Of a stretch of 64,000 nucleotides of DNA, positions 1 through 64,000 are shown piece after piece. The first letter of the stretch is position 1; each line of letters begins with the position of its first letter. The notes under the pieces were generated by a model. The model saw nothing but the letters and a program-made list of their open reading frames with translations, searched no databases and was not told the DNA's origin. This DNA comes from Methylacidiphilum caldifontis (GTDB taxonomy: Bacteria > Verrucomicrobiota > Verrucomicrobiia > Methylacidiphilales > Methylacidiphilaceae). The position numbers and the translations under genes are program-made. The stretch lies in assembly GCF_017310505.1 (NCBI RefSeq), contig NZ_CP065957.1, forward strand, positions 434,001 through 498,000, written 5' to 3'.

Positions 1-1
1 C

Positions 2-1426
2 CATGCTTCCTGGATTTCCACCATTTATTTTGCAGGCCAAGCATTTGGGCTATTTCTTGGTCCCTGGTTCGATCGATTTTTAGGAAGAGTGAGGGCTCTT
101 TTTTTTGCAATCAGTTTTTTTGCCCTTTTTGATTTTCTTGTTGCCGTTAGTTCTGATTACTACTTATCTCTCTTTTTTCGGTTGCTTTTGGGCATCGCTG
201 GGGGAAGCACCATGACTCTCTGCCAGCTTAATCTTCTAGATTATTATCCAATCAATCGCTGGCCTTTCATCACCGCTTATTTTGGTTTTCTCCAAGTTTC
301 TGTTTTTGGATTTGGCCCTGTGTTAGGAGGATTCATCAACGAATATTTCGGCTGGAGAGCCTATTTCCTGACCAGTTTTTCTTTACATGTCATCTGTGGG
401 CTTATCGCAAGTTGGATTATTCTTTTTCTCTCGGATCAACACCCAGAGCATGAAACCAAAGAGGTTTACTTTGATTGGGTGGGCTTTATTCTTATCCTTT
501 TTGCTGCTCTCTGTTTCCAAACAATCGTTACTCGAGGTCAAGATGAAGACTGGTACAACTCAACTTTCATCGATCTTCTTTTTATTTTTGGTTCGGTCTC
601 CCTTGTCTATTTCATAGTTTGGGAAATAGGTGAAAAAAAACCTTTCATTAATATCAAGCTTTTTTTAAAACCCACTTTTATCATTTCTGCCATAATCGCC
701 CCTGTTACCTTTGCGATAGTTTACGGACTTTTTTCAACCCTGGTTTTCAATTTGCAGCTGCTCAAAAACGCTACCAATTTCTCTTCGTTTCAAGCTGGAT
801 TAGCCATGGCTCCCCTTCTTTTTTTTCTGCCCTTTCTCTATCCTTCCTCTGTTTTTTTATCTCAACGAATTGATCCTCGGCTCATTGCTTCTATTCTTTT
901 AACTCTGCTTGGCATTTTCTGCTACTGGACAGGATATTATGACTTTTTCAGAAAAAGAGCCTTTTTCGATCAATTTTTTAACCAATACATTCTTCTGACG
1001 CAGGTGCTCAATGGAGCTTATGTGGGACTCGTAGCTCCACTCAATGCGATCGGTATTCATGGGTTATCAAAAAAAAATCAGGAATCCGCTATCAATTCAG
1101 TTATCCTTTTGCGGACCTATTTCCTTACTTGGGGCGGTGGTCTGCTAGGAACCATGGTTATGGAACACCGGAGGGATTTTCAACAAACAAGACTTGTTGA
1201 AACATTTTCTGGGCAAAACCCCGAAAGCATGCAATTTATCTCTTCCTTGCATCAGTTGGGTCTCAATGATCTGCAAATACATTCCAAATTGGTCGAACAA
1301 GCCGCTAATCACTCGGTTATCCTTGCCTTAAATGATACTTATCGACTTTGCAGTTGGATTTATTTCTTCTTAGCACTTCTTGTTTGGTTGCCCTCGCTAA
1401 AAAAGGCTGAAAGATATTTTTCTTAA
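2..1426 (+). CDS. MFS drug efflux pump, DHA2/EmrB family (5' end outside window)
   Basis: Inner-membrane proton-driven exporter of the 14-helix DHA2 family, the pump of a tripartite efflux system. The frame is open from the first bases of the window, so the N-terminus is missing; the GTG at 89 is internal, because the upstream residues (ending FLGPWFDRFLGRVRA) carry the loop 2-3 motif that MFS proteins have after the first helices. The rest is a series of hydrophobic segments with a long basic loop (KKPFINIKLF) and the DHA2-type GPVLGGFINEYFGWRAYF stretch, equivalent to motif C. It is followed at once by an outer-membrane lipoprotein and an EmrA-type adaptor on the same strand, which supports the EmrB assignment. 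Substrate is not predictable. Confidence 0.88.
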   Translation, partial: HASWISTIYFAGQAFGLFLGPWFDRFLGRVRALFFAISFFALFDFLVAVSSDYYLSLFFRLLLGIAGGSTMTLCQLNLLDYYPINRWPFITAYFGFLQVSVFGFGPVLGGFINEYFGWRAYFLTSFSLHVICGLIASWIILFLSDQHPEHETKEVYFDWVGFILILFAALCFQTIVTRGQDEDWYNSTFIDLLFIFGSVSLVYFIVWEIGEKKPFINIKLFLKPTFIISAIIAPVTFAIVYGLFSTLVFNLQLLKNATNFSSFQAGLAMAPLLFFLPFLYPSSVFLSQRIDPRLIASILLTLLGIFCYWTGYYDFFRKRAFFDQFFNQYILLTQVLNGAYVGLVAPLNAIGIHGLSKKNQESAINSVILLRTYFLTWGGGLLGTMVMEHRRDFQQTRLVETFSGQNPESMQFISSLHQLGLNDLQIHSKLVEQAANHSVILALNDTYRLCSWIYFFLALLVWLPSLKKAERYFS

Positions 1427-1493
1427 CATTTTCTATCATGACTATTGAAAATGATTTCCACTCACATTGAAAGAGTTCTAATAAGAATGTAAC

Positions 1494-2993
1494 ATGAGAA
1501 GCTTCTTTTTTATTCAAAGCTTTGAAATAAATAGGTCTTTTGGGTTCTCCTTTTTTGTTTTTATAGTTATCCTAGGCCTTTTTCTTTGTGGATGTGCCAC
1601 TTTACCTAAAGACACTCGCGTAGCCAAGCCCATAGACCCTCCTCAAATTCAGCAGACCCTCAGTACTGAGTTCGATCATTCCTCAGAAAAGTTAATTCAG
1701 AAGTGGCCATCGAATAACTGGTGGGAAGCCTTTCACAACCCCGAAATGAATCGAATCATAACTGTAGCTCTTGGAAAAAACCCCGATTTGAAAGCCTCAT
1801 TGGCAAGGATACATCAAGCATGGGCGGTTGCTGCGGGGGCTCGGAGTCGTTATCTCCCTTCCTTTTATTCTACTCAATTTCTTTTTCCCGTCCCCTTTGG
1901 AGTTATGCAACTTCCGGGTAGCAGTTTCTTTGGTCCTTTTGGGGATAATAGCTTTTTTTTCTGGAGTGTGATCCCGGCACTGGCAAACTATCATCTTGAT
2001 CTTTGGGGTGAGGATAAAGCCCGGGTGAGGGCAGCCATTGGAATGGCTAGGGCTACTGAGGCCGAATTTGCTGTTGCTCGGCTTTTTCTGAGCACAACCC
2101 TAGCCAGCAGATATATAAGACTGGCTTCGGCCGAAGAAGAATTGGAATTAGCCAGAAGCGGTCAACAAATTATCAAGGAGTTGCTCCAACTCGTTCAGAT
2201 GAGAAAAAAAAGCGGTATTGAAAACCTCCTTCCAGTTCATACCATCGAACAAAGACTGCAAACAATAACCCAGCAGGTCAATAGCCTCGAAAGAGAGACA
2301 AAAATTCTTCGGGACGAAATAGCCAGACTCGCAGGTCAAGGGCCCGATTGGGGTAAAACTATCCTGGCAAAAGAACCCCATTTCCCCAAGCGCTTTCCCT
2401 TACCCAAATCACTCCCTCTCGATCTGCTGGGTAGAAGGCCTGATGTAGCCGTAAGCAAATGGAGAGCTGAAGCTCTCGCTCACCAGGTTAAAGTGACAAA
2501 AACAGCATTCTATCCCAATCTTGACCTAGTGACTTTGGTGGGCTTCGAAACCCTAAATTTCGCAACATTGTTTCTCAACCCCGCTTTACCCCTTTTATAT
2601 ATTGCTGGGCCTGCATGGAATTTGCCGATTTTTACAGCAGGTCGGCTCAGTGCAGAACTTGTCGTGGCCCAAGAAGAATACAACATAGCCGTCGAAAATT
2701 ACAACAGCACCCTTCTTTCAGCTTTCCAGCAAGTAGCCGATGCTCTTGCAGTTTGGAAAGAAACGGATAAAAACCTGGATTCCCAAGAACAATCAACAGC
2801 TGCAGCAAAATCCAATGTTGAGCTTTCAGCACGGCTTTTTTCAGCTGGAATAAATACGAAAACTGATCTGCTGGATTTGCAATATAGCCTCATTCAGTCT
2901 CAAATAACATTAAGTAATAGAACTGCTGAACATTTAGAAGCAGCAGTCGGTCTTTTCTTAGCTTTAGGAGGTGGATATGACTCCATTGAATGA
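1494..2993 (+). CDS. Outer-membrane efflux lipoprotein, NodT/TolC family
   Basis: Outer-membrane channel of the efflux system. The N-terminus has a long hydrophobic signal ending in a lipobox (LCGC, lipidated Cys at residue 34). The mature part shows the two-fold OEP repeat: a NWWEAFHNPEMNRII opening, which is typical of NodT lipoproteins, alanine- and glutamate-rich helical hairpins, and the LLGRRPDVAVSKWRAEA segment around residues 313-330 that precedes the second repeat. Length (499 aa) is normal for the family. Starts 67 bp after the MFS gene; its 3' end runs into the adaptor gene, so the three are probably co-transcribed. Confidence 0.92.
   Translation: MRSFFFIQSFEINRSFGFSFFVFIVILGLFLCGCATLPKDTRVAKPIDPPQIQQTLSTEFDHSSEKLIQKWPSNNWWEAFHNPEMNRIITVALGKNPDLKASLARIHQAWAVAAGARSRYLPSFYSTQFLFPVPFGVMQLPGSSFFGPFGDNSFFFWSVIPALANYHLDLWGEDKARVRAAIGMARATEAEFAVARLFLSTTLASRYIRLASAEEELELARSGQQIIKELLQLVQMRKKSGIENLLPVHTIEQRLQTITQQVNSLERETKILRDEIARLAGQGPDWGKTILAKEPHFPKRFPLPKSLPLDLLGRRPDVAVSKWRAEALAHQVKVTKTAFYPNLDLVTLVGFETLNFATLFLNPALPLLYIAGPAWNLPIFTAGRLSAELVVAQEEYNIAVENYNSTLLSAFQQVADALAVWKETDKNLDSQEQSTAAAKSNVELSARLFSAGINTKTDLLDLQYSLIQSQITLSNRTAEHLEAAVGLFLALGGGYDSIE
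2966..2971 (+). promoter_or_regulatory. Ribosome binding site that sets the adaptor start
   Basis: AGGAGG lies inside the end of the NodT gene, five bases before the ATG at 2977. It argues against the in-frame GTG at 2971, which overlaps the motif itself. Confidence 0.7.
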
Positions 2994-4272
2994 ATCCGAA
3001 AAGAAAAGGGATAATAGCCGGAGTCAATGGGAAAAATGGTGGCGTATTTTAAATAGATCTATTGTTGCTTCAACTCCACCTAAATATCGCAGAAAAGTTA
3101 TTCGCAACAGACGATTAGTGCTTGTGACTTTGGGTATACTGTTTTTTGGACTTCTTTACTTTATTCTCTGGTTTTTTGTCTTCAGCCGTTACATTGTCAC
3201 CAACGACGCATACGTTATAGGCAACCTTGTACCCTTGAAATCTCAAGTTAGCGGTGTAGTCACTGAAGTTCTTTATGAAAACACCCAGCTCGTTCACCAG
3301 GGCGATGTTCTGATCAGACTGGATAGACTGGACTCCCGAGTCGCCTTGGAAAGAGCAGAAGCCAATTTAGGAGAAACGGTAAGAAGAGTTGAAGATCTTT
3401 TTTACCAAGTTCAAGTCAGCCGAAATCGGCTTCTTGCAGAAATCGCAAGGTTAGACCGGCTCAAGCATGATTTAGCCCGCTACAAAAGTGTTGTATCTTA
3501 TGGAGCAGTTTCCGAGCAGCTGGTCGATGATACCGAGCAGCAAGTTAAGGAACTTGAGGCTCAAGTCAAACAAGACCAAGCTTCCCTTTATGACGCTGAA
3601 TCTCAAATATTCAATACCAAGGTTGAAGATCATCCCCTTGTCAAACAGGCCGCAAGCGAATTGAAGAATGCTTACCTAGATTACGTCAGAAGAGAAGTTT
3701 ATGCCCCCGTAACGGGTTATATCGCCAACCGTAAAGTTCAACCTGGAGACGAAGTCCACCCAGACACTTATTTGCTTTCCATTGTTCCTCTCGATTACCT
3801 CTGGGTCGAAGCAAACTATAGAGAAAGGGAAATGAAAAAAATCCGCCCAGGACAACCTGTGACAATAACCGTGGATTATTATGGAAGAAGGCTTGTATAC
3901 CATGGTCAAGTAGAAGGGCTTCATCCGGGAACAGGTAGCGCCTTTGCACTGCTTCCGCCTGAAAATGCCACAGGCAATTATATCCACATTGTGGAAAGAG
4001 TCCCTGTAAGAATACGGCTTTCAGCCGATGAGTTAAAGAAACATCCCCTCAGGCCAGGCCTCTCGGTTATCGCCATAACTCATGTCTCCAAAAAAGGGGA
4101 GCATATTTTAAGTTCTTTGGTAAAGTTTCCTAAAGAAAAATATGAAGCTCATGTTTATGAAAGAGAACTCGACGGCGCTGACCAGCTGATTCAAAAAGTA
4201 ATCGAATCAAACCTTTACAAAAACAGGCTGCCACAACCTTCACCAATGGAAAAAAATGAAAACCAGAAATAA
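2977..4272 (+). CDS. Membrane fusion (adaptor) protein, EmrA/HlyD family
   Basis: Periplasmic adaptor linking the MFS pump to the outer-membrane channel. A basic cytoplasmic N-terminus is followed by one transmembrane segment (about residues 47-72), then YIVTNDAYVIGNLVPLKSQV, the start of the biotinyl-lipoyl half-motif characteristic of EmrA proteins, a coiled-coil hairpin (about 115-225), the returning lipoyl half (APVTGYIANRKVQPGDEV) and a beta-barrel domain. 431 aa, as expected. The gene overlaps the end of the upstream lipoprotein gene by 17 bp, indicating translational coupling. Confidence 0.93.
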   Translation: MTPLNESEKKRDNSRSQWEKWWRILNRSIVASTPPKYRRKVIRNRRLVLVTLGILFFGLLYFILWFFVFSRYIVTNDAYVIGNLVPLKSQVSGVVTEVLYENTQLVHQGDVLIRLDRLDSRVALERAEANLGETVRRVEDLFYQVQVSRNRLLAEIARLDRLKHDLARYKSVVSYGAVSEQLVDDTEQQVKELEAQVKQDQASLYDAESQIFNTKVEDHPLVKQAASELKNAYLDYVRREVYAPVTGYIANRKVQPGDEVHPDTYLLSIVPLDYLWVEANYREREMKKIRPGQPVTITVDYYGRRLVYHGQVEGLHPGTGSAFALLPPENATGNYIHIVERVPVRIRLSADELKKHPLRPGLSVIAITHVSKKGEHILSSLVKFPKEKYEAHVYERELDGADQLIQKVIESNLYKNRLPQPSPMEKNENQK

Positions 4273-4350
4273 TTAATGTTTTTAATAATTTATTTGACTG
4301 TAATTCTCATTTTTGTCAAAAAAGGGTATTCTTACGATAGGTCTTTTTAA

Positions 4351-5238
4351 ATGAATAACAAGAAGTCGGTTTTGAATTTAACGCTTTTCTTTTTAATTAT
4401 CTTTTTTTTGTTAAATGTTCAACTTGATGCTACAGATCCCCTTACAGCCGATAATAGTGTAGCTGTGGAAGATCCTAATCCCAAAGCTAAAGAGCAGCTT
4501 TCAAAATCTTTAAATAATAACATTAATACCCAAGATTTTCATTACCATAGCGGGGTTTATGCAGCCCTCTATGGTGGAGGTGGATATCTCGATTCAGACC
4601 GGTGGAATTATACCGACTCCCGGGGTAATATTGGCATGGGCAATTATGGCGGTTCATGGGGAGGAATAGGAGGACTAAAAGCGGGTTATCAATTCAAGGG
4701 GTGGAAAATCGGTCATACCCCATATAGAATTACTGAAGCAGTTGAATTTGATGGGTTTTATGCGGGTTATTCCAACCCGATGAACGGATTTATTGGCACT
4801 TTTACTGGCCCCGTTTTCAATGGGAAAAGTGTAAGCCCCGATATGCAACTCAATGTAGGGATCATGACGATCAACGATATAACCAAGCTTATTACCCCTT
4901 ATCGTTTCGCCCCTTACATTGGATTTGGAGTGGGAGGTGGCATCGTCACGGCTTCTAATATTACAGGACTAGCTCCTGCTGGGGGATTTGACACCACCCA
5001 TTCGAGTACAACCGGAGCCTTCGTTCTTGCAGAAATCATGGGAGCTGAGTATTACATTACTGATCATTTAAGTGTTTTTATTGAAGGAAAGTTCATCTAT
5101 TTCGATAGTTCCGTTTCAATCTTTAGGAACTTGGCTCATTTTAATGTGATGACCAATTCTGGAGCAACAGCTGCGGTTTCTTTAAGCAACTTTTTCCAAT
5201 ACATTGGAGTTGCGGGTGTCAAGTATGTCTTCTGGTAA
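4351..5238 (+). CDS. Secreted outer-membrane beta-barrel protein, function unknown
   Basis: I do not recognise a named family. A typical signal peptide occupies about residues 1-27 (hydrophobic core LTLFFLIIFFLLNV). The mature protein alternates short polar and aromatic/glycine strands (GVYAALYGGGGYL, GGIGGLKAGYQF, APYIGFGVGGGIV) and ends in GVKYVFW, the terminal aromatic residue that outer-membrane barrels use for BAM recognition. About eight to ten strands would fit, similar in size to OmpW/OmpA-like porins. It lies 78 bp after the efflux adaptor; a 6-bp inverted repeat (TTTGAC at 4293, GTCAAA at 4315) sits in that gap. It may belong to the efflux unit or have its own promoter. Confidence 0.7.
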   Translation: MNNKKSVLNLTLFFLIIFFLLNVQLDATDPLTADNSVAVEDPNPKAKEQLSKSLNNNINTQDFHYHSGVYAALYGGGGYLDSDRWNYTDSRGNIGMGNYGGSWGGIGGLKAGYQFKGWKIGHTPYRITEAVEFDGFYAGYSNPMNGFIGTFTGPVFNGKSVSPDMQLNVGIMTINDITKLITPYRFAPYIGFGVGGGIVTASNITGLAPAGGFDTTHSSTTGAFVLAEIMGAEYYITDHLSVFIEGKFIYFDSSVSIFRNLAHFNVMTNSGATAAVSLSNFFQYIGVAGVKYVFW

Positions 5239-5246
5239 GAATAAAG

Positions 5247-6503
5247 TTATTGAGCAGCAGCCGGCTGCGATATTTTTTCTATATACTCCAACCAGTGAAG
5301 AACAGGGACTGGAGAAAGCTGTTGCAACTGCAACCGACACCCTACGTTTGATGTAAGGATAACGGCCGGTTTCCCGCCGAGGATATTTTTCATTTTCAAT
5401 TCAAGAATTCTCTGGGAGAGTTCTTTTTGCATGACCGCATACATTCCTGCTGCACCACAGCACATATGGCTATCTGGAATAGAGGTAAGTTTGATATCGA
5501 GTCTGCTTAAAAAAGCTTCTACCCTCCCTTTTTCTTTCAGTCCATGTTGTGCTGTACAGGGACTGTGATAAGCTACAGGCTCAAGTCTTGGAGCATTTAA
5601 AAGGGAATGGATATCTTCTTTTTCTAAAATCTCAACAGGATCGAAAGTCATACGCGCTATTTGCAAAGCCTTATGGTTATATTGCTTGTCATCTTTAAGT
5701 ATATCTCCATACTCCTTGATCATTTGACAACAGGCTGATGAACAAACAATAATGCCTCCCATACCCTTTTTAAGATGTGTAATCCACACATCGATATTTT
5801 TTTTCATTTGAGAAAGCGCTTTTTTCCTATTGGGTAAATGATAAGCTAGGGCTCCACAACAACCTTCCTCGGCTATGTCTATAAGCTCGATACCAAGTCT
5901 CCTAAAAAGACGGCGAGCAGAGTTTAATACCGAAGGATAAATTATTGGTTCAACACATCCTTTAAACAAGATCATTTGTCTTGGATTGCCTCCCCAATCT
6001 TTCCTTTCCCAATCCCTTCTAAGGATTGTATCTTCTTTTGAAATTTGGGGCAGCTTTCGGCGTAAAATATCGGGTAAAAGAGCTCTTATGGAACTTCCGA
6101 ACTTAAAAAGATAATAAAATTTCTTTCTATCCGTAATAAAATGAAGAAAAAAGTTCAAAAGTAGCCTTTCTAAAAAGGACCGCTGGACAGACTGTTCAAT
6201 AATCTCCTTGCCTATAATCGCCAGTTTTCCAAACTGTACAGAGGATGGACAGCTCGTTTCACAACCTTGACATAAAAGGCATCGATCGAGATGTAGCTTG
6301 ACTTTTTCTGCTGAGGTTTTGTCTTCCAAAAGGGATTTTATTAAATAAATCCTACCTCGAGGCCCATCCAGTTCGTCTCCCAAAAGCTGGTAGGTAGGGC
6401 AGCTCGCATTACAATAACCACAATGAACGCAAGCCCTGATCAGTTCTCTGGCTTTAATAGCCAAAGACTCTTTTTTAAACTTCAAACCCAATTGCGTATC
6501 CAT
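5247..6503 (-). CDS. glcF: Glycolate oxidase iron-sulfur subunit GlcF
   Basis: Electron-transfer subunit of the membrane-associated glycolate dehydrogenase, which oxidises glycolate to glyoxylate. Two classic [4Fe-4S] ferredoxin motifs are visible (C25-x2-C28-x2-C31-x3-C35-P and C76-x2-C79-x2-C82-x3-C86-P), followed by two CCG-type cysteine-rich domains (GCCGALAYH and MCCGAAGMY) as in GlcF, LutA and heterodisulfide reductase subunits. It is the last gene of a glcD-glcE-glcF run and starts 23 bp after glcE. The order and presence of both FAD subunits decide GlcF over LutA. Confidence 0.94.
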   Translation of the reverse strand: MDTQLGLKFKKESLAIKARELIRACVHCGYCNASCPTYQLLGDELDGPRGRIYLIKSLLEDKTSAEKVKLHLDRCLLCQGCETSCPSSVQFGKLAIIGKEIIEQSVQRSFLERLLLNFFLHFITDRKKFYYLFKFGSSIRALLPDILRRKLPQISKEDTILRRDWERKDWGGNPRQMILFKGCVEPIIYPSVLNSARRLFRRLGIELIDIAEEGCCGALAYHLPNRKKALSQMKKNIDVWITHLKKGMGGIIVCSSACCQMIKEYGDILKDDKQYNHKALQIARMTFDPVEILEKEDIHSLLNAPRLEPVAYHSPCTAQHGLKEKGRVEAFLSRLDIKLTSIPDSHMCCGAAGMYAVMQKELSQRILELKMKNILGGKPAVILTSNVGCRLQLQQLSPVPVLHWLEYIEKISQPAAAQ

Positions 6504-6526
6504 AAAAAAGCTATCGCTTTCAATAA

Positions 6527-7612
6527 TTAAAACTCTTTGTAAATCCTTTTAGGATTAAAAAGCCCGAAAGGATCAAAAGCTTCTTTAAGTCTCTTCTGCA
6601 AGTTCATGAGCGCTGGTGGCAAAACTGAAGCCAATGTTTCGTCTCGATCATGAAGCCAACCATACCCACCCGCTTGAGTTGCCCAAGAAAATAGGTCCTC
6701 ATCGGCCTTTGCGTTTTTTCCCTTCCACCATCGTTGCGATCCTCCCCAATCATAAAACCATTCTCCATCCCAAGGAGGAATAGGTGTGGATTGAGGAAGA
6801 ACAAATCTCCATATCCGATCTGAGTCGATAAAGAAAGAATGAGTTCTTTCCTTTACCGAAAACCAAAATTGATCATGATTATCTAAAATTTCACCTCCAA
6901 TGACTTTCAGTGCACTTTTAACCGATTTTTCATAGCCTGAAAATCGGATAAAGATTTTACCCCTATGAAAGCACCCTGCAGAAAGGGGAAAACACCGAGT
7001 CGAAAGGGTAGAAATAAAATCTAAGGCCTCTTCGTCATTTTTTTCCAGAACAACTGTCATCGAACATTCTGGCAAAGGAACTACCTTAAAGGTCGCTTCA
7101 AGAATAATTCCTAGTGTTCCTTGAGCTCCAGCCATGAGCCTGAAAAGATCAAAACCCGCAACATTTTTAATAACCTTACTCCCAAAACTGAGCAATTCTC
7201 CTAATCCATTGATAATTTTAACTTTCAGAAGATAATCTTTGAGTGCTCCCCTATAAGGTCTAGAGGGACCAGAAAGTCCGCAAGCAACGCTACCTCCAAC
7301 TGTTGCTTGCATTCCAAAATGAGGGGGTTCAAAGGGAAGATATTGTCCATGTTGTTTCAAAATCTCTTCTAGGTAGGATAGAGAAGTTCCATTTTTAACA
7401 GTTATAAAAAGTTCATCGGGTTCGTACTCAACAACTCCTTTGTTAAAAGACACATCGAGGGGCTCAGCTTCCACTTTTCTACCCAATCTTTCTTTTGTAG
7501 ATCCACCCACAATTTTGATTTTCTTTTTTAAGCTGATTAACTCCCGGGTTTTCTCAATGATCTGTATGGTGTTTACATCCAAGCCCGTGATTGGAGAACT
7601 CACCTTATTCAT
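6527..7612 (-). CDS. glcE: Glycolate oxidase FAD-binding subunit GlcE
   Basis: Second flavoprotein-type subunit of glycolate dehydrogenase. It has a short FAD_binding_4 (VAO-fold) domain: KIVGGSTKERLG near residues 34-45, then QATVGGSVACGLSGPSRPYR and the GSKVIKNVAGFDLFRLMAGA segment diagnostic for GlcE. It lacks the full C-terminal oxidase domain of GlcD, giving 361 aa. Four bases separate it from glcD, so the two are translationally linked. Confidence 0.92.
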   Translation of the reverse strand: MNKVSSPITGLDVNTIQIIEKTRELISLKKKIKIVGGSTKERLGRKVEAEPLDVSFNKGVVEYEPDELFITVKNGTSLSYLEEILKQHGQYLPFEPPHFGMQATVGGSVACGLSGPSRPYRGALKDYLLKVKIINGLGELLSFGSKVIKNVAGFDLFRLMAGAQGTLGIILEATFKVVPLPECSMTVVLEKNDEEALDFISTLSTRCFPLSAGCFHRGKIFIRFSGYEKSVKSALKVIGGEILDNHDQFWFSVKERTHSFFIDSDRIWRFVLPQSTPIPPWDGEWFYDWGGSQRWWKGKNAKADEDLFSWATQAGGYGWLHDRDETLASVLPPALMNLQKRLKEAFDPFGLFNPKRIYKEF

Positions 7613-7616
7613 GGGA

Positions 7617-9104
7617 TTAAAATCTCTCTAACCCACCCCACAAATCATTATCCTTATGAAGATGCATTTTGCCAAACTCTGCACACCGATGAAGTGTAGG
7701 GATGGTTTTGGCCGGATTCAGTAAGGAATAAGGATCAAAAGCCTTTTTGACTCTTCGAAATTGTTCAATCTCTTCAGAAGAAAACTGGATACACATTGAG
7801 TTGAGTTTTTCCAGGCCCACCCCATGTTCGCCCGTTATCACTCCTCCCACTTGGACACAGAGCTCAAGAATCTTTTCTCCCATCTTCTCCACTTTTTCAA
7901 ACTCCCCAGGAACGCTTTGATCATAGAGAATAAGAGGATGGAGATTACCGTCACCCGCATGAAACACATTTCCTACCTTAAGATTATAATGGGCTGAGAG
8001 CTCATCGATCTTTTTGAGTAAATAAGCCAGTTTTTTCCTCGGGATCGTACCATCCATACAGTAATAATCAGGAGAAATCCGACCCATTGCAGGAAAAGCC
8101 GATTTTCTGCATTTCCAAAGGAGCATTCTCTCTGAGTCATCCTTCGAGACAACAATTTCCTTTGCTCCCGCTTTCAACATGATTTCCTTAACCCGTATGC
8201 TTTGTTCTTCGACTTCCTCCTGCATTCCATCAACTTCACAGAACAGAATAGCTTGAGCGCTATTCAAAAGAGCCCTTGGCATATCTGCTTGAACGGCATC
8301 AAGGACAAGCTTATCCATCATTTCAAGTCCCGAAGGAATAATTCCAAATGAAAGAATAAGACTTACCGCTTGACTAGCCTTAGCGAGGTCATCAAAACAA
8401 CCCACCACAAGCTGAGCACATTCTGGCTTAGGTAAAAGACGTAAAGTGGCTTCCACAATAATTCCCAGCAATCCTTCCGAGCCAACAATCAATGGCAATA
8501 GATCATAGCCAGGACTCTCTGCTCCTTTTCCACCCAGAGTTAATATGTCCCCTTCCAGAGTAATCAATTTTAGGCCCAACACATTATTTACCGTTAACCC
8601 ATACTTTAAGCAATGGATTCCCCCAGCATTTTCAGCGATATTTCCACCAATCGTGCAGGCAATTTGAGAAGAAGGATCAGGAGAAAAATAAAGACCGTAA
8701 GGTGCCGCTTCCTGACTAACACGAATATTCGTCACACCTGGTTCCACCCTTGCCGTTCGATTCTTGGGGTCTATCTCCAATACCCGGTTAAACCGAGCTA
8801 GACTAAGGACTACAGCTCCTTCAATGGGAGTCGCTCCTCCCGATAGCCCTGTACCAGCCCCTCTTGGAACAATGGGCACTTTATAACGCTTGCAAACAGC
8901 TAATATGGACAGAATTTCTTCAACCGACCGGGGAAGTAAAACAGCAAGAGGGGTAGCTCTAAAAGCGGTGAGCCCATCACACTCATAAGCGGTAAGCCGT
9001 TCAGGATCATAAATAACATTTCCTGCCGGCAGGATAGACAAAAGGGACTGTAAAAACGGAGAAAACTCTTCTCTTTTTCTTATTCTTTTATTCTGTTTAT
9101 CCAT
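7617..9104 (-). CDS. glcD: Glycolate oxidase catalytic FAD subunit GlcD
   Basis: Catalytic flavoprotein of the glycolate dehydrogenase complex. The FAD_binding_4 domain carries VPRGAGTGLSGGATP (around residue 80) and IGGNIAENAGGIHCLKYG; the C-terminal FAD-oxidase domain carries FHAGDGNLHPLI and GGVITGEHGVGLEK, the conserved His-rich segments of the GlcD/D-lactate dehydrogenase group. 495 aa is the usual size. First gene of glcDEF; a 270-bp divergent intergenic region upstream should hold its promoter. In an autotroph fixing CO2 by the Calvin cycle its role would be salvage of phosphoglycolate; that is inference. Confidence 0.94.
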   Translation of the reverse strand: MDKQNKRIRKREEFSPFLQSLLSILPAGNVIYDPERLTAYECDGLTAFRATPLAVLLPRSVEEILSILAVCKRYKVPIVPRGAGTGLSGGATPIEGAVVLSLARFNRVLEIDPKNRTARVEPGVTNIRVSQEAAPYGLYFSPDPSSQIACTIGGNIAENAGGIHCLKYGLTVNNVLGLKLITLEGDILTLGGKGAESPGYDLLPLIVGSEGLLGIIVEATLRLLPKPECAQLVVGCFDDLAKASQAVSLILSFGIIPSGLEMMDKLVLDAVQADMPRALLNSAQAILFCEVDGMQEEVEEQSIRVKEIMLKAGAKEIVVSKDDSERMLLWKCRKSAFPAMGRISPDYYCMDGTIPRKKLAYLLKKIDELSAHYNLKVGNVFHAGDGNLHPLILYDQSVPGEFEKVEKMGEKILELCVQVGGVITGEHGVGLEKLNSMCIQFSSEEIEQFRRVKKAFDPYSLLNPAKTIPTLHRCAEFGKMHLHKDNDLWGGLERF

Positions 9105-9235
9105 GATTAAAATGAACGATAAAACTCTGATAATTCATGAATAATAGTTATTGCTATAAGATAAACTCAAGAGTATCCCATAAGCAACAAAGCTGGCAAT
9201 TAAAATTGATCACACAAGCAAATTAAAAAATGATC

Positions 9236-9247
9236 AATCAATTGATT
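9236..9247. promoter_or_regulatory. 12-bp perfect palindrome in the glcD / membrane-protein divergent region
   Basis: AATCAATTGATT reads the same on both strands and lies in the 270-bp gap between divergent starts at 9104 and 9375. It could be an operator, but in AT-rich sequence a short palindrome can arise by chance. No convincing -35/-10 pair was found next to it. Confidence 0.22.
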
Positions 9248-9374
9248 AAGACTTTGAGGAAGGTTATAAAACTGTCTATCTCTTTTTGAGAACCCTTGTT
9301 TTTTCGTTATCTTTAAAACAGGTATGATTGATAAATTTCTTTCTGGATAAAAAGGTAAAACTAGGCTTTTAAAA

Positions 9375-9851
9375 ATGGTCATGAATTTCTTAACTCAATT
9401 ATTTTTTCTTCGTATTTCTTCTGAAGAAGCCTTATATAGCAGAAGTACATTTCAAGGGGTTGTTTGTATATTATTGTTGTTATTGGGTAGTGCTGTTTCT
9501 TCATATTATGCGGTTCAAATTCTCAGGTTAAGAAGATTGCAGACTAAGCCTGATGCCCTCTCTCTCATTTTATTTGCTATTTTTGCCCTCTTCGGTTTTT
9601 TTGGAATGCTTTTTTGGAAACCTCTCCCTGAAGATTACCGGTGGATAGCCATTTTGGCTGGAATCTCAATAATACTCCTCCTTATCAAAAGATTTGCCCC
9701 AAGAACTATACATCCTCAAATCCTGCCTCCTGTGCTCATTCCTTCTGCTATCGTTACTCTCCATTATCTCATTCATGAAAAAATCGAATTTTTGATTGTT
9801 TTCTTTGTTACCCTGTTCACTTTAGGGGTAATAAAAGAACTCAAAAACTAA
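9375..9851 (+). CDS. Small integral membrane protein, unknown
   Basis: Not recognised. 158 aa, nearly all hydrophobic: about five membrane segments (around residues 24-46, 57-80, 88-107, 117-132 and 136-153) with short basic loops such as LRLRRLQTK and LIKRFAPR. No signal peptide cleavage site or catalytic motif. An in-frame ATG at 9381 is an alternative start; neither has a strong ribosome binding site. It stands alone between divergent glcD and convergent aceB. Confidence 0.6.
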   Translation: MVMNFLTQLFFLRISSEEALYSRSTFQGVVCILLLLLGSAVSSYYAVQILRLRRLQTKPDALSLILFAIFALFGFFGMLFWKPLPEDYRWIAILAGISIILLLIKRFAPRTIHPQILPPVLIPSAIVTLHYLIHEKIEFLIVFFVTLFTLGVIKELKN

Positions 9852-9962
9852 ATATCCTTCTTTGCTCTTAATCGCGGTAACAACTCGTTGATTATGGCTG
9901 ATAATCTCAAACGGGCAAGCGGATCAGAATAAGTGCAAGCGGTCGATATCCTTCTATCTTTT

Positions 9963-11519
9963 TTAGCCCTGAAGCTGTTCATAAGCAATGAGGGAAAGAA
10001 AATCTATAAAATCTTTTGTCAAAACCACTTCTTCAAGGATTTTATCCGCTTTATCTAAATAAGGAAGATGGCTAAGCAGTTCTTTTTCTTCTGTCTTCCA
10101 AGCAAGAAAAATTTCTTTATCTAAAGGAATCTCTGAATCCATTAAGGCACCAAGATGAATCCATTGCCAAAGCTGGCTGCGGGCAATTTCAGCTGAAGAG
10201 ATGTCTTCTTTTATCTTGAAACTTTCAATAGTCCCTTTAGCTGAAAACCACGAAGAAAGATAACGCAAAACCAAGTTTATGTTGTTCCTTATCCCCGACT
10301 CTGTGATTTCTCCTCCAATCTTAAAATTGAGTAGATCTCCAACATTATCTCTCGGTATCTCAGCATTCCTTTCTTCTATAGTTAGAGCTTCCGATTTTGT
10401 CTTTTCATCAAATCCATGATTAACCCCAGGGAGCAGCTGAGGATGGGCAATCACATAAGCATCAATGCCTAAAGCTTTCATTTTTTCTTTTTCTTCCCTA
10501 AGTTTGCTGAAAATTTCTGCGTTATCTTCTTCGGGACTTGTTACATACGGAGTTAAGGCAAAGAGAGCGGAAGCTCCTCTTTTATGACAGGTCCTGGCCA
10601 AAAGCTCTGTGCAGGTTTTCAAAAAAGAAGCCTCTAGGGTTATTTCAGATCGATCAGGAAAAATTGCTTCTCGCCAATTCCTCAATTTTTTTATCACGCT
10701 AAAGATGTAATCCCTGGGCTCCATGAGCAATCCAACAGCATGGTTTTTCAAACTGTAGAGGATTTCCTCCATTTCAAAAGCTGCTGTCAGCGTTTCTATA
10801 AGGATTGTAGCTCTGATCGTTCCAGGAGCCAAAGACAATGCGTTTTCGGTAAAAGCAAAAAGGGATGACCAAAACTCAGCTTCGTAGTGATTTTCTATTT
10901 TAGGAACATAAAAAAAAACCCCGCCTTGTCTTTCCGCAAGGAGCCTAGCGTTATGAAAACAAAATAGACCGAAGTCAAAAAAACTTGCACAAATTGGTTC
11001 ACCCTCTACATGCACATGTTTTTCTAGAAGATGAATCCCCCTTGGCCTAACATGAAGAACGGGCAGTTTCTCTAAGTTGCCAACTTTTTCTGCACTTTGC
11101 CTTAAGGCAAGGTACATGCTCGATTGGCCCTCGATGACGTTTCTCCAAGTTGGAGAAAGGGTATCTTCGAAATCAACAACAATTCCTGAAGCTCCGGCCC
11201 AAAAACCAAGTTCGAGTTGTAGGTTATCTGCAGCCGTTATGATTTCAACTTTCCGATCAGTTAAAACTTGAGGAGGGGATAATACTTCCCATTTCTCTTC
11301 TCGGAGAGATTGGCTGTCTGGAAGAAATCCTAAAGAAATTCCTCTATCCAAGGATTGTTGTGTTTTTTTTCTTCTTTCTAAAAGGTCCACTAAAAGTCCA
11401 TTAAACCGCCTATGAAGAGAACCAATAAAATGCAAGGCTTCATAACTTAGAATCTTTTCCCAATCTTTGTTGTAGGAACCAATAATCGTTATTCCAGAAG
11501 GCGTTGCATAAATACTCAT
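9963..11519 (-). CDS. aceB: Malate synthase (type A-like)
   Basis: Condenses glyoxylate with acetyl-CoA to malate in the glyoxylate bypass. Matches malate synthase A along its length: RPRGIHLLEKHV with the active-site Arg, IETLTAAFEMEEIL with a metal-ligand Glu, DYIFSVIKKL, and near the C-terminus KEDISSAEIARSQLWQWIH with the catalytic Asp. 518 aa is close to the 530 aa norm. The conserved GLNxGRWDYIFS box reads GLLMEPRDYIFS here, so the Gly-Arg-Trp is altered while the Asp is kept; this suggests a divergent branch. ATGA overlap of four bases with aceA shows translational coupling. Confidence 0.88.
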   Translation of the reverse strand: MSIYATPSGITIIGSYNKDWEKILSYEALHFIGSLHRRFNGLLVDLLERRKKTQQSLDRGISLGFLPDSQSLREEKWEVLSPPQVLTDRKVEIITAADNLQLELGFWAGASGIVVDFEDTLSPTWRNVIEGQSSMYLALRQSAEKVGNLEKLPVLHVRPRGIHLLEKHVHVEGEPICASFFDFGLFCFHNARLLAERQGGVFFYVPKIENHYEAEFWSSLFAFTENALSLAPGTIRATILIETLTAAFEMEEILYSLKNHAVGLLMEPRDYIFSVIKKLRNWREAIFPDRSEITLEASFLKTCTELLARTCHKRGASALFALTPYVTSPEEDNAEIFSKLREEKEKMKALGIDAYVIAHPQLLPGVNHGFDEKTKSEALTIEERNAEIPRDNVGDLLNFKIGGEITESGIRNNINLVLRYLSSWFSAKGTIESFKIKEDISSAEIARSQLWQWIHLGALMDSEIPLDKEIFLAWKTEEKELLSHLPYLDKADKILEEVVLTKDFIDFLSLIAYEQLQG

Positions 11520-12754
11520 AGATGATCTTTTGTTTGTTTTCTTCCAACAATTGTATCATAAACCAACTCAAAGTAGCTTGCACCTACTTCATGTTGATGA
11601 TTAAAAGCGCTAAAACCTTGTGCAACCGCTTCCCGCTCATTTTCCTGAAATTCAGAATAGCCAATCAAGCCTTGTTCCTTGCATTCCTTGGCCAACTTGA
11701 ATGTTCCATAACTGAGGGCATGGAAACCGGCCAAACTTATAACCTGCAGCTTGTAACCCCACGAAGAAAGAAGGTTTTGAAAATTATGCAGTTGATCCTC
11801 CTGCACCAATTTTTTCCAATAAAAAGAAGACGAACAATTATAAGCAAGGATTTTTCCAGGAAACGATTTGTGGATTTCTTGGGCAAACTGCCTTGCTTTT
11901 AAAAGATCGGGCTGCGAGCTTTCATACCAAAGCACATCGGCATAAGGAGCATAAGCCAATGCACGATTTATGGCTAGATCTATTCCTCCCTTGATTTCAA
12001 ACAAGCCGTCATCTGTCCTGCCTACTATGAATTTTCTATCCCTCTGGTCTTCATCTGAAGAAATGAAAGATGCCCCATCGGCATCTGTTCTTGCTATAAT
12101 AACAGTGTTTACTGCCGATATATCCGAAGCTAGCCTAGCCGCTTTAAGTTTCCTTATCGCTTCGCTGGTAGAAACCAGAACTTTTCGTCCCATATGTCCG
12201 CACTTTTTTGCTGAAGGAAGTTGATCTTCGAAGTGGATTGCAGAAACCCCAGCTTCAATGAGCCATTTTGTGAGTTCAAAGACATTAAGAACACCTCCAA
12301 AGCCCGCTTCTCCATCAACAATAATAGGGACAAAGTAATGGATATCTTTTTTAGATTCCGCAAAATCAATAGCGTCAGCTCTTCTTAATGAAGCATTTAT
12401 CCTTTTGACAAGCAAAGGCAGAGAGTTGTAGGGATAAAGAGAAAAATCCGGATACATTTCACAAGCCTCGTTAGCATCAGCAGCTATTTGCCAACCCGAA
12501 CAATAAATCGCTTTAAGACCAGCCCTAACCATTTGAACAGCTTGCATCCCCGTTAAAGCTCCAAGAGCAAAAACAGGTTCTTCTTGATGAAGAAGACTCC
12601 ACAATAAAATCGAGCCTTGTCTTGCAAGAGTATATTCGATTTGCATTGAGCCCGATAGCCTCACCACGTCTTCTGCGGAGTATTCCCTGCTGATCCCTTT
12701 CCATCTTTCTGAATGAGCCCACTCCTCGGCCAATTTCTTTGCTTTATCCAACAT
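11516..12754 (-). CDS. aceA: Isocitrate lyase
   Basis: Splits isocitrate to succinate and glyoxylate. The signature KKCGHMGRKVL is present with catalytic Cys at residue 185; IIVDGEAGFGG (Mg-binding Asp) and the C-terminal YNCSSSFYWKK substrate-binding segment are also intact. 412 aa, slightly shorter than the E. coli enzyme. It overlaps aceB by four bases and follows a glucosidase gene by 18 bp, so it probably shares a transcript with carbohydrate genes, an unusual partner set. Confidence 0.96.
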   Translation of the reverse strand: MLDKAKKLAEEWAHSERWKGISREYSAEDVVRLSGSMQIEYTLARQGSILLWSLLHQEEPVFALGALTGMQAVQMVRAGLKAIYCSGWQIAADANEACEMYPDFSLYPYNSLPLLVKRINASLRRADAIDFAESKKDIHYFVPIIVDGEAGFGGVLNVFELTKWLIEAGVSAIHFEDQLPSAKKCGHMGRKVLVSTSEAIRKLKAARLASDISAVNTVIIARTDADGASFISSDEDQRDRKFIVGRTDDGLFEIKGGIDLAINRALAYAPYADVLWYESSQPDLLKARQFAQEIHKSFPGKILAYNCSSSFYWKKLVQEDQLHNFQNLLSSWGYKLQVISLAGFHALSYGTFKLAKECKEQGLIGYSEFQENEREAVAQGFSAFNHQHEVGASYFELVYDTIVGRKQTKDHL

Positions 12755-12772
12755 ATTTTAACCCTATGAAGA

Positions 12773-14971
12773 TCAGTCGATAACAATTAATTTAATATCG
12801 CCCTCTTTATTAAGAAGTCTAACCCCAACGTTATGAGGATACCGGGTCAGCTCGATATCGATTTTCCAATCCCTACCTTTTAAATCCTGGATGACCACTT
12901 TATCCAGAAAATCGGGCAACCTGGGCTCATCAAATACAATTTCATTCTTGGTTCCATCGATCTTTAAGCCCAACGCGGATTGCAGAAGCAGAAAGATAGC
13001 CCCGCTTGACCAGGCATGAGGAGAGCAGGCAACAGGATAAAGAGTCGGTCCTTCATCCCCTCTCCGGGCTATTCCTCCAAAAAGTTCAGGTAAACGTTGA
13101 AGATCGAAAAAAAGGGAAGCTTCAAAAAGCCCCTTGAAGAGTTTCATCCCCATTTCTTTCATTCCATAGGACATAAGACCAGCAGCGATAAAAGCGGTAT
13201 CAAAAGGCCATACTGAACCATTGTGATAGGAAATGGGATTATACCGAGCTTCACCTTCAGCGATTGTCCTTATACCCCAGCCAGTAAAAAATTTATCGCT
13301 CATGAGAAGATTACCGATCTTCTCAGCCCTTTGCGGACTAGCAATTCCGGTGTAAAGGCATAGGCCAGCATTCGAAGCAAGAACTTGACATTTTTCTTTT
13401 CTTCCATCCAAAGCCAATGCATAAGAAGAGAGCTCATCAACCCAAAATTCTTTTTCAAATTTTTCTTTTAATATTTCCGCTTCCTTGACCAGCCTGTCAT
13501 GAAGGGAGAAAAGACCAAGAACTGCCGCAAGATCGGCAACATGCTTTTTTGCAGCATAGACAAATCCCTGGACTTCGCAAAGAGCGATTGGCCCGATGGG
13601 GAACGATCCATCTTTATGGAAAACCGAATCAAAAGAATCTTTCCAGCCTTGATTGGTTAATCCTCTTGAACTTTTTTTTCTGTATTCGACAAAACCATCC
13701 CCATCAACGTCTCCATACCGATCTATCCAAAGCAGGGCAAGCTCGATATTAGGCCAGATTTCTTCTATAAATTTTTTATCTACCGTCCGCTTGTAATATT
13801 CAGCAGCAAGAATGAGGAAAAGGCAGGTTGCATCGATACTGCCATAATATTTTCGAAACGGAATTTCTCCTAGGTTCGCCATTTCTCCTTCTCGAGTTTC
13901 ATGAAGAATCTTTCCCGGTTCTGCATCCGCTTCTATAGAGAACTCCTTGGCTTGAGTCGCTGCAAGAAACGATAACACTCCTTTAGCAAGTTCAGGAGAA
14001 AGCCATAAACATTCTAAGGTAGTGATAATACCGTCCCGACCAAAAGGGGTGCAAAACCAAGGTACACCCGCATAAGGAAAAGGCCCAAAGGGGGTCTCAG
14101 AGACGAGCATCAAAAGATCGGATTTTGACCGATTAACCCAACTATTAAATTGGCTGTTAGAGGTCCAGACTCTACTCCATCTTTTTTCTGATTGCTGATA
14201 ATCTTGAGTAGATTTCAAGGAAGCTTCTTCATAACTCATAAGAGAGGGGAATATTCTTTTTTCATCGCTTTGGTGACATTCTATGGACAACCGAATGATC
14301 TTTTCTTTCCGGGGAATAAGATCAAGACTAAGGGAAGCTGATGTGGAACCCATAGTTAAAGGTTGAGGATCGAAAAAAAGACGAGTTTGTCTTAGAATGC
14401 CATCTAATCCAAGGTATTTAAAAACAACGGCATCCTTTTCAACAACGGGATCCATCAAGTTTCCCCTTCTTTTTCTCTTGCATCCTCTCACCTCAAAGAG
14501 ATCGACAAAATCGGCATTGAATTTAAAGAGAAGGATAACTTGGGCAGGGCTTTCTCCATAATTGCAAACTGAGATCTCCTCATAAACACAGGCTTCCCAG
14601 ATAAATTTCGTTCGAGTTATCAGCAAGGTTTGCTGTCGGATAATCTTACCTTCTTTTTCTATTTCCGGATTGGATAAGTCGATGGTAAAAAGTCCATTAT
14701 CTTCTCGAATCGTCGAACTTAAAAAGAGTGGAAAACTTTTTTCAATAAACAGTACACTTTCGTTAAGATGCCTCGTTCCCCGGTAATAAATGCCTTGGTC
14801 ACCTAACCCTAAAGGTTGGATATCACCCCGGCGGTCAAAAACTCCAAATGTCTCATTATGTTTCAAAACCCGGGTCCGGTCATCAGCAAAAGGCGAACAA
14901 ACCCGAACATAATAAGTATCCCCAATTTGTATAAAATCTTTTCCTTCAGCCAAGCCTAGCACCTTATCCAT
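12773..14971 (-). CDS. Glycogen debranching-type amylo-alpha-1,6-glucosidase
   Basis: Likely hydrolyses alpha-1,6 branch points or related alpha-glucosides in the cytoplasm. Two domains: an N-terminal beta-sandwich (about residues 30-250, the 'GDE N-terminal bis' type, with FGVFDRRGDIQPLG and GIYYRGTRHLNESVLF) and a C-terminal (alpha/alpha)6 barrel (about 300-700) with PWFCTPFGRDGIITTLECLW, the acidic FVEYRKKSSRGLTNQGWKDS region and YHNGSVWPFDTAFIAAGLM. 732 aa is normal for bacterial members. It overlaps the upstream glycosyltransferase by eight bases, suggesting a joint role in glycogen or a glucoside compatible solute. Confidence 0.87.
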   Translation of the reverse strand: MDKVLGLAEGKDFIQIGDTYYVRVCSPFADDRTRVLKHNETFGVFDRRGDIQPLGLGDQGIYYRGTRHLNESVLFIEKSFPLFLSSTIREDNGLFTIDLSNPEIEKEGKIIRQQTLLITRTKFIWEACVYEEISVCNYGESPAQVILLFKFNADFVDLFEVRGCKRKRRGNLMDPVVEKDAVVFKYLGLDGILRQTRLFFDPQPLTMGSTSASLSLDLIPRKEKIIRLSIECHQSDEKRIFPSLMSYEEASLKSTQDYQQSEKRWSRVWTSNSQFNSWVNRSKSDLLMLVSETPFGPFPYAGVPWFCTPFGRDGIITTLECLWLSPELAKGVLSFLAATQAKEFSIEADAEPGKILHETREGEMANLGEIPFRKYYGSIDATCLFLILAAEYYKRTVDKKFIEEIWPNIELALLWIDRYGDVDGDGFVEYRKKSSRGLTNQGWKDSFDSVFHKDGSFPIGPIALCEVQGFVYAAKKHVADLAAVLGLFSLHDRLVKEAEILKEKFEKEFWVDELSSYALALDGRKEKCQVLASNAGLCLYTGIASPQRAEKIGNLLMSDKFFTGWGIRTIAEGEARYNPISYHNGSVWPFDTAFIAAGLMSYGMKEMGMKLFKGLFEASLFFDLQRLPELFGGIARRGDEGPTLYPVACSPHAWSSGAIFLLLQSALGLKIDGTKNEIVFDEPRLPDFLDKVVIQDLKGRDWKIDIELTRYPHNVGVRLLNKEGDIKLIVID

Positions 14972-15989
14972 AAAGTAATTTGGTATATATCGATAAGTAA
15001 GATTGTGCCATTTTTCTGGCTGTAAAGTGATTTAACACATGATCTCTGCATTCTTTTCGATTAATTTGATCAATTTCCTTTATTTTTTTTATTCCATCCC
15101 TGATCGAATCGATAATGTAACCTGTTTTCCCATCAATGACAATTTCAGGCACTGATCCTTTTCTCCAACCAATGATGGGTGTACCACATGCCATGGCTTC
15201 AATCATCACTAGTCCAAAAGGTTCGGGCCAGTTAACAGGAAAAAGAAGCGCATAAGCCTCTCCCAAAAACCTGTTTTTTTCTTCTTCCCCAATTTCCCCT
15301 ATGAATTCAACAGGAGCTTTTTTAAAAAGAGGTAAAATGACTTCCTGGAAATATTCCTTGTCTACTTCATCGACTTTCGCCGCAATTTTAAGGTCCATAC
15401 CTGACTGTCTTGCAATTTCAATCGCTCTATCCACTCCCTTTTCAGGCGATATTCTTCCCACAAAAGCCAGGTAGTTTCCTTTAGCAGGATAAAAACGGTA
15501 AAGATCTTCAGGTATGCCATGGTAAACCGTGCCTACCCAATTAACCCATGGCAAGTATGAACGCTGGGATTGGGAAATCGAAACCACCGGAATCTGATCG
15601 AATACTTTATAGAGAACAGCAAGGTCAGGAAGATCGAGTCTTCCATGAAGTGTGGTTAGATGTTTTCTTTTAATTCGATTTGAAAAAGGAAAATGGAAAA
15701 AATCGATGTGATAATGAATAATATCGAAATCTTCACTACAACGAAAGAGTTTTTCAAGCATTATGACGTGATAAACCAAAGGATCTTTTTTCTGTTTTTG
15801 TAGCCGTAACGATTCCTCTATCGGAGCTATCAATCGAGCTTTAGTCAAGGAATCTCCACTTGCAAAAAGAGTGACTTCATGGCCTTGAGCGATTAATTCT
15901 TCTGTAAGATAGTGAATAACTCGTTCTGTACCTCCATAGAGCTTCGGAGGCACCCTTTCATACAAGGGCGAAACCTGGGCAATTTTCAA
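14964..15989 (-). CDS. Glycosyltransferase family 4
   Basis: GT-B fold retaining glycosyltransferase. The N-terminal domain starts MKIAQVSPLYERVPPKLYGG with the glycine loop next to the acceptor site; the C-terminal domain has FVGRISPEKGVDRAIEIA and the E-x7-E box EPFGLVMIEAMACGTPI that binds the sugar nucleotide. 341 aa. First gene of the GT - glucosidase - aceA - aceB series. The combination with a debranching-type glucosidase hints at a role in storage glucan, but donor and acceptor cannot be read from sequence. Confidence 0.88.
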   Translation of the reverse strand: MKIAQVSPLYERVPPKLYGGTERVIHYLTEELIAQGHEVTLFASGDSLTKARLIAPIEESLRLQKQKKDPLVYHVIMLEKLFRCSEDFDIIHYHIDFFHFPFSNRIKRKHLTTLHGRLDLPDLAVLYKVFDQIPVVSISQSQRSYLPWVNWVGTVYHGIPEDLYRFYPAKGNYLAFVGRISPEKGVDRAIEIARQSGMDLKIAAKVDEVDKEYFQEVILPLFKKAPVEFIGEIGEEEKNRFLGEAYALLFPVNWPEPFGLVMIEAMACGTPIIGWRKGSVPEIVIDGKTGYIIDSIRDGIKKIKEIDQINRKECRDHVLNHFTARKMAQSYLSIYTKLLYG

Positions 15990-16135
15990 ATAAATGCCTC
16001 CTTTTTCAAATTTCCTTAATTAAATTCAAAAAAGAAGCAGATTAAAAACTGACCAGATTTTCAGAGAGCAATAATTATTATAAAACAATTGAATAGGCTT
16101 TCAAATCCCCTTTTCTTCTTATACAAAATTAACCC

Positions 16136-17680
16136 ATGACCATTGAAGGATTACTAAAACAGATCGGGTTAAGAAATTTCAATCAGCTTTATTGGGACCT
16201 TACCCCAGCCGCTTTATATGAAGAAGCAATAAGAAGACATGAAGCTCTTTTATCCTACTCGGGATCACTTGTTTTCCATACCGGCCAATACAAGGGAAGA
16301 TCACCCGAAGACAAGTTCATCGTTAAAGATAAAATGACGGAAAACCTGGTCGATTGGGGTAAAATCAATAAACCTTTTGATCCTCTTGCTTTCAGGCATC
16401 TCAAAGATAAATTGCTATTCTATCTACAGAACCGGGATCTTTTTCTGCAGAGGTGTCATGTCTGTGCAGATCCTCAACATCGACTGAACCTATGGATCAT
16501 AACGGAACAGCCCGTTTACTCTCTTTTTGCAAGAACGTTATTCAGGGTAGAAAAGGGGGAAAAAAGAGAGCCTTTGTTAGCTGATTTTATCCTTATTCAT
16601 GCTCCTGGTTTTAGAGCAGATCCCGAAATCGATCAAACGCATTCGGGGGCTTTCATCATCCTTAATTTCAGTGAAAAATTAATACTTATCGGAGGCACGG
16701 GTTATGCCGGAGAAATCAAGAAATCCGTTTTTACCTTGCTGAACTTCCTCCTTCCTCAAAAGGGCGTTTTTCCCATGCATTGCTCGGCAAACCTGGGAAA
16801 AAGCGATGACGATTCGGCTATTTTCTTTGGTCTTTCGGGAACAGGCAAAACTACCCTTTCCATTGACCCAACCCGCAGGCTCATCGGTGACGATGAACAT
16901 GGCTGGGATGACAAAGGAATCTTTAATTTTGAAGGAGGATGTTATGCTAAAATTATTGGAATTAGTAAAGAAGGAGAACCCGAAATTTATAAAAGTGCTT
17001 TACGTTTTGGAAGCTTGTTAGAAAATGTCATTATCGATCCTCAAACAAGAGAGATTAATTTTTTTGACGATTCTCTGACTGAAAACACCCGTGCCGCCTT
17101 TCCTATAGACTACATTCCTAATGCCAGTCTAACGCAAACAGGAGGGCATCCTAAAAATATCGTTATGCTTTGTTGTGATGCTTTTGGACTTCTTCCTGCA
17201 GTAGCCAAACTCTCGACCGAACAGGCTATTTCCTATTTTCTCCTTGGTTATACCTCGAAAATTGCGGGTACCGAAGCAGGGATAAAAGAACCCCAAGCTG
17301 TTTTTAGTCCCTGTTTTGGCTCTCCCTTTCTACCCCTTTCACCCAAGGTTTACGCCCAAATGTTCAAAGAAAAAATCGAAAGCCATAAACCCACGGTTTG
17401 GCTTGTAAACACAGGATGGGTTGGTGGTGAATATGGCATTGGCAAAAGAATAGCTCTTTCGATTACTCGTCGGCTTGTCCAATCCATACTTAATGGGGAG
17501 TTAGCTAAAAGTGAATTTGTCCAAGAAAAGCATTTTAATCTTTTTATTCCTCAAAGTTTCAAGGACATTCCCCATGAAATTCTTTATCCAAGCAAATCCT
17601 GGAAAGACGAAAGAAAATACACCACAAAAGCCAAGGAACTTAAAGAACTTTTTAACCATTATGCACAAACATTAACTTAG
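16136..17680 (+). CDS. pckA: Phosphoenolpyruvate carboxykinase (ATP)
   Basis: Converts oxaloacetate and ATP to PEP and CO2. It has the ATP-type signature: MHCSANLG, the kinase P-loop GLSGTGKTTLS (around residue 235), the metal-binding IGDDEHGWDDKGIFNFEGGC and ITxTRRL-like SITRRLVQS near the C-terminus. 514 aa is close to the usual 530. Divergent from the GT-aceB unit; a TATACA-like -10 at 16120 lies just upstream but no matching -35 was found. With glcDEF, aceA and aceB next door it provides the route from C2 compounds to PEP. Confidence 0.95.
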   Translation: MTIEGLLKQIGLRNFNQLYWDLTPAALYEEAIRRHEALLSYSGSLVFHTGQYKGRSPEDKFIVKDKMTENLVDWGKINKPFDPLAFRHLKDKLLFYLQNRDLFLQRCHVCADPQHRLNLWIITEQPVYSLFARTLFRVEKGEKREPLLADFILIHAPGFRADPEIDQTHSGAFIILNFSEKLILIGGTGYAGEIKKSVFTLLNFLLPQKGVFPMHCSANLGKSDDDSAIFFGLSGTGKTTLSIDPTRRLIGDDEHGWDDKGIFNFEGGCYAKIIGISKEGEPEIYKSALRFGSLLENVIIDPQTREINFFDDSLTENTRAAFPIDYIPNASLTQTGGHPKNIVMLCCDAFGLLPAVAKLSTEQAISYFLLGYTSKIAGTEAGIKEPQAVFSPCFGSPFLPLSPKVYAQMFKEKIESHKPTVWLVNTGWVGGEYGIGKRIALSITRRLVQSILNGELAKSEFVQEKHFNLFIPQSFKDIPHEILYPSKSWKDERKYTTKAKELKELFNHYAQTLT

Positions 17681-17746
17681 AGCTAAAAGAAGCCTTATTT
17701 TACTGATTATTCTTTGAGTTTGCTGATCGCGTTTAAAAACTGCGAG

Positions 17747-18625
17747 CTAATCTATCTCTTTTTTAGCCTTTTTCTTTAAAGCTTCACTACCAAGAAGAAT
17801 GACTTCGATTTCTTCAGTGATCTCCTCTTGTCTAAGCCTATTGGCTTTTTTATTCAGTTCTCCAACCTGCTTCTCAAGTTGATCTAAAGCAGACTGCATG
17901 TGTTGCATTCGAATTTTACTCTCAGCAAGCAAAGAAGAATAAAAGGCGAAGAAAAAACCAGCCATGAGGAAATTATCTAGGAGATCCTCAAAAAATTCCC
18001 TAGCATTAACTTGAAGTAAAGGAACAGGAGGTGCTTTTTTCTTAGCAGCCAGAATTTTCTCTTCCGATACAGGAATAGGCAGAAGTGTTTTCTTCTCAAT
18101 TTCAAAACTATCAGCCATATGGAAAAAAACGGAGATCGATGTGGGATGCTCATTCTCTATCAGGCAATTTCTAACCGTATCTAAAAAATCGATAATAAAG
18201 GGATAAATTTCTTCAGCCACGCTCGGTCCTGAAACCGCTTTTATGATTTTCTTAAGGCTAGTTGCCCTGCTCTCAAGCTTACTGCCGACCAGGATCAGTC
18301 CATAGCTATTAGACAATGTCGAAGATTTTTCCAGTTCCTCCCAAAACCCCACTAACGAGGAATTAAAATCACCGCAAAATCCACGTTCCGACCCGATCAA
18401 AATATAAAGAGGTCGTTCTAGCTGCGTTCGAGGCAAAAGATCCGGAAAAGCTGGAAAAAAATCATTGGCTATGTTTTGTAAGGTATCAATGGCCACCTTT
18501 TGACTTTCAAAATATCTACTAATTTTCCTTTGCTCGACCAGAGCCATGTTTTTCATGGCCTTCATGATCTCACCAATTTCTAAAAGAGCCTCTCGATACT
18601 TGATCAGATCTCTTCGTTTACTCAT
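17747..18625 (-). CDS. atpG: ATP synthase gamma subunit (alternative N-type F-ATPase)
   Basis: Central-stalk rotor subunit. N-terminal helix RRDLIKYREALLEIGEIMKAMKNMA and the GSERGFCGDFNSSL core (canonical GLCGxxN) are present, with the long C-terminal helix ending in QEEITEEIEVILLGSEAL, where gamma subunits have the RQAxITxEIxEIxxGA box. 292 aa. It is the last gene of the operon, overlaps atpA by four bases and converges on pckA. Confidence 0.92.
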   Translation of the reverse strand: MSKRRDLIKYREALLEIGEIMKAMKNMALVEQRKISRYFESQKVAIDTLQNIANDFFPAFPDLLPRTQLERPLYILIGSERGFCGDFNSSLVGFWEELEKSSTLSNSYGLILVGSKLESRATSLKKIIKAVSGPSVAEEIYPFIIDFLDTVRNCLIENEHPTSISVFFHMADSFEIEKKTLLPIPVSEEKILAAKKKAPPVPLLQVNAREFFEDLLDNFLMAGFFFAFYSSLLAESKIRMQHMQSALDQLEKQVGELNKKANRLRQEEITEEIEVILLGSEALKKKAKKEID

Positions 18626-20112
18626 GCGACTTTTGGTAGTTTTTTCGCTACATTTGCACTGATAGAGCTAAAAGCTTCCTTGATCTCTTTTAGCCAACTT
18701 TCCCTTGGATCATCCAAGCTTAAAGAACTCGATTCAATCTTTTTCAAAAGTTCTCCCTGTACTTCTCTTACACAATCCAGCGGAATCACATCAAAAAGAC
18801 CTTCATTGAAAGCAATCAGCCAACAGAATTGTTGCTTGGGTGAAATCGGTGACAATCTCTCTTGTTTAAGCAGCTCTCTTAAAAGTCTTCCTCGTGCAAT
18901 CTTTTTTTCTAAAGACGCTTCAAGTTTTGTTCCAAAGCGGGTAAAAACTTCCAGCTCTAGAAACTGCAGGTAATCTAATTTCATTCTTCCCGCCTCTTTT
19001 CTTAAGTGCGGATGTTGTGCAGCACCCCCAATCCTTGAAACCGAACGTGTCACATCGATTGCAGGGAGAAAACCACTGGAGAAAAGAAACTGTTCAAAAT
19101 AAATCTGTCCATCGGTTATCGATATCAGATTTGTAGGGATATAAGAGGAAAGTTCCCCCTGTTGGGTCTCAACAATAGGCAGTGCTGTCATGCTACCTCC
19201 CCCTTTAGAAGCTGAAAGATGAGTTGATCTTTCAAGAAGCCTTGAATGAAGATAAAAAACATCCCCGGGATAAGCTTCTCTACCGGGAGGTCGACGCAAG
19301 AGTAGAGAGAGCTCTCTGTAAGTTTGTGCATGTAAACTTAAATCATCGTAAACAACCAGTGTATCCCTACCTCCTTCCATCCATTCCTCAGCAATGGTAC
19401 AGGCCGCAAAAGGGGCGATGTATTGAAGACCGGGTAAGGAGGTTGCTTCCGCTACCACGATCGTGGTATAATCCAGGGCATTACCGGCTCTTAAAGTATC
19501 GATCACATGAACTACAGTTGACCTTTTTTGGCCTATTAAACAATAGATACAGAGTACATTTTTATCTTTTTGATTGATGATCGTATCCAGGGCAAAAGTG
19601 GTTTTTCCAAGTCCATTATCACCGATTAACAGCTCTCTCTGTCCTTTTCCAATAGGAATCATCGCATCGACTATTTTATTGCCTGTATAAAAGGGCTCAT
19701 TGACAAATTCTCGATCGATAATTGCTGGGGCTTTAACCTCTAAGTTCCGTTGCCTGGACGACGCAATAGGTCCTTTCCCATCCAGAGGATTACCCAAAGG
19801 ATCGATGACCCTGCCCAAAAGCTCATCTCCAACCGGGACACTTAACCGTCGACCTGTTCGATGCACAAGAGTTCCCGACATGATCTTTTCGGTTTGAATG
19901 AGCATTATGGCCCCAACGAGTTTTTCACTTAGGTTATATACAAGGGCCACACTACCCTCTTCACATTCTAAAAGATCATCAAGAGCTGCCAAGGACAACC
20001 CGTCTATCCAGGCTGTTCCATCTCCTATGGCAACTACCCTGCCAAATTCTTCTACCTTGGGATCAAACCGGTATTGATCAACCCAATGAGCTACTTTTTC
20101 GATTGGAGTCAT
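18622..20112 (-). CDS. atpA: ATP synthase alpha subunit (alternative N-type)
   Basis: Non-catalytic nucleotide-binding subunit of F1. Sequence follows alpha subunits: GRVVAIGDGTAWIDGL in the beta-barrel domain, LIGDNGLGKTTFALDTIINQ as P-loop, VVYDDLSLHAQTYRELSLLL and PGREAYPGDVFYLHSRLLER. The P-loop reads GDNGLGKT where classical alphas have GDRQTGKT. 496 aa, shorter at the ends than E. coli alpha (513). Overlaps atpF and atpG by four bases each. Confidence 0.94.
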   Translation of the reverse strand: MTPIEKVAHWVDQYRFDPKVEEFGRVVAIGDGTAWIDGLSLAALDDLLECEEGSVALVYNLSEKLVGAIMLIQTEKIMSGTLVHRTGRRLSVPVGDELLGRVIDPLGNPLDGKGPIASSRQRNLEVKAPAIIDREFVNEPFYTGNKIVDAMIPIGKGQRELLIGDNGLGKTTFALDTIINQKDKNVLCIYCLIGQKRSTVVHVIDTLRAGNALDYTTIVVAEATSLPGLQYIAPFAACTIAEEWMEGGRDTLVVYDDLSLHAQTYRELSLLLRRPPGREAYPGDVFYLHSRLLERSTHLSASKGGGSMTALPIVETQQGELSSYIPTNLISITDGQIYFEQFLFSSGFLPAIDVTRSVSRIGGAAQHPHLRKEAGRMKLDYLQFLELEVFTRFGTKLEASLEKKIARGRLLRELLKQERLSPISPKQQFCWLIAFNEGLFDVIPLDCVREVQGELLKKIESSSLSLDDPRESWLKEIKEAFSSISANVAKKLPKVA

Positions 20113-20873
20113 AAGCTTACCTTTATTTTATCGTTTTCAGCTTCTGTAAAAAATTCCAATTCGTCCTCGATGCTTGCCCGAACAATCCAGCTTCCAATGA
20201 TAATCCTTATTCCTGCCAAGAGTTTTGGATCCTGGTCAAAGTCAAGGGGAAGATCTTTTTCGACAATTTGGCTTATTGTCTCTTTGAGTCCTCTTTTAAC
20301 TTCTTCTCCAATAGGAAAAACACTTTTAACAACACCCTTATCTACACTTTCCCTTTCCATAGAACGACGAATCAACTCGAGGGTTTCGGCAGGTAAAGAG
20401 CGAAGCTTTTTAAGACACAAAGCAATAAGTTTGCTTTCAACTTCTTCAGAAGCAAGATTTGAAAAAAACCGAGCAACAAACCGGGCTCCTAGTTGCAGAG
20501 CCTTTGCTTGCGTTTCAATCTCCAAGTCCCGCTTTCTTTTTTCCTCTAATACCTTGTTCCTTTCCTTTTCTAGCTCTAAGGCCTTCTGGTTTTCAGCGAT
20601 AAGCTTTTCCCTCTGGACTCTCAACTCCTCCTCGAGCTCTTCCCTAGCCCTCTTTTTTTCTTCTTCCCAAACCTTTAGCCTATTCTCATAATCGCTCCTT
20701 AACTTTACTGCCTCTTCCTTCAACTTTTCTGCTTCTTTCCACATTGCCTGGACAGTTTCTTTCCTTTGCCTGATCAAGTTGAGAACAGGCTTATAGAGAA
20801 ACCTTTTGAGAAGCCAGACGAAAACCAAAAAGTTAACAATCTGTAGAATGAAAGTCGTTTTGTTCCAGTTCAT
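20109..20873 (-). CDS. atpF: ATP synthase b subunit with C-terminal delta-like region (alternative type)
   Basis: Peripheral stalk. One N-terminal membrane helix (about residues 6-24, FILQIVNFLVFVWLLKRF) leads into a very long charged coiled coil (about 35-140), then a globular C-terminal part (about 145-254). At 254 aa it is about 100 residues longer than a classical b subunit. Since no separate atpH (delta) exists in the operon, the extra region most likely replaces delta, as known for N-type ATPases. Overlaps atpA by four bases. Confidence 0.9.
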   Translation of the reverse strand: MNWNKTTFILQIVNFLVFVWLLKRFLYKPVLNLIRQRKETVQAMWKEAEKLKEEAVKLRSDYENRLKVWEEEKKRAREELEEELRVQREKLIAENQKALELEKERNKVLEEKRKRDLEIETQAKALQLGARFVARFFSNLASEEVESKLIALCLKKLRSLPAETLELIRRSMERESVDKGVVKSVFPIGEEVKRGLKETISQIVEKDLPLDFDQDPKLLAGIRIIIGSWIVRASIEDELEFFTEAENDKIKVSL

Positions 20874-20893
20874 ACCTTAAATCAGTTCTTTTT

Positions 20894-21160
20894 CTACTTG
20901 GTAAGATATTCGAGCATAGGACTTCGAAAAAGAACGATTAAAACGATAACAAGGACGTATATAGCAAGCGATTCTATCATGGCAAGACCGATAAGTAACC
21001 AGCGCGTGATCGATTTCTCCAGTTCGGGTTGCCTGGCTAAAGCTTCCAAAGCCTTGGCTATAGCTATGCCCATGCCAATACCCGGACCGACGACCCCCAA
21101 ACCTATTGCTAAAACCGCCATGGCTGTAACTAAAGTTGAAAATAAACCGATATTACTCAT
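20894..21160 (-). CDS. atpE: ATP synthase c subunit (proteolipid)
   Basis: Rotor-ring proteolipid, two membrane helices joined by the polar loop ARQPELEKS (ARQP is universal). The ion-binding carboxylate is E63 in MIESLAIYVLV. Compared with the Ilyobacter tartaricus Na+ site (Q32, E65, S66, T67, Y70), E63, S64 and Y68 are kept but M30 replaces Gln and L65 replaces Thr. The Na+ signature is therefore incomplete, which favours H+ translocation. 88 aa. The GxGxG packing motif of helix 1 is present (GPGIGMGIA). Confidence 0.95.
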   Translation of the reverse strand: MSNIGLFSTLVTAMAVLAIGLGVVGPGIGMGIAIAKALEALARQPELEKSITRWLLIGLAMIESLAIYVLVIVLIVLFRSPMLEYLTK

Positions 21161-21185
21161 ATTTCCTCCTTTTAAGATTTAACTT

Positions 21186-21824
21186 TTATTTTTCTTGGAC
21201 TAAGGCTTCCATTCCACTGGCTATGTATATTAATGCCAGAATACCAAAGATATAGGCTTGAAGAATGGCTTCAATCAAGTGAAGCAATAAAAAAGCCACA
21301 GGTGTAAGGAATCCAGCCAGAAGTAAAAGAACACCTATCCCGATTTCCATGCTCGACATGTTGCCATAAAGTCGGACAGCCAATGTTACTGTTCGAGTTA
21401 TTTCTCCAATAACGTGAAAGGGGAAAAACCAAAAAAAAGGAACGAAATATTCTTTGAGATAAGCAAGAATACCTTCTGCACGAATCCCATAATAAGGAAC
21501 TGAAAAAAAGACAATCAGGGCTAAAGCTGAAGTAATGGAAAGATCCGCTGTGGGAGAATGGAGACCGGGAATAAGACCAATCAGGTTACATAAAAGAATA
21601 TAAATCCAAAGTGTTCCAATTAAAGGAAGGACTACTTGGGGATCTTTAGGTATCACCTCGGTTACCGATTTTTCAATGAACGAAACCAGATCTTCAACAA
21701 TCAACTGGAAATAACCGGGTGATTCGAGCTTAAAAGATCGTACACAAAACACCGATAAAACAACTACAATAGCCATTATACATAAAGAGGTGATCGTCGA
21801 CTCAGTCAAAAATTGCTCGGCCAT
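21186..21824 (-). CDS. atpB: ATP synthase a subunit
   Basis: Membrane stator forming the ion half-channels. The essential arginine lies in TLAVRLYGNM (R151, counting from the ATG at 21824), and the C-terminal helix EAILQAYIFGILALIYI is typical of the family. A frame extension to 21917 exists but would overlap atpQ by 79 bases and adds a hydrophilic stretch, so I place the start at 21824, giving 212 aa. It starts 14 bp after atpQ; no room is left for atpR. Confidence 0.92.
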   Translation of the reverse strand: MAEQFLTESTITSLCIMAIVVVLSVFCVRSFKLESPGYFQLIVEDLVSFIEKSVTEVIPKDPQVVLPLIGTLWIYILLCNLIGLIPGLHSPTADLSITSALALIVFFSVPYYGIRAEGILAYLKEYFVPFFWFFPFHVIGEITRTVTLAVRLYGNMSSMEIGIGVLLLLAGFLTPVAFLLLHLIEAILQAYIFGILALIYIASGMEALVQEK

Positions 21825-21838
21825 AAAGCTACTATCTC

Positions 21839-22117
21839 TTAAATCTTGTTGCGAATAAAAATATATATGTTTATAGCCCCTAATATCACCCCTAGAATAA
21901 TTAAGGAAATCGTCCAATGGATGGCATAACCAGGAAGTTTTTCATCAAGCCATTTTCCAAGATAAGCCGCTATGATCACGGGAATAATGAACAAAACTCC
22001 CAATGTACCTAAAAAGACAGTCTGCGATAAAAGGGTGGGCTTAAATTGCCTAGCTTTTTCTGTTTTCTCCACATCCTTTTGTACTTCTTCAACCAGTTTT
22101 TTTCTATCCCGTTCCAT
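21839..22117 (-). CDS. atpQ: AtpQ-type accessory membrane subunit of N-type ATPase
   Basis: Small AtpI-related accessory protein. A charged N-terminal helix (about residues 1-25) precedes two membrane helices (about 32-54 and 67-88) with the family pattern GKWLDEKLPG between them and GVILGAINIYIFI in helix 2. 92 aa. Sits between atpC and atpB, the position of atpQ in the D-C-Q-R-B-E-F-A-G order. Probably helps assembly of the c ring or ion supply to the a/c interface. Confidence 0.82.
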   Translation of the reverse strand: MERDRKKLVEEVQKDVEKTEKARQFKPTLLSQTVFLGTLGVLFIIPVIIAAYLGKWLDEKLPGYAIHWTISLIILGVILGAINIYIFIRNKI

Positions 22118-22126
22118 AAATAGGTA

Positions 22127-22537
22127 TTACGATTTGGGAATCTTTTTTTGGATTTCCCACATTCTTTTTAGCATTTCCTTTTCAAGATTTTTTGCCCTCT
22201 CTTTCATCTCTTTCCGTTGCTCCTCTTCTTTTTTTAGTTCCTGTTCAAGGTTGACCGATATTCTTTTCATATCCTTATCAACAAAAAAATGGGGAGTAAC
22301 AATCCAGAGAACGTTTTTTTTAAAATAAAGAATCCCCCCAGCCAAAGCTAAGTAGTTGGGATCAGGATCATTAAGGACATAAAACCAGTACAAACCTAGA
22401 AGAAGAGAAGTCATAAACGATTCATGCTTTGCCATAATCCCAAACTGACCGCTATGATCTGATCCATGAAAAAGAGTAACGTCTTTGCGGCTTAACTGCT
22501 TTGTTGCATCGATTAAATTTAATTCAAAAGTAGCCAT
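22127..22537 (-). CDS. atpC: ATP synthase epsilon subunit (alternative type)
   Basis: Epsilon subunit of F1, regulating the rotor. Beta-sandwich domain with GSDHSGQFGIMAKHESFMTSLL, corresponding to the G-xx-G-ILPxHaP motif of epsilon, then a charged C-terminal helical part (about residues 90-136). 136 aa. Second gene of the operon, 14 bp after atpD, in contrast to classical operons where epsilon closes the D-C end. Confidence 0.88.
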   Translation of the reverse strand: MATFELNLIDATKQLSRKDVTLFHGSDHSGQFGIMAKHESFMTSLLLGLYWFYVLNDPDPNYLALAGGILYFKKNVLWIVTPHFFVDKDMKRISVNLEQELKKEEEQRKEMKERAKNLEKEMLKRMWEIQKKIPKS

Positions 22538-22551
22538 CGACTTAAAACGAC

Positions 22552-24069
<1,518 letters not shown>

Positions 24070-24102
24070 TTACTCAAAAGAACCAACTTCTCCATAGATA
24101 AC

Positions 24103-25446
24103 ATGAATCCAGATAAAAGTCTTCTTTTGACCGATCTCTACGAGCTGACCATGATGCAAGGGTATCATTATCATAAGATGGAAGGTATTGCTACCTTTGA
24201 GTTGTTCGTGAGAAAATTGCCTATAAACAGAAATTTTCTTCTCTTTGCCGGGCTAGAACAACTGCTTTGTTTTGTCGAAAATGCCCATTTTGACGAAGAA
24301 GAAATTGATTGGCTCGCCCAGCAAGGATTAAAGAAAGATTTTTTAGAGTATCTCAGAACATTTCGTTTCCAGGGAGATATCTATGCCATGGCTGAAGGAA
24401 CCATCTTTTTTCCTTTCGAACCTATTTTAAGGGTTACCGCTCCAATCGCCCAAGCTCAGATCCTCGAATCCCGACTCATGAATATTATCCACTATCAAAC
24501 CCTAATCGCTTCAAAAGCGATCCGATTTTCTCTTGTTGCTCCGAAGAAAAATCTCGTTGAATTTGGATTAAGACGAGCTCATGGTGCTGAGGCCTCCCTT
24601 TTTGCCGCCAGGGCTAGTTTCATTGCAGGCTTTAGTGGGACTTCAAACGTTCTTGCCGGCAAAATGTATTCCATCCCGATCTCTGGCACTATGGCCCATT
24701 CCTTTATCCAGGCTCATGATGTTGAAGAGATGGCCTTTTACAACTACGCGGTCGCCAATCCCCGCAACGTTACCTTTCTTATCGATACCTATGATACGGA
24801 AAGAGCTGCTCGTTACATCGTAAAGCTTGCTCCAAAGTTAAAAGAAAATGGCATTACCATTGAAGCTGTCCGTTTAGATAGTGGAGATCTTGATTTTCTT
24901 TCTAGGAGTGTTCGATCGATCCTCGATTCCGGTGGATTAAAGAATACAAAAATTTTTGTTAGCGGTAGCCTTGATGAATATAAACTAGAAAAACTCGTCA
25001 GTTCAGCTGCTCCCATTGATGGTTTTGGGATTGGAACTTCCCTGGATACCTCAAGTGACAGTCCTTATATGGACTGCGTCTACAAGCTCCAGGAATACGA
25101 AGGCAAACCCAGGAGGAAAAGATCTACAGGTAAAGCGACCTGGCCGGGAACAAAACAGGTATTCAGGTTTTTCAACGAGAACGGAACATTTGAAAAAGAT
25201 CTGGTTTGTTTAGCTGAAGAAGAATATCCTGCCTATCCCCTTTTGCAACCTGTAATGCGCAAAGGCAAAAGAATCTATCCCAACGAAACTCTTATTGAAA
25301 TTCAAAAAAGAACTATGAGTAACTTGGAAAAATTGCCTTCTAGACTTAAAACCCTGCAGTCAGCCCAACCTCCTTACCCGGTGGAGTTTTCACCACCACT
25401 GATCAACTTGAGAGACAAGCTTGAAAGAGAAGAACTTCAAATGTGA
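24103..25446 (+). CDS. pncB: Nicotinate phosphoribosyltransferase
   Basis: Salvages nicotinate to nicotinate mononucleotide for NAD synthesis. The N-terminus LLLTDLYELTMMQGYHYHKM is the family signature; FGLRRAHG (substrate and PRPP contact), GTSNVLAGKMYSIPISGTMAHSFIQ and the VRLDSGDL, VSGSLDEY and GFGIGTSL beta-strand ends of the barrel all follow. 447 aa, normal. Divergent from atpD and five bases ahead of queH. Confidence 0.95.
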   Translation: MNPDKSLLLTDLYELTMMQGYHYHKMEGIATFELFVRKLPINRNFLLFAGLEQLLCFVENAHFDEEEIDWLAQQGLKKDFLEYLRTFRFQGDIYAMAEGTIFFPFEPILRVTAPIAQAQILESRLMNIIHYQTLIASKAIRFSLVAPKKNLVEFGLRRAHGAEASLFAARASFIAGFSGTSNVLAGKMYSIPISGTMAHSFIQAHDVEEMAFYNYAVANPRNVTFLIDTYDTERAARYIVKLAPKLKENGITIEAVRLDSGDLDFLSRSVRSILDSGGLKNTKIFVSGSLDEYKLEKLVSSAAPIDGFGIGTSLDTSSDSPYMDCVYKLQEYEGKPRRKRSTGKATWPGTKQVFRFFNENGTFEKDLVCLAEEEYPAYPLLQPVMRKGKRIYPNETLIEIQKRTMSNLEKLPSRLKTLQSAQPPYPVEFSPPLINLRDKLEREELQM

Positions 25447-25451
25447 TTTAA

Positions 25452-26207
25452 ATGAAATGTTTTTTTCATTCAGGTTGCAATCTGGTGTGGCTTGAATTTC
25501 TTTATAAGAAGATGACAGAGCTTAACTTTGAAAGGGTAAAACTAACCGCTCCAGCTGGAGCAGATAAGGTTCTCCTACATTCCTGTTGTGCTCCCTGTTC
25601 AGCTGAAATCATGGAAGCCATTATAGCCTCAGGCATCCAACTCACTGTTTTTTTCTATAATCCCAACATCCATCCTCGTGTTGAATACGAAATCCGCAAG
25701 AAAGAAAACATCCGATTTGCTGAGAAAAAAGGGATCGCTTTTGTCGACGCTGACTATGACACGGACAGCTGGTTTAATAGGGTCAAGGGACTTGAATGGG
25801 AACCAGAAAGGGGCAAGCGTTGCACGGTTTGTTTTGACATGCGAATGGAAAGGACCGCTCTTTATGCCTACGAAAACGGATTTAAAGTTTTCTGTACAAG
25901 CCTTGGAATCTCAAGATGGAAAGATTTTGACCAGGTCACTGCAGCCGGAATTCGAGCGGCTTCTCGCTATGGTCTTGAATATTGGACATATAACTGGAGA
26001 AAAAAGGGGGGTTCTGAGCGGATGATCTTGATCTCTAAAGCGGAAAATTTCTACCAACAACTTTATTGTGGTTGTATCTATTCTTTGAGAGATACCAATA
26101 AATGGAGAGTTTCTAGAGGAAAACCTAAAATCACCCTGGGAAGTACTTTTTATGGTTTAGAAGAATCAAATTCTTCTGAGCAGAGGCAGCCTTCTATCTC
26201 CCCTTGA
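25452..26207 (+). CDS. queH: Epoxyqueuosine reductase QueH
   Basis: Non-cobalamin enzyme for the last step of queuosine tRNA modification. Conserved metal-binding cysteines: [12 protein letters not shown] near the N-terminus, [13 protein letters not shown] in the middle, and [11 protein letters not shown] near the end; [17 protein letters not shown] is another family block. QueH usually starts only a few residues before the CCAPC motif, so the ATG at 25512 (231 aa) may be the real start; neither site has a clear ribosome binding site. Lies between pncB and tatC. Confidence 0.9.
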
Positions 26208-26221
26208 ATTTTTTCTTTATC

Positions 26222-26989
26222 ATGAAACGGGATGAAGAGAAACCCTTCCTTGAACATTTAGAAGATTTAAGGTGGGTAATTATAAAATCTCTGATCGCCT
26301 TAGTTGCAGCTTCTCTTCTCTGTTTTATTGAGACTAAACCGGTAATGGCCATTCTTCTTAAACCTCTTAAAGCCTCAGGGGAAGACCCTCAAAAAGTCTT
26401 AAGAGTTCTGGGTGTAGTTGACCCACTCAGTGTCCAACTCCAGATTAGTTTGCTAGGAGGACTTGTACTGAGCCTTCCTTTTATCCTCTATTTTGTTGCC
26501 CAGTTTATTATTCCTGGTCTTACTCCTTCCGAAGTAAAGCTTCTTTTCCCGATATTCAGTTGTGGGGCTATTCTTTTTATTGGAGGAATCCTTTTTTCTT
26601 ACTTTATCCTGTTGCCCCAAACCCTGCAGTTTTTCTCCGCCTACAACAAATGGATGGGCATTCAAACCGATTGGACCTTGCAGAACTATTCTAATTTCGT
26701 TGTCCAAATGCTCGTTTCTTTTGGCTTGGCCTTTGAATTACCCCTTGTGGTTATTCTTTTGGGCATTCTTGGCATTATAAACTCTGCAACACTGAGCCGT
26801 TATAGAAGGCATGCCATTGTGGTCATCGTGATCGCTGCTGCCTGTATTACCCCAACCTCTGATCCCTTGACCCTTTTCCTTCTTTCCGTTCCTATGTATC
26901 TATTGTATGAAGGTTCACTTTGGGTGTTAAAAACCATTGAAAACCGTAAAAGAGTCCAAAAAGATCACTCCCCAGAACTTCTCCCTTAG
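26222..26989 (+). CDS. tatC: Sec-independent translocase TatC
   Basis: Receptor subunit of the twin-arginine export pathway. The amphipathic N-terminus EEKPFLEHLEDLRWVI is the conserved TatC start; six membrane helices follow, with SFGLAFELPLVVILLGILGI (helix 4, FExP motif) and ITPTSDPLTLFLLSVPMYLLYE (helix 5/6). An in-frame TTG at 26204 overlaps the queH stop, but the ATG at 26222 fits the family N-terminus. 255 aa. TatA/B are not nearby. Confidence 0.95.
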   Translation: MKRDEEKPFLEHLEDLRWVIIKSLIALVAASLLCFIETKPVMAILLKPLKASGEDPQKVLRVLGVVDPLSVQLQISLLGGLVLSLPFILYFVAQFIIPGLTPSEVKLLFPIFSCGAILFIGGILFSYFILLPQTLQFFSAYNKWMGIQTDWTLQNYSNFVVQMLVSFGLAFELPLVVILLGILGIINSATLSRYRRHAIVVIVIAAACITPTSDPLTLFLLSVPMYLLYEGSLWVLKTIENRKRVQKDHSPELLP

Positions 26990-27001
26990 CTCCACACTGC
27001 C

Positions 27002-27298
27002 TTATCCCAAGTATTCTAAGCTCCCTTCCTTGTTTCTAAGATAAACGGAAGCTCCGGGATTCTCCAAGCTTACTTCTATTCTGTTGCCTTCCTCAAGATC
27101 GATGACAAACTGCTCGTCTTTTTCGATCGCTCTGTGTACCTTTTGACCCGGACTTAACTCTCCTAAAACTTCCCCCTTTATCTTGAGCTGAAGAAAAGAA
27201 CCATCTGTAAAATAAAGACAAAACACATTCTCTTTGTGTTCCTTTCTTTCAATCGTTCTTCCAGCAATAATCCGGCTCAGTTTTCTGTTTAATCCCAT
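27002..27298 (-). CDS. Small conserved-looking cytoplasmic protein, unknown
   Basis: Not recognised. 98 aa, predicted mostly beta: an N-terminal basic LNRKLSRIIAGRTIERK, the strand pair VFCLYFTDGSFLQLKIKG, and a C-terminal LENPGASVYLRNKEGSLEYLG that looks like a conserved cap. No signal or membrane segment, no catalytic motif. Twelve bases from the convergent tatC end. The regular amphipathic strand pattern and clean boundaries support a real gene. Confidence 0.6.
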   Translation of the reverse strand: MGLNRKLSRIIAGRTIERKEHKENVFCLYFTDGSFLQLKIKGEVLGELSPGQKVHRAIEKDEQFVIDLEEGNRIEVSLENPGASVYLRNKEGSLEYLG

Positions 27299-27349
27299 GC
27301 TTTGTTAAAATAACCTAAAGAGCAAATTCCACACAACTGCTTTTGTCTC

Positions 27350-27832
27350 TTACCTATACTCATATGATCTTCTTTTTTCTGGTATTCCCATGTATTTCTT
27401 GTAAGCTTCAATCCAATTGGTAGCAATGGCTTTCTGAGCTTCCTTTAGATCAACAATATTTTCACAGACCAACTTGTGCAATTTATACTCCAACTTGTCT
27501 TTGAGATAAGCATTCCAAGGTGATGTCCAATAAGACTGAGGCCAAAGGTTCTTTATCGAGTTCGACCCTCCAAGGCCAAGCGGAATCAAATGATCGATTT
27601 CATAATGGTGAGGCTCAGGATGAATAATTCCATACCGCCAGTAGACTTCCCTTTTAACAGCGATAGGAACATTCCTGACCCGTTTTGCATAACCAGGAAC
27701 ACAAATGTCTTCTTTAGTCACATCAAACGTATCCCCAGGAGTCAATTGAGGATCGGGCAGCAGCCGATCTTCAAAGCCAAAAGATGAAATAACTGGCCAA
27801 AACAGCCATACAATTAAAGGAAACCAAAACAT
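27350..27832 (-). CDS. Secreted HNH-nuclease-like protein
   Basis: Probably an exported HNH-fold protein. ATG at 27832 is preferred over the one at 27853 because AAAGGA lies about ten bases upstream; it gives a signal peptide (FWFPLIVWLFWPVISSFGF) directly. The core is YEIDHLIPLGLGGSNSIKNL WPQ, that is DH-x2-P-x3-GG-x-N-x3-N, a known HNH variant in secreted bacterial proteins, with two upstream basic/aromatic motifs (RYGIIHPEPHH). 160 aa. It could cut extracellular DNA for nutrients or defence. No immunity-like neighbour. Confidence 0.7.
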   Translation of the reverse strand: MFWFPLIVWLFWPVISSFGFEDRLLPDPQLTPGDTFDVTKEDICVPGYAKRVRNVPIAVKREVYWRYGIIHPEPHHYEIDHLIPLGLGGSNSIKNLWPQSYWTSPWNAYLKDKLEYKLHKLVCENIVDLKEAQKAIATNWIEAYKKYMGIPEKRRSYEYR

Positions 27833-27995
27833 TTTAACCGATTCCTTTGTCATAAGAAGCCAAATAACTTGTCGTAGTTAATAAAAGAAAAGCCTGAATT
27901 CAAGCAGAAAAACCCATCGGAATGGATAGCTTTCAACTCAATCGTGCGCTTTTTCAATAGCCACAACAAAAAAACTTCATCTAAACAAAGAAAGA

Positions 27996-30900
27996 TTACA
28001 AAGCCATAACCTCCTTGAGAAAAACAGAGACAAGAAAAACTTTTATCCGTGAAGAGTCGATATCAAGAAGCTGGCAAAGAGCTTTGCGGTAAAGAATAAG
28101 CTGAGAAAGGTATTTTTTAACAAGCTCTTCTTTCTTATCCAAAGAAATAGCATCAGTCTTAAAATCATAAATGGAACACTGGACATTCCCCAGTAAGTCT
28201 TTTTCAACATGAACCCGATCAAGCGTACCTCTGACCCACTGTCCTTCGACTTCAACACAAAAACTGCGTTCAATCCATATTTTTGTTTCTTCTTTGGGAG
28301 TGAATATTTCTTTAATGGATGGTGATTGCAAACAATCCAAGACTTCTTTAAAAGGATTTCTTTCTTTATCTTTCTGGCCGTATTCTAAAGCCTTTTGCTT
28401 GAGCTTGAATAAAATGTCTTCAGAAAGCCGTTCGATTTGGGAAAATATCTTATGAACGATTAACCCATGATCGATTCTTTTTCCCTTATCCAAAGAAAAT
28501 AAAGAATAAAGATTCAACTCCTGAGCGTTTGGTTCCAAAGTAGATGGAGAAACAAACTGGGTCCGGGATAGAGGCCTTGGCGGATAAGGAAAATCCTGGC
28601 TTTTTGCCTCCTTTTTTTCTTCTAGTTTGAAAAATTCTTTCTTAGGCCGAGGATTCCATTCCCTTTTTCCTGTTTCAAAAAGGGTTACCAAGGGGTAATC
28701 AGGAAAAAACAAGTTCCTGTGAAAAGACGTTGTTCCCAGTCCCTCAAGCAGCAAGTCCTGCCAATAAACCGACTGTCTGGTTGAGTTTTTTCCATTTGTT
28801 TGCTGCTGAATTTCTCCTACAATATATAATCCTTGTCTTGCCCTAGTCATGGCGACATAAAGAAGCGAAAGTTTTTCCAGCTGTTCTTCAGCAACAAGCT
28901 CTTCATACAAGCAGGACAATTGGGGTTCTTTCTCTGCAATCTCTTTCCGAGGAAGAAAAAAAAGCTTACTTTCCCCGCGACTGGATGTATATGCTATGGG
29001 AACATCCCGGGGTTTATTCATCGCTGTTTCTCGGCCCAGTAACTCAGTAACGATAACAACATCAAATTCAAGCCCCTTGGCACTATGCACCGTTCTGACT
29101 TGAACTGAAGAAGGATCTTCAGATAGGGGTAAAGAAAAATCTTTGTAATGACTTAAAAATCTCTCAAAATTTCTACTGCCCGTTTTATCGAAAGCCTGGC
29201 AAATCTGCAAAATCATCTCCATCCTTTCCTTGTGAAAGTCATCCAGCACTACAGCTTGTTGAAGAAGAGAAAAAAATTGAAAAGCTAGTCCTTCAAATCC
29301 TTCGAGAAAAAAAACTTTCCAAAACGCTTTTCTCCATGACACCTCATCCTGGAAAACCGAACCGAAGGGTGTACTTCTAAGCCACCCCAAAGCCAGGGAA
29401 TCTCCAGGGTGAGCTAAAGCTTGGACCAAGGCAAAGAAAAGTTTTCCAATCAAACTATCCTTTCCGGGATAAAGCTTTCCTTCCAAGGATACTCTTAAAG
29501 AAGGACACAAGGAAAGATGTTGAAAAATAGCCTCAGCTTTCCTGTTGGTTTGAACAAGAATGGCACAACTCAAATGTCGTTCTTGAGGTTTTATCTCTTC
29601 AACCAACAGTTTTTCTAGAGCCTCATACAGGGAAATACAATTATCGGTCTCTTCCTCTTCCCCATTCTCTTCAACAAAGTTCTCTCCATTTTTTTCTTTT
29701 TTAGCTGTCTCAACGCACAAAAAACAGCTATATCCTTCCAGTTCTACATCCATGGCTTGTTGATCAACCCATCTTTTCTTCCATTTCTCTAAAGATTCGG
29801 GTAAAAGTTTATCAATCACTTCAAAATTACCAAAGATCATGTTAACAAAATCCAAGATAGCCTTGGATGATCTTCTTGAACCGATCAGCTCCTCCCTTTT
29901 TAGTTTGTACTGGGACTCGACTGAATCGATCAGTTCACTGCATGCTCCCCTCCACCCATAAATGCTTTGTTTTGGATCTCCAACACAGAAAAAAGACCGT
30001 GACCCATCCTGGTATTGGATCAGCTCGTCAACAAAAAGCTTGATCACTTTCCATTGTAATAGACTCGTATCCTGGAACTCATCGATGAGAAAATGATTCC
30101 ATTTTTGGTCAAGGTTGTACAAAAAAGGATAAGAACTGTTTAATCCAGTGGCTTCTAAGATGATCCTCGGAATATCTTCAAAACTGCAAAAACCCTGGTT
30201 GGTTACACTTTTTCGATAATAAAGATCATAAACGCTCAGTAGGTGCGCCACAGCTCGAGTCCTGCGGTGGGATTTTTCAATAAAATAATCGATCGTCTTT
30301 TCTGCTAGCTTTCCCAATGCAGAAGCTAGAGGCTCGGCCAAAGGATATTTTTTCCTTTCCAAAGTTATTTGATCACATTGAGCTGTTTGAGGATCGTAAG
30401 CTTTCAAGACATTCTGATACAGTCTTGGAAGGGAGTTGATTTTCAACTTTTGTTCCTCCCATGTTTTAGTCGGCATATCCAGAGATTTTAGGTAGGATCC
30501 AATCTCATCGAGCAGGGAAAGAAAAGCTGGATCTTTAATTGTCTCCTCGTTACTTGTAACCAACCGAGGATCTCCCCATAAATCTACACTGGGAAAATCA
30601 GAGAAATAAGGATAGTATTTCTGTACCAAGGATAAGTAGTTTGAAAAGATTGTCTTAAGATCATCCCCCAAGAAAACCTTAAAGTTGTCTACAAAAGAAG
30701 GGTCAAACTCCTTTGAACTTAATACGTTCCTGATTAATTCCACTTGGATGGTTTTTTTAGCTTTTTCATCCAGGATTGAGAAACGGGCAAAACTAGTCCT
30801 TTTATCAAGCGGAATGTAATTCAGTAGAAAATAAAAAAAAGAGTCGATCGTTTGAAAATGCAGGGAAGGAAGATGTTCGATAAGCATTTTTAATGCTCGA

Positions 30901-31160
30901 CAGGCCTTTTTATTTTGGGAAAAAAGATCTGGCTCTATCCCTTCTCTATCTGTTAAAGGAACTGCTAGCTTGGCTAAAGTTGAAAATAGCCGATCTACGA
31001 TTTCCTGGGCCGCTTTTTTTGTAAAAGTAATAACTACCAGCGAATGGGGAAGAATTTCACCCATTAACAGCTCAAGAACTCTTTCAACTAGCTTATGAGT
31101 CTTTCCCACTCCAGCAGAAGCTACGACTATCAAGTGGTCTAACTGTTTTTCCCTGTTCAT
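27996..31160 (-). CDS. addA: AddA/RecB-type helicase-nuclease
   Basis: ATP-dependent helicase and nuclease subunit for double-strand break repair. UvrD-family motifs in order: P-loop VVASAGVGKTHKLVERVL (residues 12-29), ITFTKKAAQEIVDRLF (Ia), LIDEFQDTSLLQW (II), GDPKQSIYGWRGA (III), VRTVHSAKGLEFDVVIV (V) and LLYVAMTRARQGLYIVG (VI). The C-terminal PD-(D/E)xK nuclease has GTLDRV followed by YDFKTDAI. The start at 31160 is chosen because the ATG lies 19 bp after the addB end and next to the P-loop, as in family members. 1054 aa. Confidence 0.9.
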   Translation of the reverse strand: MNREKQLDHLIVVASAGVGKTHKLVERVLELLMGEILPHSLVVITFTKKAAQEIVDRLFSTLAKLAVPLTDREGIEPDLFSQNKKACRALKMLIEHLPSLHFQTIDSFFYFLLNYIPLDKRTSFARFSILDEKAKKTIQVELIRNVLSSKEFDPSFVDNFKVFLGDDLKTIFSNYLSLVQKYYPYFSDFPSVDLWGDPRLVTSNEETIKDPAFLSLLDEIGSYLKSLDMPTKTWEEQKLKINSLPRLYQNVLKAYDPQTAQCDQITLERKKYPLAEPLASALGKLAEKTIDYFIEKSHRRTRAVAHLLSVYDLYYRKSVTNQGFCSFEDIPRIILEATGLNSSYPFLYNLDQKWNHFLIDEFQDTSLLQWKVIKLFVDELIQYQDGSRSFFCVGDPKQSIYGWRGACSELIDSVESQYKLKREELIGSRRSSKAILDFVNMIFGNFEVIDKLLPESLEKWKKRWVDQQAMDVELEGYSCFLCVETAKKEKNGENFVEENGEEEETDNCISLYEALEKLLVEEIKPQERHLSCAILVQTNRKAEAIFQHLSLCPSLRVSLEGKLYPGKDSLIGKLFFALVQALAHPGDSLALGWLRSTPFGSVFQDEVSWRKAFWKVFFLEGFEGLAFQFFSLLQQAVVLDDFHKERMEMILQICQAFDKTGSRNFERFLSHYKDFSLPLSEDPSSVQVRTVHSAKGLEFDVVIVTELLGRETAMNKPRDVPIAYTSSRGESKLFFLPRKEIAEKEPQLSCLYEELVAEEQLEKLSLLYVAMTRARQGLYIVGEIQQQTNGKNSTRQSVYWQDLLLEGLGTTSFHRNLFFPDYPLVTLFETGKREWNPRPKKEFFKLEEKKEAKSQDFPYPPRPLSRTQFVSPSTLEPNAQELNLYSLFSLDKGKRIDHGLIVHKIFSQIERLSEDILFKLKQKALEYGQKDKERNPFKEVLDCLQSPSIKEIFTPKEETKIWIERSFCVEVEGQWVRGTLDRVHVEKDLLGNVQCSIYDFKTDAISLDKKEELVKKYLSQLILYRKALCQLLDIDSSRIKVFLVSVFLKEVMAL

Positions 31161-31179
31161 CGTTTTGTTTAAGCTATAG

Positions 31180-33930
31180 CTAAATAGGAGGTTCAAAAAT
31201 TTCTTCTGGACTGCTGTCAAACCAAAAATTCCAGGATGGATAACGCCAAATATCCGCCTTGGGATTGGGAGGCCAAAATTTATTTTCTTTTATCGCTTTG
31301 ACGACCTTGGAAATAGATTTGGTACTCTCTTCAAGAAAATGGGATTTATCAACTGGCCAAAGTTTTAAAAGGTCATTTTCTTCCCTGTGAGAAAGAAAAT
31401 AAAAAGCTACCGTGAGGCTTTTCCCCGCTGCCACTGATTTTAACCCATGGTAATACAAAGGAAGTTGAAAATTTAACCATCGCCACTTTTTCCCTTCGAA
31501 TAAAAAATAAGCTTCAGTAGGGGGTAGCTCTTCATTGGATCTAACCGATTTTAAATGGGTTCGGAAAGGGGCCTGGGCTTTCATAGCTTTATAATCGATG
31601 ATTTGGAACTCTTCTTCCCTCTGGTCTATTCGATCTATACGACCCCGGATCAACATTCCCTCTATTTCGAGTTCAACTGGTTTTTCTACATCCACAATCT
31701 GCCATCCTTCTTTTTTTCTAGCCGCTTGAAACAAGGAAAAGGTTTTAAGCCTACCCAACATCGCTTTTTGCTGGAAATGTAAAGCTAAAGTTCTTGTCTT
31801 TCCATAACGGTTGGTCAAAGTTTTTTCCAATTGATCCGAAAGAAACAAAAAGATTTGATCGGGATCTACAAGTTCTCTTGACTCATAATTTTTTCCAAAG
31901 AAGGTCAAAACCTCATGGAGAATTCTGCCAAAATCAGATTCAATGAGTTCGGCTTGGGGTAAGACCAAGGGTTGCCATCCTAGCCTATGTTTTATATAAA
32001 AGTAAAAAGGACAGCTCAAATAATCGTTAAGCGCACTGACTGAAAGGCATTCTTTGTTATTCAACGAAGGAGAAGGTAGTTTTAATTTAAATGAATCAGT
32101 TTTTCCCCTGGGAATGGTTTGGCTTGGCAAGGAACTGAACAGGGTAGATACTCGTCTAGGTAATTCTTTATCCTTCAGGAGAAAAAGAAGACGGGAAGGA
32201 TACAAGACCTCTCCGTCACTGTCTCGTTTAGATAAAAAAATGTCTATTCTACCCCTCCTACTTAACCTTTCGGAAAGATAACGGAGCAACAGCCCATCTC
32301 GGGTAAGACGCATTTCTTGGCTTTTAAGTCCCAACTGTTTCCTTCTCTCCTCATCCAAAATCATGTTAGTTCCTATGGACTTGGGTACATCTCCTTCTTG
32401 GAATCCCGCAAGAACCAGATGCGAAGCATCATCCCAAAGCAACTCAAGCCATCCTTTAAGTTCTAACCTTGGAGATTTCCTATCATAAAACAGTCTTTCT
32501 TCGTTCATTTCATCCAGCATCAAGGAGAGGAAATCACGACAATCAGCTGGGGCAATGGATGGGGCAAGCAGGCAAAACTGTTCTAGCCGTGTGGTTAAGA
32601 GAGAACTCCATTGAGGGATAATTTCTTGAAATGACTCTGAAAAGTTTTCCAGAGCCTCTGCAAAGAAGCTCAATAGCTTTTGTGGCCATTGATCGGATTT
32701 CAAACCATCCAAGAACCGATTTACACAGCTAACAAGCCCTTGAGTTTCAGGAGGACTCTCTCCTAAATCATCGAAAAACAAGGGAATCCTTTCCATGGTA
32801 AAGCGGTCAAGGCTAGACAAAAATGTATCAAACTTGCCTGGATACCTTTTTTGAAACCATTCGTAATAAAGGGGGCTACGGATAAACTGAGAAAGGTTGT
32901 TCCAGGAAGGATCGTTAAGCAGTTCTTTTAAATGGAGGAAAAAATCATAAAAAGGGGTTTCCTTATAAGAAATTCCCGAGTAGTCGAAAAAAGGAATATT
33001 ATTTTTCTTGAGCTCTTCTTTTAGGATCGCTGTTCCCTGTTCGCGACAGAGTCCAATAGTCGTCGCCTCCTCATAATTTTCACCTGAAATCAGCTTAACA
33101 ATCTCTTTAACCGTGGCTATTTCATCCCCATATAAATGGATGCATTCATCACTAATTGGAATTGTAAGCTCTCTCCAAGAGTCTTCGATAGGCAACCCCT
33201 TAGCATCAAAAAAGGGAGCCAGATCAGAAGTGGCCGGCAGAAGCACGTCAATCTTGGAGAACTCCTTTAACCCTTCCAGGAACTTAATGGCTAAAGGATT
33301 TGGATCCAGACAACCCGCAACCACTATATTCTTAATTGCAGGGGGGAGCTTAGGCTCTTGTAATAACTGATGGTAGAAGAAAAAAGGATCGATTAATCCC
33401 CTTTTTCCAAGGGTAGAAAAATACTCCTGTTCAAGGAGTGCTAAACTTTTATGAAAACCCTCTTCAGCAGGTTGAATGGATGATAAATCTTTGAGGGTCA
33501 AATTTTTTTCTGCAAGTTCATCTTGTGTATCGATAATTACCGTAGTTAGTGAAAGAAGATTTTCAAAATCCCCGCTTTTCATGCTCCAAGACTCAAGGAC
33601 TCGGTTTTGGAAAGCTTGGTTAAGAACGCTTACCCAAGCAAGCTTCCTTTGCATCCGACTGGCTACTTTCTTAAGATCCAGCCAGCCGTCTGGATGAATT
33701 TCGAAGAGGGTCATCGGGGTAATGATCGTGGGGAGGACAAATCCTTGGCCATATTTATTCTTGATGGCTTCAACAAGCATCAGTGCTGAAAATCTGGTGG
33801 GGACGATAACAAGAAATTCAGAAAAATCAGCAACCTTGTCCAAACAATGGTTATTTCTTAAAGAAAGCCACTCTACGACACTTACAGGAAAAGGATCTTG
33901 CACACCCAGAAACTGCCGCTCAAAATCCAT
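31180..33930 (-). CDS. addB: AddB-type nuclease subunit (PD-(D/E)xK)
   Basis: Partner of AddA. The N-terminal two thirds are an inactivated helicase-like region without a Walker A motif; LVLAGFQEGDVPKSIG and RDGLLLRYLSERLSRRGRIDIFL match the helicase-2-like part. The C-terminal nuclease (about residues 635-916) has LSVSALNDYLSCPFYFYIKH, IRGRIDRIDQREE and FQIIDYKAMK. The AddB [4Fe-4S] cluster needs one Cys before and a CxxC-x5-C after the nuclease; only the first region has a Cys here and the last 60 residues have none, so the cluster is probably absent. Directly upstream of addA. Confidence 0.82.
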   Translation of the reverse strand: MDFERQFLGVQDPFPVSVVEWLSLRNNHCLDKVADFSEFLVIVPTRFSALMLVEAIKNKYGQGFVLPTIITPMTLFEIHPDGWLDLKKVASRMQRKLAWVSVLNQAFQNRVLESWSMKSGDFENLLSLTTVIIDTQDELAEKNLTLKDLSSIQPAEEGFHKSLALLEQEYFSTLGKRGLIDPFFFYHQLLQEPKLPPAIKNIVVAGCLDPNPLAIKFLEGLKEFSKIDVLLPATSDLAPFFDAKGLPIEDSWRELTIPISDECIHLYGDEIATVKEIVKLISGENYEEATTIGLCREQGTAILKEELKKNNIPFFDYSGISYKETPFYDFFLHLKELLNDPSWNNLSQFIRSPLYYEWFQKRYPGKFDTFLSSLDRFTMERIPLFFDDLGESPPETQGLVSCVNRFLDGLKSDQWPQKLLSFFAEALENFSESFQEIIPQWSSLLTTRLEQFCLLAPSIAPADCRDFLSLMLDEMNEERLFYDRKSPRLELKGWLELLWDDASHLVLAGFQEGDVPKSIGTNMILDEERRKQLGLKSQEMRLTRDGLLLRYLSERLSRRGRIDIFLSKRDSDGEVLYPSRLLFLLKDKELPRRVSTLFSSLPSQTIPRGKTDSFKLKLPSPSLNNKECLSVSALNDYLSCPFYFYIKHRLGWQPLVLPQAELIESDFGRILHEVLTFFGKNYESRELVDPDQIFLFLSDQLEKTLTNRYGKTRTLALHFQQKAMLGRLKTFSLFQAARKKEGWQIVDVEKPVELEIEGMLIRGRIDRIDQREEEFQIIDYKAMKAQAPFRTHLKSVRSNEELPPTEAYFLFEGKKWRWLNFQLPLYYHGLKSVAAGKSLTVAFYFLSHREENDLLKLWPVDKSHFLEESTKSISKVVKAIKENKFWPPNPKADIWRYPSWNFWFDSSPEEIFEPPI

Positions 33931-34067
33931 TTTTCCATGCTAACATTTTTTTATGCTCTAACCAACAAAAAGAAAACTCAACCAATTGCAAAGTTTAAAT
34001 GACTTAAAGCTTGCTTTTTATACCTATTCAGTTCATTTATAACAAAAAGGATTATCTTACTCTTGAT

Positions 34068-34143
<76 letters not shown>

Positions 34144-34791
34144 TTTATTAGAATCGGAAACGCTCCTCTTTTCCCAGTTGTGTGAGGTGCATCAAATGGT
34201 ATTGTTGTCAATTTGCAGCATTACCAAAAAATCTGACTAATGGAAGAAACAACTGCTAGAATGGCAGACAAGATCAGCAATTGATAACATCACGCGGAGT
34301 TCAAGGCATTGCACGAAAAAAAACTATCAACCAACCGAATAAAGACAGGGATATATCTGGTCGTGGCAAGTGGTTGAAAGAAACAAGCACTTCTGGAACT
34401 ACCTAGATTCCTTGACCTCAGAAAAAGCGTGATTCTAAAGCCACCGAGTTGCAGATGCATGAACTCTTCAAGCATATCGAGAGCTTGGTGGAACAAACAA
34501 TGACTAAAAAAAGTTCGATCCTCTAGGTTGAGGTCGTCATGCCACGATTGACCAGCCAGAGTTTTTTCTTAAAAAAATCAGCCTCTTTCGTTAAAAAGGG
34601 TAAATATAATTTATGTCAAGAATACCATCTTTCACTCATAGACTCGGTAAGGCTCTTTGGTGAAAATCTACCACCAAGGAATAATTCTTAGGAGAGTACA
34701 AACTTCGGAAGTACAATCTGGATTGCTCGTGTTCAATAATACTAGTGTAAGATTTAATATTGCATCCTAACTCAAAGCACGAGAATCTCGA
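34144..34791. other. Gene-poor stretch after tRNA-Gly, probable decayed sequence
   Basis: About 650 bp without an intact gene. Short protein-like plus-strand stretches separated by stops are visible, for example around 34255-34370 (EFKALHEKKLSTNRIKTGIY) and, in another frame, around 34440-34505 (KATELQMHELFKHIESLVEQ). They look like remnants of a coding sequence broken by stops and frame changes, but no family is recognisable. The 34290-34496 minus-strand frame shows no protein character. Confidence 0.4.
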
Positions 34792-35349
34792 TCAACAAGT
34801 CCAGGTCATCGTTCGCAGTGTAGTGATCGACTTTTCTAAGTGAATTCGAATGATGGCAAGTGTATGGGACTTATCCTTGTCAGTCTGCTCACGCAAATCC
34901 CGATCAGCAAAAACTGATAGGCTGGTTATTAAGGCATCGTCCTCTAATAGACAATAGAAGTATGGTTTTTCCACTTCTTGAGGATAGTCATTCTCTGGTA
35001 TTTCCTGTTCTTTAGGAATTCTAAGGGCATCTAGGAGTGTCTTAAGGCGGTTATCGAGATCACCAACCTGCGAAAGCATAGTTCCAGGCTCTTCCGGAAC
35101 AAGAAGAAGCACCTCAAGATGAACGATATGCATATCACTCTCACGTATAAGTGCTACCGGCTGAAATCCACGAATAGAATCTGGTGGTTTTTTATGCAAT
35201 TCTTTTTCAATACTTTCCTTGACATGTTGCATTGGCCTCCGGTCAAGTAAGCATTTTATTTGTGGATGGAATACACGTCGAATGGTCTGCTTAGACTCGG
35301 GTCTCCCATTGCTTACCAAGGATCCTTCGTAAATTAAACGGAACTCCAC
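34792..35349 (-). CDS. RusA-like protein (possible structure-specific nuclease)
   Basis: Start chosen at the GTG at 35349 because GGGAGG (35357-35362) lies seven bases upstream, and the product then begins VEFRLIYEGSL. The 185-aa protein has the acidic pattern of RusA Holliday-junction resolvases: GDLDNRLKTLLDAL (D97, D99, D107) followed about 30 residues later by LLEDDALITSLSV (D137, D138). RusA proteins use such Asp residues to bind metal, and the DxDN...LDAL...DD spacing is similar, though the rest is diverged. Function is inference. It follows a broken gene by 58 bp on the same strand in an island-like region. Confidence 0.6.
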   Translation of the reverse strand: MEFRLIYEGSLVSNGRPESKQTIRRVFHPQIKCLLDRRPMQHVKESIEKELHKKPPDSIRGFQPVALIRESDMHIVHLEVLLLVPEEPGTMLSQVGDLDNRLKTLLDALRIPKEQEIPENDYPQEVEKPYFYCLLEDDALITSLSVFADRDLREQTDKDKSHTLAIIRIHLEKSITTLRTMTWTC

Positions 35350-35407
35350 CTTTATTCCTCCCACGATCGCGTCCACTTATATTGATATCATATTAGTAAC
35401 CAGCGCC

Positions 35408-36283
35408 TCAATGATATTTTATTGACACTTTTATTACAGCTTTTCTCGCTTTTACAATTGGAAATAAAAGGAAATAGAAAAAAGGAGTACAATTCTTTAC
35501 ATTTTTGAGATGAGAGACTTGGCTTTGTGAAGTGTGAATACACAAATGAGTCCCTATCTTCCAGCTTCGTATAACTAATTCGTCTTGAGCATTAAGACGA
35601 GGGTAAACCTTTCTCAAAAGGTCTCAATATTCCGGCAAAAAGCAGATTTCAGGTTGAGGAAATGCATAGCGAAAGACTTCTTCTTTCAATACTGTCACCT
35701 TCTGCATATTGTTGTCGTCGGATTTTAAGATTAACTTAAGCTCTAATCTTCTAAATACTCTCTACTCGTACTGCTTCAAAATTGCGAGAATATCGGAAAA
35801 TTACAGATGGTCTTCTAAGGCCTGGAGACATCCGCGGTAAAATGAATAAGTTGCAGCAACCTTTTGCTACGGGTATCTTTTTTCATTGGGCGAAGTGTTT
35901 AAACCTCCTAACCAAGAACATGATAAATCTTGGGGGTATATATTTGAACAGGACAAGTTAAGTAAATCACTTAAGACATTGCTGAGAGCAATTAGAGTTC
36001 TCGACGGTTCTTTCGGGATCAAATATTCAACAACATTTAATAAAATCTCATTATAAAAATGCTCATATTTTGCACTATCTATAACTGGAAATTTTTTACT
36101 AAATGTGTTCTATAACATGCTTAAGGCTTTTTCAACATACCCACAATTAGCGAGAAACCGTATTTGATCAGTCTTTCGACAGCAAGGGAAAAACTGGTAT
36201 TGCACAAGCTTTATTTTTAATCTTTCTTCTTTTCGTCTGCGAGAATCAAATGAGGTATTCATGGGCTTGGAAGAGATGAGCAT
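35408..36283 (-). pseudogene. Eroded gene of unknown function (five in-frame stops)
   Basis: Reading the minus strand from the ATG at 36283 in one frame gives about 290 codons down to a TGA at 35408, interrupted by only five stops (TAG, TAG, TAA, TAG, TGA), about three times fewer than expected for AT-rich noncoding DNA. The segments between stops read like protein: RKTDQIRFLANCGYVEKALS, then YEHFYNEILLNVVEYLIPKE, then VFRYAFPQPEICFLPEY, then VYPRLNAQDELVIRSWKIG. The last piece alone is open (35408-35617). No frameshift is needed, so decay seems recent on that scale. I cannot name the family. It precedes the RusA-like gene and was probably co-transcribed with it. Confidence 0.55.
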
Positions 36284-36325
36284 TTCTAAAGACTCTGAAT
36301 CATTTAGTTATCCGAACTTGTTCAT

Positions 36326-36357
36326 ATTGAACAATAGGAATATTTCCTATATTCAAT
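36326..36357. repeat. Imperfect palindrome upstream of the eroded gene
   Basis: Nested arms: ATTGAA (36326-36331) with TTCAAT (36352-36357), and ATAGGAA (36334-36340) with TTCCTAT (36344-36350) around a TAT centre. It lies 43 bp before the ATG of the eroded minus-strand gene and 176 bp after the next upstream gene. No T-run follows, so an operator or recombination site is more likely than a terminator. Confidence 0.4.
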
Positions 36358-36532
36358 AGAAATTTTATTGACCCCTCACCTATTGACAGAGAAACGTTAT
36401 ACTTTTATTTTCGAAAAACCTTTTACTCTGCTCACAAGTAATGAGAAAAAAAATTTGTCATTGTAAACAAAGCAACGAAGCTTAAAACAACAGGCAAACC
36501 CCAAAATACAAAACCCAAAACAATCTGTTTCC

Positions 36533-37603
36533 TTATTTCTGAGAAATCACATACAGCAAGGCGGTATCTAGGATCATCCAGAGAAGGGACAAGATAAGGA
36601 CAATTTCAACAGCGATAAAGAAATTGGTCGATATAAATTCCCTTGCCGAGTTGTAGGATTGTTCTACCCGGTCTAGCTTGACTTTTACAGCTGAAGCGAT
36701 GTCGTCGATATCAAATTCTTTTTCCACGTACTTATAAATCGTCCGCAGGTGCCAATCTGAAGCTATCTGGTTAACATTGGCAAAGACCGAGTATATCGAC
36801 TCGACAATCGATAGTTTATCTTGAACGAAATTCATCCCCTCTTCAGAAAATTTCTGGTAGCGTTGGGGCATCATCCAAAACTTATACCATGGAGGCAAAT
36901 GGGCTAAAATAGTCTGGGCCTTGTCCAGTTCCCTATCCAACAAGAAATTATAGGAACGCAAGTTCCAGTAAAGGGCATAGACAAGCCGGATGATATTCAA
37001 TATGACCTGGGATTCGTAAGAAGAGACGACTGCTCCAAACCTTTTGATCAGGATCAACTCGTTTTCGTAATAGCCAAAGTTAATCAATTTCTCGTTCTGG
37101 AGTACAAAGGGAGAAAGGCTATCGTAGTTGGGTTCCCCTGAAACAATACCATAAAGTCTCTTATAATGCTGTTCAATAAAGGCTTCAGCATCTTTGACAA
37201 TTCCAGGTTCCAAAGAGAAAATAGGAAATAGGTCTAGTTCTTCAAGACGGTACACATACTGGTAGCTTGCAAACTGCTTGGCTTGTTCAATTAAACTGTT
37301 CACGAACGTCTTGACCCAGGCCAATATCCCCAAAGAACCCACGTTAATTGATCGCACTTCTATGGCAAGCGATGTCAGGAAAGCCATCTCTGCTTCGATG
37401 GGAAAAGAGACTTCAATAAGCCCTACACCAAACTTATAAATCTGGGTAACGACTTGAGCTTTAGCAGAAAATTTGTCCTTGAAAGAAACGAGGTGCGTGG
37501 TCCTTGTTGAAATTTCTTTGACAATCCTGTTGGCTTCCTCACCTCCAAACTCAAGTTCCAAACCCAAATCAAAAGGAATAAGAATTGAAACCTCCGCTTT
37601 CAT
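36533..37603 (-). CDS. RMD1/DUF155-like protein with C-terminal membrane anchor (tentative)
   Basis: Family assignment is tentative. Architecture resembles the RMD1/DUF155 group: an N-terminal alpha/beta part with VVTQIYKFGVGLIEVSF (in DUF155 an FxYGxxVFW strand), a long helical middle, a coiled segment (YKYVEKEFDIDDIASAVKVK, about residues 290-325), and one C-terminal membrane helix (about 328-350, FIAVEIVLILSLLWMILDTA). In eukaryotes such proteins are mitochondrial membrane proteins; bacterial roles are unclear. 356 aa. It borders the eroded region and is 65 bp after a membrane-protein gene. Confidence 0.5.
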   Translation of the reverse strand: MKAEVSILIPFDLGLELEFGGEEANRIVKEISTRTTHLVSFKDKFSAKAQVVTQIYKFGVGLIEVSFPIEAEMAFLTSLAIEVRSINVGSLGILAWVKTFVNSLIEQAKQFASYQYVYRLEELDLFPIFSLEPGIVKDAEAFIEQHYKRLYGIVSGEPNYDSLSPFVLQNEKLINFGYYENELILIKRFGAVVSSYESQVILNIIRLVYALYWNLRSYNFLLDRELDKAQTILAHLPPWYKFWMMPQRYQKFSEEGMNFVQDKLSIVESIYSVFANVNQIASDWHLRTIYKYVEKEFDIDDIASAVKVKLDRVEQSYNSAREFISTNFFIAVEIVLILSLLWMILDTALLYVISQK

Positions 37604-37668
37604 TTCCTCTCTTAGCGCTTTGAAAATATATAGCAGGACCGACTCTTCGGAAAATGAAAACCCTCAAG

Positions 37669-38514
37669 CTACAGTTCTATGGGCAACCGGCCTTTCCAAA
37701 AGAGGGTTGCAAAAGAAAAAAGTTCTAAGGCAAAGGGCAGATACCCTAAATAACCAAGAATAGGCATTTCAAAAACAGGAAAAAAACCCAAATAAGGGAT
37801 ATGATAAACCCATTTTGGATCAGATTTCCAATTCCATGTTTCCCAACATAACCCACAGATCAATACCCCAATACCCAGAGAAACGACTCCTCTCCAATCT
37901 CCCCTCTGTAAATCTCCAAAAAGGATTGATCTTTTTCGGAGAAACGCATTAAGAGGTTCAGTTAGAAAAAAAAGAAAAATCCAGCACAAAGGATAAAAAA
38001 CTTTGGGAAAACTTAAAAGGAGCACAAGACATAATAAGCCTAAAAGAGCAACTAACTTTTTGGAACCAATAATAAAGGGCTTACGCTTTTTAAGGCTAGC
38101 AACCCATCGCCATTGTCTAACCCATTCAGCGGTCGTTAAAACGGCAGGTATAACCGTTGAAAAACTTAAGGAAGCGAACAAAAAATAACTTACTGGGCCA
38201 AACTTATGGCTTCCCCTGTATTCCCAATTTTGAATACGAAGATTGATCCCCTCAAAAAGCCACCAGAACGGAATGGAAAAGAGAAATAAAAAAAGATAAG
38301 TTAACCCCATTCGCGTCAATGGGGAATCGCCTTTTCTCATGACAATTAACCCATCGACAGTCAAAATATAACCAAGCCATATAAAGAAAAAGAGATAATG
38401 AGTCCTTGCCCCTTCGATCAGGAGGTTAGCTATCCATGAAAAGCTAAGCAATCCAATACCTATATAGAAATGCAACCCAAGGTAAGCCTGAGTTTGAACA
38501 GAGTAGCTCTTCAT
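37669..38514 (-). CDS. Polytopic membrane protein, unknown
   Basis: Not recognised. About seven membrane segments over 281 aa. Two similar motifs occur in the first and second half: PFWWLFEGINLRIQNWEY (about residues 83-100) and CGLCWETWNWKSDPKWVY (about 220-237), each with a Trp/Glu/Asn cluster at the end of a helix, suggesting an internal duplication and a conserved polar site in the membrane. No signal peptide. Lies between the DUF155-like gene and a TPR gene, all on the minus strand. Confidence 0.6.
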   Translation of the reverse strand: MKSYSVQTQAYLGLHFYIGIGLLSFSWIANLLIEGARTHYLFFFIWLGYILTVDGLIVMRKGDSPLTRMGLTYLFLFLFSIPFWWLFEGINLRIQNWEYRGSHKFGPVSYFLFASLSFSTVIPAVLTTAEWVRQWRWVASLKKRKPFIIGSKKLVALLGLLCLVLLLSFPKVFYPLCWIFLFFLTEPLNAFLRKRSILFGDLQRGDWRGVVSLGIGVLICGLCWETWNWKSDPKWVYHIPYLGFFPVFEMPILGYLGYLPFALELFSFATLFWKGRLPIEL

Positions 38515-38601
38515 CGCTCAGAATTAAAATAAAAAGAAATAGGAAGAATAGCCACTGGCTATTTGAGTTGGAGGATCAAAAAGCTGCTGACTTTTGCTTT
38601 C

Positions 38602-40383
38602 TTAGTGGGCTGAGTTTGCGATCTTGTACTTGATCTGATGGGCAAGTTGAGGATTAAGGTTTTCAATTTTAGTTAAATCTTTATCCCTCTCATTGAAATC
38701 ATGGAGTTGGTTTTCTAGGAAAACGAGATTAATCAGTGGCCTAATATCACCTGGAAGATTTTCCTCAGCCCTGTGCCATGCATCAATCGCTTCAGGGAAC
38801 AGGTGAAGTTCTTGACAAAGACAGCCTAAATTAAACCAACCCATCCCGAAACGGGGATCTATCTGGATCGTTTTTTTATACGCATCCAGGGCAACCAATC
38901 TTTCACCCACCTTCTGGCTTAATACCCCAAAATTGAACCACCCATCTCGATCCTTGGGATTGAGTTGGACGACTCGCAAAAAACAAGCCCGAGCAAACTT
39001 TTCCTGTTCCATTTTCAATAACACCAGCCCCAAGTTATACCATATAGAAGGATTCTTGGGCTCAAGAAGGCTCAACTCTGTATAAGCCTCCGAGGCTTGT
39101 TCCCATTTAGCTAGAGCCAAGTAAGATTCGGCTATCCCTACCCACGCACGTATAGATTGAGGGTTTAACCTTGCCGCTTTCATAAAAGCGCCGACTGACT
39201 TATCCCAATTTTGCATTTTCTGGAAAATTTCTCCCATAAGCAGCCAGGCACTGACATGCCTAGGTCGAGATTCTACATAGCTTTTGAGTTCTTCAACGGC
39301 TCTTTCGAATTGACCGATTTGATTTAAACAGATCCCTAGAGGATAAGCGATCTCCTTGGAAAGAGCTCCATCTTCCCTTGCCTTAAGTAAGGCGTCTATC
39401 GCCGGGTTCCATTCTTTACGGGAGATCATGATCTGGGCAAACAAAATAGGATAATGATAATCTGTTTCATTTAAGGAAGTTGCTTTCCTAATCGCAAAAT
39501 CCGCTTTATCCAACAGAGAAATTCTTAAATAGTTTGCTGCAGCCGACGCCCAGGCAACGTCAGATTTAGGAAACACTTGGATGAGTAGATCAGCATTCTT
39601 TTCGATATCGCTTCTCTGAACACTTTGCCACAAATTGATCCAATAAGGTGAAGAAGCAAGCCTAGGATCCTGTTCTCCCTTCTGCTTGATCGCATCCAGG
39701 TTTTCCTTCCAAAACGCATATTCCATGAGTCTATCCGCTTTATCCAAGATTTCTAACGGAGCACTTAATAACCTTGCTCTAACCAACTCCTTTTGAGGGT
39801 CAATTCCATCCACTATGCCAATCGTTTGATCTTTTTCGTTGATTACTGGACTGCCTAGTAATACTCCAGCTGTCTCCCCAGAAAAATACAGATGTTGACT
39901 ATCCGTTTCCGGCAGTTCTTTAAGTTTGTATTTACCTATTTTCCTTGGTTCCTCAGGTGTTGGAAGAGGAATGAAAAACTCAAGCCCTGCTCCTTGAGGC
40001 CAACTATCCTTTGAAACGATTCTCAAGGCAGAAAAAGATTTGCCTTCCACCTGGACCAAAAGCAAATCTTTTTCAGGTTCTCTTAATATCCAACCCAAGT
40101 ACTGAACCGGCCGAAAATCCCATCGCTTTGTTTCTTTAACCGTTTTCCCATAGAACACATTGGATAAGGTTAAAACCTTGCCGTCTGCCGATAAGATTAT
40201 TCCTCTAATCCATTGTGAAGAGCCATTAGAATCGACGACAGAAAAATCAACAATTCTTGAGGTCCAAAAATCGGCATCGAAACTCGATTCTTCGGCTCTT
40301 AATAAAGAAAAGCAATAAACTAACGGAGTTAAATAAAAAAGTAAAAAGAGAAACCAATCTTTAAACAGCCAAAAAAGTTTCAC
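38602..40383 (-). CDS. TPR protein with inactive trypsin-like domain
   Basis: Exported or anchored protein (hydrophobic N-terminus, about residues 8-27; GTG start). Residues about 38-200 resemble a DegP-type trypsin fold: GIILSADGKVLTLSNVF corresponds to GSGVIIDxxGYIVTNxHV, with the His replaced; DLLLVQVEG matches the conserved Asp strand; GVLLGSPVINEKDQTIGIVDG corresponds to GNSGGPLxNxxGxVIGI, with the catalytic Ser lost. From about 265 to 580 there are at least eight TPR motifs (for example DRDGWFNFGVLSQKVGERL). A non-catalytic scaffold in the periplasm is likely. Confidence 0.78.
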   Translation of the reverse strand: MKLFWLFKDWFLFLLFYLTPLVYCFSLLRAEESSFDADFWTSRIVDFSVVDSNGSSQWIRGIILSADGKVLTLSNVFYGKTVKETKRWDFRPVQYLGWILREPEKDLLLVQVEGKSFSALRIVSKDSWPQGAGLEFFIPLPTPEEPRKIGKYKLKELPETDSQHLYFSGETAGVLLGSPVINEKDQTIGIVDGIDPQKELVRARLLSAPLEILDKADRLMEYAFWKENLDAIKQKGEQDPRLASSPYWINLWQSVQRSDIEKNADLLIQVFPKSDVAWASAAANYLRISLLDKADFAIRKATSLNETDYHYPILFAQIMISRKEWNPAIDALLKAREDGALSKEIAYPLGICLNQIGQFERAVEELKSYVESRPRHVSAWLLMGEIFQKMQNWDKSVGAFMKAARLNPQSIRAWVGIAESYLALAKWEQASEAYTELSLLEPKNPSIWYNLGLVLLKMEQEKFARACFLRVVQLNPKDRDGWFNFGVLSQKVGERLVALDAYKKTIQIDPRFGMGWFNLGCLCQELHLFPEAIDAWHRAEENLPGDIRPLINLVFLENQLHDFNERDKDLTKIENLNPQLAHQIKYKIANSAH

Positions 40384-40560
40384 AATAAGACTATTCGTTT
40401 TTACAAAGAAAAGCAGGCAGCAACTATATACAAAAAAAAGCTTAAAAAATAAAGGATAACTTATTGATTAAATTAAAAGAATAAATGCAACGAAATCAGT
40501 CTATGGTTAACCATAAAAAAGGATTTCTTATGAAAATTGGAAAGGATGAATCTATACAGA

Positions 40561-41118
40561 TTACTTATGATGGGCAGTTAACAAGGGACCAACTGCACGA
40601 ACAATTTTGTCTAAGGCTGGGCGTATAGCATTTAGGTAATCTTCGTTAAAATCTCGGTAACCGTCATAAAGCCAAACATGAGCTCTCTGGATATTTCCAA
40701 AAGAACCCAAGGGTATTCCTTTTGATTCCTTCGAAGGATAATATTCGGCAAATAGACGTACAACAATGTCTGTAGCGGTATTGGTTCCTATAAAAGAATA
40801 CCTCCATCTGCCCAAATCGACCCGAACAATGGGAATCCCTTCCTGAGCTTGGCTCATCTTATCAATCCTTTTTACTTCCAAGGAAGGATAAGCTCTTTTG
40901 AAAGCAGAAATCGCTTCTTTATAGAAGAAATCTCTTTGGGAAAGATAATCATACCTGGACAAAACGAATTCCGGCGGCCTGTTAAACCATGCTTCAGGAA
41001 CAGCTAAAATGTATATTTTGTCATGTGACGGTAAGGAAACATCCTTTTTAGCGCTAAATGCTAAATTTAAAAAAGAAATAAGAAATAAAAGGGAAAAGAA
41101 GAAAACTTTTCTTTTCAC
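40561..41118 (-). CDS. Exported protein, unknown
   Basis: Not recognised. GTG start and clear signal peptide (KVFFFSLLFLISFLNLAFSA, about residues 4-23). The mature part is about 160 aa, mixed alpha/beta, with IYILAVPEAWFNRPPEFV, VRVDLGRWRYSFIGTNTATD and a C-terminal helix. A lipobox is absent, so it is probably a soluble periplasmic protein. Lies 51 bp after the OmpA-like gene and likely belongs to the same transcript. Confidence 0.65.
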   Translation of the reverse strand: MKRKVFFFSLLFLISFLNLAFSAKKDVSLPSHDKIYILAVPEAWFNRPPEFVLSRYDYLSQRDFFYKEAISAFKRAYPSLEVKRIDKMSQAQEGIPIVRVDLGRWRYSFIGTNTATDIVVRLFAEYYPSKESKGIPLGSFGNIQRAHVWLYDGYRDFNEDYLNAIRPALDKIVRAVGPLLTAHHK

Positions 41119-41169
41119 ATATTATTATACTTGTCTTTTCCGAAGAAAACAAATGCAGAAGAAAAAACT

Positions 41170-42195
41170 TCATTCATCGACTAGGGCTCGAATTACTATT
41201 TCTACTCTACGGTTCCTAGCCTGCTCTTCGATTGAACCTCGAGGATTAACAACAGGATGACTTTTCCCATAACCGGTCGCATGAAAGTTATACATGCCCC
41301 GAGGAAGATGAGCTTCTAACCATTGCTGAACGGCAAAAGCTCTCTGTTCACTCAGTTGCAAATTATACATCTCATCGCCGAAAGTATCCGTATGCCCTCC
41401 AATTTCAACATCAGCCCGGTTGTATTTTTTTAATATTTCGAGCACCTGGAAAAGGAGAGGTTCAGCAGTTGGTTTAATGTTGGCTGAATCAAAGTCAAAA
41501 AGGATATCACTAGGAAGACGCAAAACGACAGGTTGTGGAACCCTGGGATCAAAATTAGCTGCTGCTTTAAATTGGGTTTGAATATCATCTACTCCAGGAA
41601 TGCCTTCTCCCCCACTCGTTCCGGTAGGATGGGTTCCCGCTTGGCCAGGTGCACTCGCTCCAGGGATAGGATCATGACCAAGACCCGAAGGCAGAATATT
41701 GTTCGTATTCGGCACGCCCGGAGAGGAAGGCCCGACGATCATGTGCGAAATCATGGATTGGAGCTGAGACTTAGTATCTTCTTCATAAGGACTAAGTTCA
41801 GTAGGAGGAGTAGGAGACAGTACCGCAACTTCAGGAGCTCCTCCCGGTACCACAGAAGGCATGGGAATCCTCACCGGGTTAGCTTGAGTTACGTCTTGAA
41901 CCAAAGGATTGATGGCTTTGATCTGTTTTGGAGCTTCAAGGGCTGGGATTGGAGTTACCGACGGACTTTTGGTATCAGCCCGAGCCTGAAAAATCGAAGC
42001 AGGTAGCTCAGCTCTTTTTAAATCTAGTCTGCGGTTAAATTTTTTGGCTGTGGAAGGCAAAGAGATGTTTTTGATGCGGATAGGACCAACTGTCACAATA
42101 AAACCCAAATGAAGAAGGATCGAAATGACAATTGCTAGGGTAAGTGTTTTCCGATCCAGAACTATGGAAAGTGAAGGGAAAGGTTCAGTTTTCAT
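41170..42195 (-). CDS. TolA/TonB-anchored OmpA-domain protein
   Basis: Hybrid envelope protein. The N-terminus is cytoplasmic and basic, followed by one membrane helix with S25-x3-H29 (VISILLHLGF), the S-x3-H motif by which TonB and TolA contact ExbBD or TolQR. A proline-rich linker (about residues 75-210: PTPPTELSPYEED and a PGASAPGQAGTHPTG stretch) leads to a C-terminal OmpA/Pal domain (about 228-340) with ILFDFDSANIKP, GGHTDTFGDEMYNLQLSEQR and NRRVEIVI, including the Asp and Arg that bind diaminopimelate. The start codon shares one base with the stop of the TPR gene (TGATG). Confidence 0.82.
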   Translation of the reverse strand: MKTEPFPSLSIVLDRKTLTLAIVISILLHLGFIVTVGPIRIKNISLPSTAKKFNRRLDLKRAELPASIFQARADTKSPSVTPIPALEAPKQIKAINPLVQDVTQANPVRIPMPSVVPGGAPEVAVLSPTPPTELSPYEEDTKSQLQSMISHMIVGPSSPGVPNTNNILPSGLGHDPIPGASAPGQAGTHPTGTSGGEGIPGVDDIQTQFKAAANFDPRVPQPVVLRLPSDILFDFDSANIKPTAEPLLFQVLEILKKYNRADVEIGGHTDTFGDEMYNLQLSEQRAFAVQQWLEAHLPRGMYNFHATGYGKSHPVVNPRGSIEEQARNRRVEIVIRALVDE

Positions 42196-44555
42196 CAAGT
42201 GTCCGGTTTAAATGAAGGATATTTTTCTTTGAGTTTTTTTTCCCAGAAAGCAGCTTGATCACTATCACCCGCCTTTGAAAAAGATAAAATGGCCTTTTGC
42301 ATCGCTCGGGGAGTAATGTGATCATCTTGATAGATCAGGCTTAAGGTTGTATAAGCCTTGGCCGCTTCCTTATAATTTTTTTGAGCAAGATAACTATCTC
42401 CAAGGAGCATGCGAGCTTTCGCATTATTCTCCCCCTCAGGTTCTTTAAGCATGACTTCCTCTAAATTCTTCTGTGCTTGGGCAAATTCTCCCAGGGCAAT
42501 CTGTGTCTCAGCCAATCCCAACAGTACGGGGGAATTATTTGCGGAGTCTGGAGCCGATTTCTGGAACTCAAGGTAATAGTTGTTCGCTTCTTTCCAGTTC
42601 TTAAGTTTGCGATCCGTTTCCGCTAGCAACCATAAACTTGAAACGAAATACTTATCTTGGGGTTTAGCCACCTGAATGACCTTTTTAAAATAAAGAACAG
42701 CGCTATCCCATTTTTCTTTTTTGAGGAGTTGGCAGGCTATCCAGTAATAAAGTTCAGGAGGAATGGGTTCAGCACCACTCTTAAAATTGTCTTCATAGGA
42801 TTGGATATAACCACATACCTTTTCTACATCATCTTGATGATAAGATATCCAGGCGAGCATCAAGGTAGCCGCTAAATAGAGCTTTTCAGGCTCAGTTTCC
42901 CGGGCAATGGAAAAATATTCCTTTGCCTGATCATACTGTTTTTCATCATATTTCTGCTGTCCGACGATCCATGCCGCTATACCCCGGTAAGAAGAACGAG
43001 GGTAATCGGTCAATACTTTCTGCATAGTCTCCGCTGCAAGACTCTTTTCCTTGAGTTCGTAGGCTAAAATGCCAACATGTTCAAGACAGGTCTGTCTTTC
43101 GGGATCCGTTCTCTTCAGAGCTTGCAAAGCTTCTCTCCACCATTTCAAAGCTTCACTCTTTTCCCCAATTTTTTCCAGACAACTCGCAAGGCTCATTTTT
43201 ACTGGGATGAGTTCTTTTGAATGGGGATAGTTTGTCAAAAAACTTTTGTAAAGCGATGCGGCTTCAGTCCATTTTTCAAGTCCATAATAGGCATTAGCCT
43301 TTCCCAAAAGAATGGCTCCTGGTGGAACAAACGCAGAATGCACAGATTCCAGTTTTTCCCAAAGTGGAAGGGCCAAGGCAAACTTTCCAGTCTTGATGAA
43401 GTCTTCGGCTTTTAAGTAAATAAGAGCATAGAGATAGGGGGAAGAAGGATACTGGAGGGAAAATTGACTAATATTGGTTTCCAAGGAGCTCTTATCAAGG
43501 TAATAATTGGCTAATACTTTTTCGTAAGCAGCAAGGTCAACGAGGCTAGATTTAGGATATGTAGTTATAAAAGCATCGAGAAGAGAGGTGGCCTTGGAAT
43601 ATTCTTTCATTTCCAAATAGGCATTGGCAAGATCAATCTGAAGTTTCTCTTTCTGGCTATCGACAAACCCATCATTATGTTTCTCATAAAACTGGATGGC
43701 TTCGTTGTACCTTTTTTGCGATAGATAAAACTGAAACAGCCCGCTGTTAGCCAACTTATTCCATTCCGTGTAAGGAGGACCTCCTGAAGCTTGAGTAAAA
43801 AAAAGCTCGGCCTCTTTAAGTTGACCCGATTTCCAAGCTGCCCAACCGCTCCGAGCTAAAGCTTTCGATCTAACAAAAGGATCCTTTGTTTCGCGCAAGA
43901 CAACCGACCAATACTGCAAGGCCTGTTTCCAGTCAAAAATCGACTCGTAATAGGCTGCAAGGACTCCAGCAGCATCTACTCTAAGATCTGGAGCCTTGTC
44001 AACCAGCTCCCGCAACTTGTAAATCCCTTTTTCTTCTTCCTTTGTTTGGAGCTGACATAAAGCAAGCAAGAAACTAGCAGCCCTTGAGGTTTGAGGATCG
44101 GCTTTTTCGGTGGCGACCTTAAGTGCAACAATCGCTTTGGAAAATTCGCCCAGTTCAGATTCCAATTTTCCTACCCAAAAATAAGCTGTAGGAACAAAAG
44201 CACTAGAGGGATCATTTTGAATAAGCATCTGATAAATTTTTATCGCTTCCTCTTTTCTTCCTATCATCCGATAACAATCAGCCATGGTAAAAAGCGCTTC
44301 CGTTTTTTTGCCTGCAGCTAAAAAGGGCAGAATCTTATACAATATCTTGATCGCTTCCTCGTAGTTGCCCTGCCTATAAAGGGCCACTGCTCTATCTAGC
44401 TCAAGATCAGCTGTGGGGACGATTTCAACCGATTGACTAATCTTTTCTGTACGAGCCAGAAGTAATCTTTCGGCGCTCAAAAAATGGAAAAGCGTAAAAA
44501 CAAAAAATAAACCGGCACCAAATTTTTTGTTCCAGATAAGCTTCCTGAACTTCAT
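42195..44555 (-). CDS. Large periplasmic TPR protein of the ExbBD/OmpA operon
   Basis: 786 aa, signal peptide (about residues 10-29), then tetratricopeptide repeats through most of the chain, for example AVALYRQGNYEEAIKILYKI, FTMADCYRMIGRKEEAIKIY and MLLGDSYLAQKNYKEAAKAY, typical of CpoB/YbgF-like and BamD-like proteins but far longer. Expected to be a protein-protein scaffold in the periplasm. The gene sits between exbD and the TolA/TonB-OmpA hybrid with one-base overlap to the latter, so a role in the same energised envelope complex is likely. Confidence 0.82.
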   Translation of the reverse strand: MKFRKLIWNKKFGAGLFFVFTLFHFLSAERLLLARTEKISQSVEIVPTADLELDRAVALYRQGNYEEAIKILYKILPFLAAGKKTEALFTMADCYRMIGRKEEAIKIYQMLIQNDPSSAFVPTAYFWVGKLESELGEFSKAIVALKVATEKADPQTSRAASFLLALCQLQTKEEEKGIYKLRELVDKAPDLRVDAAGVLAAYYESIFDWKQALQYWSVVLRETKDPFVRSKALARSGWAAWKSGQLKEAELFFTQASGGPPYTEWNKLANSGLFQFYLSQKRYNEAIQFYEKHNDGFVDSQKEKLQIDLANAYLEMKEYSKATSLLDAFITTYPKSSLVDLAAYEKVLANYYLDKSSLETNISQFSLQYPSSPYLYALIYLKAEDFIKTGKFALALPLWEKLESVHSAFVPPGAILLGKANAYYGLEKWTEAASLYKSFLTNYPHSKELIPVKMSLASCLEKIGEKSEALKWWREALQALKRTDPERQTCLEHVGILAYELKEKSLAAETMQKVLTDYPRSSYRGIAAWIVGQQKYDEKQYDQAKEYFSIARETEPEKLYLAATLMLAWISYHQDDVEKVCGYIQSYEDNFKSGAEPIPPELYYWIACQLLKKEKWDSAVLYFKKVIQVAKPQDKYFVSSLWLLAETDRKLKNWKEANNYYLEFQKSAPDSANNSPVLLGLAETQIALGEFAQAQKNLEEVMLKEPEGENNAKARMLLGDSYLAQKNYKEAAKAYTTLSLIYQDDHITPRAMQKAILSFSKAGDSDQAAFWEKKLKEKYPSFKPDT

Positions 44556-44602
44556 TCCTTTTTATTACTAACTATTAAAAACCCAAAATTCATTTTTTTC
44601 CT

Positions 44603-45031
44603 TTAACGGGAAGAAGTCATATCCGGCCGATTCGTCGCAAAGGCTATATTCCAGGCATTGACTCCCCGACAAACATCCAAAACCTTTATGACTTCCTTGT
44701 AGGAAGTCTCTTCATCAGCCCGGATAATAATCGCTTGATCCGGATACTGCTGAATTACACCTTTTATAATTTCTTCGAGTTCTTGTGCCGAAACAACTCT
44801 ATGATTCAAATTGACTTGCCCATCTTTGGTTATGTTTATAATCACTTCTCCAGGTAGCCTCCTTGGCATTTCCCCATTTTTGGCCTTTGGAATTTTTACT
44901 TCAAGATCCGCCTCGTATCGCGCCAAATTCCAGGTTAACAAGAAAAAAGAAAGCAAAAACATGATCACATCGATCATCGGCGCCAGTTGCAAGCCAATCT
45001 GTTCTGTTCCTACCCTTTTCCTAAAATTCAT
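44603..45031 (-). CDS. ExbD/TolR-type proton-channel subunit
   Basis: Inner-membrane motor component. One membrane helix with the essential acidic residue D21 in QLAPMIDVIMFLLSFFLLT, then a periplasmic domain (about residues 50-142) with PGEVIINITKDGQVNLN and AIIIRADEETSYKEVIKVLD, as in TolR and ExbD. 142 aa. It follows exbB by 17 bp. Whether it serves a TonB or a Tol system cannot be settled from this subunit alone; the OmpA-domain neighbour favours Tol. Confidence 0.93.
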   Translation of the reverse strand: MNFRKRVGTEQIGLQLAPMIDVIMFLLSFFLLTWNLARYEADLEVKIPKAKNGEMPRRLPGEVIINITKDGQVNLNHRVVSAQELEEIIKGVIQQYPDQAIIIRADEETSYKEVIKVLDVCRGVNAWNIAFATNRPDMTSSR

Positions 45032-45048
45032 ATGACAATGCTCACCTA

Positions 45049-45834
45049 TTATTCTTCCTTGATTTCGTCGTTATTTTCCTCCTCAAAAGATGAAGAAGCA
45101 ACCGTTTTGAGTTCGGGGGAAGTTTTGTATTTCTTGTTCAAAAGATAAATTTCTTGAACCCATATCACAGACCTTTCTTCAAAAACAGAGATGAGATATT
45201 GGACCCTCCCTCTAAAGAAAGAGTAAAAAAACATGGCCACAATGCCTACAATAAGACCAATTGCTGTTGAAACTAAAGCTTGTGAAACCCCCCCTGCAAG
45301 CAAAAGGGTCCTCATTGGGGAAGGTTCGGCAGCGATCGAGCCAAAAGATCTTAATATACCCACCACAGTCCCAAAAAGACCCAACATGGGTGCAATCACT
45401 CCTGCATCGAGCAAATAAAGAATACGTTGGTTGAGTAATGAAGAATAACCGCTGCCAAAAGCTTCAGCTACAGCAACAACTGACTCCAAATCTGCATCCT
45501 TGTGCTTGGATAAAAAACTAATTACCTCTTTTAAAAGCCGGGCACATCCTTCAGACCTGTTTTTTATGACTTCTGACACCAAAGATATTTCACCTTTCCG
45601 GAGTGCATTTTCTACTCTCCGGTCCAAGTCTTTTGTCCAGACAGCAGAAATACGAATGGAAATAAAATAATAAAAAATCAAAGCCACAACGAGAAAAGAG
45701 ATAAAAAAAAGGGGATAGATTACCCACCCCCCCGATTTAAGGAGGTCAAAGACGGTTATTGGTTTTGTTGTCCCTTCTTCTGCTGCCGCTGCCCAAAAAA
45801 GAAAACCATTATGTATAAAATAAACTAAATTCAT
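45049..45834 (-). CDS. ExbB/TolQ-type proton-channel subunit
   Basis: Three-helix stator protein of the MotA/TolQ/ExbB family. Helix 1 is PLFFISFLVVALIFYYFISI (about residues 37-56); helices 2 and 3 hold GVIAPMLGLFGTVVGILRSF and STAIGLIVGIVAMFFYSFF, the conserved family blocks. ATG at 45834 is preferred to the TTG two codons upstream. 261 aa with a charged C-terminal tail. First gene of a five-gene minus-strand unit (exbB, exbD, TPR, OmpA hybrid, exported protein); the 167-bp AT-rich divergent gap to adk would carry the promoters. Confidence 0.93.
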   Translation of the reverse strand: MNLVYFIHNGFLFWAAAAEEGTTKPITVFDLLKSGGWVIYPLFFISFLVVALIFYYFISIRISAVWTKDLDRRVENALRKGEISLVSEVIKNRSEGCARLLKEVISFLSKHKDADLESVVAVAEAFGSGYSSLLNQRILYLLDAGVIAPMLGLFGTVVGILRSFGSIAAEPSPMRTLLLAGGVSQALVSTAIGLIVGIVAMFFYSFFRGRVQYLISVFEERSVIWVQEIYLLNKKYKTSPELKTVASSSFEEENNDEIKEE

Positions 45835-46001
45835 GATCAAAAATTGGTTTGCCTCTATTTAGATAATTTAAAAAAAAATATGGAGAAAAGTCATGAACTA
45901 TTTCTTTTTAGTTTATTAATTAAAATGCCATTGGCAATCTTGATTGAATATTGAAAAAAACTATTTTTTTTTATATTTCCATTTAAAAAACTAAAAACAC
46001 A

Positions 46002-46574
46002 GTGAAATACAACTCTCTTTTACTCATAGGTGCTCCCGGTTCCGGCAAGGGAACTCAAGGTAAAATTCTTGGAACTATTCCTGGCTTTTTTCATTTTTCT
46101 TCCGGAGATCTTTTTCGTTCAGTCGATACGCAAAGCCTCATCGGGAAAACATTTCTTGAATATTCTTCAAAAGGCTTGCTTGTCCCCGATGAAATCACCG
46201 TTGAACTTTTTAATTCCTATATTGAAAAGATGATTACAGAGAGAAGATTCCGTCCAAAGGTTGATTACCTTGTCCTGGATGGACTTCCTCGAAACGTGAG
46301 GCAATGGCAGATCCTTTCAGACAAGGTAGAAGCCCTTTATGTCTATCATCTTTATTGTTCTGACCGATCTATCCTTGAAGCACGACTCAAGGGAAGAGCC
46401 GCATCAGATCACCGAATGGACGACAATGAAGAAGTGATAAAAAAACGCTTCGAAGTGTATGAAAAAGAAACAAAACCCCTGTTAAATCTTTTTTCTCCAG
46501 AACGTCTTATCGAGATCGACTGTTCTGTGCTTCCCTACCAGGTATTGCGCGAAATATTAAAACCCCTACCCTGA
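46002..46574 (+). CDS. adk: Adenylate kinase
   Basis: Converts AMP + ATP to two ADP. P-loop LIGAPGSGKGTQGKIL at the N-terminus, SSGDLFRSVD (AMP site), LVLDGLPRNVRQWQIL, and GRAASDHRMDDNEEVIKKRF with the second arginine block. 190 aa: a short-lid form with no zinc-binding cysteines. The start is a GTG at 46002 because it places the P-loop at the normal distance; no clear ribosome binding site. The canonical FPR is LPR here, and it sits alone outside the usual ribosomal operon, so a second adenylate kinase elsewhere is possible. Confidence 0.88.
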   Translation: MKYNSLLLIGAPGSGKGTQGKILGTIPGFFHFSSGDLFRSVDTQSLIGKTFLEYSSKGLLVPDEITVELFNSYIEKMITERRFRPKVDYLVLDGLPRNVRQWQILSDKVEALYVYHLYCSDRSILEARLKGRAASDHRMDDNEEVIKKRFEVYEKETKPLLNLFSPERLIEIDCSVLPYQVLREILKPLP

Positions 46575-46592
46575 AAAGAAAAATTTTCTTTT
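46574..46592. terminator. Weak AT-only hairpin between convergent adk and glycosyltransferase genes
   Basis: Arms AAAAGAAAA and TTTTCTTTT meet around one A and are followed by further T residues. As the gap between the two convergent genes is only 19 bp it could end transcription from both sides, but the stem has a single G-C pair per arm. Confidence 0.28.
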
Positions 46593-46593
46593 T

Positions 46594-47358
46594 TTAAGGA
46601 GCGATGTTTTTCTTAAGACTATTCGTAGCTATAGGTTTTAGTCGTCCCTTGAATTGTCTTTTCCGTAGCCAGATCATTCCAAGCAGGTCAACAGTCGCTT
46701 GAATCGCTCTTTTCCATGAAATGACCTTGCTTTTTCCTGCCCTTCTTGGGCGATGGTTAACTGGGCATTCTCCCACTTTAAAGCCCATCGCTAGTGCCAG
46801 GGCGGGAATAAACCGATGCATGCCATTCCATCCAGGAAGTCTCCGGGCTACCTCTGCCGTCATAATTTTTAATGAACAGCCTGTATCCCGGGTGTTATCA
46901 GCCAAAAGTACCGAACGAATAGCATTAGCAATCCGGGAAGAAATTTTCCGAAACCAACTGTCTTTCCTGTTCTTGCGCAACCCCGTGATCAGATCCAACC
47001 CCTCGGCTTTCAATTGGGAATACAATTTTTTTAGATCTCTCGGGTCATTTTGCAGGTCCGCATCCATAAAAGCCACATACCGGCCTGAAGCTTGACTAAT
47101 CCCAAAATACATGGCTGCGCTCTGGCCGCTTCTTTCTGTCAAATCTAACCAGACTATCGGGAATCTTGGGGTGGAAGCCGGCCGCTCGTAACTGTCTGTA
47201 CTGCCGTCATTAACCATAACGATTTCTACATGAAGTCCCAAGGACTCAAGTGCATGGTCCAATTCGGTCAGTAAAGCGGGAATATTTTCGGCTTCATTAT
47301 GGAAAGGAATAATAAGGGAAAGATCCACCGGTTCGGTTCTCTCGTTAATCACAGTCAT
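46594..47358 (-). CDS. Glycosyltransferase family 2, dolichyl-phosphate mannose synthase-like
   Basis: GT-A fold transferase. LSLIIPFHNEAENIPALLTEL opens the nucleotide-sugar domain, VNDGSTD and AFMDADLQNDP (DxD-type metal site) follow, and RDTGCSLKIM and HRFIPALALAMGFKVGECPV correspond to the conserved DPM1/ArnC core. 254 aa with a basic C-terminus and no membrane helices, so it is a soluble DPM1-like enzyme that would load a sugar on polyprenyl phosphate. Interesting in view of uppP downstream. Confidence 0.88.
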   Translation of the reverse strand: MTVINERTEPVDLSLIIPFHNEAENIPALLTELDHALESLGLHVEIVMVNDGSTDSYERPASTPRFPIVWLDLTERSGQSAAMYFGISQASGRYVAFMDADLQNDPRDLKKLYSQLKAEGLDLITGLRKNRKDSWFRKISSRIANAIRSVLLADNTRDTGCSLKIMTAEVARRLPGWNGMHRFIPALALAMGFKVGECPVNHRPRRAGKSKVISWKRAIQATVDLLGMIWLRKRQFKGRLKPIATNSLKKNIAP

Positions 47359-47431
47359 TATTTAACTCTATAAATTGGCAATTTTCTATTTTAAAATTTA
47401 GAGAATTTAGCTCCTTTCCTAAATAACCGAA

Positions 47432-48562
47432 TCAACCCTTAGCAATAGTATTTGGGTTGAAATCTTCAGCATATCTTTTCATCTTAACAACAAGTCTTTC
47501 TAAGACTTTAGCCTTATGTTCAGTGGTAAGGCTGGCCGAAATGAGTTTTTTGTGCGTCTCATAGGCCTGCTGAAATGCCCACAACCAAAAATTCAATCCT
47601 AAACCTTGGGCTTGTTCCAGGTTATGACCAAAAACCCATGGGTTTATCCTTTCTCCCGATTTCTTTTTGGGATAAACAAACTCGGCTTCTTCAGTTATGT
47701 TTAACTTCAAGTACTTCCCCTTTCCCTGAAATTGGAGCAACCCCTTTTTGATTAAAATTAAACCCAGACAAGCCCAAAATATTCTTTGGGATAAGGAAAG
47801 AATAATCCCTATTTCCGACCCTCCTTCTTGCAATAAACTGCGCAATTCCACAAATGCCAGATCGAATTTTGCACCCATTACAAGATCACAAAACCTCCAG
47901 ATAACCGTTTCTCTTCTTCCACAAAAAAGGTCGGTTAAAGCCTTTTCTTCGATTCTGCCCTTTGCACCAAGATAGAGGGAGAGTTTTTCGATTTCCATAT
48001 CGAGCAAGGAACGCTGGGATCCTGATTCGATCAAAAGTTGTAGCGCAACGTTTAGATCTGCTTCAATTCCATTTTCTTCAAGTTTTTCCATCACCTCCAT
48101 AACCGAGGAGGAATCTAGAGGATCGAGTTTAGTTGTCAGTTCAACCTTAAAGAGCGATTTAAGCTCCTGGAAGAGCTTTTTCCTTTTGTCTATCGACTCA
48201 GCAAGGATAACAACAATGAGATTTTCAGGGGGATTTTCTTTAAGGATTCTTAGAATTTCTTCAACCCCCTGCTCTATTTTTTTCTCTCCCAAGCCACCGG
48301 CAGCTAAAAACCGAGCATTTTTCCAAAAGATAAGCTTGAGTTCATCAAAGAGTGGAGGAGTTAAAATTTCTTCTTTGAGCTGTCCAAGCACAGCTATCGA
48401 GTCCGATGTGCTTTCTTTATTATCATCAAGGCTCACCAGCTCTATGCTAGGATTTTCTTTCTTGCACTGCTCAATGAAAGCTAAAGCTTTCCTCTGGGCT
48501 TCATAAAAATCTTCACCCCCAAAAATAAAAACACGATTTTTTTTGTTCTCTTTACCTTTCAT
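47432..48562 (-). CDS. holA: DNA polymerase III delta subunit
   Basis: Clamp-loader subunit that opens the beta sliding clamp. RVFIFGGEDFYEAQRKALAFI matches the N-terminal AAA+-like fold start (lYGeexyL), PPLFDELKLIFWKNARF the helper strand, and LLIESGSQRSLLDMEIEKLSLYL the signature region of delta subunits. The start at 48562 (ATG, 376 aa) removes an unlikely 27-residue extension that would overlap the divergent HIT gene. Only 26 bp separate the two start codons, so each promoter must reach into the other gene. Confidence 0.85.
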   Translation of the reverse strand: MKGKENKKNRVFIFGGEDFYEAQRKALAFIEQCKKENPSIELVSLDDNKESTSDSIAVLGQLKEEILTPPLFDELKLIFWKNARFLAAGGLGEKKIEQGVEEILRILKENPPENLIVVILAESIDKRKKLFQELKSLFKVELTTKLDPLDSSSVMEVMEKLEENGIEADLNVALQLLIESGSQRSLLDMEIEKLSLYLGAKGRIEEKALTDLFCGRRETVIWRFCDLVMGAKFDLAFVELRSLLQEGGSEIGIILSLSQRIFWACLGLILIKKGLLQFQGKGKYLKLNITEEAEFVYPKKKSGERINPWVFGHNLEQAQGLGLNFWLWAFQQAYETHKKLISASLTTEHKAKVLERLVVKMKRYAEDFNPNTIAKG

Positions 48563-48588
48563 CGATTCATGAATAAAATGAAAATGCC

Positions 48589-49083
48589 ATGGAACATCTT
48601 TGGGCACCTTGGAGAAAAGCCTATTTTGAAAAAGAAGAAACAACAGCTCATCTCTTTGAAATCATCGCTCAGAGTCAGGAGGATGAAAAGAATTTTGTTT
48701 TAACTCGAGGTAAAGTATCTTTTTCTCTTCTTAACCGTTATCCCTACAATACAGCTCATTGTATGGTTGTCCCCTATAGGATAATTAAAAGTATCACGGA
48801 GTTAACCGAAACCGAAATGTTAGAATGCTTTCATACCCTTAACAGGCTTTGCAAAAGCATTCAAAGGCTTTTTTCTCCCCATGGTTTCAACGTAGGATTA
48901 AATATTGGAGCTGCAGCAGGTGCAGGAATCGAAAGCCACCTCCACTGGCATCTAGTCCCCCGTTGGAGAAATGATACCAATTTCATTACAACCATTGGTC
49001 ATACACGAGTTCACCCCGACGATCTGCCTACGGTTTATAAACTGCTCATCGAAGATCTTGCACGGGAAGAAGAAGATGTGTAA
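48589..49083 (+). CDS. HIT-family hydrolase/phosphorylase (AP4A-type)
   Basis: Nucleotide-binding HIT protein. MEHLWAPWRKAYFE is the usual start of the AP4A phosphorylase-like HIT group; NRYPYNTAHCMVVPYR is the substrate strand, and SHLHWHLVPRW carries the histidine triad (H-x-H-x-H) with the catalytic middle His. 164 aa. Likely hydrolyses or phosphorolyses dinucleoside polyphosphates. Divergent from holA, upstream of hisG. Confidence 0.9.
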   Translation: MEHLWAPWRKAYFEKEETTAHLFEIIAQSQEDEKNFVLTRGKVSFSLLNRYPYNTAHCMVVPYRIIKSITELTETEMLECFHTLNRLCKSIQRLFSPHGFNVGLNIGAAAGAGIESHLHWHLVPRWRNDTNFITTIGHTRVHPDDLPTVYKLLIEDLAREEEDV

Positions 49084-49207
49084 CCAAGTTAAAATTCAAT
49101 CCTTTTTCCCTAAACTTAACCTTCTTTTGTTTTTTCTCATTGCTCCAAAAATTAAACAAAAATATCTTTACAAAACTTAAAGATTGAATAGAGTGATGGT
49201 CTTTCCC

Positions 49208-50086
49208 ATGAGTGGTTTGAAATTAAGGATCGGAATCCCCAAAGGAAGTTTAGAAGATGCGACGATAGAGCTTTTTGAAAAGGCTGGTTACATCGTTGCA
49301 CGGAGTAGTCGTGCTTACAGGCCAGCCATAGACGATGATGAACTGGAGGTCAGGCTTGTCAGACCTCAAGAAATTGCCCGCTATGTTGAACAAGGGTTTT
49401 TGGATTGCGGTGTTACAGGCAAAGATTGGATCTTAGAAAACGATGCCGACGTACATGTCATTTGTGAATTAAAATACAACAAGTCCACCTCCCTTCCTGT
49501 TAAATGGGTACTGGCTGTACATGAAAACTCGCCCATCTACAAGCCTTCTGATCTACAGGGTAAATGGATAGCTACGGAGGCAGTCAACATGGTTAAACAA
49601 TATCTAAAGAAACTGGGCATAGAAGCTCACGTCGAATTTTCCTGGGGGGCTACAGAAGTAAAAGTACCTGAACTTGTCGATGCCATTGTGGATATAACTG
49701 AGACAGGCTCTTCATTAAGAGCAAATCATTTGCGGGTCATTGATGTCATCTTGGAAAGTTTCCCTCAATTTATCTGTTCACATAAAATATGGGAAGAACC
49801 TGAAAAAAGAAAAAAACTTTCCTCTATGGCTCTACTTTTACAATCAGCTTTGAATGCCAGGAACAAGGTTGGGCTAAAGATGAACGTGCCCAAAGAAAAA
49901 TTAACTGATATTCTAAAAATTTTACCCTCACTCCGTAACCCTACTGTTTCCCCTTTAGCGGATGGACAATGGGTGGCGGTGGAAACAATTCTAGATGAAA
50001 GTCAGGTTAGAGATCTTGCTCCGCAATTAAAAGAAATGGGAGCGGAGGGGATTATTGAATATTCTTTAAACAAAATCATCTATTAA
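49208..50086 (+). CDS. hisG: ATP phosphoribosyltransferase, long form
   Basis: First step of histidine synthesis, joining PRPP and [25 protein letters not shown] is the N-terminal signature, [10 protein letters not shown] the ATP/PRPP contact, and [19 protein letters not shown] the phosphoribosyl-binding loop. A C-terminal regulatory domain is present ([21 protein letters not shown]), so it is the long hexameric form that His feedback-inhibits. In-frame TTG (49184) and ATG (49196) lie upstream; the start at 49208 fits the family best but is unsure. Confidence 0.93.
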
Positions 50087-50099
50087 GAGTTTATAGGAC

Positions 50100-50204
50100 A
50101 TGGGATCATTAAAAAAACGCCGCAAGGCAAAAATGAACAAGCATAAGCGCCGCAAACGAAGGCGTGAAAACAGACATAAAAAAAGATTAAGGTATAAGGC
50201 ATAA
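50100..50204 (+). CDS. Tiny basic AURKAIP1/COX24-domain ribosomal protein
   Basis: A 34-aa open frame, MGSLKKRRKAKMNKHKRRKR then REN RHKKRLRYKA, with more than half Lys/Arg. The order KKRRKxKMNKHKxRKRRRxxRHKxK matches the small COX24/AURKAIP1-type proteins annotated in Verrucomicrobia and related phyla, thought to belong to the small ribosomal subunit (mS38-like). It starts 13 bp after hisG. Below most gene-length cut-offs, but the composition is too specific to be chance. Confidence 0.82.
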   Translation: MGSLKKRRKAKMNKHKRRKRRRENRHKKRLRYKA

Positions 50205-51149
50205 ATAAGTATTCCTTTCAAGTTCAGGATATTTATAGCCGATAGTTTTAACTAAGGCCTCATCCGCCCCTACCGATCATTTGCGCAGGAACAAGCAACC
50301 GGCCGATTCCAGTTGTCGTGTTTGTATCTAAAAAGAATCACGGCTGCCCCTATGCTTTTAAGGGCTTCCTACACAAGGTGTTCTTGAGGTAACTTTTGAG
50401 CAACACCGACCATGGTTGCGTACAGAAAAGGTGTCCTAATAATCCAGATAGTTTGCATCTCAATCATTGCAGAAGATTTCATTCCCACCGTTGAGTCAGC
50501 CCTGGAATGCAACAGGGATATCGTCTACATGAAACAGAAAGCAAAACATGCCCACACAGGCTGCTTCAGAGAGGTCAAATAAAATACATACAGCCAGTGC
50601 CTGATTGCGGCCATCACCATAAACCTAAGGGATAAAACCGGGAACAACCTAGATAGAGCTTTCGAGCACAGCTAGCTTTTTTTACACAATTAATGTGTGC
50701 CTATTGCCCTCTGATCAAGCATTGGTTTCATCGCAACGATACAATATTTGCATCCAGGAATGTTATGATTCCGGTATGTGATTTGTTTAAGTAGAGCTCA
50801 AAGCCTAGCGGAATCACAGAAACCTGATCCACAGAGGATTTTCCAAGGTCTCTTATGGAAAAAGTCTAAATTCAGCGTTCCATAGCTAAAAGCCAAGCGG
50901 CTTTAGCGGACCTTAACCTTTACTAAAGGGATAGGGATGGTTAACAGATCTCAATCCTTTTTTCCATTGAAAGTATCGCTATGATTTTTCCCAAAAGCAT
51001 TGTTTTAATCTTTGGTCAAATCATGGAAATTCCCTTTAAGGATTAAAGGGGTCTAAATTATAAAAAGAGCAGTGAGTGGGCTACCAGTATCCATTCATAT
51101 CAAAATATTTCTGGACAGCTCATATCTGAGAGAAATATAATTATGGATT
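50205..51149. other. 945-bp gap with no intact gene
   Basis: No recognisable gene or RNA in either strand. The middle (about 50411-50675) is less AT-rich and has long stop-poor frames on both strands, e.g. plus-strand VAYRKGVLIIQIVCISIIAE running to a TAA and continuing in frame, and minus-strand hydrophobic stretches such as VMAAIRHWLYVFYLTSLKQP. None has a credible start and end. It looks like the corpse of a gene; the downstream part (50680-51140) is ordinary intergenic DNA leading to the dacA-like promoter. Confidence 0.4.
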
Positions 51150-52088
51150 ATGATTGTCTTGAGTTCTTTTTCTTTCCAATCGTCCTTACGAAAACATTTC
51201 AACCGTTTTCCCTTATTTATTTTAATAACTTCACTTTTTACAATTTTATTCTTTGCTCAACCAGCAAACCTTTTGGCAAGGAGTCGACATCATGGTAGCC
51301 ATGCGAACTTTAGTAACCTGAGTTACGAGCAAGTCTCCTCTCTTGTTCAAGCCAGTGGTGTCTTTTTGTATGACGCCACAACCCATAAAGTCCTATTTGC
51401 CAAAAACGATGATGTTCCCTATGCCCCTGCCAGTACGACCAAACTCATGACCGCCCTGCTCGTTTACGAAAAAACCGGTTTTAAAGGTGAGGTTAGGATC
51501 AAAAGAGAAGATACACTGATCCAACCTTCGCATGTTCCCTTGATTGCAGGAGAAGTCGTTTCGATTTACCAGCTTGTCGAAGAACTTTTAATTGGATCTT
51601 GCAACGATGCCGCTTTAGCTCTAGCTCGGGCTTGCAGTGGTTCGGTGGAAAAGTTTGTTGAAGAGATGAATCACAAAGCACAGTTGCTTGGCTGCTCAAA
51701 CACCCATTTTGTTAATCCTCATGGACTTTTTGAGCCTGGACAATATACGACTGCGCGTGATCTCATGCGCATATTTCAAGCAGCTATAAGAATTCCGGCC
51801 ATTAGTCAAATTTGTCAAACACGCATGATCCATTTTCAAAACGGCGGCATAAAGCGTGTGATGTATAACCACAACCGACTACTTGGTCGCTACTCGGGCA
51901 TGGGACCAGCCAAGACTGGATGGACAAGAATTTCCCAGCATACCTATGCCGCAGCTTGCGAAAGAAACGGACATACTCTTTATCTGACCATACTCCATAG
52001 TCCAGATAAATGGTATGACGCACGCATTCTTTTCGATTATGGCTTTGCCCAGGTAAAACCGCAGTATACTGTTGAAGAAAAATTTTAA
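51150..52088 (+). CDS. D-alanyl-D-alanine carboxypeptidase (PBP5/6-type)
   Basis: Trims the terminal D-Ala of peptidoglycan stems in the periplasm. N-terminal signal segment (about residues 20-43), then the three penicillin-binding motifs: S95-TTK98 in APASTTKLM, SCN in IGSCNDAALALA, and KTG in PAKTGWTRIS. The C-terminal regulatory domain of classical PBP5 is missing, so at 312 aa it is a short form; attachment would rely on the N-terminal segment. Its neighbour is uppP, another peptidoglycan gene. Confidence 0.92.
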   Translation: MIVLSSFSFQSSLRKHFNRFPLFILITSLFTILFFAQPANLLARSRHHGSHANFSNLSYEQVSSLVQASGVFLYDATTHKVLFAKNDDVPYAPASTTKLMTALLVYEKTGFKGEVRIKREDTLIQPSHVPLIAGEVVSIYQLVEELLIGSCNDAALALARACSGSVEKFVEEMNHKAQLLGCSNTHFVNPHGLFEPGQYTTARDLMRIFQAAIRIPAISQICQTRMIHFQNGGIKRVMYNHNRLLGRYSGMGPAKTGWTRISQHTYAAACERNGHTLYLTILHSPDKWYDARILFDYGFAQVKPQYTVEEKF

Positions 52089-52133
52089 AAACTTATAAAA
52101 AGCCAGTACTCTTTTCTTTTCTAACTATTCCTC

Positions 52134-52940
52134 ATGAATGAGCTGTGGCAAGCGATCCTTTTAGGAATCATTGAAGGGGTAACTGAATTTCTTCCTATTT
52201 CGAGTACAGGACATCTTCTGGTTGCTGAACATTGGCTAGGAGAAAAGTCTGAAACTTTTAACATATTTATTCAACTGGGTGCCGTTTTAGCCGTATGTCT
52301 AATCTATAAACAAAGGGTATCCAGTTTTCTCTTCTTATGGAAACACACGGATAAAATTCCCTATTTTCTTAAACTTTTCCTAGCTTTTACCATTACTTCC
52401 ATCCTTGGACTTGGGGTAAAAAAAATGGGTTGGGAGCTTCCTAAGGACCTTGGACCGGTTATCATAGCTATATTCGGAGGAGCCTTTTGGATCTATTTTG
52501 CAGAAAAAGCAACCGTCCATAGGCAATCCTTTGCAGAAGAAATCAGCTGGTTAACAGCGATTTGTGTGGGAGTAAGTCAAGTTGTAGCCGGAATTTTGCC
52601 CGGATTTTCAAGGTCAGCAGCGACAATCCTCATGGCGGTACTTCTTGGTGTTTCTCGACCTGCTGCCACCGAGTTTGCTTTTCTTCTAGGGATACCGACA
52701 ATGTTCGCGGCTAGCCTTTTTTCATGGATCGAAGAGACCCATTTTTTAAAAACACCTTCGATTGACTCCCCTTTGACACTGGCTATCGGTTTTTTCATAT
52801 CCGCAATCGTGGCTTTTATCTCGGTAAAATGGCTTCTTTCTTTTATTCAAACCCATACCTTCATTCCTTTTGTTTGGTATAGGATAATACTTGGCTTTTT
52901 CCTGCTCGCTCTCCTTGCTTTTGGTTGGAAAGCTGTCTAG
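52134..52940 (+). CDS. uppP: Undecaprenyl-diphosphatase
   Basis: Integral membrane phosphatase recycling the lipid carrier of cell-wall synthesis. Both active-site blocks are intact: GIIEGVTEFLPISSTGHLLV at the N-terminus (E-x3-E plus SSTGHL) and GILPGFSRSAATIL (the PGxSRS motif). About eight membrane helices over 268 aa. Located 45 bp after the carboxypeptidase gene, suggesting a cell-wall pair. Confidence 0.95.
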   Translation: MNELWQAILLGIIEGVTEFLPISSTGHLLVAEHWLGEKSETFNIFIQLGAVLAVCLIYKQRVSSFLFLWKHTDKIPYFLKLFLAFTITSILGLGVKKMGWELPKDLGPVIIAIFGGAFWIYFAEKATVHRQSFAEEISWLTAICVGVSQVVAGILPGFSRSAATILMAVLLGVSRPAATEFAFLLGIPTMFAASLFSWIEETHFLKTPSIDSPLTLAIGFFISAIVAFISVKWLLSFIQTHTFIPFVWYRIILGFFLLALLAFGWKAV

Positions 52941-53005
52941 CCATTTTTCAAAGATAACAATTGTTTTTGGGTTCTTCTGATCTTATATCGCCCTACCCTT
53001 TTTTC

Positions 53006-54136
53006 ATGAGCAAGAAAAAAGGCACTACTTTTAGAGACGCTCGAGGCAATATTATCCCTTCAAGGGAAATGCTTTTTAAAGTAGACCGGATGATCAAAAA
53101 TCTTAACAGCCTTTCGGATCCCCAATCAATTCTCGATGGCTGTCCAGAAGCTCCAGGAATAGTCCTAGAAAAATCAACCGTTATACCCATAGATAGAGAA
53201 AGCAAAGAGTACAGGAAAATTGTTAAGGAATATGAGAAAATTAGACCCCAATTTCTTGCTGCTCTTGCTAATCATCCCGTAGGTAAACCACTCAGTCTTC
53301 TGGCCGTAGGCAAGGAAGGTTGGGAGATGATGAAAAAAGGCAAGGTGCCTAAACGAAATCTAGGGAGCTTCGTTGACGAGGATGGGATTCGGCGTAACGC
53401 TATCGCAATGTACAGCCTCAAAAGACTTAAACGGATAAAAACCCCACCCCATGAAAACAGCCAGGACACATACAACTGTCACCATATCATTCAAAAAAGT
53501 GTGAAAGCAACCCACCAGCGTTCACCAAACGACCCTGAAAACCTAGTCCTTGTTCAAACATTTAAAAGTCACAATAACCAATTTAATCCCCATCACTTTT
53601 GGCATGCTCTCTTTCTTCACCCTCAGATCAATGGAAATACGGGGATAGCCCAACCTTACTATGCCGTAAGACCCCTCTTTCCGATTTATCCACCCATTCA
53701 AAAACCGGTTCAATCCGTTGAACAACTACGCCAAGAACTTAAAAAACTTGACCCCAAGACTACCTTACCCCCTTCTTGGGAAAACAAGATTGTCGCTTTT
53801 TCACGTCTACTAGGAAATCAACCTTATCGTATTCCTTCCCCGTATAGGGGAACGATCAAAATTTATCAAAAAATATATTCAAAAGAAAACAGAGAGCATT
53901 CCAACAATATCCAGGCACGAGATACCGCTGCTCAAGCAGCTGGTTCATTTGCCCTTGAATGGTTGCCTCCAGGAGCTGTCATTAATGGGAAAAGACTGCC
54001 TTTCTCTCACAAACCAAAATTTAGATTGCCAATCATAGATAAAGAAAATAAAATACACAATGAGCAGGGTAATCGCTTACCCCTACTCGCTACAAAGAAT
54101 AAAGGAAGAAAAGAAGAACGCGCGATTTACCGCTAA
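53006..54136 (+). CDS. HNH nuclease, candidate intracellular toxin
   Basis: The 376-aa product (ATG at 53006; the in-frame TTG at 52961 adds an unlikely extension) has an HNH core: NCHHIIQKSV with H159-H160, PNDPENLVLV with N179, and KSHNNQFNPHHFWH with H189 and H196-H197. The HHI...N...H spacing is the GHH/HNH type seen in polymorphic toxins. The first 150 residues and the C-terminal 160 are unrecognised and lysine-rich; no signal peptide, Rhs repeat or secretion domain. It is followed after 12 bp by a SUKH/SMI1-type gene, whose family acts as immunity to nucleases. Confidence 0.68.
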   Translation: MSKKKGTTFRDARGNIIPSREMLFKVDRMIKNLNSLSDPQSILDGCPEAPGIVLEKSTVIPIDRESKEYRKIVKEYEKIRPQFLAALANHPVGKPLSLLAVGKEGWEMMKKGKVPKRNLGSFVDEDGIRRNAIAMYSLKRLKRIKTPPHENSQDTYNCHHIIQKSVKATHQRSPNDPENLVLVQTFKSHNNQFNPHHFWHALFLHPQINGNTGIAQPYYAVRPLFPIYPPIQKPVQSVEQLRQELKKLDPKTTLPPSWENKIVAFSRLLGNQPYRIPSPYRGTIKIYQKIYSKENREHSNNIQARDTAAQAAGSFALEWLPPGAVINGKRLPFSHKPKFRLPIIDKENKIHNEQGNRLPLLATKNKGRKEERAIYR

Positions 54137-54148
54137 ACAAAGGTGGTT

Positions 54149-54814
54149 ATGAAATACCTTGAATATCTAGAAATGGTCAATCAGGAAGAGATGGATGCAG
54201 GTTTTGAGCCCTTTCGAGGAAGACCAAAAGAAAAGGTTTTAGCCTACAGGGATCAGATAAAAGAAAAATATGGTATTGAAATACCTGAAGATTATCTTGA
54301 ATTTTTGAATATTGCTGATGGGCTTGCTCATAACGGGGTCGTTTTTTTTTCCACCGATCATGAAAAAGAAGAACTCCAAGCTATTCCTGGATTGATCTCT
54401 GAAAACCTCTCGATAGGCACCTTTGAGCAGAATAAAGATTATCTTATTTTAGGTTACTCCAATCTGTTCTGGTATGCTTACCACTTTCCTACTCAAAAAT
54501 ACCTGGCTTTAGACGAAGAAGATCTCCAAGAAGTTGTGGAATTTAAAGACTTCGATGACATGATGACCAGTGTATTGAAATATGAAGTATTAGAAATGAT
54601 CGATGAAGAAGAAGAGGAAGAGGAGCTGGTCGATGAAAATGAAGAAGAACAGGCCGAAGAGGAAATTTATTCTGAAGAAATCGTTTTAGAAGAGTGGGAG
54701 GAGGAAGAAGAAGAAGAAATGGAAGAGGGACCCAGAGAAACCAAAGCCAAGGAAAAAGAAGAGGAGGCAGAAAATAAAGAACAAAAGAAAAATGGTAACG
54801 AAAAGAAGAATTAA
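54149..54814 (+). CDS. SMI1/KNR4 (SUKH) family protein with acidic tail, candidate immunity protein
   Basis: ATG at 54149 is chosen over GTG 54143 because AAAGG lies five bases upstream. Residues about 30-140 are a SUKH/SMI1-KNR4 domain: IPEDYLEFLNIADGL with the typical ExYxxFLxxxNG strand/helix, FFSTDHEKEEL, and YLILGYSNLFWYAYHFPTQK near the middle. From about 150 onward the chain is almost only Glu/Asp and then Lys/Glu (a low-complexity tail of about 70 residues). SUKH proteins are common immunity partners of nuclease toxins; tight linkage to the HNH gene supports this. The tail may mimic nucleic acid. Confidence 0.72.
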   Translation: MKYLEYLEMVNQEEMDAGFEPFRGRPKEKVLAYRDQIKEKYGIEIPEDYLEFLNIADGLAHNGVVFFSTDHEKEELQAIPGLISENLSIGTFEQNKDYLILGYSNLFWYAYHFPTQKYLALDEEDLQEVVEFKDFDDMMTSVLKYEVLEMIDEEEEEEELVDENEEEQAEEEIYSEEIVLEEWEEEEEEEMEEGPRETKAKEKEEEAENKEQKKNGNEKKN

Positions 54815-54841
54815 GTTTTAATTCGTTTTTTTGAGTAAAGT

Positions 54842-54872
54842 AAAAAGGAAAAAAATTTCTACTCCTTTTTTT
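54842..54872. terminator. AT-rich bidirectional hairpin between SUKH gene and proA
   Basis: AAAAAGGA (54842-54849) pairs with TCCTTTTT (54863-54870) across a 13-base loop, with more T afterwards. It lies in the 99-bp gap between the converging genes and has an A-run and a T-run on either side, as bidirectional terminators do. Confidence 0.35.
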
Positions 54873-54913
54873 ATTATTTCAATCTTTATCAATTTCTTTT
54901 ACTTAAGGAAAGC

Positions 54914-56176
54914 CTAGGTTCTGATCTGGCCATTACCATAAACGATGTATTTGTAAGTAGTCAGCTCTTTTAGCCCCATGGGTCCACGGGCATGAATCTT
55001 GTCTGTACTGATCCCGATCTCTGCACCAAACCCGAATTCAAAGCCATCTGTAAAACGGGTTGAAGCATTCCAATAAACCGCCGCAGAATCTACTTTATGC
55101 AAAAAGGCTTCAGCAGCAGAGCTGTCTTCGGTGACAATCGCATCCGAATGATTGGATCCATGCTTTCGAATATGATCGATAGCCTCTTGCAAATTTTTTA
55201 CAATTTTTATCGATAAAATCAGATCAAGATATTCGGTAGACCAATCCTCTTCATCAGCAAGAATGAGTCGATCTCCCATAATATTCAAGCAGTTCTGATC
55301 TCCTCGTACCTCTACTCCTCTTTTTTGGAGCTCGTTGACCACTAAAGGGAGAAAATCGGGGGCAATTTTTTCATCAATTAAAAGCGTTTCCATTGCATTA
55401 CAGACAGCGGGCCGCTGGCATTTGGCATTCAATACTATGCTCAATGCCTTTTCAAAAGAAGCAGCGCCATGAACATAAACATGGCAAATACCCTGGCTAT
55501 GCTTGATCACAGGTATTTTTGCATGATTAACAACCGTTTCTATTAGATTTTTACCCCCACGTGGAATAAGCAAATCGATTAATCCTTGTTGGCTGCAAAG
55601 TATAGGAATCGACTGTCGATCCGTAGTGGGAACCAATAGAACAGCATCCTCAACGATCTGGGCTTTTCTAAGCCCAGCATGAATGGAATCAACAAGAGCA
55701 CAATTAGTGTTAAAAGCTTCTTTCCCTCCTCTCAAAATAACTGCATTGCCGGATTTTAGACACAACGCGGAAGAATCCACCGTCACATTGGGTCTCGATT
55801 CATAAATAATACCGATAAGTCCAATAGGAACCCTTATTTTTTTAATCAACAGTCCATTTGGCCTTTTCCATTCTTCGATCACTTCACCAAGTGGACTGGG
55901 TAGATAAACAATATCTTCTAAAGCTTTGAGAAGATCTCCAAACCTTTTTTCACCCAGATAGAGCCGATCGATTAGGGCTGGTGAAAGACTAGCCTTCTTG
56001 GCGTTTTCTACATCCTTTTCATTAGCTCCTAAAATTTCAGCCTTTTTTGAAAGCAACTCTTCTCCAATAGCCATCAGGCCGTAATCGATAGTCTTAGGGG
56101 ATAACTCAGCCAGAAGACGGCTAGAATCCTTGGCTCTACGGCAAAGATATTGAATTTGCTCCGAAAGATCTTTCAT
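54914..56176 (-). CDS. proA: Glutamate-5-semialdehyde dehydrogenase
   Basis: Second step of proline synthesis, reducing gamma-glutamyl phosphate. Aldehyde-dehydrogenase fold with PIGLIGIIYESRPNVTVDSS, LKSGNAVILRGGKEAFNTN, AKCQRPAVCNAMETLLI (catalytic Cys in AVCNAMETLL) and STRFTDGFEFGFGAEIGIST near the C-terminus. 420 aa. Overlaps the end of proB by 41 bp; AGGA nine bases before its ATG supports this start. Confidence 0.96.
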   Translation of the reverse strand: MKDLSEQIQYLCRRAKDSSRLLAELSPKTIDYGLMAIGEELLSKKAEILGANEKDVENAKKASLSPALIDRLYLGEKRFGDLLKALEDIVYLPSPLGEVIEEWKRPNGLLIKKIRVPIGLIGIIYESRPNVTVDSSALCLKSGNAVILRGGKEAFNTNCALVDSIHAGLRKAQIVEDAVLLVPTTDRQSIPILCSQQGLIDLLIPRGGKNLIETVVNHAKIPVIKHSQGICHVYVHGAASFEKALSIVLNAKCQRPAVCNAMETLLIDEKIAPDFLPLVVNELQKRGVEVRGDQNCLNIMGDRLILADEEDWSTEYLDLILSIKIVKNLQEAIDHIRKHGSNHSDAIVTEDSSAAEAFLHKVDSAAVYWNASTRFTDGFEFGFGAEIGISTDKIHARGPMGLKELTTYKYIVYGNGQIRT

Positions 56177-56945
56177 TTTTATTTGTCCTGAAAAGAGTTC
56201 CTAAAGGCTCTCCGTTATAAATCCGAACTAAAACGTCTTTTTCTCTCCCATCAGCAATTTGGACCTGTATTCCTGCTGAAAGAGATATTTTAGCGGCTTC
56301 GATCTTGGTCACCATCCCTCCCACAGACCTTTCACTGCGAGTTCCTTCAGCCAATTTCTCGATTTGGTCATCGATCCTGTCGACATAGGAAATAAGTTTT
56401 TTTTCACCATTGCTGTAATCCATTAATCCTGCAACATTGGAAAGAATGATTAACCGGTCAACATTCATTAGCACAGCAATATGCGAAGATAACCGATCAT
56501 TATCGCCAAACCGAATCTCTTCATAGGATACACAGTCGTTTTCATTAATTATCGGTATAACCGTTTTTTTAAGCAACAAGTTTTCAAGTAGCTTCTGAAT
56601 ATTTCTACGCAGGGAAACACTATCCAGATCAAAATAGGTTACAAGGATCTGGGCGACATGAAATCCGTAAGAAGAAAAAAACTTTTTATAATAATGCATA
56701 AGAAAAGGCTGTCCCAACGTCGAACAAGCTTGAAGCTCCTCTATATTCTCGGGCCTTTTCTCATAACCCAAAATCTCCATTCCACAACCTATAGCCCCAG
56801 AACTGACCACAATCACATCGATCTGTCTTTTTTTAATTTCTATAAGCTGCTTTGTCAGATTTTCCATCTGCAGCAAATCAAGAGAACCCTCTTTTGTGCT
56901 TAAAACACCTGTCCCGAACTTAACTACCCATCTTTTTGGTCTCAT
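56136..56945 (-). CDS. proB: Glutamate 5-kinase, short form
   Basis: First step of proline synthesis, phosphorylating glutamate. WVVKFGTGVLSTKEG opens the amino-acid kinase fold, IDVIVVSSGAIGCGMEILGY and NENDCVSYEEIRFGDNDRLS (substrate site) follow, then GGMVTKIEAAKISLSAGI near residue 210. At 269 aa it lacks the C-terminal PUA domain of the E. coli enzyme, as in several other phyla. First gene of proBA. Confidence 0.95.
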   Translation of the reverse strand: MRPKRWVVKFGTGVLSTKEGSLDLLQMENLTKQLIEIKKRQIDVIVVSSGAIGCGMEILGYEKRPENIEELQACSTLGQPFLMHYYKKFFSSYGFHVAQILVTYFDLDSVSLRRNIQKLLENLLLKKTVIPIINENDCVSYEEIRFGDNDRLSSHIAVLMNVDRLIILSNVAGLMDYSNGEKKLISYVDRIDDQIEKLAEGTRSERSVGGMVTKIEAAKISLSAGIQVQIADGREKDVLVRIYNGEPLGTLFRTNKNERSFGANSISLP

Positions 56946-57049
56946 TTTTCAACCTTTCAAATTAAACGAGAAAACCGAAAATCGACAAGAGCAAAATCGA
57001 TCATCATTCCTAGATCACTCCTTATAATGAGATTATATTAAAATACTCT

Positions 57050-57889
57050 ATGAATCTTCCCGTAGTGATCGTAGGTTGTGGATATATTGGCAGGCTTTTG
57101 GCTTTAAGGCTAAAAGCTCAAAACAAGGAAGTCCTGGGCATTGTCAAAACAGAGGAAAGCCGGATAAGTCTTGAAAGAGAGTCTATTCCAGCACTCCAAG
57201 CCGATATTACCGACAGCAGGCTGCCTTTGCTTCTTCCTTACGCTTCAGCTTTTGTTTTTTCTGCTTCTTCAAGCAGGTCTGGAGTTGAAATCTTCGAACA
57301 GATTTTTTCCGTAGGTCTTGATCATGTTTTAGAGTCTTCTAGTGGTGTTCCTTTTGTTCTTATTTCTTCCACCTCTCTCTATAGCCAGGTAGATGGAGAA
57401 TGGGTAGATGAAAACTCAGCCTCTATCCCCACCACACCATCAGGAATAATCCTCAAGAAAGCCGAAGATAAGGTTCTTGATCGAGGTGGCACAGTCTTAA
57501 GGGCATCGGGTATTTACGGACCACAAAGAACCTATCGAATAAGGGGATTGCTCGAAAATAAGGTGCGGATAGACCCGAGAAAAAAATGGATAAACCAGAT
57601 TCATGGATCGGATCTTGCAGCTGCTATAGAACATTTCCTAACCATTCCTGGCTTGTTCAATATCTCCGATGATTTACCTACTCTTGAAGAAGACTTTTAT
57701 GGCTGGTTATGCCAAAACCTTGATGTTCCTTTACCTCCCATTGAGCCTAGGCCACCTCACTTAAAAAGGGGATATTCCAATAAAAGAATTTCCAATAAAA
57801 AAGCTAAATCATTGGGTTTTACTCTTGATTTCCCTACATTCAAAGAAGGATACTCCAGTTTAATTCAAACTTATAAAAACACATCTTAA
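57050..57889 (+). CDS. NAD(P)-binding SDR-type epimerase-like protein
   Basis: Atypical short-chain dehydrogenase. Rossmann start VVIVGCGYIGRLLALRLKAQ (GxGxxG), an internal Thr/Ser-rich strand VLISSTSLYSQVDGEW where SDRs keep the catalytic Ser-Tyr, and GTVLRASGIYGPQRTYR, a block typical of YeeZ-like proteins. 279 aa. Substrate unknown; YeeZ homologues are often annotated as nucleoside-diphosphate-sugar epimerases. 19 bp before folD. Confidence 0.78.
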   Translation: MNLPVVIVGCGYIGRLLALRLKAQNKEVLGIVKTEESRISLERESIPALQADITDSRLPLLLPYASAFVFSASSSRSGVEIFEQIFSVGLDHVLESSSGVPFVLISSTSLYSQVDGEWVDENSASIPTTPSGIILKKAEDKVLDRGGTVLRASGIYGPQRTYRIRGLLENKVRIDPRKKWINQIHGSDLAAAIEHFLTIPGLFNISDDLPTLEEDFYGWLCQNLDVPLPPIEPRPPHLKRGYSNKRISNKKAKSLGFTLDFPTFKEGYSSLIQTYKNTS

Positions 57890-57908
57890 ACCTAGAGAGA
57901 AAAATCTG

Positions 57909-58796
57909 ATGCAAGAAGCTCAGTTATTAGACGGAAGACATATTGCCGGACAGATCCATAGGGAAACAATGGAAGCTGTCCAAAGATTACGACGAAAAGG
58001 AATATTGCCTTGTGTGGTGTTTATGCGTGTTGGCAATCACCCCCCCTCTGAACTGTACGTGAGGATGAAACAGAAGAAAGCCCAAGAAGTTGGTATCCAG
58101 TCCGAAATCATTTCATTTCCTGAAGATGTCTCCCAAAAAGAAGTGTTGGATAACCTGAACCGACTTAACCTGGATCCTTCGATCCATGGTATACTTGTTC
58201 AACTTCCGCTTCCTAGTCATCTTTCTGAAAAACAAATAGCTCTTGCTATTAATCCAAAAAAGGATATCGACGGATTTCATCCTTTAAATTTAGGGAAAAT
58301 GCTCCTGGGTGAAAAAGATTGTTTTTATCCCTGTACTCCTTTGGGCATACAAGAGCTTCTGAAACGCTATAAAATCGAGATCGAAGGTAAAGAAGTCGTT
58401 ATTTTAGGGAGAAGTAATATTGTGGGTAAACCTTTAGCTGCTTTGTTCCTGCAAAAATCAAAGTATGCCAATGCTACTGTCACAGTCGTTCATTCTTTTA
58501 GCCAAAACATCAAAGAACATTGCCGACAAGCGGATATCCTCATTGCAGCCATGGGCAAGGCTCGGTTTGTGACTAGAGATTTTGTCAAACCCAAAGCTGT
58601 GGTTGTTGATGTTGGAGTCAGCCGAATTGCTGACAGTTCTTCTCCTCAGGGATATAGGATTGTAGGAGATGTGGACTTCGATGAAATTAAAAAAATCGCT
58701 TCTTGGATCACCCCCAACCCGGGAGGAGTAGGGCCCATGACCATCGCTATGCTTTTAGCCAATACGGTCAAAGCTGCAGAATTATCCCAACCCTAA
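57909..58796 (+). CDS. folD: Methylenetetrahydrofolate dehydrogenase / cyclohydrolase
   Basis: Bifunctional one-carbon enzyme interconverting methylene-, methenyl- and formyl-tetrahydrofolate. LYVRMKQKKAQEVGI has the catalytic Y-x3-K, GILVQLPLPSHL and KDIDGFHPLNLG are substrate blocks, VVILGRSNIVGKPLAALFLQ is the NADP site, and TPNPGGVGPMTIAMLL the C-terminal signature. 295 aa. In a methanotroph it would feed formaldehyde/formate into biosynthesis. Converges on rpoC. Confidence 0.97.
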   Translation: MQEAQLLDGRHIAGQIHRETMEAVQRLRRKGILPCVVFMRVGNHPPSELYVRMKQKKAQEVGIQSEIISFPEDVSQKEVLDNLNRLNLDPSIHGILVQLPLPSHLSEKQIALAINPKKDIDGFHPLNLGKMLLGEKDCFYPCTPLGIQELLKRYKIEIEGKEVVILGRSNIVGKPLAALFLQKSKYANATVTVVHSFSQNIKEHCRQADILIAAMGKARFVTRDFVKPKAVVVDVGVSRIADSSSPQGYRIVGDVDFDEIKKIASWITPNPGGVGPMTIAMLLANTVKAAELSQP

Positions 58797-58883
58797 CCTC
58801 TTAGCTTCCTACAAAAGAAATTTTTATCCCTAAAAAAGTCCTATTCCTTAAAAATACCTCTGCCTACGCTTTAAACTTAAAAT

Positions 58884-61800
58884 CTATTTCCCTAGCTGAG
58901 GAAGCCATTTTTGTTCTTTTTCTGTTTCCTCTCCATTACCATAGATCTTTTGATCCTTTTTCTCCTCTTTATATTCAGAGGGAGCTACTTCCACTAGCCG
59001 GATATTCCGATAAACCCGAAATCCCGTACCCGAAGGAATCAGATTGCCCATAATAATATTTTCTTTAAACCCTTTGAGAGGATCAATCTTGCCTAAAGTA
59101 GCTGCTTCGGTTAAAACCCTTGTCGTGTCCTGGAAGCTTGCAGCGGCTATGAAACTGTCTGTATCCAAGGAAGCCTTGGTAATACCAAGAAGAACGGGAA
59201 TTCCCACCGCAGGCTTTCCTCCTTTTGCTTCGACAATCCTATTTTCTTCTTCAAATTTCAGCCGATCAACTTGTTCTTCCCATAAGAAAGACGTATCACC
59301 CGCATCAATGATTTTAACCTTCTTCAGCATCTGCTTTATAATGATCTCGATATGCTTGTCGTTAATTTCCACCCCCTGTAACCTGTAAACTTCTTGAACC
59401 TCATTAAGCAAGTATTCTTGCAACTCCTGGATTCCGCAAACCTCAAGGATCTCTTGAGGGACTATCGGGCCTTCCGTTAATTGTTGACCTTTTTTAACCA
59501 CGTCTCCCTTGTAAACAATCAGATGCTTTGAAAGAGGAATAAGATGCTCCTCTTCAATCCCTGTCTCTGGATCTCGAATCAGAATTCTTCTCTTTCCCCG
59601 AATAATTCCACCGTCTTCGACTATTCCATCAATTTTAGCAATCTCAGCTGAATCTTTGGGTTTTCTTGCTTCAAACAGTTCAGCCACGCGGGGCAATCCT
59701 CCAGTAATGTCTTTGGTCTGAACCATTTTTCGAGGAGTTCGTGCAATTCTTTGACCAGCAACAACCTTATCCCCAGGTTTCACCTCGATTCTTGCCCCTG
59801 CAGGAATTCCATAAAAAGCGATCACCTCTCGAGTATTTTCATCAAGGATCAATATTTGAGGATGAAGGTCATGTTTATGTTCGATGACAATCGTGCTAAT
59901 TTGCTTGGTCGTTTCATCCAGTTCTTTTTTAACAGTCACTCCCTCGATAATATCTCGAAATTCAACTACTCCTCCTTTTTCAGTCAAAATGGGTACATTG
60001 TAAGGATCCCATTGGACGAAAATCTGGCCTTTTTTGACCATTTCTCCATCAGGAATCAAAATGATCGAACCCACGATAACGGTATGTCTTTCGAGTTCTC
60101 TGCCTGATGGATCTAATACGGCAAGATAACCACTCTTGCTCAAGACTATGAAATGGTTTTCAGCGGTTTTAACCGTCCTCAGGTCAATGTATTGCACAAT
60201 ACCATCGTTACGGGCACGAATCTGGGGTTGCTTGAAAACCTGGGAAGCGGTCCCTCCTATATGGAAAGTACGCATGGTCAGTTGTGTTCCAGGTTCTCCA
60301 ATGGATTGAGCCGCTATTACCCCTACAGATTCTCCTAGCCGGGCCATCCTATTGGTCGCTAAATTTAATCCATAACAATTGGCACATACACCCCATTTGC
60401 TTTCACAGGTAAGAACTGAACGAATCTTTACCTTCTCGACTCCCGCTTCTTCTATTTCCTTGGCTTTCTTTTCGTCAATCAGCTCTCCAGGCCTGATGAT
60501 TATCTTTCCTGTCATGGGATCAATAATTTCATCACAACATACCCGACCAAATATTCTTTCGGAGAGTTTGACAATTTCCTCATCCCCTTCATAAATAGCA
60601 TTAACAATTATCCCTTTGTTTGTCCCACAATCTTGAGAGGTGATTACGACATCCTGTGCTACGTCATGCAGTTTTCGTGTCAAATAGCCTGCATCAGCTG
60701 TCTTCAACGCGGTATCTGCAAGTCCTTTTCGCGCTCCATGTGTACTGATAAAATATTCCAATACCGAAAGGCCTTCCCTAAAGTTAGAAATGATAGGCCT
60801 TTCTATAATTTCCCCGGAAGGCTTCGCCATAAGGCCTCGAATTCCTGCAAGTTGCCTGACCTGTTGGCGATTACCTCGAGCACCAGAATCCACCATAAGA
60901 TAGAGAGGATTATACTCGGGTCGGCCCATGTTGTTTTCTAATGTCTTATAAATGACACCAGAAATCTCTTCGGTTGCTTGAGTCCAAATATCAACAATCT
61001 TGTTGTATCTTTCACCATCGGTGATCGCCCCAGACCTATATTGTCTCTCAACGACATTGACCATATCGTAGGCTTTGGCAATGATCCGATTCTTTTCTGC
61101 AGGGACGATCATGTCATCCATGCCTATCGAAATTCCCGCTTTTGTGGCCTCTGCAAAACCTAACTGCTTAAGGTTATCAAGACACTGAACGGTTCTTTCT
61201 CGACCAATGGTCTGGTAACATTTAAGAATGATCTCTCCAAGCTGTTTTTTGCCTGCGGGCTTATTGTAAAAACCAAGTTCAGGTGGCCATATCTGGTTGA
61301 AAATGACTCTCCCAGGGGTAGTTTCGATAACCTTCTTGGTTTTATCCCCAAAAACCGTATTTCGACCATAATCAGGATTCTTTATCAGGATAAGATCATG
61401 CATCTGCAAAAGCCCATCATTGTAGGCATAAATGACTTCCTGGGCATCTGAAAACAACGGTTTTCTCTTCTGTTCTTGAACTTTTATTTTCAGTGGAGCT
61501 TGGGTTAAATAATAACAGCCCAGCGTGATATCTTGTGTGGGAGTAGTGATGGGTTTTCCACTGGAGGGTGAGAAGATATTCAAAGGAGCTAACATCAGCA
61601 ACCTTGCTTCCAGCTGCGCCTCAATAGAAAGAGGAACATGGACAGCCATCTGATCTCCATCGAAATCCGCATTATAAGCCGTACAAACCAAGGGATGAAT
61701 TCGAATGGCATCTCCTTCAATTAAAATAGGTTCGAAAGCTTGAATAGAAAGCCTGTGCAAGGTTGGAGCCCTATTTAAAAGAACAAGATGACCCGCTGTG

Positions 61801-63056
61801 ACCTGTTCAAGCACATCCCAGACAAGGGGATCCTGTTTTTCAATCATCTTTTTTGCCGTTCTCACCGTATGGACATGGCCCAGTTCCCTTAATCTCCTAA
61901 TCATAAAAGGCTCAAAAAGCACCAAAGCCATCTTTTTAGGTAAGCCACATTGATTAAGTTTTAGCTCGGGACCAATCACGATGACCGAGCGCCCACTGTA
62001 ATCCACCCTCTTGCCCAATAGGTTCATCCGGAACCTTCCTGTTTTTCCTTGAAGCATGTCAGACAAGGATTTGAGTGGCCTATTGCCCGCCCCCGTGACC
62101 GCCCTACCATGTCGCCCGTTATCTAAAAGGGCGTCAACGGCTTCCTGGAGCATTCTTTTTTCATTTCTAATAATCACATCCGGAGTCTTCAGCTGAAGAA
62201 GATTCTTTAGCCGGTTATTCCGGTTAATGACCCTTCTGTAAAGATCATTAAGATCGGAGGTGGCAAATCTGCCTCCTTCAAGAGGAACCAACGGCCTTAA
62301 ATCAGGTGGAATGACAGGGAGAACTTCTAAAATCATCCATTCTGGTCTTGTTTGGGAATTAATAAGCCCCTGGACCAGCTTTAGTCTTTTGGCTAGTTTC
62401 TTTTTAAGCTGTTTACTCCTTGTCCCTTCCATCGCCATAGCCAGATCGTTAGCTAAGGCCTCCAGATCTATCTGTTTCAATATATCCCTTACCGCCTCCG
62501 CTCCCATCTTCGCGACAAAAGACCCCTCTCCATATTGAGCCAATGCATCACGATATTCCTGTTCAGAAAGAAGCTGTTTAAACTTCAAAGAAGTCTTCCC
62601 TGGATCAACGACCAAATAGTCTTCATAATAAATGACCCGCTCCAAGTCTTTGGCGGTCATATCCATAATTAAGCCCAGCCGGCTGGGCATGCATTTCAAA
62701 AACCAGATATGAGAAACAGGGACCGCCAACCGGATATGTCCCATTCGTTCCCTTCTAACGCGTGACAAAGTGACTTCTACCCCACACCGATCACAAATCA
62801 CTCCCTTGTACTTTATGCGTTTGTATTTGCCGCATGCACATTCCCAATCTTTGGTCGGTCCAAAAATTCTCTCGCAAAAAAGTCCACCTTTCTCAGGTTT
62901 GAAAGTCCTGTAGTTAATCGTTTCAGGATTACGCACTTCCCCTTTGCTCCATGACTCGATCGTTTCGGGTGAAGCGATAGAAATCTGGACTTCATCAAAT
63001 CCAATCGTCTTTTGAAATCCAAGTACCTGGCGCGCTGTTAAGTTTTTTGCTTCCAT
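58884..63056 (-). CDS. rpoC: RNA polymerase beta' subunit
   Basis: Catalytic subunit. Zinc-binding [20 protein letters not shown] near the N-terminus, [20 protein letters not shown], the Mg-chelating [12 protein letters not shown] (near residue 450), the trigger-loop area [20 protein letters not shown], the second zinc site [11 protein letters not shown] and [20 protein letters not shown]-like [15 protein letters not shown]. The start at 63056 is set by GGAGG eight bases upstream. The five residues before it in the longer frame form a repeat of its own start. 1390 aa. Seven-base-plus gap after rpoB. Confidence 0.98.
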
Positions 63057-63064
63057 ACTTTTTG

Positions 63065-63069
63065 CCTCC
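63065..63069 (-). promoter_or_regulatory. Ribosome binding site for rpoC
   Basis: GGAGG on the minus strand, eight bases before the ATG at 63056. It is part of a near-duplicate 15-base unit (ATGGAGGCAAAAAGT then ATGGAAGCAAAAAAC), so the upstream in-frame ATG at 63071 overlaps the site and is less likely to be used. Confidence 0.75.
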
Positions 63070-63077
63070 ATAATGTT

Positions 63078-64000
<923 letters not shown>

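Follow-up and report, generated by a model that had tools for sequence, protein, structure and literature searches.

In diderm bacteria, energy of the inner membrane is carried outward by two textbook routes, Ton and Tol-Pal, and in the flagellar stator the transmembrane helix of MotB is the ion-carrying pore helix. For TonB, His20 has been described as the sole functionally significant side chain of the transmembrane segment (Larsen 2007, cited in PMC12215075), and contacts of this residue have been seen by cryo-EM (PMC12215075). In 2025, transducers tipped with a vWA domain were proposed as a third type of force transducer (PMC12204202). For MotB, a 2006 proposal had put the origin in a fusion of TonB and OmpA genes (PMC1586193). 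Here we describe a locus of Methylacidiphilum caldifontis (class Verrucomicrobiia, order Methylacidiphilales) in which a TonB/TolA-like membrane helix and an OmpA domain are combined in one protein, encoded next to an ExbB-ExbD motor.

Results

The window analyzed is a stretch of 64,000 nucleotides (NZ_CP065957.1, positions 434,001 to 498,000) from a genome of 2.25 Mb assembled in a single contig. The preliminary description of this DNA had proposed an ExbB-ExbD-TPR-OmpA operon including a 786-aa TPR protein, and all four open reading frames on the minus strand, together with their Pfam domains, were confirmed. The first gene, exbB (45049-45834), encodes a MotA/TolQ/ExbB channel subunit of 261 aa when read from the ATG at 45834 (PF01618 MotA_ExbB, 7.8e-23); the frame opens upstream with a TTG at 45840. 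It is followed by exbD (44603-45031; 142 aa; PF02472 ExbD, 4.2e-27), whose pore Asp D21 is invariant in 23 homologues, and by the gene of the TPR protein (42195-44555), which matches many Pfam TPR families and contains tol_pal_ybgF repeats. The last gene (41170-42195) encodes the hybrid protein of 341 aa, composed of a TonB/TolA-like helix (residues ∼15-36), a Pro-rich linker (∼37-200) and an OmpA domain (∼222-341; Pfam OmpA, 5.1e-16). The successive gaps between the four genes are 17, 47 and -1 bases, and the TPR stop codon overlaps the ATG of the hybrid in the sequence TGATG, a sign of translational coupling.

An adenylate kinase gene at 46002-46574 is oriented divergently from exbB, and its position is kept in several families. 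After the hybrid, the region 38602-41118 encodes a 185-aa protein without any family and then a TPR protein with a trypsin-like domain; both were rejected as operon members since they adjoin the hybrid within the genus only. In the whole genome, six ExbB-type genes (operon exbB included), three OmpA-domain genes and several TonB_C matches were identified, and ExbBD-TonB sets are already present.

The N-terminus of the hybrid reads MKTEPFPSLSIVLDRKTLTLAIVISILLHLGFIVTV. Its transmembrane helix (model residues 15-36; 42088-42153, minus strand; from the sequence and an AlphaFold2 model) contains the motif S25-I-L-L-H29 (42109-42123, minus strand), so that the S25-x3-H29 motif of the preliminary description is right with the ATG start and is, moreover, conserved in 39 relatives. 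These come from most genomes of the order as well as from Akkermansiaceae, Chthoniobacteraceae, Verrucomicrobiaceae and others. In the alignment, His29 is found in 39/39 sequences and position 25 is occupied by Ser in 32 and by Ala in 7 of the 39, but of the SHLS motif only the first half is maintained, as Leu(+7) and Ser(+11) vary among the same relatives. The SxxxH motif was not found in the OmpA-like matches retrieved from other phyla, which mostly have signal-like starts. Since all 39 relatives have the His, with Ser or Ala four residues before it, and the motif is absent from these matches, the alignment indicates that SxxxH in the hybrid is not due to chance. OmpA matches from other classes and phyla, with signal-like starts and no SxxxH, were rejected as members of the family. 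The third OmpA-domain protein of the genome (L015:3742-4671; C1, about 1786741-1787670) is apparently membrane-anchored and has a coiled-coil-like stretch but no SxxxH.

Judging from its sequence, the N-terminal helix of the hybrid looks like an uncleaved anchor and not like a cleaved signal peptide. The hybrid has no lipobox, and the His is positioned inside the hydrophobic core of the N-terminal helix in each of the 39 aligned hybrids. In a heuristic comparison, the helix starts at a median of residue 23 in the hybrids versus residues 0-9 in most TolB proteins, and an A-x-A follows it in 4/39 hybrids versus 10/19 TolBs. A profile of the hybrid N-terminus matched one of two vWA transducers at 2.5e-6 and then an in-genome TonB at 0.008; it did not report the TolB of the genome or its other OmpA protein, and Pal only at an E-value of 17. 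After the helix, an alternating segment, FxVKRVxI, is conserved, which does not exactly match the published D-box pattern (PMC10907165) and forms no strand in the AlphaFold2 model.

In this model, the helix (within residues 15-36) and the OmpA domain are confident, and between them runs a disordered, Pro-rich linker, with pLDDT not exceeding 65 in a block that spans residues 41-200. The Pfam OmpA match covers residues 233-330 as numbered from the TTG-start frame, and the peptidoglycan-contact residues D270, N328, R329 and R330 do not vary among the 39 relatives. The nearest solved folds are the peptidoglycan-binding domains of OmpA, OprF, TagL and MotB; 3td5, an OmpA-like domain solved in complex with a DAP stem peptide, is one of them. 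No TonB/TolA C-terminal domain was found in the hybrid, OmpA being its only Pfam domain and its fold matches being OmpA-like.

The TPR protein starts with a signal-like segment and has neither a lipobox nor a transmembrane segment beyond the signal. Its AlphaFold2 model is an all-helical solenoid of ∼40 helices with a mean pLDDT of 89.3, which is predicted to be sited in the periplasm. A fold search with this model returned generic TPR-type solenoids only; among the weak matches was 9hmf, which is a periplasmic scaffold of the flagellar motor in Campylobacter.

The preliminary description had also suggested a search for the four-gene order in related genomes, and the order ExbB-ExbD-TPR-hybrid was indeed found to be kept in three families, that of the window and two others. 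Elsewhere the unit is split in two ways: either ExbB-ExbD-TPR stay together and the hybrid is distant (e.g., L215-L222 and Akkermansia L234), or TPR and hybrid stay together and ExbBD is distant (G013, G026, G033). The hybrid was found in one class only. Among 193 well-assembled genomes of the phylum, hybrid and TPR protein occur in the same 31 genomes of this class, and neither occurs alone in any class genome, at thresholds of at least 150 bits for the hybrid and at least 385 bits for the TPR protein that were chosen after the score gap was seen, and with one hybrid match of the set (G247) that leaves the N-terminus uncovered.

In most genomes of the order that were searched, the best matches to the window-type ExbD scored 145-257 bits and further copies at most 128. 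In a tree of concatenated ExbB and ExbD, the operon motor and the motors of the motor-TPR-vWA loci are united in a single clade that excludes the Tol and Ton paralogues (99.2/100), with support of 95/98 for the vWA side and 75/84 for the OmpA side. Therefore, a known motor-TPR module appears to carry alternative tips. At two loci from other classes of the phylum, the neighbor of homologous ExbB-ExbD-TPR genes is a vWA protein whose helix bears SxxxH, and these loci correspond to the motor-TPR-vWA transducers proposed in 2025 (PMC12204202). No vWA neighbor was recognized at the remaining loci of this kind that were fetched. At one vWA-class motor locus (L235 of G176, 4575-7004), the TPR gene is split by a stop codon or a frameshift.

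A complete tolQ-tolR-tolA-tolB-pal cluster is present elsewhere in the genome of the window (L010:2862-6752; C1, about 1354361-1358251). As the preliminary description observed, the operon itself includes neither TolB nor a separate Pal, but both are encoded in this cluster. Because of the cluster, the absence of tolB and pal from the operon is no evidence of a replacement of Tol-Pal in this genome, and the view that Tol-Pal is missing here was rejected. The same description had held that a separate complete Tol-Pal cluster, together with a cleaved N-terminal helix, would speak against its idea of the hybrid; the cluster was found, but the apparently uncleaved helix lets the idea survive. In the TolA helix of this cluster, the His is present and Val occupies the usual Ser position.

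Across the class, TolB (TIGR02800) was detected in 20/20 listed genomes without the system but in only 9/31 genomes with it, full-length TolB being absent from 22/31. Although Fisher's test gives p = 1.7e-7, this value ignores phylogeny and is dominated by Akkermansia, so that the association is no more than suggestive. Even so, the relatives that lack TolB give a stronger hint of overlap with Tol-Pal than the operon of the window does. A class-specific TolB profile was bimodal: genomes either scored 329 bits or more or gave no match at 1e-25. According to this profile, TolB is absent from G064-G327, genomes of the family Akkermansiaceae (f11), from G005, from G217, and from G122 and G269, all of which possess the hybrid. 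Most TolB-less genomes are thus Akkermansiaceae, and about four lineages of loss were counted by eye. No Pal-like OmpA protein was found in the TolB-less genomes inspected most closely, namely G005, G217 and the Akkermansia genomes G079 and G082; in the latter two, the only OmpA proteins are the hybrid and one long membrane-anchored protein. The second OmpA protein of Akkermansia (L275, L276 and similar) has ∼430 aa, an N-terminal membrane anchor and the end ENRRAEMYLDF, and is conserved in the genus, while that of G005 has 308 aa and is similar in length to the L015:3742-4671 protein. A literature search yielded no usable transposon phenotype of Akkermansia and no census of Tol-Pal.

Discussion

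We propose, with a probability of roughly two in three, that the system is a PMF-driven force transducer that grips the cell wall, i.e., a third ExbBD-driven trans-envelope machine beside Ton and Tol-Pal, which overlaps functionally with the latter. Its parts, their invariant residues, co-occurrence and linkage, and the phylogeny of the motor are features of the sequences themselves, from which we infer how the machine would be assembled, exert force, bind the wall and serve the cell. ExbB5-ExbD2 would be the proton-driven motor with the pore Asp supplied by ExbD, and the hybrid would be the force transducer, its helix docked outside ExbB via His29. The disordered Pro-rich linker of ∼160 residues would span the lower periplasm, and the OmpA domain would hold the diaminopimelate stem peptide of peptidoglycan. 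As the motor cycles, the force would then act on the cell wall itself, which would be pulled, or loaded and released, rather than on an outer-membrane receptor, as with TonB, or on TolB-Pal, as with TolA. The periplasmic TPR solenoid most likely joins the motor or the transducer to a further partner in the envelope, e.g., wall enzymes or an outer-membrane protein. Such a machine would probably serve to keep wall and outer membrane in step through growth and division, a task that overlaps with that of Tol-Pal.

In the preliminary description, a single inner-membrane protein was thought to transmit ExbBD motion straight to peptidoglycan, as MotB does. What remains of this view is a motor-type anchor joined to an OmpA domain, a conserved arrangement with genetic ties to ExbBD and TPR. 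The comparison with MotB does not hold, and a direct MotB reading of the hybrid was rejected, since its helix lacks a pore Asp. Because ExbD carries this residue, the invariant D21, and the helix of the hybrid has none, the hybrid should dock outside ExbB, like TonB and TolA.

Several findings speak against a wall-gripping transducer. The hybrid is not located beside motor genes in many relatives, the second half of SHLS is missing from its helix, and a clear ExbD-binding strand (D-box) was not established in its linker. In addition, the genome of the window keeps Tol-Pal, so that the system is not simply a replacement, and the losses of TolB are clustered in about four independent events.

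The main rival, which we consider unlikely, is that the hybrid is a passive clamp that fixes the ExbBD motor to peptidoglycan like the anchor of a flagellar stator, and that the force is received by the TPR protein, acting as moving part or cargo adaptor. OmpA domains are usually static anchors, no neighbor of the motor is more constant than the TPR protein, which persists in the ExbB-ExbD-TPR triplet where the hybrid is unlinked, and the flagellar scaffold 9hmf is among its weak fold matches. However, the hybrid carries the TonB/TolA docking motif with an invariant His, and in homologous motor-TPR loci of other classes a TonB-like vWA transducer occupies the same place. Moreover, it is not obvious how the TPR protein could hold the motor directly, since it lacks any transmembrane segment apart from its signal.

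It is very unlikely that the motor serves import across the outer membrane and that the hybrid assists TonB-dependent transporters as an accessory transducer. In favor of this reading, duplication is common among ExbBD-TonB systems and several TonB_C matches are present in the genome, but the hybrid lacks the TonB C-terminal domain, no TonB-dependent transporter gene was recognized beside it, and the operon motor is separated in the tree from the Ton motors of a genome that already has its ExbBD-TonB sets. Scarcely probable at all is an incidental adjacency, in which the helix does no more than anchor an ordinary OmpA-like protein in the membrane or serve as its uncleaved signal: a hydrophobic N-terminal segment, lacking the motif, is likewise present in the L015:3742-4671 protein, and in many genomes the hybrid and the motor are unlinked, but the His is invariant within a hydrophobic helix across the class, hybrid and TPR protein co-occur in 31/31 genomes without exception, and the unit splits in two ways with its parts retained.

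If the hybrid acts as a wall-gripping transducer, its relation to Tol-Pal could go further. We tentatively suggest, as a possibility that we do not favor, that the OmpA-tipped ExbBD machine is a functional stand-in for Tol-Pal in much of the class, which pulls on peptidoglycan directly, arose when the tip of a motor-TPR-vWA system was swapped (or the reverse) and allowed the approximately four losses of TolB, some of them together with Pal, including that in Akkermansia. Such a substitute would explain how Akkermansia and its relatives manage without TolB, and pulling on the wall would be separable, in a testable manner, from moving Pal.

Compared with Tol-Pal (TolQRA-TolB-Pal-CpoB), the locus has in common a motor, a TonB/TolA-like helix, an OmpA peptidoglycan-binding domain and a TPR protein. 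However, the operon has no TolB, its OmpA domain sits on the inner-membrane transducer and not on an outer-membrane lipoprotein, and its TPR protein is far longer than CpoB. With ExbBD-TonB it shares the type of motor, the Ser/Ala-x3-His helix and the Pro-rich linker, whereas the C-terminal domain of the hybrid is OmpA instead of TonB_C and no receptor partner was recognized. Close counterparts are the motor-TPR-vWA transducers of PVC bacteria (PMC12204202, 2025), with homologous ExbB-ExbD-TPR genes and a transducer that has an SxxxH helix and a long linker. They differ in having a vWA tip where the present system has a peptidoglycan-binding OmpA tip, and in the pair of TolR-like genes described for the PVC group, in contrast to the single ExbD found here. 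An OmpA-tipped transducer is not mentioned in the accessible part of that paper, and the family is apparently undescribed in the literature searched. The two kinds of locus suggest one motor-TPR module with exchangeable tips, one of which would grip peptidoglycan directly. Like the MotAB/PomAB stators, the system has a motor-associated membrane protein that ends in an OmpA peptidoglycan-binding domain, and MotB structures are among the fold matches of the hybrid, but the pore Asp belongs to MotB's own helix in the stators and to ExbD here. The hybrid thus shares the TonB+OmpA architecture of the 2006 proposal (PMC1586193) but not the place of MotB in the motor, and would represent a living example of the kind of protein once proposed as the ancestor of MotB.
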